A DNA stretch of 64,000 bases, taken from the NCBI RefSeq assembly GCF_000300455.3, contig NZ_CP007215.2:2604001-2668000 (forward strand). The letters are read 5' to 3'. The position numbers and the translations under genes were made by a program. This stretch comes from Kosakonia sacchari SP1. Lineage in GTDB: Bacteria > Pseudomonadota > Gammaproteobacteria > Enterobacterales > Enterobacteriaceae. Numbering within the stretch: position 1 is the first letter of the stretch; each line of letters begins with the position of its first letter. Shown here piece after piece: positions 1-64,000 of this stretch. The notes beneath the pieces are model-generated. The model was given only the letters and a program-made list of their open reading frames with translations. It was not told the DNA's origin and ran no database searches.

Positions 1-304
1 ACTGAATGACTTTTTTGAGCTGGATGATAATTTCCACCAGAAGCTGGCGCTCATCGCCGACTGCCAGTTAGCGTGGGACACTATCGAAAATATTAAAGCG
101 ACCATCGACCGTGTGCGTTATATGAGTCTTGATCATGTTTCGCCGCCAGAGATGCTGCTGCGCCAGCACATCGATATTTTCTCCGCACTGGAAAAACGCG
201 ATGCCGACGCCGTTGATCGCGCCATGACGCTGCATTTGCAGGAAATCAGCGAGTCAGTAAAAACCATTCGCCAGGAAAACCGCGACTGGTTCAGCGAAGA
301 GTAA
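1..304 (+). CDS. rspR: GntR-family regulator RspR (YdfH), C-terminal part
   Basis: Partial gene entering from the left edge; the open frame runs from base 2 to the TAA at 302-304 and gives about 100 residues. The visible part ([14 protein letters not shown] through the end DWFSEE) matches the C-terminal helical ligand-binding half of E. coli RspR/YdfH, a FadR-subfamily GntR repressor; the DNA-binding N-terminus lies outside the window. In E. coli it controls the rspAB sugar-acid dehydratase/dehydrogenase genes. The next gene is ydfZ, as in E. coli, which supports the identification. The ligand cannot be read from this part. Confidence 0.85.
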
Positions 305-361
305 TTTTTCCCCTTCTTATCTCCGCCAGGTCACATTTTTTTCGCGCAAAAAAGTGTGACT

Positions 362-410
362 TTGATCAAAAACAAAAACTCATGAGCTCAGGGGCGTATT
401 TATAAGGCGT
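362..410 (+). promoter_or_regulatory. FNR-activated promoter of ydfZ
   Basis: TTGATCAAAAACAA at 362-375 matches the FNR consensus TTGAT-N4-ATCAA at 9 of 10 fixed positions. Its centre (368.5) lies 41.5 bp before about base 410, the class II spacing, and a TATTTAT stretch at 397-403 sits where the -10 element belongs. E. coli ydfZ is a known strongly FNR-dependent gene, so this agrees with family knowledge. The start site itself is inferred. Confidence 0.7.
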
Positions 411-471
411 CCATTTCGGGGACATCTTCTGCCCCGTTTCGTTTTGCGGATTTCAATAAGGAGAAACCACC

Positions 472-675
472 ATGATGACGTATGATCGTAACCGTAACGC
501 TATCACCACCGGTACGCGCGTGATGATTAATGGCACTGGCCGCACTGGCAAAATCGTCGCGATTCACGCCGAGGGGTTAAACCCCGCGCAACTGCGCCGT
601 AGCAAAACGGTGGAAGTGGAAGGCTGCGAAGGTAAATTCGAACCGGTTGAATTGATTCGTCTTGGCTTACACTAA
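472..675 (+). CDS. ydfZ: YdfZ family protein (putative selenium-binding)
   Basis: A 67-residue protein, the same length as E. coli YdfZ and alike throughout ([38 protein letters not shown]). The family has been reported as carrying bound selenium in E. coli; the single Cys of VEGCE is the obvious candidate residue. The start is set by AAGGAG about 8 bases upstream, and a second Met follows at once. It is a monocistronic unit behind an FNR-type promoter, so anaerobic expression is expected. The biochemical role is unknown. Confidence 0.9.
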
Positions 676-694
676 GCATTAAAAATGCGTGTGG

Positions 695-723
695 TAAAAA
701 AGAATGCCGCCATGGCGGCATTC
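695..723 (-). terminator. Terminator of ydfI
   Basis: GAATGCCGCC and GGCGGCATTC form a perfect palindrome at 702-723. On the minus strand it is followed by a T-rich run (bases 701-695), so it is an intrinsic terminator for ydfI. It may also stop ydfZ transcripts less efficiently, since the T-run is poor on the plus strand. Confidence 0.8.
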
Positions 724-754
724 ACTGTTTATATACTGGATTAAATGCTCGCAG

Positions 755-2218
755 TTAAAGTGCTGCAGCGTACTGCGCCACTGTGGCTTTCGCGCCTTTA
801 TCCAGCAATGTCAAATAGGCTTTTTTCACCTGAGCCACAAAGGTCGCATCTTTCGGCAATTCATTGCCAAAAATCGCCTCAATTCCAAGCAATGCATGCA
901 CGCGGGCTTCACCTTGCGCGCTGTTGTTAACCGCGTTCTGGATCACTGTCAGCAACGGATCGCACACTTCGATCGCTTTCCCCTGCTCGTCGACGCCGCC
1001 GACATAACGCATCCAGCCAGCAATCCCCAGCGCCAGCAGAGAGAAATCACGCTGATGCACTAAATGCCAGCGCACAGAATCCAGCATACGCTGCGGCAGT
1101 TTCTGGCTACCGTCCATGGCGATCTGCCAGGTGCGGTGACGCAATGCGGTATTGCTGTAACGCGCGATCAGCAGATCGGCGTAATGCGCCAGATCCACGC
1201 CCTGCACTTTCAGTGTTGGTGCCTGCTCTTTCAACATCAACGCGTGTGCGGCGCGACGGTAGTTCTCGTCTTCCATGCACTCATTGATGTGCTGATAACC
1301 GGCCAGATAACCCAAGTACGCCAGGAAGGAGTGGCTGCCGTTCAGCATGCGCAGTTTCATCTCTTCAAACGGCACCACATCCGCCACCAGCTCGGCGCCA
1401 GCTTTTTCCCACGCCGGACGACCCGCGACGAAATTATCTTCAATCACCCACTGGCGGAACGGCTCACAGGCCACGCCCGCAGGATCGCGGACACCGGTCA
1501 GTTGTTCGATTTTATCCAGCGTTTCGGTGGTCACAGCCGGAACAATTCTGTCTACCATGGTTGACGGGAACGTCACATTCGCTTCAATCCAGTCACCTAA
1601 TTCTGCGCTCACCGCGCGCGCGTAAGCGCAGACCACATTGCGGGTGACATGGCCGTTTTCCGGCATGTTGTCGCAGGACATCACGCTGAAAGCCGGTAAA
1701 CCTGCCGCTTTACGGCGCGCCAGGGCTTCCACGACCACGCCCGCGGCCGATTTTGGCTGCTGCGGGTTTTGCAGGTCGCCAACAATTAATGGGTGATCGA
1801 GCATCAGTTTGCCCGTCGCCGGTGAGTGGCAATAGCCTTTCTCGGTGATAGTCAGTGAAACAATGGTAACCTGCGGTTCGCACATGGCGGCGAGCACGGT
1901 TTCCAGGCCATCCACCTGTGCGTGCAGGGCGCGTTTTGCTACGCCCACCACGCGCGCAGTCCACGCATCGGCAGACATTTCCGCCACGGTATAGAGGTTA
2001 TCCTGCTGCTTGAGATCGGCAATTTGCTGCTCACCGCCAATCAAATTGACCTCGCAATAGCCCCAGTCACTGCCATGCTCTGCGGCAAGAATATCGGCAT
2101 AAACTGACTGATGCGCGCGGTGAAACGCACCAAAACCAAGGTGCACAATGCGCGCAACCAATTTGTTACGGTCATAAGTAGGTAACGTGGCTTTCGCCTT
2201 TAATAGCCTGTTTTCCAT
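755..2218 (-). CDS. ydfI: Mannitol dehydrogenase family oxidoreductase YdfI
   Basis: About 487 residues, matching E. coli YdfI across its length. It belongs to the long-chain polyol dehydrogenase family with UxuB fructuronate reductase and mannitol 2-dehydrogenase. An N-terminal nucleotide-binding motif ([12 protein letters not shown]) and the catalytic-lysine segment [10 protein letters not shown] are intact, so NAD(P)-dependent oxidation or reduction of a polyol or sugar acid is expected; the exact substrate is not known. I place the start at the Met before [11 protein letters not shown] by alignment with E. coli; an in-frame ATG four codons upstream (2230) is possible. It is convergent with ydfZ and near rspR, the sugar-acid regulator. 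Confidence 0.85.
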
Positions 2219-2739
2219 GGTGAGACTCATCTTATTAAGTGAAACAGTGGTTCAATAGATTACGGACTGCTGTAAAGCAGACTATGATTTGCGACAGGAT
2301 TTGCGGACTACACTAACTAGAATGGTAACTAAATGTGTCAAAAAAAACACATATTCAACTTTGCTTTAAAGCGATGAATGTATTCAGCGTGAAAATGAGA
2401 TGAGTTAATGTGATTGTGCAGGATGCGCGGCGATGTGGAAGTGTGGAAAAAAGCGTTTTAAAAGTAATAGCGCTCGCGGGCAATGCGCAGGAAGGGTTCG
2501 ACAGAAAATCAATCTGTTAGTATACAGCGGACATCATCTTAAACAGACTTGCTGAACCGGCCATAGTGAAGAAATTCACGCCAGGTCAAAATCTGTAACT
2601 ATACGTCATAAGCAGCTTCGCGAGCTGGGTTTCGCCTCTGGGGCTATTCAAACCGTCTCACAAAGAGCTAAAGCGTGGATTGAAACGAAGACGGTATGCG
2701 AACAGCGAGTCTGCCACACACTATCGAAAATGGCGTACA
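2219..2739. other. Intergenic region between ydfI and ynfA with a coding-like remnant
   Basis: Roughly 500 bases with no confident gene. In E. coli K-12 this is where the Qin prophage lies. It should hold the ydfI promoter near 2240-2340. On the plus strand the frame 2556-2768 is open for 70 codons without ATG, GTG or TTG at its beginning; it reads like protein (for example RHKQLRELGFASGAIQ) and overlaps the end of ynfA. It could be the tail of a lost prophage gene or chance. Confidence 0.3.
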
Positions 2740-3066
2740 TCACGCCCGGCCCCAGCCAGCAACAATGATCAACATCCCGCACATCGCGATGAGCGCCCCA
2801 AGCCAGTCGTAAACGCTGAGTTTTACGCCATCGACCACACGTAGCCAAATCAACGCGGTACACACATACACACCGCCGTATGCCGCGTAAACGCGCCCAC
2901 TGGCCGCCGGATGCAGCGTTAACAACCAGACGAACATGGCCAACGCGAATGCTGCGGGAATAATTAACAGTGGCGTAGCGCCACGTTTTAGCCACAGCCA
3001 GGGCAAAAAACAACCGACGATTTCACACAGCGCGGTGGCAAAGAACAGGAGTGTTGTTTTCAGCAT
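2740..3066 (-). CDS. ynfA: UPF0060 small multidrug-resistance-like membrane protein YnfA
   Basis: A 108-residue inner-membrane protein nearly identical to E. coli YnfA, with four hydrophobic segments (about 5-24, 31-49, 60-79, 85-104) and the conserved core [17 protein letters not shown]. The family is distantly related to SMR efflux transporters and has been linked to antimicrobial efflux in some enterobacteria. The start is the ATG before [14 protein letters not shown], giving the same length as E. coli; a GTG three codons earlier is less likely. Divergent from ynfB, as in E. coli. Confidence 0.9.
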
Positions 3067-3214
3067 CAGTGACACGTTGATTCAAACTTGGTTGAACTAT
3101 CATACCTGATAATGCTCTGAGAGTGAGTCCCGGCTGGCTATCCCGTGTGGCTGAGATCGCATAGAATAGAGTGATATGGGCATCTTGTTTCTCCCTCAAA
3201 TTAAGGAAATCGCA

Positions 3215-3553
3215 ATGACTAAAACACTTAGCAAACGCCTGTGCCTCACCGCAATGCTGACGCTGGGTGCCATCGTGTACACCACCTCCGCACTGGCCGA
3301 AACCAACCGTCTGGTGATTGAATCCGGCGATAACGCGCAAAGCCGCCAATCCGCAGCGATGGAAAAAGAGCAATGGAATGACACCCGCAGCTTGCGTAGT
3401 AAAGTGAACAAACGCGTGGAAAAAGAGTGGGATAAAACCGATGTCGCGTTTGATGCGCAGGACAAATGCCAGAAAAGCAGCAATCTTAACGCCTACTGGG
3501 AACCCAACACCCTGCGTTGTCTGGATCGCCGCACCGGACAGCAAATTCGCTAA
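3215..3553 (+). CDS. ynfB: UPF0482 family periplasmic protein YnfB
   Basis: A 112-residue protein with a Sec signal peptide (about 1-28, cleavage near SALAE) followed by a short charged mature domain with two Cys residues that could form a disulfide (DKCQKSS, TLRCLDR). It matches E. coli YnfB throughout. The start is chosen from AAGGAAAT eight bases upstream of [10 protein letters not shown]; an upstream in-frame ATG at 3176 lacks a ribosome site. Function unknown. It precedes speG and may be partly co-transcribed through the weak hairpin between them. Confidence 0.88.
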
Positions 3554-3559
3554 CCGCTC

Positions 3560-3584
3560 TCGGGCGCTTGTGCGCCCGATTTCC
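3560..3584 (+). terminator. Hairpin between ynfB and speG
   Basis: TCGGGCGC-TTGT-GCGCCCGA (3560-3579) followed by TTTCC. The stem is strong and the U-tract short, so it is an attenuating terminator at most. Confidence 0.55.
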
Positions 3585-3605
3585 GCTTAAGTAAAAGGAC
3601 TTTTC

Positions 3606-4166
3606 ATGAGTGACGCTTACACCGTCCGCCTGCGCCCGCTCGAGCGCGAGGATTTGCGTTTCGTTCATCAACTGGATAACAACGCCAGCGTCATGCGTTA
3701 CTGGTTTGAAGAACCCTACGAAGCCTTTGTTGAACTTTCTGACCTGTATGACAAGCATATTCACGATCAAAGCGAACGCCGCTTTGTGGTGGAGTGCGAT
3801 GGTGAAAAAGCCGGATTAGTAGAGCTGGTCGAAATCAACCACGTTCACCGCCGTGCAGAATTTCAGATAATAATTTCCCCGGAATATCAGGGCAAAGGAC
3901 TGGCATCAAAAGCCGCGAAGCTGGCGATGGATTACGGATTTACGGTACTGAATCTGTACAAGCTCTATCTGATTGTTGATAAAGAGAACGAAAAAGCGAT
4001 TCACATTTACCGCAAGCTGGGATTTATGGTCGAAGGTGAATTAATCCATGAGTTCTTTATTAACGGTGAGTACCGCAACACCATTCGCATGTGTATTTTC
4101 CAGCAGCAATATCTTGAAAACCACAAAACAAGCGGCCCGACGCTACTGAAACCCACCGCGCAATAA
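3606..4166 (+). CDS. speG: Spermidine N1-acetyltransferase SpeG
   Basis: A 186-residue GNAT acetyltransferase, the same length as E. coli SpeG and over 85 percent alike by eye. It transfers acetyl from acetyl-CoA to spermidine (and spermine), detoxifying polyamine excess. The acetyl-CoA loop is the Q/R-x-x-G-x-G/A motif in [16 protein letters not shown] (near 100), and the allosteric polyamine-binding N-terminal segment ([17 protein letters not shown]) is conserved. AAAAGGAC precedes the ATG. Cytosolic; the family forms a dodecamer. Confidence 0.96.
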
Positions 4167-4185
4167 AGCGCGGTGGTCAGCGACA

Positions 4186-4896
4186 TCAATAATACTCGAT
4201 GGTATTTTTGATGCTGTATTTATGCGTCACCTGCGGCGTAACACTTTCGTCCACAATCTCCAGGCTGCAACTCACCGGGTTATCATGGCTGTCGTATTCG
4301 CAGGCCTGCTTGACATTGCCAAGCGGCTTATCGTTCAGCGTGCTGACAGAGGTGTAATCGAGCTTTTTGCGCTTATCTTTCGAAGGCGTAGACACAACAG
4401 ACAACGTCGCGTCTTTCGATGTCGTGGTTTTCCCCAGCGGATACCCTTCATCGTCATAGCGGTATTTGACCTCTATTTCCTTGCCTGTCGCGCGAACCAC
4501 GAATCCGTTATCGTCGGTGTCCCAGGTTACGCCCGCTGCCGGGAACTCCGCCAGTTGGCATTTACCCTGCAAACGCAGACGTTTTTCCTTCGATTCTGCC
4601 TCAACATAGTAGTTGGCATCCAGTACCAGCGACACGCCACTGTTGTTTTCCAGATCATGCAGTTCAAGCGTATCGAAACATCCCTCTTTCGACATCGTTC
4701 CGGTAACGCGTTTCGTGACTTCACCTTTATCATTAAGTAACGTCTGGCTGAAATCTTTAACCGAGCCACGCAACGGATCAAAATCGAATTCATTCGAGAA
4801 GCTAGCCATTTCCGGCGTGAATGAAACGGGTCCCTTCGGCTTATCACATCCGACAAGCGCCACCGCCAGAGAGATAAGTAACAGCTGTTTTTTCAA
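4186..4896 (-). CDS. ynfC: UPF0257 lipoprotein YnfC (TTG start)
   Basis: A 236-residue predicted outer or inner membrane lipoprotein, the same length as E. coli YnfC. The signal segment ends in a lipobox (ALVGC, Cys at residue 17) and the mature part carries the family hallmark FTPEMASFSNEFDFDPLRG. No ATG is suitably placed. A TTG at 4894-4896 gives exactly the E. coli length and lipobox position, so I use TTG; GTG codons at 4905 and 4908 are alternatives. Convergent with speG. Function unknown. Confidence 0.85.
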   Translation of the reverse strand: MKKQLLLISLAVALVGCDKPKGPVSFTPEMASFSNEFDFDPLRGSVKDFSQTLLNDKGEVTKRVTGTMSKEGCFDTLELHDLENNSGVSLVLDANYYVEAESKEKRLRLQGKCQLAEFPAAGVTWDTDDNGFVVRATGKEIEVKYRYDDEGYPLGKTTTSKDATLSVVSTPSKDKRKKLDYTSVSTLNDKPLGNVKQACEYDSHDNPVSCSLEIVDESVTPQVTHKYSIKNTIEYY

Positions 4897-4975
4897 TGGG
4901 TTCACCACATTCTTCTTTTGTAATGCGCTTATATTAGCAAAAGCTTTATAACTTAGGGCAATGACTTCTTTGTGG

Positions 4976-5611
4976 TTAGGCCTGCTGACTGGCGAGTAAC
5001 AGCAGCGAATAACCAGCGCCACTCACGCCTATTAGCAATAAAATCAACGAGGAGAAGGTAGCAAAACGTCCACTTTGCCGCGTTGGTAACCAGCGTTTAA
5101 CGGCCAGGATATAGAGCGTTAAGACACTAAAATCCAGCGCCACCCAAATGACAGTAAGCACCGTGATGCTGGCGGTGAAATCGCCGGTAATACCGGTAAA
5201 CTGCGGAAAAAAAGCGATAAAAAACAGAATATCTTTTGGGTTAGCGATGGCCGTCATAAAGCCTGTAACAAACCCACCTTGTTCGCCGTTTTGCGACATC
5301 TCTGTACCTTTTTCTCGCCGTAAGGCGCGCAATGCTTGCACCGCGCTGATCGCAATAAAGAGCGAACCTACCAGCCCTACCATATTTAGTAGCCAGGCCG
5401 AGAGCGTAACCACGCCGGCCAGCGTTAACCCCGCCAGCGCAATTAACACCAGCGAGGCCAGATTAGTGCCTGCCAAAGTTAAAAACGCGCGCGCATGGCT
5501 GCCCCGCGCTGCTGCCGCGCACACCAGCGCCACCACCGGCCCGGGCGTTGCCAGCAACGTCAGTACCACACCGATGTATGTTCCCAGCAGCACCACATTC
5601 ATTGATACCAT
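4976..5611 (-). CDS. LysE/RhtB-family amino acid exporter
   Basis: About 211 residues with five to six hydrophobic segments and the LysE-family N-terminal signature (GVVLTLLATPGPVVALVCAAAARG), followed by IANPKDILFFIAFFPQF typical of RhtB/LeuE relatives. These inner-membrane proteins export amino acids or homoserine lactone-like compounds by proton exchange; the substrate is not readable. The start is set by AGGAGGGAG just upstream of ATGATG. It is divergent from a LysR gene 95 bases away, the usual pairing in which the LysR protein controls the exporter. Neither gene is at this place in E. coli K-12. Confidence 0.82.
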   Translation of the reverse strand: MVSMNVVLLGTYIGVVLTLLATPGPVVALVCAAAARGSHARAFLTLAGTNLASLVLIALAGLTLAGVVTLSAWLLNMVGLVGSLFIAISAVQALRALRREKGTEMSQNGEQGGFVTGFMTAIANPKDILFFIAFFPQFTGITGDFTASITVLTVIWVALDFSVLTLYILAVKRWLPTRQSGRFATFSSLILLLIGVSGAGYSLLLLASQQA

Positions 5612-5705
5612 CATCTCCCTCCTTTTATTTGTTGACGGAGTATCACCAGAAAGCGCGGGCCTGAAAAACGAGTTAAACTGCCGCTCACTGTGCAAAAAAC
5701 TCACA

Positions 5706-6638
5706 ATGGATAACGAACGAATGAACCAAAATCTGCCACCACTCTATGCACTACGGGCATTTACTGTTGCCGCACAAATGGAATCATTTAGCAAGGCAGC
5801 CATTTTTCTCAATGTCACGCCCGGTGCGATAAGCCGCCATATTCGCACCCTTGAAGAGTGGTTTGGGTGTCGTTTGTTTCTGCGCCATGGCCCGAAAATT
5901 ACCCTGACCGACGCAGGAAGCCAGCTGGCTGTTCGTTTACAGGACGGTTTTTTGCAACTGGAAAATGCCTGTCAGACACTGCGCAGCCACCAGCATCAAC
6001 TGCGGCTCAAAGCCCCGTCGACGCTGACGATGCGCTGGTTATTAGATGTGTTAAACGCCTTTCGCCAGCAACACAGCACGCCGCAGGTGGAGATCAGCAG
6101 TGTGTGGATGGATATCGACACCGTCGATTTCCGCACAGAACCCTTCGATTGCGCCATCCTGCTCGGCAACGGCCATTTTGGTGAGTACACGCAAAGCCTG
6201 CGCTTATTTGATGAGTGGTTGATCCCGCTTTGTGCCCCGGCGCTTAAACCGCTGGCGCAACGCGATCTAAGCAGTTGCACCTTAATTCACCCGTCGCGCG
6301 ATCGCCGCGACTGGCGGCGCTGGCAGGCCGGGAGCGGTTTATTTCCCGCGCTTGCCCTTGGCGGCGGCGCGGTGTTTGACACGCTGGAACAAGCCTACCA
6401 GGCGGCAATCGGTGGTCATGGCGTTGCGGTTGGCGATCTGCTGCTCAGCCTGCCCGCGCTGGCGCAAAATCAGCTAACACTCCCCTTCCCGCAAGCACTG
6501 AGCACTGGCGACAGCTACTGGCTGGTGTGGCCAAAAGATTCGCCGCGCAAAAAGAATATCGACCGTCTTGGCGAATTCCTGAGTACCGCCGTACCAGTCT
6601 ATTTCCCGCCGGAAGTGGCGTTATTAAAACAGCAATAA
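5706..6638 (+). CDS. LysR-family regulator (GcvA-like), divergent from the exporter
   Basis: 310 residues. The N-terminal winged helix-turn-helix (about 12-70, LPPLYALRAFTVAAQMESFSKAA) is of the GcvA/AmpR subgroup (ALRAFxxAAxxxSFxxAA), followed by a type 2 periplasmic-binding-like effector domain (about 95-305). The open frame extends far upstream but that part is antisense to the exporter gene; the start is the ATG at 5706 or possibly 5721. The inferred role is control of the adjacent LysE-type exporter; the effector is unknown. Confidence 0.85.
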   Translation: MDNERMNQNLPPLYALRAFTVAAQMESFSKAAIFLNVTPGAISRHIRTLEEWFGCRLFLRHGPKITLTDAGSQLAVRLQDGFLQLENACQTLRSHQHQLRLKAPSTLTMRWLLDVLNAFRQQHSTPQVEISSVWMDIDTVDFRTEPFDCAILLGNGHFGEYTQSLRLFDEWLIPLCAPALKPLAQRDLSSCTLIHPSRDRRDWRRWQAGSGLFPALALGGGAVFDTLEQAYQAAIGGHGVAVGDLLLSLPALAQNQLTLPFPQALSTGDSYWLVWPKDSPRKKNIDRLGEFLSTAVPVYFPPEVALLKQQ

Positions 6639-6724
6639 CGGCTTATTCAGATGATTCAGATATTTACCTTTTGCGGGCATCGCAGGTGCTAAGCTTAGAG
6701 CGGGTAAAACAAAAGGAGACGAGG

Positions 6725-7006
6725 ATGCATTATTCACGTTGGCTTTGCGCATTACTGCTGGTGGGTTCTGTACCGGCGTTCGCTGCGCCGGATTCATGCG
6801 AGCGGGTAAAAACCGATATTCAGCAGCGAATTATTAATAATGGCGTGCCGGAAACGGGATTTACGCTAACCATCGTGCCTAATGATCAGGCTGACCAGGC
6901 AGGTTCGCAGGTCGTCGGTCATTGCGCCAATGACACCTATAAAATTCTTTACACCCGCAACAGCGGTGCTGCTCAGCAAAGCGAAGAAAACACCGGCGCA
7001 CAGTAA
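6725..7006 (+). CDS. ynfD: DUF1161 periplasmic protein YnfD
   Basis: A 93-residue protein with a clear signal peptide (about 1-20, cleaved after VPAFA) and a DUF1161 domain with two conserved Cys residues (DSCERVKTDIQQRI and VVGHCANDTYKI). It matches E. coli YnfD, also directly upstream of ynfE. AAGGAGACGAGG precedes the ATG. Function unknown; the pair of Cys suggests a periplasmic disulfide. Confidence 0.9.
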   Translation: MHYSRWLCALLLVGSVPAFAAPDSCERVKTDIQQRIINNGVPETGFTLTIVPNDQADQAGSQVVGHCANDTYKILYTRNSGAAQQSEENTGAQ

Positions 7007-7010
7007 CTAA

Positions 7011-7038
7011 AATCCCCTTAATTTCAGGGGATTTCCCT
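7011..7038 (+). terminator. Terminator after ynfD
   Basis: AATCCCCT and AGGGGATT pair around a 7-base loop (7011-7033), followed by TTCCCTCT. It separates ynfD from the ynfE operon. Confidence 0.65.
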
Positions 7039-7042
7039 CTAC

Positions 7043-7056
7043 TTGATCACGCTTAA
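7043..7056 (+). promoter_or_regulatory. Weak FNR-like site upstream of ynfE
   Basis: TTGATCACGCTTAA has a perfect left half-site (TTGAT) and 3 of 5 matches on the right. E. coli ynfEFGHI is FNR-activated and nitrate-repressed, so a site is expected in this 118-base leader. I cannot tell whether this is the functional one. Confidence 0.4.
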
Positions 7057-7155
7057 GATTCTTCTACTCCCTAATGATTAACATGATCACTTCATTAGCC
7101 TGCTTTTAATACACCAGGCAATTTCTTTTTATTATAAATAATAATGGAGTGAGCT

Positions 7156-9594
7156 ATGTCCGACACTGAACACCAGGGTGGGATCAGCCGACGAACGTTG
7201 GTGAAATCCACTGCTTTAGGGTCGCTTGCGCTGGCAGCCGGCAGTTTTTCCCTGCCCTTTGGCCTGCGTTCTGCCGCTGCTGCCGTACAACAGGCGATGC
7301 AACCCGCGCCAGACAAAGTGGTGTGGGGGGCCTGCTCGGTCAACTGCGGTAGCCGCTGCGCGCTGCGTTTGCATGTCCGTGACGATGAAGTCTACTGGGT
7401 CGAAACCGATAACACCGGTGAGGATATCTACGGCAATCACCAGGTACGCGCCTGCCTGCGCGGGCGTTCTATTCGTCGGCGCATCAACCATCCGGATCGC
7501 CTGAACTACCCCATGAAACGCGTCGGTAAACGCGGAGAAGGTAAGTTTGAACGTATTAGCTGGGACGAAGCGCTGGATACTATCGCCAATAGCCTGAAAG
7601 GAGTGGTGCAAAAATACGGTAACGAAGCGGTCTACATTAATTACTCCTCCGGTATTGTTGGCGGCAACATCACCCGTTCTTCCCCTTCTGCATCAATCAT
7701 TGCCCGCCTGATGGCGATGTATGGCGGTTTTCTTAACCAGTACGGCACCTACAGCACCGCGCAAATATCCTGCGCGATGCCTTACACCTACGGCTCTAAT
7801 GAAGGCAACAGCACCTCGGATATCGAAAACACTAAACTGGTGGTGATGTTCGGTAACAACCCGGCGGAAACCCGCATGAGCGGCGGCGGCATTACCTATT
7901 TCCTTGAGCAGGCACGTGAACGCTCAAATGCGCGGATGATCATTATCGATCCGCGTTATACCGATACGGCCGCCGGACGCGAAGATGAGTGGGTGCCGAT
8001 TCGTCCGGGCACCGATGCCGCGCTGGTTGCCGGTATGGCGTGGGTGCTGATTAACGAAAACCTCGTCGATCAACCGTTTCTGGATAAATATTGCGTCGGC
8101 TACGACGAAAAAACGCTGCCTGCCGATGCACCCGCCAACAGCCATTACAAAGCCTATATTCTCGGTCAGGGCGAAGACGGTATCGCCAAAACACCGCAGT
8201 GGGCATCGCGCATCACCGGTATTCCCGCCGATAAAATCATCAAACTGGCGCGGGAAATTGGCAGCGCCAAACCCGCCTATATCTGCCAGGGCTGGGGACC
8301 GCAGCGCCAGGCCAACGGCGAGTTGACCTCACGCGCCATTGCCATGTTGCCGATCCTCACGGGTAACGTCGGCATCAACGGCGGCAACAGCGGTGCGCGC
8401 GAATCCACCTACACCATCACCATTGAACGGATGCCGATGCCGGAAAATCCGGTGAAAACGTCGATTTCGTGCTTTACCTGGACCGATGCCATCGAACGCG
8501 GCCCGGAAATGACCGCCAAACGCGACGGTGTGCGCGGCAAAGATAAGCTTGATGTGCCGATTAAATTTATCTGGAACTATGCCGGTAACACCATTACCAA
8601 CCAGCACGGCGACATCAACCGTACTCACGATATACTGCAGGACGACAGCAAGTGCGAAATGATTGTGGTCATTGAGAACTTTATGACCTCATCGGCGATG
8701 TATGCCGACATTCTGCTGCCGGATTTGATGACCGTCGAACAGGAAGACATCATCCCCAATGATTATGCCGGGAACATGGGCTACCTGATTTTCCTCCAGC
8801 CTGTTACCGCGCCGAAGTTCGAACGTAAACCGATTTACTGGATAACCAGCGAAATCGCTCGCCGCCTGGGGCCGGATATCTACCAGAAATTTACCGAAGG
8901 GCGCACGCAGGAAGAGTGGCTGAAATACCTGTACGCCAAAATGGTCGCCAAAGATCCGCAACTGCCCTCTTATGAAGCCCTGAAAGCGATGGGCATTTAT
9001 AAGCGCAAAGATCCGAACGGCCATTTTGTTGCCTATAAAAAATTCCGCGATGACCCGATCGCCAACCCGCTGAAAACCCCCTCCGGCAAAATTGAAATCT
9101 ACTCCAGCAAGCTGGCGGAAATTGCCAACAGTTGGGAATTAGATAAAGACGAAGTGATTAGCCCGCTGCCGGTTTACGCCTCAACGTTTGAAGGCTGGGA
9201 CGATCCGGCGCGCGAGAAATTCCCGCTGCAATTATTCGGTTTTCATTACAAAGCCCGTACTCACTCCAGCTACGGCAACATTGATGTGCTGCAGGAAGCG
9301 TGTCGCCAGGAGGTGTGGATCAACCCGATCGACGCTGAACGGCGCGGGATCAAACAGGGCGATATGGTACGCGTGTTTAACGAGCGCGGAGAGGTACGTA
9401 TCACCGCGAAAGTGACGCCGCGCATCATGCCGGGCGTCAGTGCCATGGGCCAGGGTGCCTGGCATCAGGCTAATATGGACGGCGATCGCGTTGACCACGG
9501 TGGTTGCATGAACACACTGACCACGCACCGCCCTTCGCCGCTGGCGAAAGGCAACCCGCAGCACACTAATCTGGTCGACATTCAAAAGGTTTAA
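7156..9594 (+). CDS. ynfE: DMSO reductase-family catalytic subunit YnfE (selenate/S-oxide reductase)
   Basis: 812 residues, a molybdopterin (bis-MGD) oxidoreductase closest to E. coli YnfE rather than YnfF, as judged from the N-terminus (GISRRTLVKSTALGSLALAAG) and the ITIERMPM region. A Tat signal (SRRTLVK) targets it folded to the periplasm. Cys residues in WGACSVNCGSRCALRL and VRACLRGRS bind the N-terminal [4Fe-4S] cluster, and the Ser of GTYSTAQIS is the expected molybdenum ligand. It reduces selenate and probably S- or N-oxides, with electrons from menaquinol through YnfG and YnfH. First gene of ynfEGH-dmsD; E. coli has the paralogue ynfF between E and G, absent here. Confidence 0.95.
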   Translation: MSDTEHQGGISRRTLVKSTALGSLALAAGSFSLPFGLRSAAAAVQQAMQPAPDKVVWGACSVNCGSRCALRLHVRDDEVYWVETDNTGEDIYGNHQVRACLRGRSIRRRINHPDRLNYPMKRVGKRGEGKFERISWDEALDTIANSLKGVVQKYGNEAVYINYSSGIVGGNITRSSPSASIIARLMAMYGGFLNQYGTYSTAQISCAMPYTYGSNEGNSTSDIENTKLVVMFGNNPAETRMSGGGITYFLEQARERSNARMIIIDPRYTDTAAGREDEWVPIRPGTDAALVAGMAWVLINENLVDQPFLDKYCVGYDEKTLPADAPANSHYKAYILGQGEDGIAKTPQWASRITGIPADKIIKLAREIGSAKPAYICQGWGPQRQANGELTSRAIAMLPILTGNVGINGGNSGARESTYTITIERMPMPENPVKTSISCFTWTDAIERGPEMTAKRDGVRGKDKLDVPIKFIWNYAGNTITNQHGDINRTHDILQDDSKCEMIVVIENFMTSSAMYADILLPDLMTVEQEDIIPNDYAGNMGYLIFLQPVTAPKFERKPIYWITSEIARRLGPDIYQKFTEGRTQEEWLKYLYAKMVAKDPQLPSYEALKAMGIYKRKDPNGHFVAYKKFRDDPIANPLKTPSGKIEIYSSKLAEIANSWELDKDEVISPLPVYASTFEGWDDPAREKFPLQLFGFHYKARTHSSYGNIDVLQEACRQEVWINPIDAERRGIKQGDMVRVFNERGEVRITAKVTPRIMPGVSAMGQGAWHQANMDGDRVDHGGCMNTLTTHRPSPLAKGNPQHTNLVDIQKV

Positions 9595-9604
9595 GGAGTA
9601 GCCG

Positions 9605-10222
9605 ATGACAACCCAGTATGGATTTTTTATCGATTCTGCCCGGTGCACCGGTTGTAAAACCTGCGAACTGGCCTGTAAAGATTATAAAAACTTAACCCCG
9701 GACGTCAGCTTCCGCCGCGTGTATGAATACGCTGGCGGCAACTGGCAAGAAGATAACGGTGTCTGGCAGCAGAACGTATTTGCCTATTATCTGTCGATTT
9801 CCTGCAACCATTGTGAAGATCCGGCATGCACCAAAGTCTGCCCGAGCGGTGCGATGCATAAACGGGAAGACGGTTTTGTGGTGGTGGACGAAGATGTCTG
9901 CATCGGCTGCCGCTACTGCCATATGGCCTGCCCGTACGGCGCGCCGCAATACAACGCCGCGAAAGGCCATATGACCAAATGCGACGGCTGTTATGACCGC
10001 GTCGCCGGGGGTAAAAAGCCAATCTGCGTGGAATCCTGCCCGCTGCGCGCGCTCGATTTCGGCCCGATTGAGGAACTGCGTAAGCAGCATGGAGAACTCG
10101 CTGCTATCGCCCCGCTTCCGGCATCGCACTTCACGAAGCCCAATATTGTCATCAAACCAAACGCCAACAGCCGCCCGACAGGGGATACCACCGGCTATCT
10201 GGCAAACCCGCAGGAGGTGTGA
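9605..10222 (+). CDS. ynfG: DMSO reductase-family iron-sulfur subunit YnfG
   Basis: 205 residues, the E. coli length. Four Cys motifs bind four [4Fe-4S] clusters: CTGCKTCELACKDYK, CNHCEDPACTKVCPSG, CIGCRYCHMACPYG and CDGC with CVESCP. It carries electrons from the membrane anchor YnfH to YnfE. It starts ten bases after ynfE stops, behind TAAGGAGTAGCC, and its stop lies directly before the ynfH start, so it is translationally tied to its neighbours. No signal peptide: it is exported with YnfE through Tat. Confidence 0.95.
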   Translation: MTTQYGFFIDSARCTGCKTCELACKDYKNLTPDVSFRRVYEYAGGNWQEDNGVWQQNVFAYYLSISCNHCEDPACTKVCPSGAMHKREDGFVVVDEDVCIGCRYCHMACPYGAPQYNAAKGHMTKCDGCYDRVAGGKKPICVESCPLRALDFGPIEELRKQHGELAAIAPLPASHFTKPNIVIKPNANSRPTGDTTGYLANPQEV

Positions 10223-10223
10223 G

Positions 10224-11081
10224 ATGGGAAACGGATGGCATGAATGGCCGCTGGTTCTGTTTACGGTGCTCGGCCAGTGCGTGGCGGGCGGATTGATTGT
10301 CACTGGCTTCGTCTGGATGAACGCCAAAGATGACACTATCGGCCAGGTGCGAATTGTCCGCAGCCAGTTTTTTCTCTGGGTATTGATGGGCATCGGTTTT
10401 ATCGCCTCAATGATGCACCTCGGTTCACCGCTGCGTGCGTTTAACTCACTAAATCGTATTGCCGCATCGTCACTGAGTAATGAAATCGCCGCCGGATCGC
10501 TGTTTTTCGCCGTCGGCGGTTTCTGGTGGCTACTGGCCTGGCTTGGCAAACTGCCCATCTCAGTAGGGCGCGGCTGGCTGATTATCAGCATGGTGCTGGG
10601 GGTGCTGTTTGTCTGGGCGATGACGCGGGTTTACCAGATTGATACCGTGCCGACCTGGCATAACGGCTACACCACCGCCGCATTTTTCCTCACCATGTTG
10701 ACGGGGGGGCCGCTGCTGGCGGCGTTGCTGCTGCGTCTGGCGGGCATGCGCTTTCCGGCTTCGCGTTTTGCCGCCATCAGCGTCGCGGCACTTATCGCAA
10801 GCGTTGCCGTAGTGATGTTGCAGAGCATACAGCTTGGCGAAACCCACAGCTCAGTGCAGCAAGCCGTTGCGCTGGTGCCAGATTACGGCCTGTTGCAGGT
10901 GGTGCGTTTATTGCTGGTCGCTCTCGGTCTCGGTTGCTGGATCTGCCCGCTTGTAATGCGCAGACAGCCGAAAGCCAGCAGCTTGCTGGCGGGCGTTGTG
11001 CTGGTAGTCGCCGGTGAAATCATTGGCCGTGGCCTGTTTTACGGCCTGCATATGACCGTTGGCGTTGCCGTCGCGGGTTAA
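10224..11081 (+). CDS. ynfH: DMSO reductase-family membrane anchor YnfH
   Basis: 285 residues with eight predicted membrane helices (DmsC family). It anchors YnfE and YnfG on the periplasmic face and oxidises menaquinol. The start MGNGWHEWPLVLF overlaps the end of ynfG within one base, behind GGAGGTGTGAG. Family features visible are the N-terminal HEWPL and the MHLGSPLRAFNSLNR loop between helices 2 and 3. Confidence 0.94.
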   Translation: MGNGWHEWPLVLFTVLGQCVAGGLIVTGFVWMNAKDDTIGQVRIVRSQFFLWVLMGIGFIASMMHLGSPLRAFNSLNRIAASSLSNEIAAGSLFFAVGGFWWLLAWLGKLPISVGRGWLIISMVLGVLFVWAMTRVYQIDTVPTWHNGYTTAAFFLTMLTGGPLLAALLLRLAGMRFPASRFAAISVAALIASVAVVMLQSIQLGETHSSVQQAVALVPDYGLLQVVRLLLVALGLGCWICPLVMRRQPKASSLLAGVVLVVAGEIIGRGLFYGLHMTVGVAVAG

Positions 11082-11088
11082 TAACAGT

Positions 11089-11111
11089 GCGCGGGGAAAC
11101 CCGCGCTTTTT
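11089..11111 (+). terminator. Hairpin between ynfH and dmsD
   Basis: GCGCGGG-GAAA-CCCGCGC followed by TTTTT is a perfect intrinsic terminator inside the operon, 10 bases before the dmsD start. It probably attenuates, so that the chaperone is made in smaller amounts than the enzyme subunits. Confidence 0.75.
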
Positions 11112-11120
11112 GGAGAAAGC

Positions 11121-11732
11121 ATGACGGACGCAACCCGCGAGTCCTTTATTTTTACCGCCCGCGTGCTGGGCGCGCTGTTTTATTATCCGCCGGAGAGCGA
11201 ACCCTCCGCGCCGCTCATCGCCGCACTACGCAGCCGCGAGTGGCTGGAACAATGGCCGTTACCGGAAGAGACACTTATTCCGCTGGCTGACGCATTCGCG
11301 CAGCCTTGTGACGAGCCGCTAAACGAGGCCTGGCAACGATTATTGATCGGCCCATGGGCGCTTCCCGCGCCGCCGTGGGGTTCGGTATGGCTGGACAAAG
11401 AGAGCGTACTGTTTGGCGACTCGACGCTGGCGCTGCGCCAGTGGATGCGCGACAACAACATTGCGTTCGATACCGGACAAAACGAGCCGGAAGATCACTT
11501 CGGTACCTTGCTGCTGATGGCGGCATGGCTGGCGGAACAAGGCAATCACGCCGCCTGCGATCAATTACTGGCCTGGCATCTGCTGCCGTGGAGCGGGCGA
11601 TTTATTACCCAGTTTTGTGATAACGCGCAGCACCCGTTTTTCACCGCACTGGGGCAACTTGCACGGCTTACGCTGGCGCAGTGGCAATCACAGTTGCTTA
11701 TTCCGGTGGCGCAAAAACCGCTGTTTCGCTGA
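11121..11732 (+). CDS. dmsD: Tat proofreading chaperone DmsD (YnfI)
   Basis: 203 residues, all-helical TorD/DmsD family, similar in length to E. coli DmsD (204). These cytosolic chaperones bind the twin-arginine signal of DmsA and YnfE and hold it back until the cofactor and partner subunit are in place. Conserved WxxLLIGPWALPAPPWGSVWLDKE and ENEPEDHFG-like segments (here QNEPEDHFGTLL) mark the signal-binding pocket. Last gene of the operon, followed by a strong terminator. Confidence 0.93.
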   Translation: MTDATRESFIFTARVLGALFYYPPESEPSAPLIAALRSREWLEQWPLPEETLIPLADAFAQPCDEPLNEAWQRLLIGPWALPAPPWGSVWLDKESVLFGDSTLALRQWMRDNNIAFDTGQNEPEDHFGTLLLMAAWLAEQGNHAACDQLLAWHLLPWSGRFITQFCDNAQHPFFTALGQLARLTLAQWQSQLLIPVAQKPLFR

Positions 11733-11738
11733 AAATAC

Positions 11739-11768
11739 AAAGCGGAACGTCTTTGGACGTTCCGCTTT
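11739..11768 (+). terminator. Terminator after dmsD
   Basis: A perfect 13-base stem, AAAGCGGAACGTC with GACGTTCCGCTTT, around TTTG. The A/T ends make it usable in both directions, but rhs1 on the other strand ends 84 bases away. Confidence 0.8.
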
Positions 11769-11852
11769 AAAGAAATGGTGAATGATTATCCACCACGCGC
11801 CATTTATCAGGTCAAAAATATTCTTCATGCTTCAACGTTTATAAATGACCCA

Positions 11853-14747
11853 TTAGAGATGTTGCATTTTATGTGAAATATAGGATTTCACATTTGGCCA
11901 ATTGTGGACATTTTTCCCTGAGTATATTTCGCTAAATCCCTCAGCAAAGGCTTCTTCTGCGCCCCCTTCACTGCCGCCTTGCCAGTAATAATAATCATCG
12001 GATGCGGGATCTGTATGGCTTAAATCTTGTTCCCAAACCGAAATGAAACTATTACGTCGACTCAAAAAGTCCCCAACATCACCGGTTCCCCTTGGTCCCA
12101 TCAGCGCCTTTTCGCCCAGACTGCGATCAATCGCATGCGCATATTCGTGTAGAACTAAACTCGTTGAGGTATGTCCCTCTGCCAGCGACCAACCTCCGTG
12201 CTGATTTTGGCTTAAAGCAATTATTGTTTCGTCAGGATGCATTCCTTCCGCAGCCCCTTTACCTTCTGCACCTACCCCGGGAACCGAATCCCATGTTAAA
12301 TCATCAGGCCATCCTCTTGGTGTAATGCCTTTGAAGTGATGACGGCTAGGGTGATTGGTAATGTTGTCATTCGTCGCGGTGATAAATTGACCTAATGAAT
12401 GTACTTTTTTCAATATATTCAGGGGGATTTTATGCAGATGGGCTTGTACTTCACTGATATCTATTGGGATATCCTCTGGTGTCGTGCTGGCATACACCAT
12501 TCCAGAAATTATTTCTTTTTTTTCGATAAAATCTGCGATCGCTTCCATATGCTCCCTGGTGATAGGTTCTGAGCTGCTTAATGGGATACTTTCGCTAAGC
12601 GTTGCCCATACCTCGTTATATGCCGCCTCACCATGAACATGGAATATGGCATGAAAAACATCCTGATAACTTTCTACTGGCTCGGCCTGTAAACCGGCGC
12701 GTTGTACATGCGCGGTAAGGGATTTTGCGACGGGTGCAAGCCCATTGTTATCGTGAAGCGTGATGGGGTTGTTGCGCACCATTCTGAAGAGGTTCAGCCC
12801 GTCCACCGTACCCGCAGGGTCGGCACTCAGCCACCGTCCCGCCCACGGCTGGTAATAGCGGTAGCCGTAGTAACAGAGCCCCGTGGCATCCTGCTCCTTG
12901 CCGGAATAACGAATCGTTTTGTAATCCGCCTCCAGCTGGCTGCGGGCGGCAAACAGCGCCGTGCCGCCATAGGGGTAATACTCCTCCTGGCTGATTAACT
13001 CACCGCTGCTGTCCACTTCCAGACTGCTGCTGCCGGTCAGGTTGTCGTAGCTGTAACGAATCGGGTCATTGCTGATGCCGTCAGGCTGACCACTCTCCCA
13101 GTGTAAAACCCGCACCTGCGCGCGGCCGGCTTCGCCAACCGTTATTATCTGCAATTCTTCGGTTGCGCTGCTGCGCAGTTCCAGACCCGGCAGGTAAATC
13201 ACCCGTTTTGTCTGCGTGGTGTTGCCGGTCAGCTGTGAGGTGATTTTGACGATGCGCTGGCTGCTGGCGTCATAGCGGTAACTTTCGCTGTCGTCGGCTG
13301 CGCCGTCGCGGGTGACGGGCGTGACTTTTTGCAACTCCTGGCGCGCCGTCCACAACAGATTCTGCCCCGGTAAAAGCTGTTTCTGCTGCCCGCCGGCGGT
13401 GAACAGCGCATCGACATCGGCCGGGTTTTCCGTAAACGTGCTGAGCACCGCGCGGTTGCTGCGGCTGCTGACTGTAATTGATGTCGTGTAGTTATTGCCG
13501 GACGCGGGTGCGCTGTGCTGAATTTTCGTCAGGTTTCCGGCGTTGTCGTAGGCGTATGTGCGGGAATAATTCGTGTAGGTGGCGTCGTCAAAAGAGGAAT
13601 AGGGTGGAAGGTTGCTGCCCTGCTGTACCGCGTTCGCCATTTCACGCCCGGTCGCGCTGATAAGCTGGTACAAACTGTCGTAGGTGTAGCGGTTTTCGGG
13701 AACCACTTCCTGATTGCGCCAGAAACGCGTCTCCTCGGCATCGTTAGTGATAACCAGCACGTTGCCCACCGGGTCGTATTCGTAGCGCAAATCCTGCAGC
13801 ACTTTTGCAGCAGACAGACGTTCCGTTTTAATACCAATAAGACGCTGCGTTTCCGCTTCATAACTGTACGTGGTTACCACGCCGTTGCCGTGTTCCTCGC
13901 GCAGCTTCTGCCCGGCGGCGGAGTATGACAGGGATTTCACGATAATCTGCTCTGTCCCCCCCTTCACCGTCAGCCAGCTTCCCTTCAGCAGCCCCGCCAC
14001 GTCATACGCCACGCGCTGGAGATTACCTTTCGCGTCGGTGGTGGTGAGTACATTTCCGGCCGCGTCGACCGTGCCGTTGGTCGTGTAGGTTTCGCCCGCC
14101 AGCAGGTCGTTCCACGCCGAGGCATCCGCCCCCTGCCAGTCTGCTTCTGCATCGTCCGGCAGCAACTGGCGGGTGACGGAAAGCGGTACGCCGTTCAGCG
14201 AAACACTGCCCGTTGAAAGCAGACCTGCCGGGTCGTAATGGCTCACTGGCTGACCGGCAAGATTGTGGCTCTGTTCATCTGCGGAATGACCACCCCAGAC
14301 AAACCGTTCGGTTGCGCGTGCGTTTTCCCCGGCAGCCTGCTCAGTAATGCCGAGCAACCGCCCCGGCAGGCTGGCATCTTCATACTGAAAAGTGCGGGTC
14401 ACGGCGGCGCTGCGTTCGTTACCCTCGCCAATATTGCTGACCTGCAAAAAAATCCGCCCGGCGGCGTCGTTCAGCACTACGGTCGTTCCGGCATCGACAC
14501 TCTGCGTGCGCAGCGGCGTACCACCGAGGTCACTGATAAAGCTAAAATTCACCAGCCCGGCGGCGTGCAGGCGCGGGTCAGCGCTCTGAGAGGGCAGACC
14601 GCACGTATCAAACTGATGGCGGGTGATGCGTTCTTCGGTGATGGCCGGGGTGTCCGGATGGCGGTGATAAACGATAGCGCGTACTAGCAGAGCACGGTTA
14701 TCAAGCACCGTGACGGACGGGGTTTTACTGTAAAGTGATGTGCTCAT
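11853..14747 (-). CDS. Rhs/TcC-like toxin with C-terminal zinc metalloprotease domain (rhs1)
   Basis: 964 residues. Residues 1-670 are an RHS-repeat shell (YD-type repeats such as RYEYDPVGNVL, RYSYDNLTGSS) ending in the RHS-associated core (YYQPWAGRWLSADPAGTVDGLNLFR, then NNP...HDNNGL), the autocleavage boundary in TcC and Rhs proteins. There is no signal peptide or PAAR domain, and the start MSTSLYSKTPSVTVLDNR resembles insecticidal Tc-complex C components. Residues 671-964 are a unique C-terminus with HEYAH at 867-871 and a downstream glutamate motif (EEAFAEGF, 931-938), like zincin toxins of the anthrax lethal-factor (ATLF) type. Ribosome site GAGGAAAGG. No TcA or TcB gene is in the window; delivery is unknown. 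Confidence 0.85.
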   Translation of the reverse strand: MSTSLYSKTPSVTVLDNRALLVRAIVYHRHPDTPAITEERITRHQFDTCGLPSQSADPRLHAAGLVNFSFISDLGGTPLRTQSVDAGTTVVLNDAAGRIFLQVSNIGEGNERSAAVTRTFQYEDASLPGRLLGITEQAAGENARATERFVWGGHSADEQSHNLAGQPVSHYDPAGLLSTGSVSLNGVPLSVTRQLLPDDAEADWQGADASAWNDLLAGETYTTNGTVDAAGNVLTTTDAKGNLQRVAYDVAGLLKGSWLTVKGGTEQIIVKSLSYSAAGQKLREEHGNGVVTTYSYEAETQRLIGIKTERLSAAKVLQDLRYEYDPVGNVLVITNDAEETRFWRNQEVVPENRYTYDSLYQLISATGREMANAVQQGSNLPPYSSFDDATYTNYSRTYAYDNAGNLTKIQHSAPASGNNYTTSITVSSRSNRAVLSTFTENPADVDALFTAGGQQKQLLPGQNLLWTARQELQKVTPVTRDGAADDSESYRYDASSQRIVKITSQLTGNTTQTKRVIYLPGLELRSSATEELQIITVGEAGRAQVRVLHWESGQPDGISNDPIRYSYDNLTGSSSLEVDSSGELISQEEYYPYGGTALFAARSQLEADYKTIRYSGKEQDATGLCYYGYRYYQPWAGRWLSADPAGTVDGLNLFRMVRNNPITLHDNNGLAPVAKSLTAHVQRAGLQAEPVESYQDVFHAIFHVHGEAAYNEVWATLSESIPLSSSEPITREHMEAIADFIEKKEIISGMVYASTTPEDIPIDISEVQAHLHKIPLNILKKVHSLGQFITATNDNITNHPSRHHFKGITPRGWPDDLTWDSVPGVGAEGKGAAEGMHPDETIIALSQNQHGGWSLAEGHTSTSLVLHEYAHAIDRSLGEKALMGPRGTGDVGDFLSRRNSFISVWEQDLSHTDPASDDYYYWQGGSEGGAEEAFAEGFSEIYSGKNVHNWPNVKSYISHKMQHL
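12738..14747 (-). repeat. Large direct repeat: shared core of rhs1, copy 1
   Basis: The 2010 bases coding for residues 1-670 of rhs1 are nearly the same as 16459-18468 (rhs2), 3721 bases away in the same orientation. A tract of roughly 250 bases (about 13267-13517 against 16988-17238) looks identical. Similarity stops at the toxin junction. Confidence 0.9.
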
Positions 14748-15612
14748 TAGCCTTTCCTCATTGAAGTTTGTGCTTAATACAACTTGTCGGTTACACAAAA
14801 AGTATAGGCTGCTGGTGTTATTTTTATCCGGGAATTATTTTTAATACTGCTATGAAAAATGAACAAATCTATGACAAGAAATAATAAAATTAATTTTAAT
14901 ATTTAAATGCCAAGCCCTATAAAATCAGCCTTATTATATTCCCCAAAAAACCAGGAACTACCGGTAGTTATAAGAATAAAAACATCAGCAACATAACAAT
15001 ATTCAAAACATCAAGAAAAGATGTTCCCTTACAGACAACAACACACCAGAATTTTTCTCATTACGTATAAAAATCACGCCACCTGTCACACTTAGATTAT
15101 TTAAAAAATATCAAGCCTAACCATTTTTTCACCTCACTAAGTTTATCTTTCCGTTATTTTCAGAAAAATCCTTTTTATTTTGCGGAAAACCCTTCTTTTC
15201 ACATTAACACAGTAGTCCTGATGATTAGCAGAAAATAACCGTTAAGAGAAGAATACAAAGCAAACGGTACGATAAACTGGCACAGCTGAAATCTTATATA
15301 CTAGATCTAAGGCAGCAATCTGAAAGGAATATCTGAAACGTTTTGTTGCTGACCTTAAAGCACTTACGACAGAAGCAACAGAATATCAGCCGGCGTGATG
15401 TCACGCCGGCTGGTCATTTTCCCGGTAAGCGGATGTACCCTCGATCACGAGGTGGGCAAAAAATATGCCCCCCCCCTTTTTTACATGACATGCACATGAT
15501 AAACATCAGCAGGATCTAAATCAAAAATCCGGGCACTGACGCAACATAGAAATCACTTTTTGCCAGATATCTCATATATATTCCTCACAAGTCTTAAAGT
15601 ATTACATATGAA
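14748..15612. other. AT-rich gap between rhs1 and rhs2 with decayed coding fragments
   Basis: About 865 bases, clearly AT-rich, without an intact gene. It must hold the rhs1 promoter. At 15250-15399 two consecutive frames read like protein: one contains KRYDKLAQLKSYILDLRQQ and stops at TGA, the other, shifted by one base position, reads YLKRFVADLKALT and stops in the palindrome at 15399. This looks like a small gene broken by a frameshift, possibly an old toxin tail or immunity gene; I do not recognise it. Confidence 0.35.
15387..15412. terminator. Perfect GC-rich inverted repeat in the rhs1-rhs2 gap
   Basis: CAGCCGGCGTGA and TCACGCCGGCTG separated by two bases. The plus side is followed by GTCATTTTCCC, so it may end plus-strand transcripts; there is no T-run on the minus side. 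It could instead be a recombination or protein-binding site. Confidence 0.5.
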
Positions 15613-18468
15613 TTAATGATGTATTATTGTATAGTGTTGTTTATTTATTTTTATCCCTCCAGGAACCAGTAACTGAGGCCGATAAAATGTTTGTACAACA
15701 CTGTTAATATCCGCAGTGGCTTCATCCTTAAGTTTTTCCCTCGTCCCTTCACCTAATCTTTTAAAATCATTTACCACCGATAGTTTGAGTCCTTCGCTCA
15801 TATCTTTACCGTAATAGATCGAGCCAACAGTAGCCTCTCCTTCATCAGCATCAAAGTTTCGTTGCAGACCGAAGTTAAACTCAATTAAGTCATCTTCTGT
15901 AGCAAAGAGTGCCTTTTTCCTGTCTGAAATCGGCGATCTGTCCAGTGCATTAAGGATATCGTGAGTTTGTAAAAGAGAAAAATCCTTATGATCTTTCATG
16001 GCTTCAAAATCAATATGATAACCAACATTCCCAAATCGACTCTTGCCTTTTTGTCTCTCACTTTTTAGCCCCAAAGAAAAAAATGCGAAATGGGTGGTCG
16101 CTAACATACTTATATCTAAAGCCTCAGTATTTTCCGTATTAAATGCTATCCCTCGTTGCTCAAGTTGATGACGAGATAAAAAATGGACACTACCTTCAGG
16201 ACTTGAAAAATCTTTATCAGAATGATGTGTAATATTAAAAGGAGCCTCGTCAAACTTTTTCAAAAATACTGATTCAAGTGAACCTTCGGCAGGTTCATTA
16301 AAGCGTTTTCTTAGTCTTGCCAGATTACGTCCGGACTGCCGGGCAATAATATCTTGTGCGGCATCAATATCTTCTGGTTCTTCCTCTATATAACCACTAA
16401 ACATTCGACCTTCAGTAAGCATAGTGTAATAAGCCAGTTTGACGGCATCGTCCGCAAGAAATCCGTTCTGATCATTAAATCTTACGGGATTATTCCTGAC
16501 CATCCTGAACAAATTAAGCCCGTCTACCGTGCCGGCAGGATCTGCGCTCAGCCACCGTCCCGCCCACGGCTGGTAATAACGGTAACCGTAGTAATAGAGC
16601 CCCGTGGCGTCCTGCTCTTTACCGGAATAACGAATCGTTTTGTAATCCGCCTCCAGCTGGCTGCGGGCGGCAAACAGTGCCGTGCCGCCATACGGGTAAT
16701 ACTCTTCCTGACTGATAAGTTCGCCGCTGCTGTCCACTTCCAGACTGCTGCTGCCGGTGAGGTTGTCGTAGCTGTAGCGAATCTGGTCATTACTGATACC
16801 GGCAGGTTGCCCGCTTTCCCAGTGCAGCACCCGCACCTGCGCACGTCCGGCCTCTCCTACTGTTATCACCTCTAATTCTTCGGCTGCGCTGCTGCGCAGC
16901 TCCAGCACCGGCAGATAAATCACCCGTTTTGTCTGCGTGCTGCCGCCGGTCAGCTGCGAGGTGATTTTGACGATGCGCTGGCTGCTGGCGTCGTAACGGT
17001 AACTTTCGCTGTCGTCGGCTGCGCCGTCGCGGGTGACGGGCGTGACTTTTTGCAACTCCTGGCGCGCCGTCCACAACAGATTCTGCCCCGGTAAAAGCTG
17101 TTTCTGCTGCCCGCCGGCGGTGAACAGCGCATCGACATCGGCCGGGTTTTCCGTAAACGTGCTGAGCACCGCGCGGTTGCTGCGGCTGCTGACTGTAATT
17201 GATGTCGTGTAGTTATTGCCGGACGCGGGTGCGCTGTGCCGGATTTTCGTCAGGTTTCCGGCGTTGTCGTAGGTGTAAGTGCGGGAGTAGTTTGTGTAGG
17301 TGGCGTCATCAAAGGAGGAATAAGCTGGCAGGCTGCTGTTCTGCTGCACCGCGCTGGCCATTTCGCGCCCGCTGGCGCTGACCAGCTGGTACAGGCTGTC
17401 GTAGGCGTAGCGGTTTTCGGGCACCACTTGCTGATTGCGCCAGAAACGCGTCTCCTCAGCATCGTTAGTGATAACCAGCACGTTGCCCACCGGGTCATAT
17501 TCATAGCGCAAATCCTGCAGCACTTTTGCAGCAGACAGACGTTCCGTTTTAATACCAATAAGACGCTGCGTTTCCGCTTCATAACTGTACGTGGTTACCA
17601 CGCCGTTGCCGTGCTCCTCGCGCAGTTTCTGCCCGGCGGCGGAATACGTCAGGGATTTCACGATAATCTGCTCTGAACCGCCATTCACCGTCAGCCAGCT
17701 TCCCTTCAGCAGACCCGCCACGTCATACGCCACGCGCTGCAGATTACCTTTCGCGTCGGTGGTGGTCAGCACATTCCCGGCCGCGTCGACCGTGCCGTTG
17801 GTCGTGTAGGTTTCGCCCGCCAGCAGGTCGTTCCACGCCGAGGCGTCCACGCCCTGCCAGTCTGCTTCGGCATCGTCCGGCAGCAACTGGCGGGTGACGG
17901 AAAGCGGCACGCCGCTCAGCGAAACGCTGCCCGTCGAAAGCAGACCTGCCGGGTCGTAATGGCTCACTGGCTGACCGGCAAGATTGTGGCTCTGTTCATC
18001 TGCGGAATGACCACCCCAGACAAACCGTTCGGTGGCGCGTGCGTTTTCCCCGGCAGCCTGCTCAGTAATGCCGAGCAACCGCCCCGGCAGGCTGGCATCT
18101 TCATACTGAAAAGTGCGGGTCACGGCGGCGCTGCGTTCATTACCCTCGCCAATATTGCTGACCTGTAAAAAAACCCGCCCGGAGGCGTCATTCAGGGCAA
18201 CGGATGTACCCGCATCCGCACTCTGCGTGCGTAGCGCCGTGCCGTTCAGGTCGCTGAGATAACTGAAATTCGCCAGCCCGGCGGCATAGAGACGCGGGTC
18301 AGCACTTTGTGACGGCAGACCGCGCGCATCAAACTGATGGCGGGTGATGCATTCATCGGTGATGTCCAGGGTGTCCGGATGGCGGTGATACGCGATAGCG
18401 CGTACTAGCAGAGCACGGTTATCAAGCACCGTGACGGACGGGGTTTTACTGTAAAGGGATGTACTCAT
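15613..18468 (-). CDS. Rhs/TcC-like toxin with unrecognised C-terminal domain (rhs2)
   Basis: 951 residues. Residues 1-670 repeat the rhs1 shell almost word for word, through the core RYYQPWAGRWLSADPAG and RMVRNNPV. Residues 671-951 are unique (begins LADDAVKLAYYTMLTEGRMF) and show no motif I can name with confidence; conspicuous segments are SVHFLSRHQLEQRG, TTHFAFFSLGL and FGNVGYHIDFEAM. By position it should be the effector released after RHS-core autocleavage. Start behind GGAGGATCTT. The hypervariable part (15613-16458) is more AT-rich than the shell, typical of exchanged toxin tips. No immunity gene is evident downstream. Confidence 0.83.
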   Translation of the reverse strand: MSTSLYSKTPSVTVLDNRALLVRAIAYHRHPDTLDITDECITRHQFDARGLPSQSADPRLYAAGLANFSYLSDLNGTALRTQSADAGTSVALNDASGRVFLQVSNIGEGNERSAAVTRTFQYEDASLPGRLLGITEQAAGENARATERFVWGGHSADEQSHNLAGQPVSHYDPAGLLSTGSVSLSGVPLSVTRQLLPDDAEADWQGVDASAWNDLLAGETYTTNGTVDAAGNVLTTTDAKGNLQRVAYDVAGLLKGSWLTVNGGSEQIIVKSLTYSAAGQKLREEHGNGVVTTYSYEAETQRLIGIKTERLSAAKVLQDLRYEYDPVGNVLVITNDAEETRFWRNQQVVPENRYAYDSLYQLVSASGREMASAVQQNSSLPAYSSFDDATYTNYSRTYTYDNAGNLTKIRHSAPASGNNYTTSITVSSRSNRAVLSTFTENPADVDALFTAGGQQKQLLPGQNLLWTARQELQKVTPVTRDGAADDSESYRYDASSQRIVKITSQLTGGSTQTKRVIYLPVLELRSSAAEELEVITVGEAGRAQVRVLHWESGQPAGISNDQIRYSYDNLTGSSSLEVDSSGELISQEEYYPYGGTALFAARSQLEADYKTIRYSGKEQDATGLYYYGYRYYQPWAGRWLSADPAGTVDGLNLFRMVRNNPVRFNDQNGFLADDAVKLAYYTMLTEGRMFSGYIEEEPEDIDAAQDIIARQSGRNLARLRKRFNEPAEGSLESVFLKKFDEAPFNITHHSDKDFSSPEGSVHFLSRHQLEQRGIAFNTENTEALDISMLATTHFAFFSLGLKSERQKGKSRFGNVGYHIDFEAMKDHKDFSLLQTHDILNALDRSPISDRKKALFATEDDLIEFNFGLQRNFDADEGEATVGSIYYGKDMSEGLKLSVVNDFKRLGEGTREKLKDEATADINSVVQTFYRPQLLVPGGIKINKQHYTIIHH
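16459..18468 (-). repeat. Large direct repeat: shared core of rhs1 and rhs2, copy 2
   Basis: Partner of 12738-14747. Homologous recombination between the copies would delete about 3.7 kb and leave one shell joined to the rhs1 toxin end. Confidence 0.9.
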
Positions 18469-18564
18469 AAGATCCTCCGCTTAAATTGCCTACTTTTGCA
18501 TCAAATGCAATAAAGAGTATAAGCGGAGAAACAGGAATAGCGGGTTGTAAGCGAACGGCCCGCG

Positions 18565-19260
18565 TCAGGCCAGAATACGGTCGGCAACTAACATGCCGGT
18601 CGCCATTTGCAGATTGATGTACTGCGCCAAATCGCGCTGTTCCGGGCGCGGCAGATACGGTAACTCCCCGACCAGCGGCGCGGGCAGTTTTTTGCTCAGT
18701 ACGTTGATAATTTCGGCGTAGTGCGCAAGGCCGGGGTTGATGCGGTTCGCCACCCAGCCAATCAGCGGCAAGCCGTCGCTGGCGATGGCCTGCGCGGTCA
18801 GCAAGGCGTGGTTGAGACACCCTTCCTGAATACCCACCACCATCACCACCGCCATCTGTTCCTGCACCACCCACTCCGAAAGCGGGCGTAAGTCATTCAT
18901 TAAGCTACGCCAGCCACCGGTGCCTTCCACAACCACGTGATCGACGCGATTGCACAGATCAGCCAGACCATTCGACAACAGGGTGTAATTGATGGGGCAA
19001 CTGTGCGCGACGCTGCTCTCTTCTTCGCTTAATGCGATGGGGTTGACCGCCTGGTAAGGTAGCTCCAGTGACGAAACGCTTTGCAGCACCAGCGCGTCTT
19101 TATTGCGCAGCCCGTCCGGCGTCTCTTTGCTCCCTTTGGCAACAGGCTTGTAACCTGCCACCGTTTTACCACTGGCTGCCAGCGCCTGGAGTAGCGCGCG
19201 GGACGCCACTGTCTTCCCGACAGAAGTGTCTGTACCCGTTACAAAGAAACGCTTAAGCAT
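18565..19260 (-). CDS. bioD2: Dethiobiotin synthetase paralogue BioD2 (YnfK)
   Basis: 231 residues, the E. coli YnfK length and very similar to it. P-loop ATPase with Walker A GTDTSVGKT at the N-terminus, the substrate lysine region YKPVAKGSKET and the VVVEGTGGW segment of the dethiobiotin synthetase fold. The expected reaction is ATP-dependent ureido-ring closure of diaminopelargonate with CO2, the step before BioB. bio operon BioD is the main enzyme in E. coli; this copy is a backup or has a variant role. Start at the second of two adjacent ATGs. Upstream neighbour is mlc, as in E. coli. Confidence 0.92.
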   Translation of the reverse strand: MLKRFFVTGTDTSVGKTVASRALLQALAASGKTVAGYKPVAKGSKETPDGLRNKDALVLQSVSSLELPYQAVNPIALSEEESSVAHSCPINYTLLSNGLADLCNRVDHVVVEGTGGWRSLMNDLRPLSEWVVQEQMAVVMVVGIQEGCLNHALLTAQAIASDGLPLIGWVANRINPGLAHYAEIINVLSKKLPAPLVGELPYLPRPEQRDLAQYINLQMATGMLVADRILA

Positions 19261-19385
19261 CACTCATCCCACCGTTGTTCTACGAAAATATAAACCAGGA
19301 AAATAATTCAGTGGGGAAAGTCTAAGGTAACTGCCAGGGGGCAAGATTGAGGTAGCGCAATTTTTATGGCAACAGTGTAAAAATG

Positions 19386-20606
19386 TTACCCCTGCAACAA
19401 ACGGATAAGTAAGGATCCGTTATACATCGCGTCTTTTACCAGCGCCGCACCGGCCATGGTGCCCTGGTTGGTAAATTGTGTGCTCTCTACGCTGATGTGC
19501 TGGCTATACGCGGGCAATGCCTGCTGGCGAATGCACGCGGCAATGGCGGGAAAAAGCACGTCTGCCGCTTTGCTGAGCGGCGAGCCAATCAGTATTTTTT
19601 GCGGGTTGAACAAATTCACCATGATGGCAAGAATGCGACCAATATTCGCACCCACGCCGCTAATGATATCTTTAGCCAATAAATCGCCCTGCTGCGCAGC
19701 CTGGCAGAGCCATTCCACAGTCAGCGGTTTTTGGTGCAGCATCGAACTCATTGACTGGCTCATGCGCAACTGCGCCAGCTCCAGCACGCTCTCGACGCTG
19801 GCAATGGTTTCAAGGCAACCATGGTTGCCGCAATAACAGCGTTTGCCATAGGGATCGACCTGTGTATGACCAATCTCCACCAGGCTGCTGCTTCCCGCAT
19901 GCAATAAGCGCCCGTCAGTAATCACCCCGGCCCCAACGTTGTGATCGATAACCACCTGAATCACATCCCGCGCCCCGCGTGACGCGCCAAACAAGGCTTC
20001 GGCCATCGTCCACGCACTGATGTCATGCTGGACATACACCGGCACGCCAGTGTGATTTTCCAGCGCTTCACCCAGCGGCATATCTTTAACATCGTCATAA
20101 AAGGGCATGCGATGAACGATACCGTTTTCGGTATCAATGATGCCGGGCAGCGTAATCGCAATGGCGGTCAAACGTTCCAGTTTGTTCTGATGGCGGGTAA
20201 AAAAGCGGTCAATATGCAGAATAATACGGTCCAGCAGCGGCAGTTCAGCCACCAGCGGTAACTCAAGGCGATCTTCCACGACCAGCTTGCTGCTGAGATC
20301 GCGTAAAGAAAGAAAGATCTCTTCCCGGCTGATGCGCAAAGAAAGGTAGTGCCAGGCTTCGGTCTCGACCACCAGCCCGACCGCCGGACGCCCGCGGCTG
20401 CCAGGTTCCTGGATTTCCGTCTCCTGCACCAGGTGGGCTTCGAGCATTTCGCGCACAATTTTCGTAATACTGGCCGGGGCGAGTTGCGCCAGGCGTGAGA
20501 GATCGATGCGCGACACCGGGCCAAGCTGATCAATCAGGCGGTACACCGCCCCCGCGTTGGTCTGCTTTATTTGATCAATATGCCCAGGCTGACTATCAGC
20601 AACCAC
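19386..20606 (-). CDS. mlc: Global glucose-responsive repressor Mlc (DgsA), GTG start
   Basis: 406 residues, the E. coli length. ROK-family repressor: N-terminal winged helix (about 10-75, NAGAVYRLIDQLGPVSRIDLSRLAQLAPASITKIVREML), ROK domain with glycine-rich sugar-kinase-like motifs, and the zinc site GKRCYCGNHGCLE. Mlc represses ptsG, ptsHI, manXYZ and malT and is sequestered by dephosphorylated EIICB-Glc at the membrane. The frame is open for 20 codons further upstream, but the GTG at 20604-20606 with GGGAGTCAGAG aligns with the E. coli start (VADSQPGHIDQIKQTNAG). Confidence 0.95.
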   Translation of the reverse strand: MVADSQPGHIDQIKQTNAGAVYRLIDQLGPVSRIDLSRLAQLAPASITKIVREMLEAHLVQETEIQEPGSRGRPAVGLVVETEAWHYLSLRISREEIFLSLRDLSSKLVVEDRLELPLVAELPLLDRIILHIDRFFTRHQNKLERLTAIAITLPGIIDTENGIVHRMPFYDDVKDMPLGEALENHTGVPVYVQHDISAWTMAEALFGASRGARDVIQVVIDHNVGAGVITDGRLLHAGSSSLVEIGHTQVDPYGKRCYCGNHGCLETIASVESVLELAQLRMSQSMSSMLHQKPLTVEWLCQAAQQGDLLAKDIISGVGANIGRILAIMVNLFNPQKILIGSPLSKAADVLFPAIAACIRQQALPAYSQHISVESTQFTNQGTMAGAALVKDAMYNGSLLIRLLQG

Positions 20607-20735
20607 CTCTGACTCCCTTATTTTCACGCTTCGAAATAAACGTTCGGCTATGGTGAAACACTTCACTGGTCGCCGTCAAATATTTACCCCGGCGTGTGAT
20701 TTACAGCACATTTTGCAATGACTTATGCGCAAAAT

Positions 20736-21632
20736 TTATCCGTCAGCGGCGGCAATCAACTGCTGCTTAAAGCGTGCAGCCGCGCTGCCCTGCTCATGAT
20801 GTTTTGACCAGACTAACCACATTTCCGATACCGCATCCGCTTCAATAATCGGCACCCAACGCATTTCCGTTAGCTGCACACGCCGAAATGATGCCGGTAA
20901 TATCGACACCCCTAATCCGGCCGCTACCAGGCCGATAATGGTCATCGCTTCGCCCACTTCTTGCGTAATAGTTGGCGTCAGTTGATAACGGCGCATCAGG
21001 CCGAGGATCTCATCATACAGACCAGTACCGACATGCGGATCGAAAAAGACAAACGGCTCCTGTGCCAGTTCCACCAGCGACACCGCCGAACGCGCCGCTA
21101 ATGGATGATCTTTGTGGATCATCGCCAGCAACGGCTCGCGCAGAATCACCTCCCAGGCCAGCGTCTCCGGCAACGGCGTGTTACGCATCAACCCCAAATC
21201 CAGCAACCCTTCATTGAGCGGCGAGATCTGTTCACGGGTATTGATTTCGCGTGTCTGGATATGTACATCCGGGTAACGCTGGCGAAATGAAGAGAGCGTG
21301 TCGGAGACCGCTTTTATGAACGGCGCGGAGGAGGTAAAACCAATGCGCAGTTCCCCGGTTTCCCCCTGATGCAAGCGCATGGCGCGTGCGGCGGCTTCAT
21401 CGACCTGGCTTAAGATTTGCCGACTATCCGCCAAAAACTGCCGCCCGGCAGGTGTGAGCGACACGCTGCGGTTGGTACGGGCAAGCAAGCGCGCACCAAC
21501 TTGTTGTTCAAGGATCTGGATTTGCTGGCTTAACGGCGGCTGCGAGATATTCAGCCGCGCCGCCGCATGACCAAAATGCAGCTCCTCGGCAACGGCAATA
21601 AAGTAACGTAAATGACGCAGTTCAATATTCAT
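20736..21632 (-). CDS. ynfL: LysR-family regulator YnfL
   Basis: 298 residues, matching E. coli YnfL in length and position. The N-terminal helix-turn-helix (about 1-60, MNIELRHLRYFIAVAEELHFGHAAARLNISQPPLSQQI) is followed by a LysR substrate-binding domain (about 90-295). Divergent from ynfM with 120 bases between, the standard arrangement for a LysR protein controlling the adjacent transporter; this control is inferred. Confidence 0.9.
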   Translation of the reverse strand: MNIELRHLRYFIAVAEELHFGHAAARLNISQPPLSQQIQILEQQVGARLLARTNRSVSLTPAGRQFLADSRQILSQVDEAAARAMRLHQGETGELRIGFTSSAPFIKAVSDTLSSFRQRYPDVHIQTREINTREQISPLNEGLLDLGLMRNTPLPETLAWEVILREPLLAMIHKDHPLAARSAVSLVELAQEPFVFFDPHVGTGLYDEILGLMRRYQLTPTITQEVGEAMTIIGLVAAGLGVSILPASFRRVQLTEMRWVPIIEADAVSEMWLVWSKHHEQGSAAARFKQQLIAAADG

Positions 21633-21752
21633 ACTTAAAACATATTATTTGAGATTATTAATATATTAGACAGAATATTACCGCTTTCATACCCTTAGCG
21701 ACGTGGTAAGCCCGTCACCAAAATCACGGGTATAAAACGTTAAGGATCTCCA

Positions 21753-23003
21753 GTGAGTCGTACAACAACCGTTGACACCGGGCCGGCAAGCGTCGTCGAC
21801 GAAAAACCAGTCTCTTTGCCGGGACAATTTATTAAACGTGGTACTCCCCAATTTATGCGCGTCACGCTGGCGCTCTTTTCCGCCGGGTTAGCGACATTCG
21901 CCTTGCTCTACTGTGTGCAACCCATTTTACCGGTGCTGTCGCAGGAGTTTGGCGTCTCTCCGGCCAGCAGCAGTATTTCCCTCTCGATATCCACCGCCAT
22001 GCTGGCGATTGGTCTGCTGTTTACCGGCCCGCTTTCTGACGCCATCGGACGAAAAAAAGTGATGGTTACCGCGCTGCTACTGGCGTCGTGCTGCACATTA
22101 TTGTCAACAATGATGACCAGCTGGCACGGCATCCTGGTGATGCGCGCATTGATTGGCTTATCGCTGAGCGGCGTTGCGGCCGTTGGCATGACCTATTTAA
22201 GTGAAGAGATCCACCCCAGTTTTGTTGCCTTCTCGATGGGGCTGTATATCAGCGGAAACTCTATTGGCGGGATGAGCGGACGCCTGCTGAGCGGCGTGTT
22301 TACCGACTTTTTTAACTGGCGTATCGCGCTGGCGGTGATTGGCTGTTTTGCGCTGGCTTCCGCGCTGATGTTCTGGCGGATCTTGCCCGAATCACGCCAT
22401 TTCCGCCCGACCTCGCTGCGGCCAAAAACCCTGTTTATCAATTTCCGTCTGCACTGGCGCGACCAGGGATTGCCGCTGTTGTTCCTGGAAGGTTTTTTGC
22501 TGATGGGCTCGTTTGTCACCCTGTTTAATTACATCGGTTACCGTCTGATGCAATCACCGTGGACGCTGAGCCAGGCGGTGGTGGGTCTGCTTTCCGTCGC
22601 CTATTTGACGGGCACCTGGAGTTCGCCGAAAGCCGGGATGATGACCAATAAATACGGGCGCGGGCCGGTGATGGTCGGTGCTACCGCCATCATGCTGCTG
22701 GGGCTGTTGCTTACGTTGTTCTCAACGCTGGGGGTAATTTTCATCGGTATGCTGCTGTTTACCGCAGGCTTCTTTGCCGCCCATTCCGTCGCCAGCAGCT
22801 GGATTGGCCCACGCGCGCGACGCGCCAAAGGCCAGGCCTCGTCGCTCTACTTATTTAGCTACTATCTCGGTTCCAGCGTGGCGGGGACATTAGGCGGGGT
22901 GTTCTGGCACAGCTATGGCTGGAACGGCGTCGGCGGTTTTATCGCGGCCATGCTGGTGATTGCCATCCTGGTGGGAAGCAGGCTCCACTCTCGCCTGCAT
23001 TAA
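21753..23003 (+). CDS. ynfM: MFS transporter YnfM (GTG start)
   Basis: 416 residues, twelve predicted membrane helices, drug:H+ antiporter-like MFS fold with the motif A loop GPLSDAIGRKKVM between helices 2 and 3. It matches E. coli YnfM, a predicted arabinose-efflux-type permease. The start codon is GTG (21753), behind AAGGATCTCCA. Substrate unknown. A hairpin terminator follows 20 bases after the stop. Confidence 0.92.
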   Translation: MSRTTTVDTGPASVVDEKPVSLPGQFIKRGTPQFMRVTLALFSAGLATFALLYCVQPILPVLSQEFGVSPASSSISLSISTAMLAIGLLFTGPLSDAIGRKKVMVTALLLASCCTLLSTMMTSWHGILVMRALIGLSLSGVAAVGMTYLSEEIHPSFVAFSMGLYISGNSIGGMSGRLLSGVFTDFFNWRIALAVIGCFALASALMFWRILPESRHFRPTSLRPKTLFINFRLHWRDQGLPLLFLEGFLLMGSFVTLFNYIGYRLMQSPWTLSQAVVGLLSVAYLTGTWSSPKAGMMTNKYGRGPVMVGATAIMLLGLLLTLFSTLGVIFIGMLLFTAGFFAAHSVASSWIGPRARRAKGQASSLYLFSYYLGSSVAGTLGGVFWHSYGWNGVGGFIAAMLVIAILVGSRLHSRLH

Positions 23004-23019
23004 TGCTGCGATAATCAAC

Positions 23020-23047
23020 AGCCCTGCGCATGCAGGGCTTTTTTTAC
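23020..23047 (+). terminator. Terminator after ynfM
   Basis: AGCCCTGC-GCAT-GCAGGGCT followed by a seven-base T-run. Strong intrinsic terminator. Confidence 0.9.
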
Positions 23048-23063
23048 TTTTTGCTCGTGTGTG

Positions 23064-23156
23064 TCAAAACAGACTCAAAATCGACGCCGTGCCCATTAAT
23101 TCCCGCACCGCATCAAGCGCCAGCAGAGCAAATATTACCCAGACGAATGGATTCAT
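23064..23156 (-). CDS. Candidate 30-residue membrane microprotein
   Basis: ATG at 23156 opens a 30-codon frame ending in TGA: MNPFVWVIFALLALDAVREL, then MGTASILSLF. A single hydrophobic helix (about 4-15) followed by an amphipathic charged tail resembles the small membrane proteins of enterobacteria. It faces the ynfM terminator from the other strand and is read away from the M32 gene. The ribosome site is weak (GCAGTAAT). I do not recognise it; conservation across relatives would decide whether it is real. Confidence 0.45.
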   Translation of the reverse strand: MNPFVWVIFALLALDAVRELMGTASILSLF

Positions 23157-23289
23157 AATATTACTGCGTTACGCGTTGGCATTGGTTAAATAAACAGATT
23201 ATTCCTATTATGGTACAGTTCAGGAAATGTATTGAATAACTACTACTTTTAGGTGGTTACACGATCACACGCTAAAAATCAGAGGCATT

Positions 23290-24774
23290 ATGGACAAGCA
23301 CAACTATCACCAGCTCACCCGCACTTTCCTGCGCCTGTCGCGCTTTTCACACCTCGCTTCGATTGCCAGTTGGGATATGTTTGCCATGATGCCGCCAGGC
23401 GGTAGTACCGCACGCGGCGAAGCGCTGGCAGAATTAAGCGTCCTGCGCCACCAGATCCTGACCGACAAACAAGTTGGCGAGTGGATCGCCAACGCACGAC
23501 AAGAAGATCTGGACGATATTGAGCAGGCCAACCTGCGCGAAATCGAGCGGCACTATCAGGAAGCGGCATTGCTGCCGGAATCGCTGGTTGAAGCGCAGTC
23601 GCTGGCGGGTAGCAAATGTGAGCACGCCTGGCGCACGCAGCGCCCCGCCAATGACTGGGCTGGTTTTTCCGCCAACCTGAAAGAGGTGGTTAAACTGGCA
23701 CGCGAAGAAGCCAGACTGCGGGCCGCCGCGAAAGGGTGTTCCCCGTATGATGCGCTGCTGGATAAATTCGAGCCGGATATGACCAGCGCCCGCCTTGATG
23801 AACTGTTTGGCGAGGTAAAATCCTGGCTGCCGGATCTGCTGAAAAAAGCAGTGTCAAAACAAGAGCAGCAAGCGTTAATTGCGCCGCAGGGGCCGTTCCC
23901 GATTGCCGACCAGCGCGAACTGGGTTTGCAGGCGATGAAGGAACTCGGTTTCGACTTTAACGGCGGGCGGCTCGATGTCAGTGCCCATCCTTTCTGCGGC
24001 GGCGTACCGGAAGATGTGCGTATTACCACGCGTTACGATGAAAATGAGTTGCTGAGCGCGCTGTTTGGCGTGGTACATGAAACCGGCCATGCGCGCTACG
24101 AGCAAAATCTGCCGCGCAGCTGGCCGGGTCAGCCTATTGCGCTGGCGCGTTCCACGGCGATTCATGAATCACAAAGCCTGTTCTTTGAAATGCAGTTAGG
24201 TCGCAGCGAAGCTTTCCTGCGCCGTCTGCAACCGGCCATTATTGAACGTTTCGGTAGGCAACCGGCGTTTGAAGAACACAATTTTGTCGCCTGGAACCAG
24301 CGCGTAAAACCGGGTTATATCCGTGTCGATGCAGACGAAGTGAGTTATCCGGCGCATGTGATCCTGCGCTATGAGATTGAACGCGCGCTGATTGACGGCG
24401 AGATTGAGGTTGATGACATTCCAGGTTTGTGGAATGAAAAAATGCAGGCCTGGCTGGGGCTTTCCACTGAAGGCAACTACCGCAACGGCTGTATGCAGGA
24501 TATTCACTGGACCGATGGCGGCTTTGGTTATTTCCCGTCGTATACGCTCGGCGCCATGTACGCTGCTCAGTTGTTCCACGCCGCGCGTACCGCGCTGCCA
24601 GGGCTGGACGAAGCGATTGCCGCAGGCGATCTTACGGCGCTCTTTGACTGGCTGCGACAAAACATCTGGCAGCACGGCAGCCGCTTCAGCACCGCGCAGC
24701 TGATTCAGAATGCCACCGGCGAAGCGCTAAACGCCGACTATTTCCACCAGCATCTTCTCCGCCGTTACCTCTGA
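23290..24774 (+). CDS. M32-family metallocarboxypeptidase (carboxypeptidase Taq type)
   Basis: 494 residues, all-helical, the usual length for M32 thermostable-carboxypeptidase-type enzymes. The zinc motif HETGH lies in FGVVHETGHARYEQ (near 260), with the third ligand Glu in AIHESQSLFFEMQLGRS 26 residues later; other family signatures are VRITTRYDE and VSYPAHVILRYEIE. It removes C-terminal residues from peptides in the cytosol. It sits between ynfM and asr, a place with no such gene in E. coli K-12, behind its own 240-base leader. AGAGGCATT precedes the ATG. Confidence 0.9.
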   Translation: MDKHNYHQLTRTFLRLSRFSHLASIASWDMFAMMPPGGSTARGEALAELSVLRHQILTDKQVGEWIANARQEDLDDIEQANLREIERHYQEAALLPESLVEAQSLAGSKCEHAWRTQRPANDWAGFSANLKEVVKLAREEARLRAAAKGCSPYDALLDKFEPDMTSARLDELFGEVKSWLPDLLKKAVSKQEQQALIAPQGPFPIADQRELGLQAMKELGFDFNGGRLDVSAHPFCGGVPEDVRITTRYDENELLSALFGVVHETGHARYEQNLPRSWPGQPIALARSTAIHESQSLFFEMQLGRSEAFLRRLQPAIIERFGRQPAFEEHNFVAWNQRVKPGYIRVDADEVSYPAHVILRYEIERALIDGEIEVDDIPGLWNEKMQAWLGLSTEGNYRNGCMQDIHWTDGGFGYFPSYTLGAMYAAQLFHAARTALPGLDEAIAAGDLTALFDWLRQNIWQHGSRFSTAQLIQNATGEALNADYFHQHLLRRYL

Positions 24775-24819
24775 TAAACCCGCGCCGGAACGGCAGTTTC
24801 GGCGCGGTTCCTCGCTCTG

Positions 24820-24833
24820 TACATTACGTTACA
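24820..24833 (+). promoter_or_regulatory. RstA-type box upstream of asr
   Basis: TACATTACGTTACA matches the RstA consensus TACATNTNGTTACA at all but one fixed position, about 105 bases before the asr start. E. coli asr is induced by acid through RstA/RstB, so a functional site is likely. Confidence 0.7.
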
Positions 24834-24937
24834 TGCCGAAACCAATCACTCACGGAAGGCGTTCAATTACAGGGATATAGTTCTTTCAACGGCCCCGCAG
24901 TGGGGTTGAATGAAGAAACCAATTCGAGGATATCGGA

Positions 24938-25285
24938 ATGAAAAAAGTATTAGCTCTGGTTGTTGCCGCTGCTCTGGGTCTGTCTTCTGCTGCTTTCGCT
25001 GCTGACACCGCTACTTCTACCCAGGCTCCGGCTGCTGCTCCGGCAGCAACGACCGCTGCACCGGCTGCTACCACTAAAGCTGCACCGGCTAAAAAAATGC
25101 ATAAGAAACACAAAAAAGCGGCTAAACCGGCTGTAGAGCAGAAAGCTCAGGCTGCGAAAGTGAAAAAACACCACAAAAAAGCGGCTAAACCCGCTGTAGA
25201 ACAGAAAGCTCAGGCTGCGAAAAAACACCACAAAAAACACGTTAAACACACTGCGACCAAACCAGCTGCACAACCGGCTGCATAA
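24938..25285 (+). CDS. asr: Acid shock protein Asr
   Basis: 115 residues with a Sec signal peptide (about 1-21, cut after AAFA), an Ala/Thr/Pro-rich segment, then a very basic Lys/His/Ala region. [15 protein letters not shown] occurs twice (about 66-80 and 86-100) in tandem, spaced by KKHHK-type blocks. Asr is a periplasmic, intrinsically disordered protein strongly made at acid pH and proposed to buffer or chaperone periplasmic proteins; E. coli Asr is 102 residues, so the extra length reflects repeat number. Ribosome site near AATTCGAGGATATCGG. Confidence 0.95.
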
Positions 25286-25332
25286 GTAAACGTGTCTGAT
25301 ACCAGCGTTCGTATCAGAACGCTGTGACAAGT

Positions 25333-25366
25333 CGGCGCTGAACCCTTCGGGTGAAGCGCCGTTTTT
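25333..25366 (+). terminator. Terminator after asr
   Basis: CGGCGCT and AGCGCCG close a hairpin that also contains an inner ACCC/GGGT stem, followed by five T. It lies between asr and ydgU. Confidence 0.85.
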
Positions 25367-25379
25367 CTCTGGAGGGCCT

Positions 25380-25466
25380 ATGATGCTGCGACGTTATCGT
25401 TTTGAAGTGATTCTGGCGATGTTAATCATCTGCGCACTGATTGCCGTCCGTTTTTATCTTTATTGA
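25380..25466 (+). CDS. ydgU: Small membrane protein YdgU
   Basis: A 28-residue protein, MMLRRYRFEVILAMLIICAL then IAVRFYLY, behind a strong GGAGGG site. It is a single-helix membrane protein that aligns with E. coli YdgU (27 residues, also RYRFE...CALI.RFYL) in the same place between asr and ydgD. E. coli YdgU has been seen as an acid-inducible small protein, consistent with read-through from the asr promoter past the terminator. Function unknown. Confidence 0.85.
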   Translation: MMLRRYRFEVILAMLIICALIAVRFYLY

Positions 25467-25565
25467 TGTAGCACGCTGATTTTACTCCCACTTTCTGCTC
25501 GTCCCGTCTATATTTGTTTACCTGGGCTTACGTTAATAATCATAATTACCCCACCAGAGTGTGAT

Positions 25566-26396
25566 ATGCGAAAAACCGTTGTGCTGTTGCTGGGACCGCT
25601 GTTTTTGTTTTCCGCTGTTGGACATGCTGACGATGGCGGCGATGACGCGATAAGCGCCCGTGATGTGAAAACGCTCTTTTTTGGTCATGATGACAGGGTT
25701 CCTGTTACTACCCCTACCAAAGCGCCGTGGGATGCGATTGGCCAGCTTGAAACCGCCAGCGGCAATTTGTGCACAGCGACGCTTATCTCTCCGCACCTGG
25801 CATTAACCGCCGGGCACTGCCTGTTAACGCCGCCGCGCGGCAAAGCGGATAAAGCCGTGGCGCTGCGTTTTGTTTCGCAACGAGGCAGCTGGCGGTATGA
25901 AATTCACGGTATCGAAGGCCGTGTCGATGCGTCGCTCGGCCACCGCCTGAAAGCCGACGGCGATGGCTGGATTGTTCCCTCTTCTGCCGCGCCCTGGGAT
26001 TTTGGGCTGATCGTGTTACGTTACCCCCCTTCCGGCATTACGCCACTGCCGATCTTTGTCGGAGATAAAGATGAACTCACCGCGGCATTAAAAGCGACCG
26101 ACCGTAAAGTGACGCAGGCGGGCTACCCGGAAGATCATCTTGATAGCCTGTTCAGCCACCAGGACTGTGTCGTCACCGGCTGGGCGCAAAATAGCGTGTT
26201 GTCGCACCAGTGCGACACGCTACCGGGCGACAGCGGTTCGCCATTAATGTTAAAAACCGATGCGGGCTGGCAGTTGATTGCCGTGCAAAGCTCGGCGCCG
26301 GCGGCGAAAGATCGCTGGCGCGCCGACAACCGCGCCATTTCGGTTACCGGTTTTCGTGACAAACTGGAAGCGCTGGCAAAAGAGGCAGACGAGTAA
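25566..26396 (+). CDS. ydgD: Trypsin-like serine protease YdgD
   Basis: 276 residues. Signal peptide about 1-20 (ending GHA), then a chymotrypsin-fold domain with the full triad: His in TAGHC (near 78), Asp in WDFGLIVL (near 143) and Ser in GDSGSP (near 221). Cys pairs suggest disulfides in the periplasm. It matches E. coli YdgD, whose substrate is unknown. The next gene converges on the other strand one base away. Confidence 0.9.
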
Positions 26397-26397
26397 T

Positions 26398-28560
26398 TCA
26401 GCCCTTTCGCAGCAGACGTAACTGCAAAATCTCCTTAAGCGGCATCGGTTCGCTGAAATAGTAACCCTGCAGCTGGTCGCAGCCGGCCAGCCGCAGCAGT
26501 TTCATCTGCTTCTCATTTTCCACGCCTTCCGCCACCACCTGCATGCCCAGCGCACTGGCAATACGGATCGTGCCGCTCACCAGCGCCGAGGCTTGTTCGT
26601 CATCATCAACCAGCCCGGCCAGCGATTTATCAATTTTTATGGTGTCAAAATTAAAGCGCCGCAGGTAACCAATACTCGAATAGCCCGTGCCGAAATCATC
26701 CAGCGCAACCGCCGTGCCCAGCGCTTTGAGATTGGCGATGGCCGAACGTGCGCGCTCAGGGTTTTCCAGCACGTAGGTTTCTGTCACCTCCAGCTGTAAG
26801 CGGTGCGCCGGAAACAGGCAGGTTTCCAGCACCCGCGCCACTTTGTCTTCAAACTCCGGGTCGCGAAACTGTGCGGGCGAGATATTGACCGACAACTTCA
26901 GGTGGTTAAGCTGCTGCAAATCGCTACAGGCGCGGCGCAGCACAAACTGCCCGAGCGCGTAGATAAGCCCGCTGGTTTCGGCGACCGGGATAAAATCGTC
27001 CGGCCTGAGTTCGCCATCCGGACGGCGCGGCCAGCGCGCCAGCGCTTCAACGCCAATCATCATCTGACTTTGCGCATCGACAATCGGTTGATACCAGACA
27101 TCAAACTCATCACGCTCCAGCCCGTCACGGATATCATTCTCAATGATTAATTGCCGTTCACGCGCGCTGTTCAGCTCTGCATCATAATGCGTCATCCGCG
27201 CCTTGCCGGTAATTTTCGAGTGGTACATGGCGATATCTGCGCGGCGAAACAACTCTGAACTGGAACACTCCAGCAGCGTGCCGCTGGCAACACCGATGCT
27301 GGCACCAATATGAATAGTGCGTTTGCCAATGCGCACCGGTGTCTCAAGGTAGCGCAACACGTTATGCGCAAAATCATCAGCCTTTTCCAGTGACCACGGA
27401 CCGCTAAGCGTCATGGCGAATTCGTCACCGCCCATTCGCGCCAGCATGCCGCCGGTCGGCACTTTTTGCCGTAATGTGTCGGCTATCGTCACAATCAGCC
27501 GGTCGCCGACATCGTGGCCGTAAATATCATTTACGTCTTTAAAGCCGTCGAGATCGATAAACACCACGCTGATCATTTCGGGATCGCCCATTGCGCTCAG
27601 ATTATCGAGGTGTTCAATCAGCGCGCGACGGTTAGGTAAACGGCTTAGCCAGTCCGTCAGCGCGATTTTGCGCGCCAGCTTTTCCCCACGCGCCAGTTTG
27701 TAAAGCCCGGCGCTGCTGAGTGCGATAAACAGCAGAATCAAACCCGCCGCCAGCGCGGCTATCTGGCGGATATTGGCCGCAGCCGCCTGCGCGGCCTCCG
27801 CACCGGGTAAATGCGGCGTCCAGCTCAGATATCCCAGCGTTTCACCTGCCGATCCGCGTAGCGGTATGCTGGCTACGGCGGCATTTCGTGCCTGCAAGCG
27901 CAAATCGTCAATCTGAAAGGTATTTCCCAGATCGCTGAGGATCTTCGCGTTGAGATGGCGGGTGATCACCAGGTAGCGGCGTGTCGCGTCATAAACGTTA
28001 AGCCGCCCGCTCGCCGGGCGAATAAGCCCAATACTGACAAATGCCACCCCTTCACGCGTGCGGGTGATGCCCGCGAAAACCTCTTTCCCCTCGCGCAGCG
28101 GCTCGCTGTGGTTGCGAATCAGCGCGGCCAGCCCGTCACCAAAAAAGGCGAGATTAGGCTCGGTAAAAGGCTGGCTGCGAAACGCCCCCCACAGCACGGC
28201 GAACTTCTCATCCAGCACAAAAGTGCCGTCGTACAGGTTATTGATTTTAAAGCCCGCGCCCCAGGTGCTATATAGCCACGCGCTATCCAGTTGTGGGCGA
28301 TAGGCTTCCTGAACTGCTTCATCCCAGACGGCGTTATCAATGACCAGTGACCGGGTGCGGTTTACCGCCGTCTGAATCGCGCCCTGCACAGACAGCGCGG
28401 TGCGATGTTCATCAATTTCATTGGCCTTGGAGCTAATAAGGTGCAGCGAAAGATAGAGCAGCGCGACAACGGAAACAATCAGTCCGATGCCGGCCATAAA
28501 GAGCATGACAAACAGCGTCCTTGCCGTGGGGAGATTGCGCCAGCTTAACGGATTAAACAT
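26398..28560 (-). CDS. Membrane diguanylate cyclase/phosphodiesterase (CHASE4-GGDEF-EAL)
   Basis: 720 residues. N-terminal membrane helix (about 14-36), periplasmic CHASE4-type sensor (about 45-255, with DNAVWDEAV), second helix (about 263-287), GGDEF domain (about 300-460) and EAL domain (about 475-715). Both active sites look intact: MGGDEF and, in the EAL domain, GVEALARW, QLEVTE, DDFGTGYSS and VVAEGVE. It should make and/or break cyclic di-GMP in response to a periplasmic signal. It is inserted between ydgD and mdtI relative to E. coli, and has its own upstream region. Confidence 0.9.
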   Translation of the reverse strand: MFNPLSWRNLPTARTLFVMLFMAGIGLIVSVVALLYLSLHLISSKANEIDEHRTALSVQGAIQTAVNRTRSLVIDNAVWDEAVQEAYRPQLDSAWLYSTWGAGFKINNLYDGTFVLDEKFAVLWGAFRSQPFTEPNLAFFGDGLAALIRNHSEPLREGKEVFAGITRTREGVAFVSIGLIRPASGRLNVYDATRRYLVITRHLNAKILSDLGNTFQIDDLRLQARNAAVASIPLRGSAGETLGYLSWTPHLPGAEAAQAAAANIRQIAALAAGLILLFIALSSAGLYKLARGEKLARKIALTDWLSRLPNRRALIEHLDNLSAMGDPEMISVVFIDLDGFKDVNDIYGHDVGDRLIVTIADTLRQKVPTGGMLARMGGDEFAMTLSGPWSLEKADDFAHNVLRYLETPVRIGKRTIHIGASIGVASGTLLECSSSELFRRADIAMYHSKITGKARMTHYDAELNSARERQLIIENDIRDGLERDEFDVWYQPIVDAQSQMMIGVEALARWPRRPDGELRPDDFIPVAETSGLIYALGQFVLRRACSDLQQLNHLKLSVNISPAQFRDPEFEDKVARVLETCLFPAHRLQLEVTETYVLENPERARSAIANLKALGTAVALDDFGTGYSSIGYLRRFNFDTIKIDKSLAGLVDDDEQASALVSGTIRIASALGMQVVAEGVENEKQMKLLRLAGCDQLQGYYFSEPMPLKEILQLRLLRKG

Positions 28561-28666
28561 TGGCCGTCCCTTACTGGTGTCCAGGGAAACAGAGGTGTGA
28601 GAGATAGTATCCTAAGCGTAATACAGCCCGCGAATTTCATTGCCCACAAACGTGGGCAACTTAACA

Positions 28667-28996
28667 TTAGGCGAGTTTTATCAGCGTCATACCGACAATC
28701 AGCAGCGCCAGGCCAATCCAGCCTTTATAATTCAGGCGCTGCCCAAAGAGCACCCAGCCGGCGGCGAGGGTGGCGACGATGCCAAACCCGCCCCAAAGCG
28801 CATACGCCACCGCAAGATCGATTCCTTTTACCGCCTGCGATAAGGCGCTAAATGCCGCTAATACGGCGAAAAGTGAAGCGAAACCATATAACTTGCGGCG
28901 AAAACCGTCTGAGAGTTTTAAAAAGATGTTCGCCGCGATTTCCAGCACAATCGCCACTGCCAGCCACAGGCCGTGAATCCACTCAAACTGCAGCAT
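28667..28996 (-). CDS. mdtI: SMR spermidine exporter subunit MdtI
   Basis: 109 residues, four membrane helices, small multidrug resistance family, aligned with E. coli MdtI throughout ([37 protein letters not shown]). With MdtJ it forms a heteromeric spermidine exporter in the inner membrane. Its start overlaps the end of mdtJ by 14 bases, so the two are translationally coupled. The Glu in [12 protein letters not shown] is the conserved proton-coupled residue of helix 1. Confidence 0.95.
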
Positions 28997-29339
28997 GGTT
29001 ACGCTCCTGACGCGTGGCTTTGCGCGTCCCGGATTTGATCAGCACAATGCCCAGCACCAGCGTGGCCAGACCGGCAGCTTTCAGCGGCGATAACGGTTCA
29101 TCAAAAAGAAAGACGCTACAAAGCGTAATAATGAATATGCCAACGCCTTCCCATAATGCGTACGCCACGCCGAGGGCTATTTTTTTAACCGCGAATGACA
29201 GAAAAATATACGACAGCGCAATCATCACCAGCATTAAAATAAAACCGGTATGACTATCGCTAATACTTGCCCATTTCATCGACAACGTGCCGGTTATTTC
29301 AGCAATAATTGCCAGGGCTAATAAAATCCAGTAAATCAT
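28983..29339 (-). CDS. mdtJ: SMR spermidine exporter subunit MdtJ
   Basis: 118 residues, four membrane helices; partner of MdtI. Conserved Glu in [14 protein letters not shown] and the run [20 protein letters not shown] match E. coli MdtJ. Together with speG in this window the cell has both acetylation and export routes for excess spermidine. First gene of the pair, with GGAGAAAAAA directly before the ATG. Confidence 0.95.
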
Positions 29340-29681
29340 TTTTTTCTCCTGCTTGAGAACATACTTTCCTGCGGCTTACCGAACAACGGGAAACCGGAAA
29401 AACAACGATGTCAGCCGGACACAACGTGCCAGCTCAGGCAGAGAGAAAACTACAGCGCAGAGCGCCAGTACTGGTCATCTGCCAACAGGCAGCAGGAAGA
29501 AGACGGGAGGGAAAAATCAGGTTTTAAGACGCTGAACAGAATGTCCATATAATTACAATTATCCGCAAATTGCTTCTCATCGTAGCGGAAATAAATTGTC
29601 CTCAGTAGTTAAACACCGCCCTTTTTTATCACAGGCTAAGATTTTACTCAAAGGCTTTGCACTTCTTTACGACAAACAAAT
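29340..29681. other. Intergenic region upstream of mdtJI
   Basis: About 340 bases between mdtJ and the terminator of the AI-2E-family gene. It should contain the mdtJI promoter reading leftward. A short open frame on the plus strand at 29353 has no ribosome site or recognisable sequence and I do not call it. Confidence 0.5.
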
Positions 29682-29710
29682 AACGCCGCCGTAATTTAGC
29701 AGGCGGCGTT
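29676..29710 (-). terminator. Terminator of the AI-2E-family permease gene
   Basis: AACGCCGCC (29682-29690) pairs with GGCGGCGTT (29702-29710). Read on the minus strand the hairpin is followed by ATTTGTTTG. Confidence 0.8.
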
Positions 29711-29721
29711 ATTAAATATTA

Positions 29722-30786
29722 TTACGCTTTTTTTTGCGTATTCGCTCGCGACTGCGCCAACAAATTCCATGAAGTAATAAATAGCGCGGCAATCATCGGT
29801 CCCAGCACAAAACCATTAATGCCAAAGAACTGCAACCCGCCGAGCGTAGTAAGCAGGATCAAATAGTCCGGCATACGGGTATCTTTGCCCACCAGCAGCG
29901 GGCGCAACAGATTATCAGCCAGTCCCACCACAATCACGAAGTAGAGCGTCAGGATGGTCGCCGTGACCAGCTCGCCGGTGGAGTAGAGAAAGATCACCGC
30001 CGGGACCCAGACAATCGCCGTCCCCACCGCCGGGATCAGCGACAAAAACGCCATTAACGTTGCCCACAGCAGGCTGCCGTTGAACCCGGCAAACCAGAAA
30101 CCGATACCGCCCAGCGCTCCCTGCACAATCGCCACGACCAGCGTACCTTTTACCGTGGCGCGCGCCACACCGGCGAATTTCAGGAACAGGCGGCGTTTGA
30201 TGGTCGCTGACAGCGGCACCACGTCGTAGATTTTGCGCACCAGCTCTGCGCCATCTTTCAGTAAAAAGAACAGCAAATAGACCATCAGACAGAAGCCGAC
30301 AGTAATTCCCAGCGTGCCTTTGCCGATCAGTACCGCGCTGCCCGCCAGATAGCGCCCAACGCTCAGCGCCACGCCGGAGAGTTTTTCGCGGATCGCGGCG
30401 ACCGAATCGAAATCATTTTCACGCAGCGAATTTTTTGCCCACTCCGGCAGATGCGCGATCCCGTTGCTTAACAGCTGCGGCAAATCGGTGCCGTTATTCT
30501 GCAACCGTTGGTACAGGCTGTTAACCTCCACGGCGATCGAGGAGAGCACCATCATCAATGGAATGAAGACAATCACGCAGATCAACAATACGGTGATAAG
30601 CGATGCCACGCCGTTGCGCCCGCCGAGCAGCGTCGATAAACGCATGCGCAGCGGGTAAAAAATCAGCGCCAGAATCACCGCCCAAATAATGGCGGAGTAG
30701 TAAGGTTGGATCAGGCTGAAAAACGCCAGACTGACCAGTAATAACAGAATGATAAAGAAGAAATTATTACTTTTAAGTGTCGTCAT
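29722..30786 (-). CDS. AI-2E transporter family permease
   Basis: About 354 residues with seven to eight hydrophobic segments; family PF01594-type layout with a helical hairpin pair at the N-terminus, a soluble-looking insert (about 80-130), and conserved C-terminal GLADNLLRPLLVGKDTRMP and GPMIAALFITSW. It occupies roughly the place of E. coli tqsA but its sequence is clearly different from TqsA, so it is a separate member. Members export small solutes, quorum signals or Na+; substrate unknown. Start at MTTLKSNNFF; an ATG three codons earlier (30795) is an alternative. Confidence 0.8.
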   Translation of the reverse strand: MTTLKSNNFFFIILLLLVSLAFFSLIQPYYSAIIWAVILALIFYPLRMRLSTLLGGRNGVASLITVLLICVIVFIPLMMVLSSIAVEVNSLYQRLQNNGTDLPQLLSNGIAHLPEWAKNSLRENDFDSVAAIREKLSGVALSVGRYLAGSAVLIGKGTLGITVGFCLMVYLLFFLLKDGAELVRKIYDVVPLSATIKRRLFLKFAGVARATVKGTLVVAIVQGALGGIGFWFAGFNGSLLWATLMAFLSLIPAVGTAIVWVPAVIFLYSTGELVTATILTLYFVIVVGLADNLLRPLLVGKDTRMPDYLILLTTLGGLQFFGINGFVLGPMIAALFITSWNLLAQSRANTQKKA

Positions 30787-30857
30787 CCGGGACATCCAAT
30801 GGGGAAACTGCCCACCAGTGTAGAGCGTTACCCATTGATTGTAAAAACAGAGCCGCC

Positions 30858-32477
30858 TCAGGCGACGGAGCCGTTTCGCTGTTCCGGTGTCAGCATGGCG
30901 TCGTTGCTATCATCGCCCTCATCTATCTGTTTTACCTGTGCCAAAAGATTTTCTATCTCAGAAAAAGCTAATGCTTTGGAAAAATACCAGCCCTGCGCGC
31001 AGGATTCCGGTAAATTGCCTTGTAAAAAAAGATGCTGAGCTTCATTTTCAACGCCTTCGAAAACAATAGTGCGTGGCATATCTTTAAACATCGCAATAAG
31101 GCCAGGAAGTATATGTCGGTTAATGGACTGTGTACCGATAGAATCCGTTATTGATTTATCAATTTTTATTTCATCAACATCCAGCATGGACAACCATTTT
31201 AAATTCGAATAACCGGTACCGAAATCATCCAGCGCAAATAACACGCCATGTTCTTTATATAAACATATTGACTGCATAATATCTTCTATGCGACCACTCT
31301 GCCTTTCGGTGATTTCCAGCATGATATGTTTCCCTGCCACGCCTTCTTGTTGCAGGGTATCGATAAGCCGCTGATAAAACGTTTTTGAACAGATATCTGA
31401 ACAACTGACGTTAATACTTAGCGTGATATCTTTTTCTCGCAACGCGGCGCCACACTCTTTGATCGCATGTTCAACCACGTAGAGACTTATCTTATTAATT
31501 AAGCCATTTTCTTCTGCCAGCGGAATGAAAATATCCGGGCCGATATTGCCCATCTGTTTATCATTCCAGCGCAACAACACTTCCACCCCGATGATACTTT
31601 TATCTTTTACCCGGTAAAGTGGTTGGTAAACAAAATGCAACTCTTTATTAATAATAGCATTTTCCAATCTGGTTAATAGCGACTGATTCTCATGCTGATT
31701 TTTACTGATTAACGCGCCAACAAACAGCCCAACCAGCGAAGCCACGCAAAACAGGAAAAGAAGAATATAACCGTTGTTATTAAATACGAAAGAGTGTCTG
31801 ACACCAGCCACAACGCAGATATCATGCTGCGCATCACAGGATTTCTCAGTGATAAAAAAGAACTCATGCACTTTGCCATGCTCTATATTTTCGAGCAGCG
31901 ATGTATTATTGCCTACGCGGAAAAAATGTTGCTTGTGATTGTAGTCTCCGACAACCGCATTAAACCCCCACCGGGTGGAATCTTCGCGAAAGCGGGTAAA
32001 AGCAAAGGGTGACACGGTGACAGAAAAATTATTATTATAAACGACATCAGCAGTAATATTATTCTCAATCAGCGCATCAAACACCCATGTATAACTGCCT
32101 CTACTCACTTTATTCTTGAACACATTGAGAGACAACGGCGCAGCATATTTCCCCCACAGTGCTGAACAGATTATTCTGCCGTCTTCAACATAGCCAATAT
32201 CTTTGATCAGCGGATAAGGCCATAAGCGTTTTCTTAATGCATGCAGATAGGGATCGCTACACGGTGTGTAGACGGAAAACTCTTCGCGCAGCGCGTTGAT
32301 TTCACGTACCTGAAGAATAATATTATCGCTGCGGGCAAGTATCGATTCGGCATAATCTTCTACCTTTTCCTGGATAAAAGCATAGTAAGCGACTTGCGCA
32401 ACAATATAGAAAAAAGCAAAAGATAATAATAACGCTGCTATATATATGGAAACGCCTTTTTTCAGCATCTTTATCAT
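30858..32477 (-). CDS. CSS-motif EAL cyclic di-GMP phosphodiesterase
   Basis: About 539 residues. N-terminal helix (about 8-30), periplasmic CSS domain (about 35-230) with CSD in VYTPCSDPYL and Cys in GRIICSALWG, second helix (about 232-252) and an EAL domain (about 265-520). Catalytic segments are GVEVLLRW (EVL variant, normal for this subfamily), LEITERQ, DDFGTGYSN and VFEGVE. In E. coli Pdc proteins of this type the periplasmic Cys pair responds to DsbA/DsbB redox state and controls activity. Start at MIKMLKKG, behind AAAGG. Confidence 0.88.
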   Translation of the reverse strand: MIKMLKKGVSIYIAALLLSFAFFYIVAQVAYYAFIQEKVEDYAESILARSDNIILQVREINALREEFSVYTPCSDPYLHALRKRLWPYPLIKDIGYVEDGRIICSALWGKYAAPLSLNVFKNKVSRGSYTWVFDALIENNITADVVYNNNFSVTVSPFAFTRFREDSTRWGFNAVVGDYNHKQHFFRVGNNTSLLENIEHGKVHEFFFITEKSCDAQHDICVVAGVRHSFVFNNNGYILLFLFCVASLVGLFVGALISKNQHENQSLLTRLENAIINKELHFVYQPLYRVKDKSIIGVEVLLRWNDKQMGNIGPDIFIPLAEENGLINKISLYVVEHAIKECGAALREKDITLSINVSCSDICSKTFYQRLIDTLQQEGVAGKHIMLEITERQSGRIEDIMQSICLYKEHGVLFALDDFGTGYSNLKWLSMLDVDEIKIDKSITDSIGTQSINRHILPGLIAMFKDMPRTIVFEGVENEAQHLFLQGNLPESCAQGWYFSKALAFSEIENLLAQVKQIDEGDDSNDAMLTPEQRNGSVA

Positions 32478-32686
32478 TTTGAATACCTTTATGCAGACCA
32501 CCCCGCGCTGGCAGTCGGCCTGTCATCAATCCCTTTTGCAGAAAATTATTGGCAACATCCTGGTTACTTTATTGCTTCCGGCGCTGAAAAATCCTGCATG
32601 CGCCCCACTCTCCTTATCGGCGTTTTTGGCATTTACTTTAAAGACATCTCGCCCTGGCGCGTGATGCCCCCTCCTGGCTCCCCCAA

Positions 32687-35600
32687 TTACTGACGTCTTT
32701 CTTTATCCAGCAGCAGGCTGAACGCCGCAGGTAAAACGGTAAGCGTCACCAGCGTGGCGACAACCAGCCCGCCGATAATGGCATACGCCATCGGCCCCCA
32801 GAACACCTGATGTGAAATGGGGATCATCCCCAGAATGGCGGCAAATGCCGTCAGCATAATGGGTCGGGCGCGGTGTTCGGCGGCGGCCACGATCGCCTCG
32901 TTCGCGGCCATCCCCTGCGCCAGATTGCTGTCCACTTCGCTTATCAGGATCACCGCGTTGCGAATGATCATCCCCGCCAGCGCAATCACGCCAAGCAAGG
33001 CGACAAACCCCATCGGCGTTCCGGTCGGCAGCATCGCCAGCACAATGCCCGGCAAACCAAAAGGTGCCATCAACAGCGCCAACAACATGCGGGAAAAACG
33101 CTGCAACTGGAGCATTAACAACACCAGCATCACGATAAGCGTCACCGGTAGCACCGCGTAAACCGAGCCGTTCCCTTTTGCCGATTCCGCGACCGTGCCG
33201 CCCTCTTCGATCCGGTACCCTGCAGGCAGTTGCGCACGCAGTTTATCCACCGCCGGGCGCAGTCCAGCCGACAGGTTTTCGGCACTCACGCCGGATGCCA
33301 GATCGGTTTGCACCGTAATAAATGGCAGCCGCTGGCGACGCCAGATAACCGGATCGCCCACGCCCCAGCCCACGGTTGCCACTTCGTTCAGCGGAATTTT
33401 CGTACCGTTAGCGCCAGGCAACATCAGGGTCGATAACGTATCGATATCCAGCCGCTCACGATCGTTGCCACGGAGGACCACATCCACCAGCCGATCATTA
33501 TCCCGCACCGTGGTCACCGTACGCCCGGACCAGACTGTATTAAGCATTTGCGCAATACTCTGCGACGAAACGCCCGCCGCTCGTGCCGCAGTCTGGTTCA
33601 CCTGCAAGGTGATGGTTCTTTCCGGTTCACCGGCGGTCAAATTCACTTCGCGGGCAAGCGATGAGGTACCAATTGCTGCCGCCAGTTGGCGTGAAAACTT
33701 TTGTACCTGCGCATAATCAGGCCCACTCACACGGTATTTCACCGGCCACCCCACCGGTGGCCCTAATTCCAGCGGCGAAACGCGCGTGGTAAACCCGGCG
33801 AACTGGCTTTCCAGCACGCTATTCAGTTGCTGGCGCAGGCGATCGCGCGCCGCCAGATCTTTTGCCACCACCACCAGTTGCGCCGTGTTTTCGTCATCCC
33901 GCAGGACATCCATTGGCAGATAAAAACGTATTGCGCCGGAACCGACATAAGTCGTGTAGTGATCTATATCTTTGTTACCGTTCAGTACGTTCTCCAGCCG
34001 CTCGGCTTGCCTTTCCGTTTCCTGCTGCGCGGTATTAGCGGGCAACGACAGGCTGACCAGCAACTCGGGGCGATCGGAAGCCGGGAAAAACTCCCCCCGC
34101 ATTCTGGTCGCGCCCACGCACGCAAGCGCCAGCGCCGCCACCGCGATGCCAATGGTCAATAAACGGTGGCGCAACGCGCGCGCCAGTAATGTCTGGTAGA
34201 CACGCGCCAGGCGTCCGCTGCCTTTGCGATGGCTGTCTATTCTGGCGGGCAGCAGCCAGGCGCCGGTCAACGGCGAGGACAGAATCGCCACCACCCACGA
34301 GCAAAGTAGCGCTATCAGCACCACGGCAAACAGCGAAAAGCAGTACTCTCCGGCGCTGGAGGCGGCAAACCCGACGGGAATAAAACCGGCGATCATCACC
34401 AGCGTCCCGGTAAGCATAGGAAACGCGGTGGTTTTGAAAGCATAGGTGGCCGCGCTTTTGCGCGATTCACCGGCTTCCAGCCTGGCCACCATGGTTTCGA
34501 CGGTGATCATGGCGTCATCCACCAGCAGACCCAGCGCAATGATCAGCGCACCCAGTGAAATCCGTTGCAAACCAATTCCGGCCAGCATCATTCCAGCGAA
34601 GGTCATCGCCAGCACCAGCGGTATGGCGGCGGCAACCACCAGCCCTGCCCGCATCCCCAGCGAGACAAAGGAAACCGCCAGCACAATCAGCACCGCTTCG
34701 ACCAGCACCCGCACAAAGCCGCTAACCGCATCGCTCACTACGGCGGACTGATCGGCGACTTTGGTCATATCTATGCCGTGGGGCAACTGAGTTTTAATCT
34801 CCGCCATCCTGGCGTTGAGCGCCTGGCCGAAACGCAGCATATTGCCGGTGGAGGCCATGGAAATGGCCAGCCCTATCGCGGGCTGACCGTTGACACGAAA
34901 CACCGGCGCTGGCGGTTCGGCAAGCTGGCGGCTCACGGTGGCGATATCGGTCAGGGGAATATAGCGATCGTTAATATGCAGGGTAACCGCCCGCAGGCTC
35001 TCTTCGGTGGTCAGCGCGCCGCTAACCCGCAGCGCAACGTTGTCCTGCCCGGTACGAATAATACCGGCTGGCTCGACGGCATTTTGCGCGTTGAGCGCAT
35101 CGCTCACCTGCTGGATATCGAGCCCCATTCCAGCCAGTTGCCGGGGAGAAAACGCAATCACGATCTGCTCCTCCTGCTCTCCCAGCAGAGTGATTCTGCC
35201 GATATCGTGCACTGACATCAGGTTGCGGCGAATATCTTCCACCCGATCGCGCAGTTCACGCGCCGTGTAGCCCTCCGCCGTGAAGCCATAAATCGTGCCG
35301 AAGGTATCGTCAAATTCATCATTCACTGCCGGTCCCTGCACGCCCTGCGGCAGCGAAGGCGCAATGTCCTGCATCTTTTTGCGCACCTGATACCAGATGT
35401 CCGGTACTTGCGTCGGCGGGGTGTCATCGCGCAGATTTACATAGATAACGGCGCTACCGGCCCGGCTTTCGCTTTCGATGTAATCCAGCCACGGCGTCTC
35501 CTGTAATTTTTTTTCCAGTACATCCGTGACCAGCCGGGTAGTGTCGGTAACCGTCGCGCCAGGCCACTGCGCGGAGACCACCGCCGTTTTGATGGTAAAT

Positions 35601-35743
35601 GCCGGATCTTCATTGCGCGGCAGGTTTTCATAACAGAAGATGCCGGTGGCGATAATCAGCATCATGAAAAAGCTCACAAGTTGCTGGTGTTCAAGCGCCC
35701 AGGCAGAAAGATTAAAACGCGGTTTGGTTTCAACAGAGCTCAT
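32687..35743 (-). CDS. RND efflux transporter permease
   Basis: 1018 residues with the twelve-helix, two-large-loop architecture of RND pumps. The helix 4 proton-relay motif is intact (GLLVDDAMITVETM), and the start is of the acriflavin-resistance/TriC-like group (NLSAWALEHQQLVSFFMMLIIATG). It exports hydrophobic drugs from the inner membrane and periplasm with its adaptor and an outer-membrane channel not in this window. Its start overlaps the adaptor's stop (ATGA type), so they are coupled. Substrate not readable. Confidence 0.9.
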   Translation of the reverse strand: MSSVETKPRFNLSAWALEHQQLVSFFMMLIIATGIFCYENLPRNEDPAFTIKTAVVSAQWPGATVTDTTRLVTDVLEKKLQETPWLDYIESESRAGSAVIYVNLRDDTPPTQVPDIWYQVRKKMQDIAPSLPQGVQGPAVNDEFDDTFGTIYGFTAEGYTARELRDRVEDIRRNLMSVHDIGRITLLGEQEEQIVIAFSPRQLAGMGLDIQQVSDALNAQNAVEPAGIIRTGQDNVALRVSGALTTEESLRAVTLHINDRYIPLTDIATVSRQLAEPPAPVFRVNGQPAIGLAISMASTGNMLRFGQALNARMAEIKTQLPHGIDMTKVADQSAVVSDAVSGFVRVLVEAVLIVLAVSFVSLGMRAGLVVAAAIPLVLAMTFAGMMLAGIGLQRISLGALIIALGLLVDDAMITVETMVARLEAGESRKSAATYAFKTTAFPMLTGTLVMIAGFIPVGFAASSAGEYCFSLFAVVLIALLCSWVVAILSSPLTGAWLLPARIDSHRKGSGRLARVYQTLLARALRHRLLTIGIAVAALALACVGATRMRGEFFPASDRPELLVSLSLPANTAQQETERQAERLENVLNGNKDIDHYTTYVGSGAIRFYLPMDVLRDDENTAQLVVVAKDLAARDRLRQQLNSVLESQFAGFTTRVSPLELGPPVGWPVKYRVSGPDYAQVQKFSRQLAAAIGTSSLAREVNLTAGEPERTITLQVNQTAARAAGVSSQSIAQMLNTVWSGRTVTTVRDNDRLVDVVLRGNDRERLDIDTLSTLMLPGANGTKIPLNEVATVGWGVGDPVIWRRQRLPFITVQTDLASGVSAENLSAGLRPAVDKLRAQLPAGYRIEEGGTVAESAKGNGSVYAVLPVTLIVMLVLLMLQLQRFSRMLLALLMAPFGLPGIVLAMLPTGTPMGFVALLGVIALAGMIIRNAVILISEVDSNLAQGMAANEAIVAAAEHRARPIMLTAFAAILGMIPISHQVFWGPMAYAIIGGLVVATLVTLTVLPAAFSLLLDKERRQ

Positions 35744-36894
35744 GGCTGCAGCTCTCCTGGGGTCACTTTTTCACCGGCGCGCAGTTTGCTTACGCCTGCG
35801 GTGATAACCCGGTCGCCCGCACTGATGCCTGTCGCAATCACCGCAGAAGAGGCGGTGTAGCTCGCAAGCGTGACCGTACGAAGCTGTGCCTGCGATTGTT
35901 TGTCGATAATAAAGACCGCCGGCTGGCCGCCGACGCGGCTCAACGCCGAGGCTGGCACCACATAACCGGGCGATGTCGACACTGGAATATCTACGATGGC
36001 GCTGGCTCCCAGCGCCATCGCCGCTGGTGGGGACTGCAGCGTGAGCCTGACCTGCCATGTGCGCGTTTGCGGATCGGCCTGCGGGCTGATATCACGCAAT
36101 ACGCCGCTGGTTTTCTGCGTGGGATCGGCCAGCAACGCGACCGAAAACAGGGGGGTTTTTGCTGCCTGTGCGGGCAGTAATTGCGGATCGGCGATAGCAA
36201 AAACCACATCGCGCGCGTCGCTGGTCGCCAGCGTGAAAATGCTTTCCCCGGCGCTGACCACTTGCCCCGCTGAGGCGCTAACGCGGGTGATAACCCCATC
36301 GGCAGGCGCGGTCAGTTGTGTCCAGGCCAGATTATCCTGCGCATTGCGCAGCGCGGCAGCGCTGCTTTTAAGGCGGGATGCGGCGGACTGCCAGTCGGCA
36401 CGGGCGCTATCAAGCTGCGTACGGGCAATCGCGCCGGAGGGCATCAGTTTCTGCATCCGGTTCAGATTCAGCGCGGCAAACTGCTCGGCGGCGCGGGCGC
36501 TTTCCATATCGGCGCGGGCGCTGGCCAGTTGGTTTTTGCCGGTCTCACTCTCCAGCGTGGCGAGCACTTGCCCGGCATGTACGCGCGCGCCGATATCCAC
36601 CAGCCGGCTGACCATACGGCCATCCAGCCGAAAAGCCAGCACCGTTTCATCATGAGCGCGGATCTCGCCAGTTCGTACTGTTCCCTGGTTTGGGGAGGAC
36701 GCCGCGACAACCAGATAACGCACAGGCCTGGGCGGCGCAGCGTGGTCTGTTTTTTTCTCTCCGCACCCCGTTAACAGCGGAATGACCGCCGCCATAACCA
36801 GCAGCGGAAGCAGAGCAAGGAAGGATAACGCGCGTGCCGCATTAAAAAGGTGGTGCAGGCCCTGACGAAAATAATCGGTAAATTGTTCTGACAT
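35740..36894 (-). CDS. RND periplasmic adaptor (membrane fusion lipoprotein)
   Basis: 384 residues. The N-terminus has a long lead before a hydrophobic stretch ending in a lipobox (LLTGC, Cys near 43). The domain order is that of HlyD/AcrA adaptors: barrel-sandwich, alpha-helical hairpin (about 115-185, Ala-rich heptads), lipoyl (LTAPADGVITRVSASAGQVVSAG) and beta-barrel domains. It links the RND permease to an outer-membrane channel. The ATG at 36894 is chosen over an in-frame upstream codon because it begins MSEQFTDYFRQG and follows the kinase gene at 78 bases. Confidence 0.88.
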   Translation of the reverse strand: MSEQFTDYFRQGLHHLFNAARALSFLALLPLLVMAAVIPLLTGCGEKKTDHAAPPRPVRYLVVAASSPNQGTVRTGEIRAHDETVLAFRLDGRMVSRLVDIGARVHAGQVLATLESETGKNQLASARADMESARAAEQFAALNLNRMQKLMPSGAIARTQLDSARADWQSAASRLKSSAAALRNAQDNLAWTQLTAPADGVITRVSASAGQVVSAGESIFTLATSDARDVVFAIADPQLLPAQAAKTPLFSVALLADPTQKTSGVLRDISPQADPQTRTWQVRLTLQSPPAAMALGASAIVDIPVSTSPGYVVPASALSRVGGQPAVFIIDKQSQAQLRTVTLASYTASSAVIATGISAGDRVITAGVSKLRAGEKVTPGELQP

Positions 36895-36972
36895 AACGCC
36901 ACTCCGGATCGGTAATGGCGCCATTTAACGTGGCGTGCGTCGAGAATCACTCCACGTTTCGTCAAGAATTCA

Positions 36973-38169
36973 TCAAGAGTGCAATTTTTTTTCACCGCTG
37001 CCATCTGCCGGGAGCGTGATGCTGATCCGCAACCCACCTTTTTCCGGCAGCGCCGCGCTGATACTGCCACCGTGGGCAACACATATCGCCCGCGCAATAG
37101 AAAGCCCGAGCCCGCTGCCGCCGGAATGCCTGGCGCGGGAGGTTTCCGCGCGGGTAAAGCGATCGAACATGATTAGCAGAAAATCGCTTTCCACGCCCGG
37201 TCCGTCATCCTCAAAATCGATCCGCCACGCGTTACCCTGCTTACTGAGGTGGATGGCAAGCTGACCGCCCCGCCGGCCATAACGCAGCGCATTTTCCATC
37301 AGCACGGTAAAGACCTGTCCCAGCCGGAACGCATCGCCAGTAAACAGCGAAGATGAACGGGAGGTCACCGCCATGGTCATTCCTGCGGCATCAGCCTGCG
37401 GTTTCAGCCAGGCGACCCGCTCACCTAACAGATCTTCCAGCGACAGCGGCTGAAGATGAAGCGTCAGTTGACCAGCATCGGCCAGCGAGAGCAGATGCAG
37501 CTCATCCGTAAGGCGGCTCAGGTGCTGCAGCTGTTTCATCACCATCCCCAGTTGTTGCTGGCTGGGTTCGAAGACGCCATCGAGCATCCCTTGCAGGCGA
37601 CCAATGGCCGCTGTTAGCGGTGAGCGCAGCTCGTGCGCCATCGCAACGTGCGACGCGCGCAGCTCCCGGTCGTAGCGCGCCAGCTGGCGGGTCATGTCGT
37701 TAAAATCGCTGGCAAAACGTACCACTTCGGCGGGCGCATCTTTTACCAGATCCGCCTGGCTGCCAAATTCGCCTTGTGTGACTTCATCGGCCGCTTCACG
37801 CAGATGGCTGAACTGTAAAGAGAGTGGCCGGGCGTAACGTAGCCCCATAATCACAATAAAGGGGATCATCACCAGTACCAGTACGCCAACCATGATCCAG
37901 TCGGCAGAGGCAATGGACGGCTTCGAATAGCTTATCCCCCACCATTTATCGACGATTTCATGAAAGCGATCCGGGTTCGCCTGCGGATTATCCAGCAGAA
38001 CGAGAAACTCCGCCTTCACCGCAGACGGCATATCATGCAAAACCCAGTAGTTTTGCACGGCATAACGCAGCCACATACACAGAGCAATGACAATAACAGC
38101 GCCGATAGCCAGCGCGATGATGCGCGCGCAAATCCAGCGCCACAGCGATTGATGAGCAGGATTTTTCAT
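36973..38169 (-). CDS. Sensor histidine kinase of the RND operon
   Basis: 398 residues: helix (about 13-35), short periplasmic loop (about 36-90), second helix (about 92-112), HAMP, then HisKA with the phospho-acceptor His in VAMAHELRSPLTAAIGR, and HATPase with the N box MENALRYG, G1 box DDGPGVESDF and G2 box GGSGLGLSIARAI. It should phosphorylate the response regulator encoded just before it (4-base overlap) and so control the efflux genes that follow. The stimulus is unknown. Confidence 0.9.
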   Translation of the reverse strand: MKNPAHQSLWRWICARIIALAIGAVIVIALCMWLRYAVQNYWVLHDMPSAVKAEFLVLLDNPQANPDRFHEIVDKWWGISYSKPSIASADWIMVGVLVLVMIPFIVIMGLRYARPLSLQFSHLREAADEVTQGEFGSQADLVKDAPAEVVRFASDFNDMTRQLARYDRELRASHVAMAHELRSPLTAAIGRLQGMLDGVFEPSQQQLGMVMKQLQHLSRLTDELHLLSLADAGQLTLHLQPLSLEDLLGERVAWLKPQADAAGMTMAVTSRSSSLFTGDAFRLGQVFTVLMENALRYGRRGGQLAIHLSKQGNAWRIDFEDDGPGVESDFLLIMFDRFTRAETSRARHSGGSGLGLSIARAICVAHGGSISAALPEKGGLRISITLPADGSGEKKLHS

Positions 38170-38861
38170 GGCTGGCGGAACCGGTAGCCAATACCGCGCA
38201 CATTCGCTAAAACGCTGGTAACGCCCGCGTTTTCCAGCTTTTTGCGCAAATTGTAGACATGCGTATCGACCACGCGCTCCAGCGCTTCGCTCTCCGGCAA
38301 ACAGTGTTCCAGCAAGTGCTGGCGGGAAAACGGCAAGGTCGGGTGGCGCATTAGCGTTATCAGAATCGAAAACTCCGTTGGCGTCAGATCCAGGCTGCGG
38401 ACACTGTTTTCAGCCTGCGTGACCGTTGCGGTGATGGCGACGGTATCCACTTCCAGCGTTTGCCAGCGGAGCACCTCTTCTTGCACGGCCGTTCGTTTAC
38501 TGCGCCGCAGCACCGCCTGCACGCGCGCTACCACTTCGCCTGGATGATACGGTTTCACCACATAATCATCGGCCCCGTATCGCAACGCCCCTATGCGCTC
38601 AGAGGTATCCCCCATAGCAGTGACCATGATCACCGGGACATCGCTAATGCGTCGCAGCGCCGCCAGCACTTCGGTGCCATTCATGCCCGGCAACATAATA
38701 TCCAGTAAGATCAGATCAGGTTTCCAGCGCTGCGCCATGTCCAGCCCTGTCAGCCCATCCCCGGCCAGCGAAACGGCATAGTTTTCACGTCGCAGATAGG
38801 CTTCCAGTACGCCAGCCGCGTCGGCATCATCTTCAATCACAAGCACTCTACGGGATATCAT
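38166..38861 (-). CDS. OmpR/PhoB-family response regulator of the RND operon
   Basis: 231 residues. Receiver domain (about 1-120) with acidic pocket VIEDDADA, phospho-acceptor Asp in LILLDIMLPGMNG, and Lys in YVVKPYHPGEVV; winged-helix DNA-binding domain (about 135-229, DLTPTEFSILITLM, VDTHVYNLRKKLE, VRGIGYRF). First gene of a four-gene run regulator-kinase-adaptor-RND. Divergent from the MipA gene, so one 120-base intergenic region could hold its operator for both. Confidence 0.9.
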   Translation of the reverse strand: MISRRVLVIEDDADAAGVLEAYLRRENYAVSLAGDGLTGLDMAQRWKPDLILLDIMLPGMNGTEVLAALRRISDVPVIMVTAMGDTSERIGALRYGADDYVVKPYHPGEVVARVQAVLRRSKRTAVQEEVLRWQTLEVDTVAITATVTQAENSVRSLDLTPTEFSILITLMRHPTLPFSRQHLLEHCLPESEALERVVDTHVYNLRKKLENAGVTSVLANVRGIGYRFRQP

Positions 38862-38981
38862 TTGCTTACCTTGACCATTTCTTAATAATTCCCTGACCGT
38901 TTATTGATATGACCTGTCTATATTCCCCGTCAGGACATGGCGAACCTTCGCCGCAGCATACTATCCCACCAGCGAGATGTG

Positions 38982-39773
38982 ATGATGATAATGAGAAAAA
39001 CCGTGTTGTATAGCGCCTGTCCACTGCTGGCTCTGTTTGCCTCCACGGCCAGGGCCGATGACACTCCCGCCGTGCAAAACGGAGTGACGGTGGGCATTGG
39101 CGGCGAGTATGCGCCGCGCTACAGCGGTTCAGACAAGCAACGTGTCCAGGTGGTTCCACTGATTCAGGCCCGCGATAATGCGCTCTTTTTTGATTCGCAA
39201 AAAGGGCTGGGTTATGACCTGCAAACCGACAATGGTTTTTATCTCGAACATACGCTGGGTTATGCGTTAGGCCGCGCCGATCGTGATTCTGGCTGGCGGG
39301 ACGGTGCAGAAAACTTAAAAGGCATGGGCAATATTGATGCCACGCTGAATACCGCGCTGGCGGTTGGCTGGCAAGCCACGGACTGGCTGGTGCTGGAAAG
39401 CAAAGCTACCCTGCCACTTACCGATAGCCAGGGCGTACAGTATCAGGCGTCCCTCACCTTGCTGCCGGTGCAGACCACCCGCGATACGCTGGCTTTCCAG
39501 TCTGCCGCGCTGTTTGGCGATAGCCGATATATGAATACGTTTTACGGTGTCAGCCAAAAGCAAAGTCTGCGTTCCGGCTATGCGCGCTACCACGCAGAAC
39601 AGGGATTTTATGGGATCGATAATAGCCTGACGTGGAGCCATCAATTTGATGCCCACTGGGGAACATTGCTGAGCGCCAATTACACCTGGCTGAACGATCA
39701 CGCGGCGGACAGCCCAATTGTGCTGCGTCGTAACGAAGGCTCAGCGGTCATTGCCATTACGTATACTTTTTGA
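38982..39773 (+). CDS. MipA/OmpV-family outer membrane protein
   Basis: About 263 residues with a signal peptide (MRKTVLYSACPLLALFASTARA) and a mature beta-barrel of alternating amphipathic strands ending in the typical C-terminal aromatic pattern (AVIAITYTF). The family includes MipA (MltA-interacting scaffold) and OmpV. Position divergent from the two-component efflux operon suggests shared control; in other bacteria MipA-type genes often accompany such regulators. The ATG at 38982 fits GCGAG five bases upstream; 38985 and 38991 are alternatives. Confidence 0.85.
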   Translation: MMIMRKTVLYSACPLLALFASTARADDTPAVQNGVTVGIGGEYAPRYSGSDKQRVQVVPLIQARDNALFFDSQKGLGYDLQTDNGFYLEHTLGYALGRADRDSGWRDGAENLKGMGNIDATLNTALAVGWQATDWLVLESKATLPLTDSQGVQYQASLTLLPVQTTRDTLAFQSAALFGDSRYMNTFYGVSQKQSLRSGYARYHAEQGFYGIDNSLTWSHQFDAHWGTLLSANYTWLNDHAADSPIVLRRNEGSAVIAITYTF

Positions 39774-39788
39774 AAGGTGCGGGAAAAG

Positions 39789-39881
39789 ATGGACAAAAAC
39801 GATTATCAGTTTCTGGCAAAAATATGGTTTGCCTGCGGTGTCGTTTACCTGGCGGCTTATTTGACCTATATCAGCAGTTAA
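39789..39881 (+). CDS. Candidate 30-residue membrane microprotein after the MipA gene
   Basis: ATG at 39789, TAA at 39879: MDKNDYQFLAKIWFACGVVY then LAAYLTYISS. A charged N-terminus is followed by one hydrophobic helix of about 17 residues with a single Cys. GGGAAAAG lies four bases before the ATG and only 15 bases separate it from the MipA stop, so it should be on the same transcript. No match known to me. Confidence 0.6.
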   Translation: MDKNDYQFLAKIWFACGVVYLAAYLTYISS

Positions 39882-40353
39882 TCGTAAAAATGCTGTAGCA
39901 GTAGCCGTAGTGAATGCCGCGCTGGACACAGAACGCCGTGCGGCATACAAAAAAGTGGCGATATCTGTCTGGTTTGATGTATTTCTTATGCAATATTTCT
40001 GAAGTACTTACTTAGGTGATTATTTATTTTCTGGCAATAAATATTGCTCTATAGATCGGTGAGTTACGTTTTATTGCCAGTATACATCTTATTTACGCGG
40101 TTTCTGTCGCCAATGAGATTTCTTTAATTTACGTTAACAATATCACTTTCATTCAAAAAAATTGCTGCATCAAAATTATACAATATATCAACGATCGATC
40201 AGGCAACTATTGATAGATATAAACTATTGCTTTTCATTTTTATTAAGATTTTAACGATCGATCTCTAATCAATACCTTCTCATGGCCGATAAAACCTAGA
40301 TGCCGACCGCTATAGCGGCCAGGCATGCAGATAAATTTCACTAAGGGAAGACC
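39882..40353. promoter_or_regulatory. Long AT-rich control region upstream of the chemoreceptor gene, with two copies of AACGATCGATC
   Basis: About 470 bases without a gene. The 11-base word AACGATCGATC (containing palindromic GATCGATC) occurs at 40190-40200 and again at 40253-40263, same orientation, 63 bases (six helical turns) apart, just upstream of the flagellar-type promoter. A small inverted repeat (CCGCTATAGCGG, about 40305-40316) lies in the leader. These may be sites for a regulator that loops or binds as a dimer pair. Confidence 0.5.
40266..40292 (+). promoter_or_regulatory. Sigma-28 (FliA) type promoter of the chemoreceptor gene
   Basis: GCCGATAA at 40285-40292 is a perfect sigma-28 -10 element. 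Eleven bases upstream is TAATCAAT, a partial match to TAAAGTTT. Transcription would start near 40300, about 50 bases before the ATG, giving co-expression with flagella. Confidence 0.75.
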
Positions 40354-41925
40354 ATGGAAAATACAACAACGATCAGTAAGCCAAAGGGTATAAGTATCAG
40401 AAATAAGATAATGCTATCTTTCGGGATATTATTATTGTTATTACTTTTTATTGCCGGAAATGCGATTTACCGGCTTGATGAAGCGAAAAATAAAATATCC
40501 AAGATCGTCACCGAAGATTATCCCACCACCGCGCTGGGTAATAATTTAATCCGCGATGTTAATGGCTCAACAACGCTATTTCTTAATGCGATCATTGAAA
40601 AAGATGCCGCCAAAAAAGCGCAGTTGATTACAGATCTTGCCGCAAAGTCTGAAAAAATAAGCGAACTCTATAAGCAACTGAATCAGCAAGCCGATGATGA
40701 GGCTTCTCAGGCGCTGTTAGAGAAAATTACCGCCGCGCGCAGCCTCTATATTCAGTCGCGTAGCAAAGTTATGGGTAATATACAAACCGACCCTGATGCA
40801 GCCATCACCGAATATTCAACCCATACGCGTGCTTACGAAAGCCAGTATGTAGAGAAGATCAATAGCTTTATCAGCCTGCAGCGGGATGAAATGCAAACGT
40901 CATATAGTGATTTTTTGCATGATTACAACCTGAGCCGAATGGTGATGATCCTCATTACCCTCGTCTGTTTTATATTCGGCATTATCATGGCAATCATTAT
41001 TTCACGTGCCATTGTTGGTCCTATTCAACATGCCGTTGATGCGGCTATTCGAATTGCGAAAGGTGATTTGGGCACCGAGATCAAAGTCACCTCTAAAGAC
41101 GAAACGGGGCTACTGACCGGCGCAATCGGCCATATGCAGGAGGAGCTGAAAAAAATTGTTCTGGAGATCCGCAGCGGCGCGGAAAATATCGCCACTGGCG
41201 CATCGCAGATCATGGCCGGCACGCGCGATTTGTCTGCCCGTACGGAAGAACAAGCGAGTTCCATTGAGCAAACTGCCGCCTCCATGGAGCAAATCTCATC
41301 AACGGTTAAGAATACGGGTGATAATACGGCAAATGCGTCACAGCTTTCTGCAAGAGCCAGTGATGCGGCGAAAGATAACGGCAAATTGATGACCTCGCTG
41401 ACTCAGGAAATCCACAACATCAGCAGCTCGGCGGACAAAATGTCTGACATCATTAATTTGATTGATTCTATCGCCTTCCAGACCAATATCCTGGCACTTA
41501 ACGCCGCAGTTGAAGCTGCGCGCGCAGGTGAACACGGCAAAGGGTTTGCCGTGGTGGCGCAGGAAGTTCGCAATCTGGCGCAGAAAACGGCGAACTCGTC
41601 GAAAGATATTCGTGCGCTGATTGAAAACTCGACGCAGCAGAGCGTGCGCGGCCTGGAAATGGTGCGTCAGGTGAACGGTAAAATGGACGAAATGGTCGAG
41701 AACGTGGATAACGTCTCCAGCATTCTGAAAGAGATCGAACAAGCGAGCCTCGAACAGAGTGATGGCGTACAGCAAATCAATATTGCGATCGGTCAGATTG
41801 ATACCACGACCCAGCAAAACGCGGCGCTGGTCGAAGAGTCGGTTGCCGCGTCTGAAATGCTCAACGAACAAGCCAGAGTGATGAAAGATCTGGTGAGTGT
41901 TTTCAGGGTTCCGGCGGGTGCTTGA
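40354..41925 (+). CDS. Methyl-accepting chemotaxis protein
   Basis: 523 residues: helix (about 19-38), periplasmic four-helix-bundle ligand domain (about 40-190), second helix (about 193-215), HAMP (about 216-268) and the cytoplasmic coiled-coil signalling domain with the conserved tip (IDSIAFQTNILALNAAVEAARAGE, then GKGFAVVAQEVRNLA). Glu/Gln-rich methylation segments flank the tip. The C-terminus ends RVPAGA without the NWETF-type CheR/CheB tether, so it depends on a tethered receptor for adaptation. Ligand unknown. AAGGGAAG precedes the ATG. Confidence 0.93.
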   Translation: MENTTTISKPKGISIRNKIMLSFGILLLLLLFIAGNAIYRLDEAKNKISKIVTEDYPTTALGNNLIRDVNGSTTLFLNAIIEKDAAKKAQLITDLAAKSEKISELYKQLNQQADDEASQALLEKITAARSLYIQSRSKVMGNIQTDPDAAITEYSTHTRAYESQYVEKINSFISLQRDEMQTSYSDFLHDYNLSRMVMILITLVCFIFGIIMAIIISRAIVGPIQHAVDAAIRIAKGDLGTEIKVTSKDETGLLTGAIGHMQEELKKIVLEIRSGAENIATGASQIMAGTRDLSARTEEQASSIEQTAASMEQISSTVKNTGDNTANASQLSARASDAAKDNGKLMTSLTQEIHNISSSADKMSDIINLIDSIAFQTNILALNAAVEAARAGEHGKGFAVVAQEVRNLAQKTANSSKDIRALIENSTQQSVRGLEMVRQVNGKMDEMVENVDNVSSILKEIEQASLEQSDGVQQINIAIGQIDTTTQQNAALVEESVAASEMLNEQARVMKDLVSVFRVPAGA

Positions 41926-41950
41926 TCCGTTTCGATAACCTTGTGTCCGA

Positions 41951-41987
41951 TTCCCCCTCAGCCAAAAAGCGACTGGCTGAGGGGGAA
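41951..41987 (+). terminator. Hairpin terminator after the chemoreceptor gene
   Basis: A 13-base perfect stem, TTCCCCCTCAGCC with GGCTGAGGGGGAA, around an 11-base loop. There is no long T-run after it, so efficiency is uncertain. Confidence 0.6.
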
Positions 41988-42113
41988 ACACCGAAAACCT
42001 AACCGTGGAAGGAAAAAAGAGGTGACCTGACTTACGCCTGCATCAGGTGGCATAAAACAGGTTCACCGTGCAGAGCCCAATTCAGGCGCGATGCCCCTGG
42101 CCTGCTCCCCTAT

Positions 42114-44996
42114 TTAATGTAACAACTGCGAGCTGGTTGGCGCTTTATATCGCTGCATATAAAATTTTAATTCATCAATAAATTCACTCTCTGAAATCGC
42201 ATTGGTATTAATTTTTTTGGCAATATCCTGTGAGAAGTCAATAAAATCTCTCACATTGTTTTCATGCCCCACCAGTGCGGCTCTGCCTATATTTTCAAGA
42301 GAAAGTTTAAGATTCCATCCTTTATCATGTTTCGCTTTTCTTTTTACCGTGTTTTTTAAAAAATTCGTCGCCATTGCCTCGGCGCTGGCCAATGGCATTT
42401 CTATCCCTTCCAGTAAAATCATCTCTGGTTTCTTCGGCGCGATAGCGGCGGCCTCATCAACGGCTTTGATGCTGTTTTCTGACACGGAATGAAGTGCCAC
42501 CGCACTTTCCATATGCTCCCCCTGAACATTTTCAGCGGGTTCTTTAAAATCGCTTTGTTTGATTTTTTCTATTGCTTCCTTTTTTTGCTCTTCGGTAAAG
42601 ACTCGGCGCCCTCTTTTACGCCGGGTATTGCTGGCCATTGCTGTCAGGCTACTTTCCGTTACGTCATCTGCCTGAGCCAGCGCTTCATCCGTCGAAATTG
42701 CCGAAATTTCCGCTGCGCTCTCTTCCACCGGAGAAGCGGTGATCGGTGTGGGTTCACTCTTCTCAGACGGATTCACGCGCAGGGCTTCCAGCGCCTGGCT
42801 CATTTCTTCAGGGCTAAATACTCTGCGTCGTCTGTCGTTTCTTTTACTGTTTTTTATCTCCGTATTACCAGAAATGGACGCTGACGGACTGGATCCTTGC
42901 TCTTCGTCATCCAGCGCCTTCCGCGGCATTAATCCGTCTTTATCGCTCAAGGTCACAGGATTATTTCTGACCATTCTGTAGAGATTCAGCCCATCAAGCG
43001 TTCCTGCCCGATCGCTGGACAGCCATCGCCCCGTCCACGGCTGGTAGTAGCGGAACCCGTAGTAATACAGCCCCGTAGCGTCACGCTCTTTGCCGGAGTA
43101 CCTCATGGTTTTGTAATTTACTTCGGCCTGGCTGCGCGCCGTCAGGAGAGCGGTTCCCCCGTACGGGTAATACTCTTCCATGCTGATGATTTCACCCTCT
43201 CCGCTCAGCTCAAGCTGGCTGCTGCCGACCAGGTTATCGTAACTGTAGCGTGTCTGGTCGTTCGCGATGTCTGCGGGCTTGCCGCTCTCCCAGTGCAGCA
43301 CACGCACCTGCGCCCGTCCGGCCTCGCCGACGATAATCACCTGCAAGCTTTCTTCTGCAGCGCCGTTTGTGGTACTTCGCAGCTCCAGCCCCGGCAGGTA
43401 AAGCACTCGCTGCGTCTGCGTACTACCGCTGGTCTTCTGTATGCCGACTTTCAGGAGCCGCTGGCTACCGCCGTCATAGCGGTAGCTTTCCTGATCGTCT
43501 GCGCTGTCGTCACGCGTCACCGGGCTCACCCTCTGTAACTCGTTACGCGACGTCCAGACCAGGGGCTGCCCCGCCAGCAGCTGTTTCTGTTGTCCACCCG
43601 CCGTGAACAGGGCATCCACATCAGACGGATTAGTGGTCAGTGTGCTTAATACTCCCCGGTTACTGCGATCGCTGACGGTAATATCGGTCGTGTAACTGTG
43701 GTTCGTCGCGGGTGCGCTGTGGCGTATCTGGATCAGGTTGCCGCCATTGTCATAACGATAGGTGCGGATAAAACAAGTATATGCAGAGCTGTCTGTCGGA
43801 AGGGGAACAATGAAGGACGGTAAATTACTGCCCTGCTGATCGGCATTTGCCATCTCACGCCCGGTGGCGCTAATCAGCTGATACAGGCTATCGTAGCTGT
43901 AGGTATTTTCAGGTACGACTTTCTGATTGCGCCAGAAACGGGTCTCTTCCGCATCGTTGCTGATGCTAAGCACATTGCCCACTGGATCATATTCATAACG
44001 TAGATCCTGCAACACTTTCGCACCGGAAACATGACCCTCCGGGCGCGCCGTTTTTATCCCGACCAGGCGCTGCGTCTCCGGTTCATAAAGGTATGTCGTC
44101 ACCACGCCATTACCGTGCTCCTCACGCAACTTCTGACCCGCCGCAGAGTACGTCAGGGACTTCACGATAATTTGTTCTGTGCCACCTTTCACTGTCAGCC
44201 AACTGCCGGACATCATTCCAGCCACATCGTACGCCATACGTTGCTGATGACCCGCTGCGTCGGTGGTCGACAAAATTGCCCCGGTGGCATCGGAGGTTGT
44301 CAGAGTGATATAGGTTTTCGCCTCCAGCACGTCGTTCCATGCGGAAGCATCCTGACCTTGCCAGTTGACCTCCGTGTTCGGGTCGTCCGCATCTTTCAGC
44401 AGATGGCGGGTGACACAGAGAAGCACGCCCGTCAGAGCAACGCTGTCGCGCTGTATAAGACCTGCGGTGTCGTAATAGCTAACAACCAGTCCGGCAAGGT
44501 TCTGCGCCTTCTCCGCATCGCTGTTACCGGCATAGACAAAGCGCTCTGCAATGCGGCCAGCTTCACCGTTGACCTGCTCGGTGATACTTATCGGGCGGCC
44601 CGGCAACGAAGCGTCCTCGTACTGCCAGGTTCGGGTCACGGCCTGATTTCTGTTTTCTGTACCATCGTCAGCGGTGTCAATATTGCTGATTGTCATAAAC
44701 GATCGACCCGCAGCATCGTTCAGCGCCACGGACGTTCCGTTGTCAACACCCTGTGTACGCAGAACGTTTCCGGTCAGGCCAGTCAGATAGCTGAAGTTTG
44801 CAAGGCCAGTGTCGTATAGGCGCGGATCTGCGCTCTGCAGTAAAAAACCACGAGCGTTGTACTGGTGGTGGGTGGTGCGCTCACTGGTGGTGTCCGGCGA
44901 GTCGGGATGACGATGATACGAGACTTCGCGGACGATCAGGCCACGGTTGTCGAGAACCGTGACCATCGGGGTTTTGCTGAATAAAGATGTGCTCAT
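42114..44996 (-). CDS. Rhs/TcC-like toxin with repeated basic motif at the C-terminus (rhs3)
   Basis: 960 residues. The shell (1-688) is of the same type as rhs1 and rhs2 (start MSTSLFSKTPMVTVLDNRG, core YYQPWTGRWLSSDRAGTLDGLNLYR) but clearly diverged. The core has SDRAG where the other two have SADPAG, so one conserved Pro is lost. Residues 689-960 are unique: acidic/Ser-rich and low complexity, with two related basic blocks, RRRRVFSPEE (722-731) and RKRGRRVFTEE (793-803), each followed by an Ala/Glu/Lys helix, and a compact tail (about 858-960). No enzyme motif recognised. Ribosome site AGGAGATT. Confidence 0.83.
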   Translation of the reverse strand: MSTSLFSKTPMVTVLDNRGLIVREVSYHRHPDSPDTTSERTTHHQYNARGFLLQSADPRLYDTGLANFSYLTGLTGNVLRTQGVDNGTSVALNDAAGRSFMTISNIDTADDGTENRNQAVTRTWQYEDASLPGRPISITEQVNGEAGRIAERFVYAGNSDAEKAQNLAGLVVSYYDTAGLIQRDSVALTGVLLCVTRHLLKDADDPNTEVNWQGQDASAWNDVLEAKTYITLTTSDATGAILSTTDAAGHQQRMAYDVAGMMSGSWLTVKGGTEQIIVKSLTYSAAGQKLREEHGNGVVTTYLYEPETQRLVGIKTARPEGHVSGAKVLQDLRYEYDPVGNVLSISNDAEETRFWRNQKVVPENTYSYDSLYQLISATGREMANADQQGSNLPSFIVPLPTDSSAYTCFIRTYRYDNGGNLIQIRHSAPATNHSYTTDITVSDRSNRGVLSTLTTNPSDVDALFTAGGQQKQLLAGQPLVWTSRNELQRVSPVTRDDSADDQESYRYDGGSQRLLKVGIQKTSGSTQTQRVLYLPGLELRSTTNGAAEESLQVIIVGEAGRAQVRVLHWESGKPADIANDQTRYSYDNLVGSSQLELSGEGEIISMEEYYPYGGTALLTARSQAEVNYKTMRYSGKERDATGLYYYGFRYYQPWTGRWLSSDRAGTLDGLNLYRMVRNNPVTLSDKDGLMPRKALDDEEQGSSPSASISGNTEIKNSKRNDRRRRVFSPEEMSQALEALRVNPSEKSEPTPITASPVEESAAEISAISTDEALAQADDVTESSLTAMASNTRRKRGRRVFTEEQKKEAIEKIKQSDFKEPAENVQGEHMESAVALHSVSENSIKAVDEAAAIAPKKPEMILLEGIEMPLASAEAMATNFLKNTVKRKAKHDKGWNLKLSLENIGRAALVGHENNVRDFIDFSQDIAKKINTNAISESEFIDELKFYMQRYKAPTSSQLLH

Positions 44997-45115
44997 AGGA
45001 ATCTCCTGGGAATAGTGTGCAGCCCGTCAGGCTACACAGAAAATCATAGGAGACTTGCACTGGAGTGGGTACTTTCAGGGCTGGCTACAAGGCAAACAGC
45101 TAATCCCTAAAACCG

Positions 45116-45385
45116 TTACGGTTTCCAGTGACACTCCAGGCCGCAAACCGTCTGGATGAAGCTGCACAGGGCTTGCGCGCCTTCAGCAATAGTCGGAAAG
45201 GTGGCCGAATGGTATATACCCTCGCCATCTGCGCCGAACAGATGCTGATATTCTGGCTTAACATCGATGGAAGTGAATCGCCTTAACGTCTCGCGATTGC
45301 AACGAATGCGGTAGCCATTTTTAAAGCGTTGTAACATATGTACACCGGTAGTGGTATTACCGGTGCTTCTGGCAATATTTAACAT
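45116..45385 (-). CDS. Small protein of unknown function upstream of rhs3
   Basis: 89 residues behind GAGGAGATGC. The N-terminal half is basic (MLQRFKNGYRIRCNRETLRRF), the C-terminal half neutral with two Cys (ALCSFIQTVCGLECHWKP contains three). No membrane segment or signal. It is read in the same direction as rhs3, 119 bases before it, and could be co-transcribed. I do not recognise it; an accessory or immunity role for the Rhs protein is only a guess from position. Confidence 0.6.
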   Translation of the reverse strand: MLNIARSTGNTTTGVHMLQRFKNGYRIRCNRETLRRFTSIDVKPEYQHLFGADGEGIYHSATFPTIAEGAQALCSFIQTVCGLECHWKP

Positions 45386-45448
45386 CTAAGCATCTCCTCA
45401 ATACGCGAAAAATAGTAACCCCCACATGACTGAACTTATGATGCTGTG

Positions 45449-46351
45449 CTATTTCCCTGCATTTTTTGGCAGCAAATAATCCGGTGTTGTGCGCCGGGTT
45501 ATTAAGCCAGTGGTTTTAAAATGATATTGATAAGGGCCATCAATATAGAACGGCAACTCAATGATAGCCTTGTGGCTACTGCGTACATCCAGATAAGCAA
45601 ACATCTGGTAAATGGTCAGATCAGGGCAGAAAGCACGATTGTCATCACTGCATATCGTACCGTCATAGCGACTGATTCCATCGTCGTCATATTTCGCCGC
45701 GATTTCACCGCCTTCTACAGGCAGCGTTAATTGACCCTCTGAAACGTAATACATAATTTTCGGGTCGCTAATCACGCCCGCTTTTTCCTTCTGCATCACC
45801 AGAATCGTCGCCTTTGCTTGTTTATAGGGGGGCGATAGTTTTGCGACATCCTCAGACTCCAGCGTATATAGATACGTTTTTTCGCCCCGCATTTCGTCGC
45901 TATCTTCTGATACTTTCCATTTACCCGGCATCGCTGTCTCAAGGTAGGCATTTGCGACAACATAGTAGGCATTAACCCTGCTATCCGTTTCCTTTATATC
46001 TACGCCAGGCTGCATAACGTTTTCAAAAGCAGCCAGCAATGGCGCGGTTTTTAATTTGACGACAGGTTCCGAGGTACTGGCATCCAGTTTCTTGAGCTCA
46101 GGGAGATATTTAGCCCGATATGTATCACGATAAATTGATACGCACTTAGCGTCCTTGGCTACCGCCATTTCATAGTTTTCTAATGCCGTTTTCGTCAGGA
46201 TCATAAGCTGCTGACCATCGCGAATTTCAACACTCTCCACATCCATCGCTGCCGGGCATTTATTTGCCGCGGTTTTAGGTACTGCGTTCGCGCTAAAGCT
46301 CGCGCAGGCCGCAAGCAGCATGGCCGATGCGTAGGTTATTTTTTTGATCAT
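45449..46351 (-). CDS. Exported protein of unknown function
   Basis: 300 residues with a signal peptide (MIKKITYASAMLLAACASFS, then ANA). Cleavage after SANA is likely; LAAC also resembles a lipobox, so a lipoprotein is possible. The mature part has several Cys (NKCPAAM, DAKCVSIY, TICSDDNRAFCPDL) that could form disulfides and is mostly alpha/beta in look. No family recognised. It heads a leftward run with the 89-residue gene and rhs3. The 330 bases upstream to the LexA box contain no gene and should hold its promoter. Confidence 0.7.
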   Translation of the reverse strand: MIKKITYASAMLLAACASFSANAVPKTAANKCPAAMDVESVEIRDGQQLMILTKTALENYEMAVAKDAKCVSIYRDTYRAKYLPELKKLDASTSEPVVKLKTAPLLAAFENVMQPGVDIKETDSRVNAYYVVANAYLETAMPGKWKVSEDSDEMRGEKTYLYTLESEDVAKLSPPYKQAKATILVMQKEKAGVISDPKIMYYVSEGQLTLPVEGGEIAAKYDDDGISRYDGTICSDDNRAFCPDLTIYQMFAYLDVRSSHKAIIELPFYIDGPYQYHFKTTGLITRRTTPDYLLPKNAGK

Positions 46352-46684
46352 GATTCATTCCTGTGTGTATTTATTATCTGTTTGGATTGCGCCTGTATCC
46401 CGCATCGCCAGGCGTTCACGTTAAAATGTTTGCGGCGCTAATTACGCGCAGGACCCGATGATTCGGCTCCGCTCACAAACCGACACGCAGTGGCTCGCGG
46501 CAAGAGAACGCTTCAATGCGCTTGCATCAGGCATAAATGAGATTTTCCCTACGGAGAACAGTCTATTTTCCCCCGCTTTCAGGTACCAGCTTTTGGCGAG
46601 ACTTTTTAGCTAAATTCTTTGCTACTTCAAACATTTCCTAAATGTGACCCGCTGCGCCTCTTGATCAGTGACTGAATTTAGCAA

Positions 46685-46704
46685 TACTGTATATAAATAC
46701 AGTT
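46685..46704 (+). promoter_or_regulatory. LexA (SOS) box of umuDC
   Basis: CTGTATATAAATACAG (46687-46702) within TACTG...CAGTT is a near-consensus LexA operator, 17 bases before the umuD start. It predicts tight SOS control of umuDC. Confidence 0.95.
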
Positions 46705-46720
46705 AACCGAGTTCATCATC

Positions 46721-47155
46721 ATGCAGTTCATCCCATCGACCGAGAGTGATCACCTCATTCCCCTTCCGCTCTTTGCTGAGCGCGTTCCCTGTGGGTTCCC
46801 AAGCCCGGCGCAAGATTATGTCGAAGAGCGGCTTGATTTAAACAAACTGGTGGTTAAACACCCCAGCGCGACTTACTTTGTCAGGGTCAGCGGAGACTCG
46901 ATGATCGGTGCAGGGATTAGCGATGGTGATTTGCTGGTGGTCGATCGCTCATTAACCGCCGGACATGGTGACATTGTTGTTGCGGCGGTTGCCGGGGAAT
47001 TCACGGTGAAGGAGTTGCGGACCCGCCCTGTTCTTCAACTCATCCCGCATAATGTTCATTATGCGCCGATTGTTTTCCATGCTGAGGAAGAGTTACAGAT
47101 CTTCGGCGTCGTGACATTTACATTGAAATCAAACCGACATGTTCGCGCTTGTTGA
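46721..47155 (+). CDS. umuD: SOS mutagenesis protease/regulatory subunit UmuD
   Basis: 144 residues, S24/LexA-like. The self-cleavage pair is Cys24-Gly25 (VPCGFPSP) and the catalytic dyad is Ser60 ([10 protein letters not shown]) and Lys97 (FTVKELR), exactly the E. coli numbering. RecA-stimulated cleavage gives UmuD', which joins UmuC as DNA polymerase V. Its 3' end overlaps umuC by 17 bases, more than the 1-base overlap in E. coli. Confidence 0.95.
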
Positions 47156-48401
47156 TGTGAATAACTTCTACGCCTCCTGTGAGACGCTGTTTCGTCCGGA
47201 TCTTCAGGGGAAACCTGTCGTTGTCGTGTCCAACAACGATGGGTGCATTATTTCGCGATCGTGTGAGGCGAAGAATCTCGGTATAGACATGGCTGCGCCT
47301 TACTTCAAGATCAAAGATGAGCTTCATCGTCAGAACGTTACGGTATTTAGCTCAAATTATGCGCTGTATGCCGACCTCAGCAATCGGGTTATGTCGACGC
47401 TGTCTGAAATCACCCCCGCCGTTGAGCTTTATTCGATTGATGAAGCTTTTATCGATCTGTCTGGCGTTTCAAACTGTATTTCACTTGAGGCATTCGGCCA
47501 CCAAATTCGTGATCAGCTCCTGAAAAATACCGGTCTGACAACCGGCGTTGGCATTGCACCAACGAAAACCCTCGCCAAGGTGGCCAATTATGCTGCCAAA
47601 AGGTGGGTCAGCTACGGCGGCGTTGTGGATATTTCCTCCCGAGAAAGGCAGCGCAAGCTCCTGTTTCGTGTGCCGATACAGGAGGTCTGGGGCGTGGGAC
47701 GTCGCATCAGTAAAAAGCTGGCGTTAATGGGCATTGAAAACGCGTTGCAACTTGCCGACAGCTCAACCTGGGTTATCCGTAAACACTTTAATGTTGTGCT
47801 GGAACGTACCGTGCGGGAACTGCGCGGTGAATCATGCCTGGCGTTTGATGAATTTATTCCGACTAAGCAGCAAATTATTTGTAGCCGCTCTTTTGGCAAG
47901 CGAATCACGCAGTATTCAGATATGCATCAGGCAATATGCGCCTATGCTGAACGCGCGGCGGAGAAGTTACGCGCTGAACATCAATTCTGCCAATTCATCA
48001 GCGTTTTTATTCGTACCAGCCCGCATGCGGATAATCGCATTTACTACGGAAACAAGGCATCCGTGACATTGATGACGCCAACCAATGATACGCGCGACAT
48101 TATTCGTGCTGCGACAAGCTCGCTGGATCAGATATGGCGGGAGGGGCATCGCTATATGAAGGCTGGTGTGATGCTTGCAGATTTTTTCAGCAGCGGCGTT
48201 GCCCAACTCAATCTATTCGATGAAAACCGCCCCTATGCGAACAGTGCGCTGCTGATGGAAACCATTGATCGTTTAAATACCTCGGGAAGAGGAAGCGTCT
48301 GGTTTGCAGGACAGGGAATTGAAAAAAACTGGGCGATGAAACGCGAAATGCTTTCCCCCGCCTATACCACACGCTATTCCGATCTGCCTGTCGTGAAATA
48401 A
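47139..48401 (+). CDS. umuC: Translesion DNA polymerase V catalytic subunit UmuC
   Basis: 420 residues, Y-family polymerase. Catalytic acidic residues are in [15 protein letters not shown] and [12 protein letters not shown]; the steric-gate Tyr is in NNFYASCE. The C-terminal beta-clamp motif QLNLFDENR is intact. It makes error-prone bypass synthesis with UmuD'2 and RecA. The pair lies between the rhs3 region and the butyrate cluster, not its E. coli location, so it is part of the accessory block. Confidence 0.95.
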
Positions 48402-48439
48402 AGACCGTACAGAAACTGTAACGACCTCGATTTGCATCA

Positions 48440-48469
48440 ACAAATGCGCCGACAGTCGGGCGCATTTGT
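48440..48469. terminator. Convergent hairpin between umuC and fabV
   Basis: ACAAATGCGCC pairs with GGCGCATTTGT around GACAGTCG. It lies between two convergent genes and could end both; no strong T-run on either side. Confidence 0.6.
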
Positions 48470-48483
48470 CATATCAGGCATGC

Positions 48484-49677
48484 TTATGCGTGGCTGTACT
48501 CTTTTACCAGCTGGCGCAGATCCAGCTCAGAGGAGTAATCCACGTCCGGCATTGAAAAGCCATTCAATGCATAAAACTCGGTGAGATACCCGGCGAAGTC
48601 ACCAACGGTTTTAAAGTTCTCGGTGGTGACCCGTTTTCTTAGCAACTCCACAGCTTGCTGAACATCCGGGCGCAGCTCGAAATCATCAAGGCGGATCCGC
48701 CGCTCGTCATCCGTGATGACGTTGCCCATTGGCGGGTAAAGGTGGTTCAACATCAGCCTGTGCATCTGCTCAATGCAGGTTTCATGCAACCGCTTCTGCT
48801 TCATTACCTTGTACAGCAACGTAATATATAACGGAAACATAGGGATAAAGGCGCTGGCTTTGGTCACCAGCGCTTTACACACCACCGCATAGGCATGACC
48901 ATTAACGCGCTGGAGCTGTGCGTCAAGATGATCGGCTGTTGCGTGCAGATGGGCTTTCGCCGCGCCTAACGCGCCCTCTTTATAGAGCGGCCACGTTGAT
49001 TTCGGGCCAGTATAAGAGTACGCCACCGTTTTGAATCCCTCGGCCAGCACACCAGCCGCCGACAACATATCAATCCAGCGTTGCCAGTCTTCCCCGCCCA
49101 TGACTTTTACCGTATCGGCAAGTTGTTGTTCGGTCACCAGTTCCAGCGTCTGGTTCACCATCTTGCGGGTTTCCAGGTCAAAACCCGGGCCGGAAAAAGC
49201 TTGCCCGCGCACGCCAAGCGTTGAGGTGTAACGCGTACCATCCGGGCAAATACGCACGCCAGAGGCAACCGAATAGACAAGCAGATCAATGCTGCCGCCA
49301 AACTCCTGCTTAATGTACGCAATCACCTCGTTGCGCGTCGTATCGGAAAAAGCATCCGCGATAAAATTTTTCGCGATAAGCCCTTTCTCATGCGCCCGGC
49401 GACGAAAAAAAATATTGTTATACCATCCGGCGCTGCCCATACCTTTTTCACCCGGACTTTTTTCAAATGAAACGCCAATCGTATCGGCACCGCCACCAAA
49501 GGCTACCGCTATGCGTGAGGCCAGCCCATATCCGGAAGAGGCACCAATCACCAACACCTTGCGCGGACCATAGATTTCCCCATGCGATTCAACATAGTTA
49601 ATTTGTTTATCAATGCCCTGGCGTAAACCTTCAGGATGGCAGTTTTTAGCCACATTGCCTTGAATAATAAGCTCCAT
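48484..49677 (-). CDS. fabV: FabV-type trans-2-enoyl-CoA/ACP reductase (butyryl-CoA formation)
   Basis: 397 residues, the FabV/Ter length. NADH-binding Rossmann motif VLVIGASSGYGLASR (41-55), and the FabV catalytic pair Tyr232-x8-Lys241 (LYKEGALGAAK) with the preceding YSYTGPKSTWP. FabV enzymes reduce trans-2-enoyl-ACP or, as Ter, crotonyl-CoA to butyryl-CoA with NADH, essentially irreversibly and without flavin or Etf. FabI serves fatty acid synthesis in enterobacteria, and this gene is coupled (TGATG overlap) to a MaoC hydratase beside thiolase, ketoreductase, ptb and buk, so a role in butyryl-CoA formation is the better reading. FabV proteins are triclosan-tolerant. Confidence 0.92.
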   Translation of the reverse strand: MELIIQGNVAKNCHPEGLRQGIDKQINYVESHGEIYGPRKVLVIGASSGYGLASRIAVAFGGGADTIGVSFEKSPGEKGMGSAGWYNNIFFRRRAHEKGLIAKNFIADAFSDTTRNEVIAYIKQEFGGSIDLLVYSVASGVRICPDGTRYTSTLGVRGQAFSGPGFDLETRKMVNQTLELVTEQQLADTVKVMGGEDWQRWIDMLSAAGVLAEGFKTVAYSYTGPKSTWPLYKEGALGAAKAHLHATADHLDAQLQRVNGHAYAVVCKALVTKASAFIPMFPLYITLLYKVMKQKRLHETCIEQMHRLMLNHLYPPMGNVITDDERRIRLDDFELRPDVQQAVELLRKRVTTENFKTVGDFAGYLTEFYALNGFSMPDVDYSSELDLRQLVKEYSHA

Positions 49678-50117
49678 CAGTTCACCTCCTCAGCCAGCGC
49701 TTTTTCCAGCGGCGGCAAAACGACGGCTTCACCGACAATAACCTTATCCCCATGCTGATTGGTGCACGTGGTTTTGAGCCGCACCCGGTTTTTTTCACAA
49801 TTAATCGCGATAACTTCCGCCGTCGCCGTAATCGTATCGCCAATAAATGTTGGCTTAATAAACTTGAGGTCTTGTCCGAGATAAATAGAACCGTTACCGG
49901 GTAATTTATTGGCAATGACCGCAGAGATAAGCCCACTCACCAAAATACCATGCACCACGCGTTGCCCGAATATACTTTCCCGCCCTGCACTCTCATCCAG
50001 ATGAACAGGATTGGTATCGCCAGATGCCAATGCAAAATCTGCGACGTCATTATCCGTCAATGTTTTTTTAAACTCTGCACACTGACCAATATGCAAATTG
50101 TGGATTGTATTAACCAT
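49677..50117 (-). CDS. MaoC/PhaJ-type (R)-specific enoyl-CoA hydratase
   Basis: 146 residues, single hot-dog domain. The hydratase-2 motif with catalytic Asp and His is intact (FALASGDTNPVHLDESAG, residues about 28-45), followed by VVHGILVSGLISAVIANKLPG typical of PhaJ. It should interconvert (R)-3-hydroxybutyryl-CoA and crotonyl-CoA, matching the stereochemistry produced by the PhaB-type reductase across the intergenic region. Start at the ATG 50117 behind AAAAGGACG; a GTG three codons earlier is too close to that site. Its stop overlaps the fabV start (TGATG). First gene of the leftward operon. Confidence 0.9.
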   Translation of the reverse strand: MVNTIHNLHIGQCAEFKKTLTDNDVADFALASGDTNPVHLDESAGRESIFGQRVVHGILVSGLISAVIANKLPGNGSIYLGQDLKFIKPTFIGDTITATAEVIAINCEKNRVRLKTTCTNQHGDKVIVGEAVVLPPLEKALAEEVN

Positions 50118-50642
50118 AAAGCACACGTCCTTTTAAATATATTTTGAAAGCGTTTAACGGAAGCAATTAGAGAAACAACTAATTGCATCCATATACACCT
50201 GCTTTTCCCAATTCCGTCAACCCCCATCGAGTTCTCATTAGCTATAAGAGTAACTTTATATTTCTCTTTTCAGATACAGCGCATTGGCAAATCAATTCTT
50301 AAATTAGTTTTTTTTACTTAAGACAAAATCGCAACGCGGAGCCAACCTCATGGCAACTAACAGATAAAAATCCTCTTTATCAACAAGATAAATCCAACAC
50401 CACAAAGAAAGATCTACACGCAATCCTTATTAAAAGCCAAGAAAAAGATCATTATCGACGGAGCAATGACGAATAAAAAAACAAACAGACAAATTCAGAA
50501 AATAAGGTTAATTACGAAAAAATAAGAAGCGATGTAATTCTAAAGCCATCTTTAACAACTTTTAAGTATTGATGCATATCAATACCGCAGAAAGTTCTCT
50601 GCGCATTAATAGTTGAATCATTTAAATCAAAAGGTAATACAA
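50118..50642. promoter_or_regulatory. Divergent control region of the butyrate gene cluster
   Basis: 525 AT-rich bases between the two operons, with no gene. Near the leftward operon is the inverted repeat GCAATTAG-N8-CTAATTGC (50163-50186), a candidate operator or leader hairpin. Near the rightward operon is the FNR box. The middle (about 50280-50540) is A-rich and could be bound by H-NS or hold the leftward promoter; I cannot place that promoter with confidence. Confidence 0.6.
50569..50617 (+). promoter_or_regulatory. FNR box and class II promoter of the thiolase operon
   Basis: TTGATGCATATCAA at 50569-50582 is a perfect FNR consensus (TTGAT-N4-ATCAA). Its centre is 41.5 bases before 50617, and ATTAAT at 50605-50610 sits where the -10 of such a promoter would be (4 of 6 matches). 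The thiolase ATG follows at 50643. Direct observation: the box. Inference: oxygen-repressed, FNR-activated expression. Confidence 0.8.
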
Positions 50643-51830
50643 ATGAAGGACACGGATATTGTCGTTCTTGATTGTGCAAGAACTGCTATCGGCGTACTTA
50701 ATGGTTCTTTGGCAGAAATTAGCGCACCTCAATTAGGCGCTGCGGTGATTAAAGCGCTTCTGGAAAAAACGAGGATTGCGGTAAAAGAGATCGATGAAGT
50801 TATTATCGGCCAGGTCCTTGCCGCAGGCAGCGGGCAAAACCCGGCGCGCCAGACATTAATTCAGGCAGGTATTCCAACCGATGTTCCGGCGCTGACGATT
50901 AATAAAGTATGTGGTTCGGGGTTAAAAGCGCTGCAACTGGCATGGCAGGCGCTGAAATGTGGTGATGCCGAATTAATTATTGCCGGAGGGCAAGAAAGTA
51001 TGAGCCAGGCACCGCATGTTTTACCCCATTCACGCAGCGGCATGAAAATGGGTAACTGGCCAATGCTGGACAGCATGGTGAAGGATGGCCTGTGGGATGC
51101 TTTTCATGATTATCACATGGGCATCACTGCCGAGAATGTGGCCGAAAAATATGCGATCACACGTGAAGAACAGGATGCTTTCGCCCTTGCGTCACAACAG
51201 AAAGCGGCGATCGCGTTAGAAACGCACCGTTTTGCCAGTGAAATTGTTCCGGTTGGCATCACCCGACCTCGTAAAGAGCCCGTCCTGTTTGATACCGATG
51301 AATTTCCCCGTCCGCAAACATCGCGTGAAGGCTTAGCCAAACTCCGGCCAGCCTTTAAAGCCAACGGCACCGTCACCGCCGGCAATGCCTCAGGCGTTAA
51401 CGATGGTGCGGCAATGGTGATCCTGGCTACAGCGAAAAAAGCGCGTGAGCTGGGGATCGCACCGCTGGCCAGGATCGTGGCGTTCGGTACTTCAGGCGTC
51501 TTGCCAGAAATCATGGGAACCGGCCCAATCACGGCGTCTCGCCATGCGCTGGCCAGGTCGAACTGGCAGGTTGATGAGCTGGCTCTTATCGAAGCCAATG
51601 AAGCCTTTGCCGCTCAGGCCATCGCCGTCAACCGGGAAATGGGCTGGGATCTCTCCAGAGTGAATGTCAATGGCGGCGCGATTGCGCTCGGCCACCCTAT
51701 CGGCGCATCCGGTACGCGAATTTTCGTCTCTTTGCTCCATGAAATGCAGCGTAGAAAAAGCAAAAAAGGTCTGGCAACGCTGTGCATTGGCGGTGGAATG
51801 GGCATCGCCGTCACCGTCGAAATGGAATAA
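50643..51830 (+). CDS. Acetyl-CoA C-acetyltransferase (thiolase, PhaA/ThlA/AtoB type)
   Basis: 395 residues, type II biosynthetic thiolase. Nucleophile Cys90 (NKVCGSGLKALQLAW), His351 (NGGAIALGHPIGASG) and Cys381 (LCIGGGMGIA) are all present. It condenses two acetyl-CoA to acetoacetyl-CoA, the entry step of the pathway. The ATG at 50643 follows AAGG; the frame is open ten codons upstream but lacks a site. First gene of a five-gene operon (thiolase, reductase, ptb, buk, small protein) with 2-71 base gaps. Confidence 0.95.
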   Translation: MKDTDIVVLDCARTAIGVLNGSLAEISAPQLGAAVIKALLEKTRIAVKEIDEVIIGQVLAAGSGQNPARQTLIQAGIPTDVPALTINKVCGSGLKALQLAWQALKCGDAELIIAGGQESMSQAPHVLPHSRSGMKMGNWPMLDSMVKDGLWDAFHDYHMGITAENVAEKYAITREEQDAFALASQQKAAIALETHRFASEIVPVGITRPRKEPVLFDTDEFPRPQTSREGLAKLRPAFKANGTVTAGNASGVNDGAAMVILATAKKARELGIAPLARIVAFGTSGVLPEIMGTGPITASRHALARSNWQVDELALIEANEAFAAQAIAVNREMGWDLSRVNVNGGAIALGHPIGASGTRIFVSLLHEMQRRKSKKGLATLCIGGGMGIAVTVEME

Positions 51831-51863
51831 CGCCGCTATGAAGAATGTTTTTAACGTGAGGAA

Positions 51864-52607
51864 ATGATGATGAGTAAAGTTGCGCTTGTAACCGGTGGGA
51901 TCCGCGGTATTGGTGGAAAAATCAGCCTTCGCTTTCTGCTGGAGCATTACCAGGTTATCGCGGTTGATACAGATGCGGATCGTCTGAAAGAGTGGGTTGA
52001 AATGCAGCGCGCAGCAGGGTTTGCCAAAGCCGATGTGATTCGTTGCGACGTCAGCGATTACTCGCAGTGTCAGGACGCGGTCAGCACGCTGCTGAAGCAA
52101 TATGGTCATATTGATGTTCTGGTGAATAACGCGGGTATTACCCGCGATGCAACCTTTAAAAAAATGGATAAATCGCAATGGGATGCGGTTATTCAGGTCA
52201 ACCTGAACAGCATGTTCAATATGACCAAACCCGTTCTGGATAACATGCTGGCAAACCAGCGCGGGCGCATCATTAATATATCGTCGATAAATGGTCAGAA
52301 AGGACAGTTTGGTCAGACTAATTATTCGGCCGCCAAAGCGGGTGTGCATGGTTTCACGAAAGCGCTGGCGCAGGAGGTAGCGCGTAAAAATATTACCGTT
52401 AATACCATATCCCCAGGCTACATCAACACTGAAATGATGCAGGCCATCCCCACCGATGTGCTGGAGGCTATTGTGGCGCAAATTCCCGTTGGTCGCCTCG
52501 GCGAAGCCGATGAAATCGCCGAACTGGCCCTGTATCTCGCCAGTGATAAGGCCGGGTTTATTACCGGCTCCAATATCGCCATCAATGGCGGCCAGCATAT
52601 GTATTAA
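51864..52607 (+). CDS. phaB: Acetoacetyl-CoA reductase, PhaB type
   Basis: 247 residues, short-chain dehydrogenase. Cofactor motif TGGIRGIGG (10-18), NNAG (88-91), catalytic Ser140/141, Tyr154 and Lys158 in SSINGQKGQFGQTNYSAAK, the segment that marks PhaB; ITRDATFKKM and the end NGGQHMY also fit. PhaB enzymes make (R)-3-hydroxybutyryl-CoA, usually with NADPH. No PHA synthase, phasin or depolymerase is nearby, so the product most likely goes to crotonyl-CoA through the MaoC hydratase. Three ATGs in a row begin the gene behind GTGAGGAA. Confidence 0.93.
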   Translation: MMMSKVALVTGGIRGIGGKISLRFLLEHYQVIAVDTDADRLKEWVEMQRAAGFAKADVIRCDVSDYSQCQDAVSTLLKQYGHIDVLVNNAGITRDATFKKMDKSQWDAVIQVNLNSMFNMTKPVLDNMLANQRGRIINISSINGQKGQFGQTNYSAAKAGVHGFTKALAQEVARKNITVNTISPGYINTEMMQAIPTDVLEAIVAQIPVGRLGEADEIAELALYLASDKAGFITGSNIAINGGQHMY

Positions 52608-52678
52608 GGATATGCCATTTCCGGGCCTCACCGGCGATACATCTGGTGAGGCAATATTGGGGACTCAGGATTTTTATC

Positions 52679-53569
52679 ATGCTTGAAAAATTAAGTTCGT
52701 TTGTTGAGCTTGCGCGCAGGAAAAAGCCTAAAATAATTGCCGTGGCCGCAGCAGAAGATTCTCATGCACTCGAAGCCATAAAATGGATCAAAAATGATGG
52801 GCTGGCAGAGGCCATTCTGATTGGTTGCCGGGATAAAATAACCTTGCTCGCCGAAAACCTTAAATTTGATATCAGCCATATGGAAATAATGGATATTCCA
52901 GATAAAGCTGAAGCCTGCAAAGAGGCGGTGCGAGTCGTCAAATCCGGACAAGCGCATATTTTAATGAAAGGGCTTGTCGATAGCGCCATTTATCTGCGAG
53001 CGATTTTAAATAAAGAGACTGGCATCGCGGCATCGCGGCTTGTCACGCAATTAGCCTTTATCGAAAGCCCGCATTATCACAAGCTGTTTGCGATCACCGA
53101 CGCTGGCATCACTATTACACCTGACCAGCGAGATAAAGCCACCATGATTGCCCAGTCGGTTAATGTCCTGCATCAGGTTGGTATTGCAGTGCCCAAGGTC
53201 GCGCTGATTGCCGCCGTGGAGCATATTACGCCCGCAATTGCCGCTACCGTGGATGCCGCGGCGCTGAGTGGCATCACTTACGATAACTGTATTGTTGAAG
53301 GTCCGCTGTCCATCGATCTGGCGTTTAATAAAGCATCCTGCCGACATAAAGGGTTGCATTCCCAGGTTGGCGGCGATATTGACCTGGCCGTCCTTCCGGA
53401 TATCAACAGCGCCAATGTCTTTTATAAAACGGTGATGCAACTTGGCGGAGCATTGAGCGCAAGCACACTGACGGGAACGGCAAAACCAGTGGTATTTACC
53501 TCGCGATCGGACACCGCTAAAACAAAATATTTTGCTATTGCTTGTGCGATTTCTCAATGCAAGGACTGA
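52679..53569 (+). CDS. ptb: Phosphate butyryltransferase
   Basis: 296 residues, phosphate acetyl/butyryltransferase family; the length and the N-terminus (LSSFVELARRKKPKIIAVAAAED) are those of clostridial Ptb rather than Pta. Conserved blocks include LMKGLVDSAIYLRAILN and TDAGITITPD. It converts butyryl-CoA and phosphate to butyryl phosphate and CoA. The start at 52679 follows CAGGA; the stop is two bases before the buk start. Ptb-Buk pairs are hallmarks of butyrate-forming Firmicutes and are unusual in Enterobacteriaceae. Use on other acyl-CoAs (propionyl, isobutyryl) is possible. Confidence 0.92.
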   Translation: MLEKLSSFVELARRKKPKIIAVAAAEDSHALEAIKWIKNDGLAEAILIGCRDKITLLAENLKFDISHMEIMDIPDKAEACKEAVRVVKSGQAHILMKGLVDSAIYLRAILNKETGIAASRLVTQLAFIESPHYHKLFAITDAGITITPDQRDKATMIAQSVNVLHQVGIAVPKVALIAAVEHITPAIAATVDAAALSGITYDNCIVEGPLSIDLAFNKASCRHKGLHSQVGGDIDLAVLPDINSANVFYKTVMQLGGALSASTLTGTAKPVVFTSRSDTAKTKYFAIACAISQCKD

Positions 53570-53571
53570 CT

Positions 53572-54642
53572 ATGTATATTTTGGTGATAAACCCAGGCTC
53601 AACGTCTACGAAAATTGCGATATATAACAACCGCACGCAGCTTATTTACCGTACATTTAACCATGATGAAAAAGAGATGGCGGCTTTTTCCACAGTTTTG
53701 GATCAAAAAACCTTTCGCAAACAGATAATTCTCGACATATTGCAGGAACATGGTTTTCGCTTAAACGACATTGATATATTTATTGGTCGCGGTGGTCTGG
53801 TGCGTCATTTGCAAAGCGGCGTTTATCGTATTAATGATGACTATATTCACGATGCCAGTGTCGGTCTCAACGGTGAACATGCATCTAATCTGGGAGCCAT
53901 ATTGGCCTGGGAACTCGCGCGGGCGGTAAATAAAGAAGAGATGGCGTATACCGTTGATCCTGTCGTCGTCGATGAATATGACCCGATTGCAAAGATATCC
54001 GGAATGCCGGAAATTTCACGCGTTGGTGCTTTTCACGCGCTAAATCAAAAGGCAGTCGCGCATCGTTATGCCACGGAAACAAACCGCCCCTATTCTGCGC
54101 TTAAATTGATCGTGGCCCATTTAGGTGGCGGTATCAGCGTGGGCGCTCACCGCGATGGTCGCATTGTGGATGTGAATTCAGCCCTGGGTGGCGATGGGCC
54201 ATTCTCGCCGGAACGCGCAGGCCGCCTTCCCAGCTATGAATTATTAAAACTGTGCTTTTCAGGGCAGTACACGTATGCGCAATTGAAGAAGAAGTTGATT
54301 GGTGAAGGTGGCGTTTATGGTTATCTCGGCACCAAGGATATCCGCGATGTTGAACAACAGATTATGGATGGGAATAAAAAGGCGCGGGATATTCTGGAAG
54401 CCATGGCCTACCAGATAGCCAAAGAGATCGCCTCGTGCGCCGCCGTACTAGAGGGATGGGTCGATGCCATCATTATTACCGGCGGAATAGCCTATAACAG
54501 AAGAATTGTCGAACTTATTCGTCAGCGCGTCAGTTTTATTACACCTGAAATCGTCATTTATCCTGGTGAGGATGAAATGTTCGCACTGGCAGATGGCGTA
54601 CTGGCCGCGATGGAAGGTCAAAGGGAGTTAGTCGAATACTGA
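53572..54642 (+). CDS. buk: Butyrate kinase
   Basis: 356 residues, ASKHA-fold acetokinase family, Buk length (acetate kinase is about 400). N-terminal phosphate motif INPGSTSTKIAIY, the substrate block AHLGGGISVGAHRDGRIVDVNSALGGDGPFSPERAG, and the ATP-binding ITGGIAYNRRIV. It makes butyrate and ATP from butyryl phosphate and ADP, giving the pathway its substrate-level ATP. Starts behind AAGGACTG immediately after ptb. Confidence 0.94.
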   Translation: MYILVINPGSTSTKIAIYNNRTQLIYRTFNHDEKEMAAFSTVLDQKTFRKQIILDILQEHGFRLNDIDIFIGRGGLVRHLQSGVYRINDDYIHDASVGLNGEHASNLGAILAWELARAVNKEEMAYTVDPVVVDEYDPIAKISGMPEISRVGAFHALNQKAVAHRYATETNRPYSALKLIVAHLGGGISVGAHRDGRIVDVNSALGGDGPFSPERAGRLPSYELLKLCFSGQYTYAQLKKKLIGEGGVYGYLGTKDIRDVEQQIMDGNKKARDILEAMAYQIAKEIASCAAVLEGWVDAIIITGGIAYNRRIVELIRQRVSFITPEIVIYPGEDEMFALADGVLAAMEGQRELVEY

Positions 54643-54655
54643 AGAGGTATAAATG

Positions 54656-54856
54656 ATGAGTAAAAAGAATATTGCACTGTTTCCAAATCAAATCACCGTG
54701 ACAAAACCTAATGGCAGCGTATGCCTGCACATCAATTTCAACGATGGGCGGGATGATATTTCAATTGAGCTAAATAGTACGGAGGCAGAACATCTTTCCT
54801 GCGCGCTGGGTTCCCGGCAACGTGAAATCCTTATTGCGGCCGAATATGCCGATTAA
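54656..54856 (+). CDS. Small protein of unknown function ending the butyrate operon
   Basis: 66 residues (MSKKNIALFPNQITVTKPNG ... AAEYAD), behind GAAGAGG, 13 bases after the buk stop and before the operon terminator. It is soluble and predicted beta-rich in the first 40 residues, helical at the end, without known motif. It is not Lys/Ala-rich, so not phasin-like. Position suggests a dedicated role in the pathway (complex assembly, regulation), but nothing in the sequence shows it. An upstream adjacent ATG (54653) is an alternative start. Confidence 0.75.
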   Translation: MSKKNIALFPNQITVTKPNGSVCLHINFNDGRDDISIELNSTEAEHLSCALGSRQREILIAAEYAD

Positions 54857-54863
54857 AAAATAA

Positions 54864-54893
54864 CGGGAACCTGTCTGGTTCCCGCCTTTTATT
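54864..54893 (+). terminator. Terminator of the butyrate operon
   Basis: CGGGAACC-TGTCT-GGTTCCCG followed by CCTTTTATT. It closes the rightward operon right after the small protein gene. Confidence 0.88.
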
Positions 54894-54932
54894 AACCATT
54901 CGCAAGCTAATTTCCCGACACCGCTACATTCT

Positions 54933-55496
54933 TTAACGGCTGCGTTTTGCATGGCGTTCCCAGTTATCCTGTTTTGCCTGCTCTGATTTGCGGATCGCGA
55001 CATAGCAAGCACCACTTCCGCCATGGTGCGGCAACGCAGTGCAAAACGCCTGAACCTCATCGAATTCAGGCAGCCAGCGCGCCAGATAACTCCGAATGAT
55101 ATTCGCATGCGAACCGTCTTCACGCGCTTTACCATGAATGATAAGCACATTGCGTAGCCCATCCTGGCGCGCATGATACATAAAACGGAACACCATTTGC
55201 CGGCACTGTTCGACCGGCTGACGCAGTAAGTTCAGGCTTGCCTGTTGGCCATATTTCCCCTGGCGCAATTTATCAAGCACCCCTTGTTGCAGGCCTTCTC
55301 GTTTGAACTCCAGCGGTGAGTCAAGCGGCACGATATCAAGAAACCCGGTGGTCAGAAAATTGTCGAGTTGCAGCGTGTCGACGCGTTGTAGCGTGCGTGA
55401 ATTATGGCTCGGTTGCCAGTGCACATCGGCACTGCGCTTCAGGGGTTGGACATCTTCCATGGCGTCAAGGAAAAGCGATTTGTCGTCAGGGTTCAT
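54933..55496 (-). CDS. smrA: Smr-domain DNA endonuclease family protein SmrA (YdaL)
   Basis: 187 residues, the E. coli YdaL length. N-terminal linker (about 1-80), then a Smr (small MutS-related) domain with LIIHGKAREDGSHANIIRSYLARWL and ALPHHGGSGACYVAIRK, the H-G-K and GGxGA signatures. E. coli SmrA has nicking endonuclease activity in vitro; the physiological role is unclear. In E. coli it lies in the same neighbourhood as ogt and fnr, so it marks the right border of the accessory block. Confidence 0.92.
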   Translation of the reverse strand: MNPDDKSLFLDAMEDVQPLKRSADVHWQPSHNSRTLQRVDTLQLDNFLTTGFLDIVPLDSPLEFKREGLQQGVLDKLRQGKYGQQASLNLLRQPVEQCRQMVFRFMYHARQDGLRNVLIIHGKAREDGSHANIIRSYLARWLPEFDEVQAFCTALPHHGGSGACYVAIRKSEQAKQDNWERHAKRSR

Positions 55497-55749
55497 AGGG
55501 CAGTCCTCCAGCTACTTCTGCCTCCGTACTATAGCTGGCAGGGCCTGCGCTCACAATGGCCGGTACTAAATTGGTTTTTAGATAATCGCGATTGGTTCTG
55601 CTAGACGATATTCCAATAACATCATTCTTCGTAATGCTATTAGCGCCTCACCTTAAGAAAAATTAATATTCTGAATTTCAGTTAAATTATCGTGAAATCA
55701 ATCACCAATTCTGACTGGAAATATGATGAAGGAACGCTATAACTATATT

Positions 55750-55843
55750 TACCGCGCAAGGATGAAAATGCATAAAATAACGATCGGATGCGCTGCTGTG
55801 TGTACTGTAGAGCCTGACGGATGTCGGCAGGCTCTATTTTTTT
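55750..55843 (+). ncRNA. Candidate small RNA or leader with intrinsic terminator
   Basis: A strong terminator (TAGAGCCTG with CAGGCTCTA, then seven T) ends at 55843 within the 510-base gap between smrA and ogt. A TATAAC -10 at 55738-55743 with a poor -35 (TGGAAA) would start a transcript of about 95 bases. An ATG at 55768 opens a 36-codon frame running through the hairpin, so a short peptide cannot be excluded. Nothing else in the gap is recognisable. Confidence 0.4.
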
Positions 55844-56008
55844 ATTCGCGAAATAAGCGCAATATATCATCTATTAAATAATGCATACTTCGCTGACTAT
55901 TATTTCACCCGCTTATTTCTTTATCCAGAATATAGTCCCTTTCGGGGTATAGCAGCATCGCTGAACGTTTGGTAAATTGGCGCCGTTGCCCACTGAAAAG
56001 GATGCCAG

Positions 56009-56524
56009 ATGCTGACTTTACTTGAAGATACTATTTCCACACCGCTTGGCCCACTTTGGGTTCTGTGCGATGAGCAATTCCAGCTTCGCGCGGTTGAATG
56101 GGAAGAACACAGCGATCGAATGGTTGAGTTACTGAATATCCACTATCGCCGGGAGGGTTACCAGCGAGTGGCGGCGCCTAATCCGGGCGGCTTAAGCCAA
56201 AAACTGCAGGACTATTTTGACGGCGATTTAGCCGTAATTGAAACACTGCCGACGGCGACTGGTGGCACATCTTTTCAGCGCGAAGTATGGCAAGCGCTAC
56301 GCACGATCCCCTGTGGCCAGGTAATGCATTATGGTCAACTGGCGGTAAAACTGGGTCGTGCAGGTGCCGCACGCGCGGTCGGCGCAGCGAATGGTTCAAA
56401 TCCGGTGAGTATTGTCGTGCCCTGCCATCGCGTTATCGGCAGTAACGGTACGATGACGGGATACGCGGGCGGCGTGCAGCGAAAAGAGTGGTTACTACGC
56501 CATGAAGGGTACCTTCTATTGTGA
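56009..56524 (+). CDS. ogt: Methylated-DNA--protein-cysteine methyltransferase Ogt
   Basis: 171 residues, as E. coli Ogt. Active-site motif [10 protein letters not shown] with the acceptor Cys near 139, and the helix-turn-helix with the Arg finger ([14 protein letters not shown]). It repairs O6-alkylguanine and O4-alkylthymine by transferring the alkyl group to itself. Followed by fnr in the E. coli order. Confidence 0.95.
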
Positions 56525-56699
56525 GAAAAAACGCATATTTAGCGTTCTTTTCACCCTCTTTTGTGGTAAAAGCCTTAGCGAAATGATGGAATTTCAAAGA
56601 GATGGTGCAATATCATCTCTTTTCATTTCTGCCTCCCGTTTTATTAATCGTGAATTGACGTTTTACCGGGCTTACGCGCCCAGTAAAAAGCTGTTAAAA

Positions 56700-56713
56700 T
56701 TGACCAATATCAA
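56700..56713 (+). promoter_or_regulatory. FNR autoregulatory site in the fnr promoter
   Basis: TTGACCAATATCAA matches the FNR consensus with one change (C for T at position 5), 20 bases before the fnr ATG. E. coli has the equivalent site overlapping the fnr start of transcription and uses it for negative autoregulation. Confidence 0.8.
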
Positions 56714-56733
56714 TTACGGCGTTGAGCAGACCT

Positions 56734-57486
56734 ATGATCCCGGAAAAGCGAATTATACGACGCATTCAGTCTGGCGGTTGTGCAATCCATTGCCAGGATT
56801 GCAGCATTAGCCAGCTTTGCATCCCCTTTACTCTGAATGAGCATGAGCTGGATCAGCTCGATAACATCATTGAGCGTAAAAAGCCCATCCAGAAAGGTCA
56901 GACCTTGTTCAAAGCCGGGGATGAACTAAAATCGCTTTACGCTATCCGCTCCGGTACGATCAAAAGCTACACCATTACCGAACAGGGCGACGAGCAAATC
57001 ACCGGTTTCCATCTGGCGGGTGATTTGGTGGGCTTTGATGCCATTGGTACCGGCCATCACCCGAGCTTCGCACAGGCGCTTGAAACATCAATGGTCTGTG
57101 AAATCCCGTTCGAAACGCTGGATGACCTCTCGGGTAAAATGCCCAACCTGCGTCAGCAGATGATGCGTCTGATGAGCGGTGAGATCAAAGGCGATCAGGA
57201 TATGATCCTGCTGCTTTCGAAGAAAAATGCAGAAGAGCGCCTGGCGGCATTTATTTATAATCTCTCACGCCGTTTTGCACAGCGTGGTTTCTCCCCGCGT
57301 GAATTCCGCCTGACGATGACACGTGGCGATATCGGCAACTATCTGGGCCTGACGGTAGAAACCATCAGCCGCCTGTTAGGCCGCTTCCAGAAGAGCGGCA
57401 TGCTGGCGGTGAAAGGGAAATATATCACCATTGAAAATAGTGACATGCTGGCGCAACTGGCTGGCCATGCGCGTAACGTTGCCTGA
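56734..57486 (+). CDS. fnr: Fumarate and nitrate reduction regulator FNR
   Basis: 250 residues, nearly identical to E. coli FNR. Cluster ligands Cys20, Cys23 and Cys29 in [16 protein letters not shown] plus Cys122 (SMVCEIPFE) hold the oxygen-sensitive [4Fe-4S] cluster; the recognition helix has [11 protein letters not shown]. Start at [12 protein letters not shown] by alignment. It activates anaerobic genes through TTGAT-N4-ATCAA boxes, including those found here upstream of ydfZ and of the butyrate operon. Confidence 0.98.
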
Positions 57487-57631
57487 GTTTTCCCCCGCTT
57501 GATCTCACCTTTGCCGGGTCATTAAATTTATCTGATTTATTGATCTGGCGAAGGCTTTCCCCTGTTTCATTCAGCACTTATGGGTTATCTTTTACTGACA
57601 GACTGTGGTGACAGATGTAAGGAGACCCTGT

Positions 57632-58582
57632 ATGGCTAAGTATCAGAATATGTTGGTCGCCATCGATCCCAATCAGGACGATCAGCCAGCGTTACGACGT
57701 GCTGTGTATTTGCATCAACGGATTGGCGGTCGCATTAAAGCGTTTTTGCCTATCTATGACTTCTCTTACGAAATGACCACCCTTCTGTCCCCTGACGAGC
57801 GTACCGCAATGCGCCAGGGCGTCATCAGCCAGCGCACCGCGTGGATCCGCGAGCAGGCGAAATACTATATCGACGCGGGTGTGCCAATCGAAATCAAAGT
57901 GGTCTGGCACAATCGTCCCTTCGAAGCCATCATTCAGGAAGTTCTGGCAGGTGGACACGATTTACTGCTGAAGATGACCCACCAGCATGACAAACTGGAA
58001 TCCGTTATTTTTACACCGACCGACTGGCATCTGCTGCGTAAATGCCCGTGCCCGGTGTGGATGGTGAAAGACCAGCCCTGGCCAGAAGCCGGGCGTGCAG
58101 TGGTCGCAGTCAATCTCGCCAGCGAAGAGATTTATCACAACTCGCTGAATGAAAAGCTGGTCAAAGAGACGCTGCATCTGGCTGAACAGGTTAACCACAC
58201 CGAAGTGCATCTCGTTGGCGCATACCCGGTGACACCTATCAACATCGCGATTGAGCTACCGGAATTCGATCCCAGCGTATACAACGACGCCATTCGCGGC
58301 CAGCACTTGCTGGCGATGAAAGCGTTACGGCAGAAATTTGGCATCGATGAAAAACTCACGCATGTGGAAAAAGGGTTACCTGAAGAGGTGATCCCGGATC
58401 TGGCTGAACACCTGCAGGCAGGGATTGTCGTGCTTGGCACCATCGGGCGCACCGGGATTTCCGCCGCCTTCCTTGGCAACACCGCCGAGCAGGTTATTGA
58501 TCATTTGCGTTGCGATCTGCTGGTCATTAAACCGGATGAATACCAGACACCTGTCGAACTGGACGACGAAGAAGACGACTAA
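57632..58582 (+). CDS. uspE: Universal stress protein UspE
   Basis: 316 residues, two tandem Usp domains, the E. coli length and very similar throughout. The second domain has the nucleotide-type loop [21 protein letters not shown]. UspE affects motility, adhesion and stress survival in E. coli. Start [17 protein letters not shown] behind AAGGAG. Same order fnr-uspE as in E. coli. Confidence 0.96.
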
Positions 58583-58588
58583 TCAAGC

Positions 58589-58613
58589 AACCCGCCGCAA
58601 GGCGGGTTTTTTT
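58589..58613. terminator. Bidirectional terminator between uspE and mscMJ
   Basis: AACCCGCC-GCAA-GGCGGGTT followed by a T-run that contains the mscMJ stop codon on the other strand. Serves uspE; on the minus strand the A/T context is weaker. Confidence 0.88.
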
Positions 58614-59724
58614 ATACAGCCGTTTGTTCCCCCTGTGGATCTGCGGGCGGCGTTTCGACAGCCACTCCCCCTTTCACCACAACGCACGGCTGTGCCAGTT
58701 CAATATCCTCTGCGGCCAGATGCTCCATGATGCGGATATTGATTTCTTGCTGGATATCCATGTAGGTGTTGTAGTCCGCCGAATTGACGATATGCACCAC
58801 TTCAAAATTCAGCCGATCGGTACCAAACCCGAGGAAATGAGCACGGTCAAAACGCGTGTTACCAACATCAGTGATGATGCTGCGCACCATCTCACCCACT
58901 TTGCGTAACTTCTCCGGCGGCGTAGTGAGCGCGAGACCAAAAGTGAAGACGATGCGCCGGGTCTGCATACGTTTGTAGTTATGAAGCGTTTGCTGAAGCA
59001 GGATGGCGTTACCGCAGACAATCTGCTCCCCGCTCAGGCTACGAATACGCGTTGTTTTCAGACCAATATGCTCAATGGTGCCGGCAACGTCGCCGAAAAC
59101 GACAAAGTCACCAATCTCGAAAGGTTTATCAAAACCGATAGAAAGCGAGGCGAAAACATCGCTGAGAATGGTTTGTACCGCCAGCGCAATGGCGATACCG
59201 CCCACGCCAAGACTGGCGACCAGCGCGGTAATGTTGACCCCGACATTCGCCAGAATCGATAACAACATCATCGTCCACAGCATCATGCGCAGCAACAGAC
59301 CAGCGATAACCATAGTGACCGGGTTTTTACTGGTGTTGGGCGAGAACATCAAGTGACGCATCCACGACACCACGCCCTGATCAAGCCAGAGGGCGATTTG
59401 GATCGCCAGCACTAAAAACCAGGCGTGCCCGAGCGTGTTAAACAGGTGATCGGGGAGATCGACAAACCGCAGGCTGAAGAGTAACGCCGCCACAAAGAGC
59501 AGGAATTTGCTGGTGCGTCTGAGCATATCCACTACAACATGCTGCAGCCTGCCGACGCCCTCCTGCTTTTCACTCCAGTTGCGCGCGCCTTTCAGCACCA
59601 TATTCAGTAAGTAGGTGAACAGCCAGTAGACAACCAGCGTAACGATAACCACCGTGGCAAGACCAATCCAGAATGATGGCAGCATCAACATGGATATAAA
59701 GTCAAAACGTGACAAAAACGTCAT
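58612..59724 (-). CDS. mscMJ: Small-conductance mechanosensitive channel YnaI (MscMJ)
   Basis: 370 residues, MscS family with extra N-terminal helices (five in all; about 15-35, 70-90, 100-120, 140-160, and the pore helix TM3 near 165-190, ALVASLGVGGIAIALAVQTIL). The cytoplasmic vestibule domain follows (FEIGDFVVFGDVAGTIEHIGLKTTRIR). E. coli YnaI is 343 residues; the extra length is at the C-terminus. It opens on membrane tension during hypo-osmotic shock. Confidence 0.93.
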   Translation of the reverse strand: MTFLSRFDFISMLMLPSFWIGLATVVIVTLVVYWLFTYLLNMVLKGARNWSEKQEGVGRLQHVVVDMLRRTSKFLLFVAALLFSLRFVDLPDHLFNTLGHAWFLVLAIQIALWLDQGVVSWMRHLMFSPNTSKNPVTMVIAGLLLRMMLWTMMLLSILANVGVNITALVASLGVGGIAIALAVQTILSDVFASLSIGFDKPFEIGDFVVFGDVAGTIEHIGLKTTRIRSLSGEQIVCGNAILLQQTLHNYKRMQTRRIVFTFGLALTTPPEKLRKVGEMVRSIITDVGNTRFDRAHFLGFGTDRLNFEVVHIVNSADYNTYMDIQQEINIRIMEHLAAEDIELAQPCVVVKGGVAVETPPADPQGEQTAV

Positions 59725-59784
59725 CCTTCCTCCTCATAAAAAACATGAAGATAAAAGTATAGACACTCTGCTTTCGTCTACGCA

Positions 59785-59819
59785 GACCAAAAAAAACCGC
59801 TCCGAAGAGCGGTTTTTCA
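59785..59819 (-). terminator. Terminator of pntAB
   Basis: AACCGCTC-CGAA-GAGCGGTT (59795-59814) flanked by A8 on the left and T5 on the right, so it works in both directions; on the minus strand it ends pntAB before mscMJ. Confidence 0.9.
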
Positions 59820-59830
59820 ATCGGTACGAT

Positions 59831-61222
<1,392 letters not shown>

Positions 61223-61229
61223 TTACCCC

Positions 61230-63261
<2,032 letters not shown>

Positions 63262-64000
63262 ATGAAGCTTAAGTACACCCTCCTGGCGTCAGCACTTCTC
63301 TCGGCAACGGCATTTACCGCCAACGCAGCGACAGAGTTAACACCGGAGCAAGCGGCAGCGGTAAAACCTTACGATCGCATCGTGATCACCGGCCGTTTTA
63401 ATGCCATTGGCGACGTCGTTAACGCAGCATCCAAACGCGCGGATAAAGAAGGTGCCGCATCATTTTACGTTGTTGATACCTCCGATGCGGGCAACAGCGG
63501 CAACCAGCGCGCCACGGTCGATTTATACAAGGCTGACGCCGCAAAAGCGGAACGCCCTGCTTTCCGTGTTATTAACGGCGTGACCGAGTTACCTAAAGAT
63601 CAGGCGATTGCGCTTCAGCCGTACGATACGGTGACCGTTCAGGGTTTTTTCCGCACTCAGCCGGAAGTGAACGACGCAATTACTAAAGCCGCTAAAGAGA
63701 AAGGCGCAGCCTCTTTCTTTATTGTTCGCCAGGTTGATGCTAACCAGGGTGGCAACCAGATCGTCACGGCCTTCATCTATAAAGCCGACGCGAAAAAACG
63801 CGTTATCCAGAGCGCGGATGCTATCCCGCGTGACTCGGATGCGGGCCGCGCCGCGCTGGCAAAAGGCGGTGAAGAAGCCAAAAAAGTTGAGATCCCAGGC
63901 GTTGCCAGCGATGCGACAGCTGGCGTTGGTGTCGGTCGTTTCTTCGAAACGCAATCCTCTTCCGGCGGTCGTTACAGTGTCACGCTGCCTGACGGCAAGA
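63262..64000 (+). CDS. ydgH: DUF1471 repeat protein YdgH, N-terminal part
   Basis: Runs off the right edge; 246 codons are visible of about 314 in E. coli. Signal peptide (MKLKYTLLASALLSATAFTA, then NA), followed by at least two YdgH/BhsA/McbA-like (DUF1471) domains, about 30-90 and 108-165, seen as the repeated pattern KPYDRIVITGRFNAIGDVV and QPYDTVTVQGFFRTQPEVN, with a third beginning near 220. Periplasmic; function unclear, stress- and biofilm-linked in the family. AAGGATTATTTTT precedes the ATG. Confidence 0.93.
   Translation, partial: MKLKYTLLASALLSATAFTANAATELTPEQAAAVKPYDRIVITGRFNAIGDVVNAASKRADKEGAASFYVVDTSDAGNSGNQRATVDLYKADAAKAERPAFRVINGVTELPKDQAIALQPYDTVTVQGFFRTQPEVNDAITKAAKEKGAASFFIVRQVDANQGGNQIVTAFIYKADAKKRVIQSADAIPRDSDAGRAALAKGGEEAKKVEIPGVASDATAGVGVGRFFETQSSSGGRYSVTLPDGK

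Follow-up and report, generated by a model that had tools for sequence, protein, structure and literature searches.

Butyrate is a fermentation product usually tied to clostridia, and its native formation is not part of the textbook mixed-acid fermentation of enterobacteria, to which Kosakonia belongs as a plant-associated relative of Escherichia coli. In a 2022 genome survey, K. sacchari was the one proteobacterial genome credited with a butyrate pathway, which the available part of the text gives as Hbd-Crt-Bcd/Etf (PMC9403272); a butyrate pathway in this species has thus already been named, and ours is not a first report. In engineered E. coli, atoB, hbd, crt, ter, ptb and buk were combined for redox balance, and butyrate made up 90% of products, according to the accessible portion of that study (PMC6429758). 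The (R)-hydroxyacyl route, Ter-type FabV, FNR-type box, ORF7 and module series described below were not found in the literature searched. Likewise, the literature matches listed, in which subscription papers are mostly uncovered, include no measurement of butyrate in Kosakonia, the genome survey aside.

Here, we analysed a window of 64,000 nucleotides from K. sacchari SP1, in which a block at 48484–54642 holds six intact open reading frames in two divergent operons. The minus strand carries fabV/ter (48484–49677) and maoC/phaJ (49677–50126, likely ATG at 50117), and the plus strand thl (50643–51830, likely ATG at 50643), phaB (51867–52607), ptb (52679–53569) and buk (53572–54642). By family assignment, all six consecutive steps from acetyl-CoA to butyrate have one enzyme each, encoded together. 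A preliminary description of this DNA had named the same operons, with intact catalytic motifs, and the same families (thiolase, PhaB, MaoC, FabV, Ptb and Buk), which the open reading frames, the NCBIfam and Pfam profiles and motif alignment bear out; its list of elements missed orf7 and the FNR-type box, and its end point at 54856 is a real ORF end, namely the stop codon of that seventh ORF, which it left unnamed. Its reading of the set as a route from acetyl-CoA to butyrate is supported, because every step is covered, the unit recurs at three sites, and lipid synthesis and polyhydroxybutyrate (PHB) formation are disfavoured. We therefore regard the block as a horizontally moving butyrate-fermentation module, with a probability of roughly 0.8; the genes, their families and layout, the recurrence at different sites and the placement of FabV are direct results, and the substrates, cofactors, FNR control and product, including C4 specificity and butyrate itself, are what we infer from the sequence.

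The same description had proposed a search for genomes with these six genes adjacent, which returned eight with an identical arrangement (the window and loci L091 and L103–L108), in three chromosomal contexts; since the six genes recur in this way, the layout is not due to chance. Of 15 Kosakonia genomes, seven carry the block, which occupies one of two sites in them; in another genus (G115) it lies at a third. In five of the 15 Kosakonia genomes, all without the block, umuC adjoins smrA, and in the window the block stands at that position. Among 11 loci with thl-ptb-buk, eight also carry fabV and maoC together with phaB, at the three sites; the remaining three, on a Scandinavium plasmid and in G065 and G615, have neither fabV nor maoC. 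The Scandinavium locus consists of thl-phaB-ptb-buk and is shorter on the C4 ladder than the full block, and a related locus found in two genomes, thl-ptb-buk-adc-acs, also stops earlier on that ladder.

Four of the six enzymes pass curated NCBIfam cut-offs. The thiolase reaches 473 bits against a cut-off of 241 (NCBIfam TIGR01930), falls under the PRK05656 cut-off and keeps the motifs NKVCGSG, GHPIGASG and CIGGGMG in alignment, while butyrate kinase reaches 482 bits against 289 (TIGR02707). PhaB is an acetoacetyl-CoA reductase by TIGR01829 (348 bits, cut-off 302), and its PDB matches are acetoacetyl-CoA reductases; in the alignment, its second strand ends in Asp in all eight butyrate-type blocks and not in the Scandinavium block, which may point to NADH as the cofactor, a reading made less certain by an Arg nearby. 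The NADPH use of Cupriavidus necator PhaB1 has been linked to R40, as far as the accessible text of that study goes (PMC8904767). None of the six NCBIfam matches of MaoC lies above its cut-off; the Pfam MaoC profile is passed (81 against 27 bits), the top PDB matches, 5cpg and 1iq6, are both (R)-specific enoyl-CoA hydratases, and the DTNPVH motif is intact, so that MaoC is predicted to be an enzyme of this kind. Ptb belongs to Pfam PF01515 and stays below the curated TIGR02706 equivalog cut-off (275 against 410.5 bits), being a divergent member of the phosphate butyryltransferase family. The curated model NF006045 describes an enoyl-CoA hydratase fused to a phosphate acyltransferase; its first portion hits maoC and its second ptb, in each case short of the cut-off. 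Hbd, Crt and Bcd-EtfAB, the middle steps of the classical pathway, are absent from the block, where the SDR, MaoC and FabV families (NCBIfam, Pfam) replace them, as had been proposed.

FabV passes NF043048, an enoyl-ACP reductase equivalog that may not separate Ter from lipid-type enzymes, with 456 bits against 400, and its catalytic Tyr232 and Lys241 are present in alignment. A first tree used all 30 loci taken, from 30 of the 41 class genomes with FabV, and a second left out 14 of these, chosen by list position; the second FabV of G399 was outside the sequences taken in. Cluster FabV groups with the Ter of Clostridium acetobutylicum (CaTer), itself a long branch, with support of 100/98, lipid-type FabVs form a separate clade, and the Ter of Treponema denticola (TdTer) falls in another clade than cluster FabV and CaTer. 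An AU test rejects a grouping of cluster FabV with the lipid type (p 0.0075), the clade having been named post hoc, with the tree already in view. Lipid-type FabVs have 13 fixed columns that the cluster type does not share, and CaTer agrees with the lipid type at 6 of these. Identity is 47% to CaTer and 46% to TdTer, with Vibrio FabV about as distant (46%). In the columns that we take to line the acyl pocket, cluster FabVs read SFYKK(F/Y)FYY, as does CaTer; they carry bulky Phe281 and Phe/Tyr277 in place of the Val/Met and Ala of 33 lipid-type FabVs, and these bulky residues would be compatible with a short acyl pocket. The earlier label of FabV-type enoyl reductase holds for the family, and the protein is better named a Ter-type trans-2-enoyl-CoA reductase, predicted to convert crotonyl-CoA to butyryl-CoA.

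These data bear on what else the block could make. If thiolase, FabV, Ptb and Buk used a broad range of chain lengths, a different or mixed acid, such as valerate, hexanoate or a branched or substituted acid, could be the product: Ptb falls short of the TIGR02706 cut-off and thiolase of the PRK05656 one, Ptb and Buk might also act on acyl groups other than butyryl, propionyl-CoA might serve the thiolase as a substrate, and TdTer served C6 production in engineered E. coli, according to the available part of that report (PMC12667485). However, the two pocket residues would fit a short acyl chain and the block holds no further enzyme gene, and we consider such a product unlikely.

A still weaker case can be made for fabV as a spare triclosan-resistant enoyl-ACP reductase that neighbours a 3-hydroxybutyrate- or PHB-type operon by chance, in keeping with the NF043048 score and with the three thl-ptb-buk loci that lack fabV and maoC. 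The eight loci in which both genes accompany phaB at three sites argue against it, as does FabI, which is encoded separately and is 94% identical to E. coli FabI, cluster FabV being the sole FabV of the genome; these, together with the trees, disfavour a role in lipid synthesis. Moreover, lipid-type FabVs belong to a different clade, and G115 carries one FabV of each type. Across ptb-buk carriers, FabV was found at 8 of the 30 loci examined (out of 58 ptb-buk loci). PHB synthesis is rejected because the genome has no match to the PHA synthase PhaC, for which Caulobacter was the one hit among 14 named genomes in the control search. Taken together, a chance neighbour appears very improbable.

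Returning to the butyrate module, a perfect FNR-type box, TTGATGCATATCAA, lies on the plus strand at 50569–50582, 60 bp 5' of the thl ATG, and the window holds no other exact match. In all seven Kosakonia blocks, a box with no more than one mismatch stands 60–63 bp upstream of thl, within two promoters that are otherwise unalignable; the G115 block has none, leaving seven of eight blocks with the box, and in shuffles a box of this quality arises in about 3–5% per promoter. The promoter scan listed no sigma-70-type site on the plus strand upstream of thl. The fnr gene itself lies three genes from the block; since it is near smrA in all 15 Kosakonia, it is an ancestral neighbour of the site, and its closeness does not speak for control. 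Thiolase, PhaB, MaoC, Ptb and Buk are reversible enzymes and the set might run backwards, degrading butyrate or crotonate, but reduction is the direction in which Ter/FabV enzymes operate and the box would point to anaerobic expression, which makes degradation scarcely credible.

The thl operon ends in orf7 (54653–54856, plus strand), a 67-aa ORF that follows buk in all seven Kosakonia blocks (tblastn) and shows dN/dS below 1 in the four pairs computed. Two of its eight members were scanned and gave no Pfam or NCBIfam match, and its AlphaFold model (pLDDT 79, pTM 0.58) has no PDB match at E≤0.001. G115 has a 65-aa ORF in its place, 24% identical and not found by orf7 tblastn at E 0.01; a hypothetical gene 3' of buk on the Scandinavium plasmid is unlike orf7 by eye and was excluded from the alignment. 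Downstream, a bidirectional, intrinsic-terminator-like stem-loop (54862–54886) marks the operon end, with 10 pairs the most of nine terminator-like sites, against a mean of 7.6 sites in shuffles. An Rfam scan of the block gave no match.

In the proposed mechanism, FNR would bind at the box under anoxia and switch on thl-phaB-ptb-buk-orf7. Thiolase would join two acetyl-CoA, and PhaB, probably using NADH, would reduce the resulting acetoacetyl-CoA to (R)-3-hydroxybutyryl-CoA. MaoC would dehydrate this to crotonyl-CoA, which the Ter-type FabV would reduce with NADH to butyryl-CoA, needing neither flavoprotein nor ferredoxin. Finally, Ptb and Buk would release butyrate and one ATP, and, with pyruvate formate-lyase, glucose would be balanced as butyrate, 2 formate and 3 ATP.

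More tentatively, at somewhat short of even odds, Enterobacterales may hold a family of mobile, ATP-yielding ptb-buk modules with three exits from the C4-CoA ladder. One exit would lead to acetoacetate/acetone (thl-ptb-buk-adc-acs), another to (R)-3-hydroxybutyrate (thl-phaB-ptb-buk), and that of the full block to butyrate. The full block would then be what evolution offers in parallel to the engineered redox-balanced route: flavin-free, switched by FNR and equipped with a small protein of its own, ORF7. The acetone-type and 3-hydroxybutyrate-type loci make the block testable as a modular system. If the butyrate reading holds, a facultative anaerobe would have gained a clostridial product through gene transfer, a ready-made natural enzyme set ((R)-route, Ter-type reductase and Ptb-Buk) would be at hand for butyrate and butanol work, and finding butyrate producers by Bcd-Etf alone would call for caution.

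Compared with the clostridial Thl-Hbd-Crt-Bcd/EtfAB-Ptb-Buk pathway, the block shares the overall conversion, the thiolase start and the ATP-yielding Ptb-Buk end, whereas it has SDR and MaoC (R)-hydroxyacyl steps for Hbd and Crt, a flavin-free Ter-type reductase for Bcd-EtfAB, an enterobacterial host and an FNR-type box. Its FabV shares family and the Tyr/Lys catalytic pair with TdTer (4FBG) and with 4EUE, presumably the trans-2-enoyl-CoA reductase of C. acetobutylicum, and with the latter also the tree clade and chosen pocket columns. The PHB genes phaA, phaB and phaJ have the thiolase, PhaB-type reductase and PhaJ-type hydratase families in common with the block, which, unlike them, ends in Ptb-Buk in a genome without PHA synthase. 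The engineered atoB-hbd-crt-ter-ptb-buk pathway of E. coli, as far as its available text describes it, likewise uses Ter for Bcd-Etf, a Ptb-Buk end and acetyl-CoA from pyruvate formate-lyase (PMC6429758), whereas the block is natural, follows the (R)-route and forms a single native unit.

The block at 48484-54856 of the window is best explained as a natural (R)-route that would make butyrate, a reading to which we assign a probability of about 0.8 from sequence. The six ORFs named in the preliminary description, fabV-maoC on the reverse strand and the divergent thl-phaB-ptb-buk on the forward strand, were found present, intact and in the order claimed by an ORF check and family profile matches. 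The two operons share an AT-rich gap of 525 bp (33% G+C), and buk is followed on its 3' side by orf7 (54653-54856; 67 aa), which stops just short of a terminator-like, bidirectional hairpin located directly beyond it by a terminator scan. The SP1 genome harbouring the window (at 2604001-2668000) is one contig of 4,902,027 bp, in which, according to the accessible part of the genome paper, 227 disrupted genes were swapped for earlier-run sequence (PMC4149035); despite these replaced genes, the block is intact in three further genomes of the sacchari group. The buk of SP1 shares 96-97% identity with its counterparts in K. pseudosacchari and K. quasisacchari. Elsewhere, the window holds three RHS/Tc-toxin-repeat proteins (11853-14798, 15613-18468 and 42114-44996) with similar cores and differing C-terminal ends, that of the first matching the Pfam ATLF domain.

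The enoyl reductase had been described as FabV-type; the family was borne out, while the trees shifted the subtype to Ter-like. No other FabV is encoded in the SP1 genome, whose separate FabI shares 94% identity with the E. coli enzyme. A 49-row tree places the cluster FabVs with Ter of C. acetobutylicum (CaTer; support 99/97), away from 30 gammaproteobacterial FabVs, and the join is supported at 100/98 in a 41-row tree that takes in the second FabV of two genomes whose first FabVs are Vibrio-like. Grouping the cluster type with the lipid-type FabVs was rejected (p 0.0075), the group having been picked after the tree was seen and CaTer being a long branch. Distances are about equal, with identities of 47% to CaTer, 46% to T. 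denticola Ter (TdTer) and 46% to Vibrio FabV. At 41 columns uniform in cluster FabVs and differing from all 33 lipid-type FabVs, CaTer shares 10 and TdTer 3. In the other direction, 13 columns have one letter throughout the lipid-type FabVs that no cluster FabV shows, and this letter is retained at 6 of them in CaTer and likewise at 6 in TdTer. At the positions aligned with TdTer 283/287, which we take to line the acyl pocket, cluster FabVs carry Phe/Tyr and Phe, CaTer Tyr and Phe, and lipid-type FabVs Ala and Val/Met. A curated NCBIfam model, however, labels the protein an enoyl-ACP reductase, which counts against the Ter-like assignment. A second, Ter-type FabV, sister to the cluster FabVs, adjoins a presumably tesA-like gene at two loci (L188 1252-2451; L189 1258-2454) of genomes whose first FabVs are Vibrio-like.

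Among the other enzymes, MaoC has (R)-specific enoyl-CoA hydratases as its closest solved structures, and PhaB scores over the cut-off of the acetoacetyl-CoA reductase model. An Asp closes the second strand of PhaB in 8/8 blocks, a residue that is the usual sign of NAD(H) use. Ptb is a divergent family member; NF006045, a curated fusion model covering MaoC and Ptb, independently links their functions, both proteins scoring under its cut-off.

The genome search for the six-gene neighbourhood proposed in the preliminary description recovered the full block in 7/15 Kosakonia genomes and in G115, a genome of a different genus with the same layout. The seven are those holding ptb at at least 69% identity, and the layout is identical in all of them. 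In 270/295 genomes of the family, buk has a match at E<=0.001, but the best match is no stronger than E 9e-17, the level of acetate kinases, in all but five: G000, G115 (66%), G041 (60%), G065 (59%) and G180 (38%). Counting in the window's genome, buk at E<=1e-40 was found in 5/394 genomes of an even draw of the order and 3/369 of the class; at E<=1e-30, it was found in 19/72,556 plasmid records, one of them enterobacterial. None of 5,426 E. coli genomes covered thl-phaB-ptb-buk at 80% in one place.

In the sacchari group (4/15 Kosakonia), umuC and smrA flank the block; in five others, every one without the block, they are spaced ~5-51 bp apart (alignment ends). In the three Kosakonia with the block elsewhere (the second group), umuC or pieces of it stop ~780 bp from smrA, and no umuC was found beside smrA in the remaining three of the 15, one showing a weak piece. 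The second-group block lies between what we take to be LacI-type regulator and peptide-transporter genes, and that of G115 adjoins presumed sufI-like and aldo-keto reductase genes. The proteins of the block share 68-84% identity across the two Kosakonia groups, a little lower than SmrA/Ogt (86-88%). A single gain followed by relocation and two gains would each fit the distribution.

The gene orf7 follows buk in 7/7 Kosakonia blocks (tblastn), at 83-90% identity inside the sacchari group and 35-37% for the second group, with dN/dS of ~0.17-0.45 in four pairs. In the equivalent place, G115 has a 65-aa ORF with 24% aligned identity and no tblastn match from orf7 at E 0.01; including it, seven columns are invariant across eight aligned members. 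Searches for a known family or fold matched none, and we can only guess at a small regulator or a partner of Buk or Ptb.

In the control region, TTGATGCATATCAA is the sole exact FNR-type box within the window, where boxes with at most one mismatch number 7 vs a shuffle mean of 2.5. The remaining sacchari-group blocks carry TTGACGCATATCAA, likewise at 60 bp before thl, and the second group, whose promoter is otherwise unalignable with theirs, TTGACATTAATCAA at 63 bp. By chance alone, ~3-5% of such gaps would contain a box with no more than one mismatch; for the last 150 bp of the gap, the figure is 1-3%. FNR would be expected to bind this putative box; the G115 block has no FNR-type box, and the promoter scan listed no sigma-70-type site upstream of thl.

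Related modules were found in other genomes. The Scandinavium goeteborgense plasmid pSg66741_1 carries a winged-helix regulator with thl-phaB-ptb-buk (L129 8372-13101), flanked by transposases; no maoC or fabV lies nearby, a search of its genome, G041, gave no FabV at E<=1e-20, and the module may stop at (R)-3-hydroxybutyrate. Operons of the form thl-ptb-buk-adc-acs (L093 5891-11987; L124 6729-12886) occur in G065 and G615, both Enterobacterales in the GTDB sense; adc belongs to the acetoacetate decarboxylase family and acs to the acetate-CoA ligase family. No FabV was matched in G065, and neither of the two FabVs of G615 is at the operon. Both operons would stop at acetoacetate/acetone and may form an ATP-yielding acetone route. 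Further ptb-buk pairs (L125 7453-10947, adjoining an aldehyde-dehydrogenase-like gene; L126 7564-9578), with buk only ~42% identical to the window's, probably belong to a different pathway.

In the accessible part of PMC9403272, the one proteobacterial genome among 636 for the butyrate pathway is K. sacchari; the butyrate prediction from the genome is thus partly published. The accessible main text calls Bcd-EtfAB universal, with PhaB, PhaJ and FabV absent from it, and no earlier description of the Kosakonia block's route and anatomy appeared among the literature matches listed. In engineered E. coli, the accessible part of PMC6429758 reports butyrate as the main product of a ter, ptb and buk design; the Kosakonia block is similar to that design, but natural.
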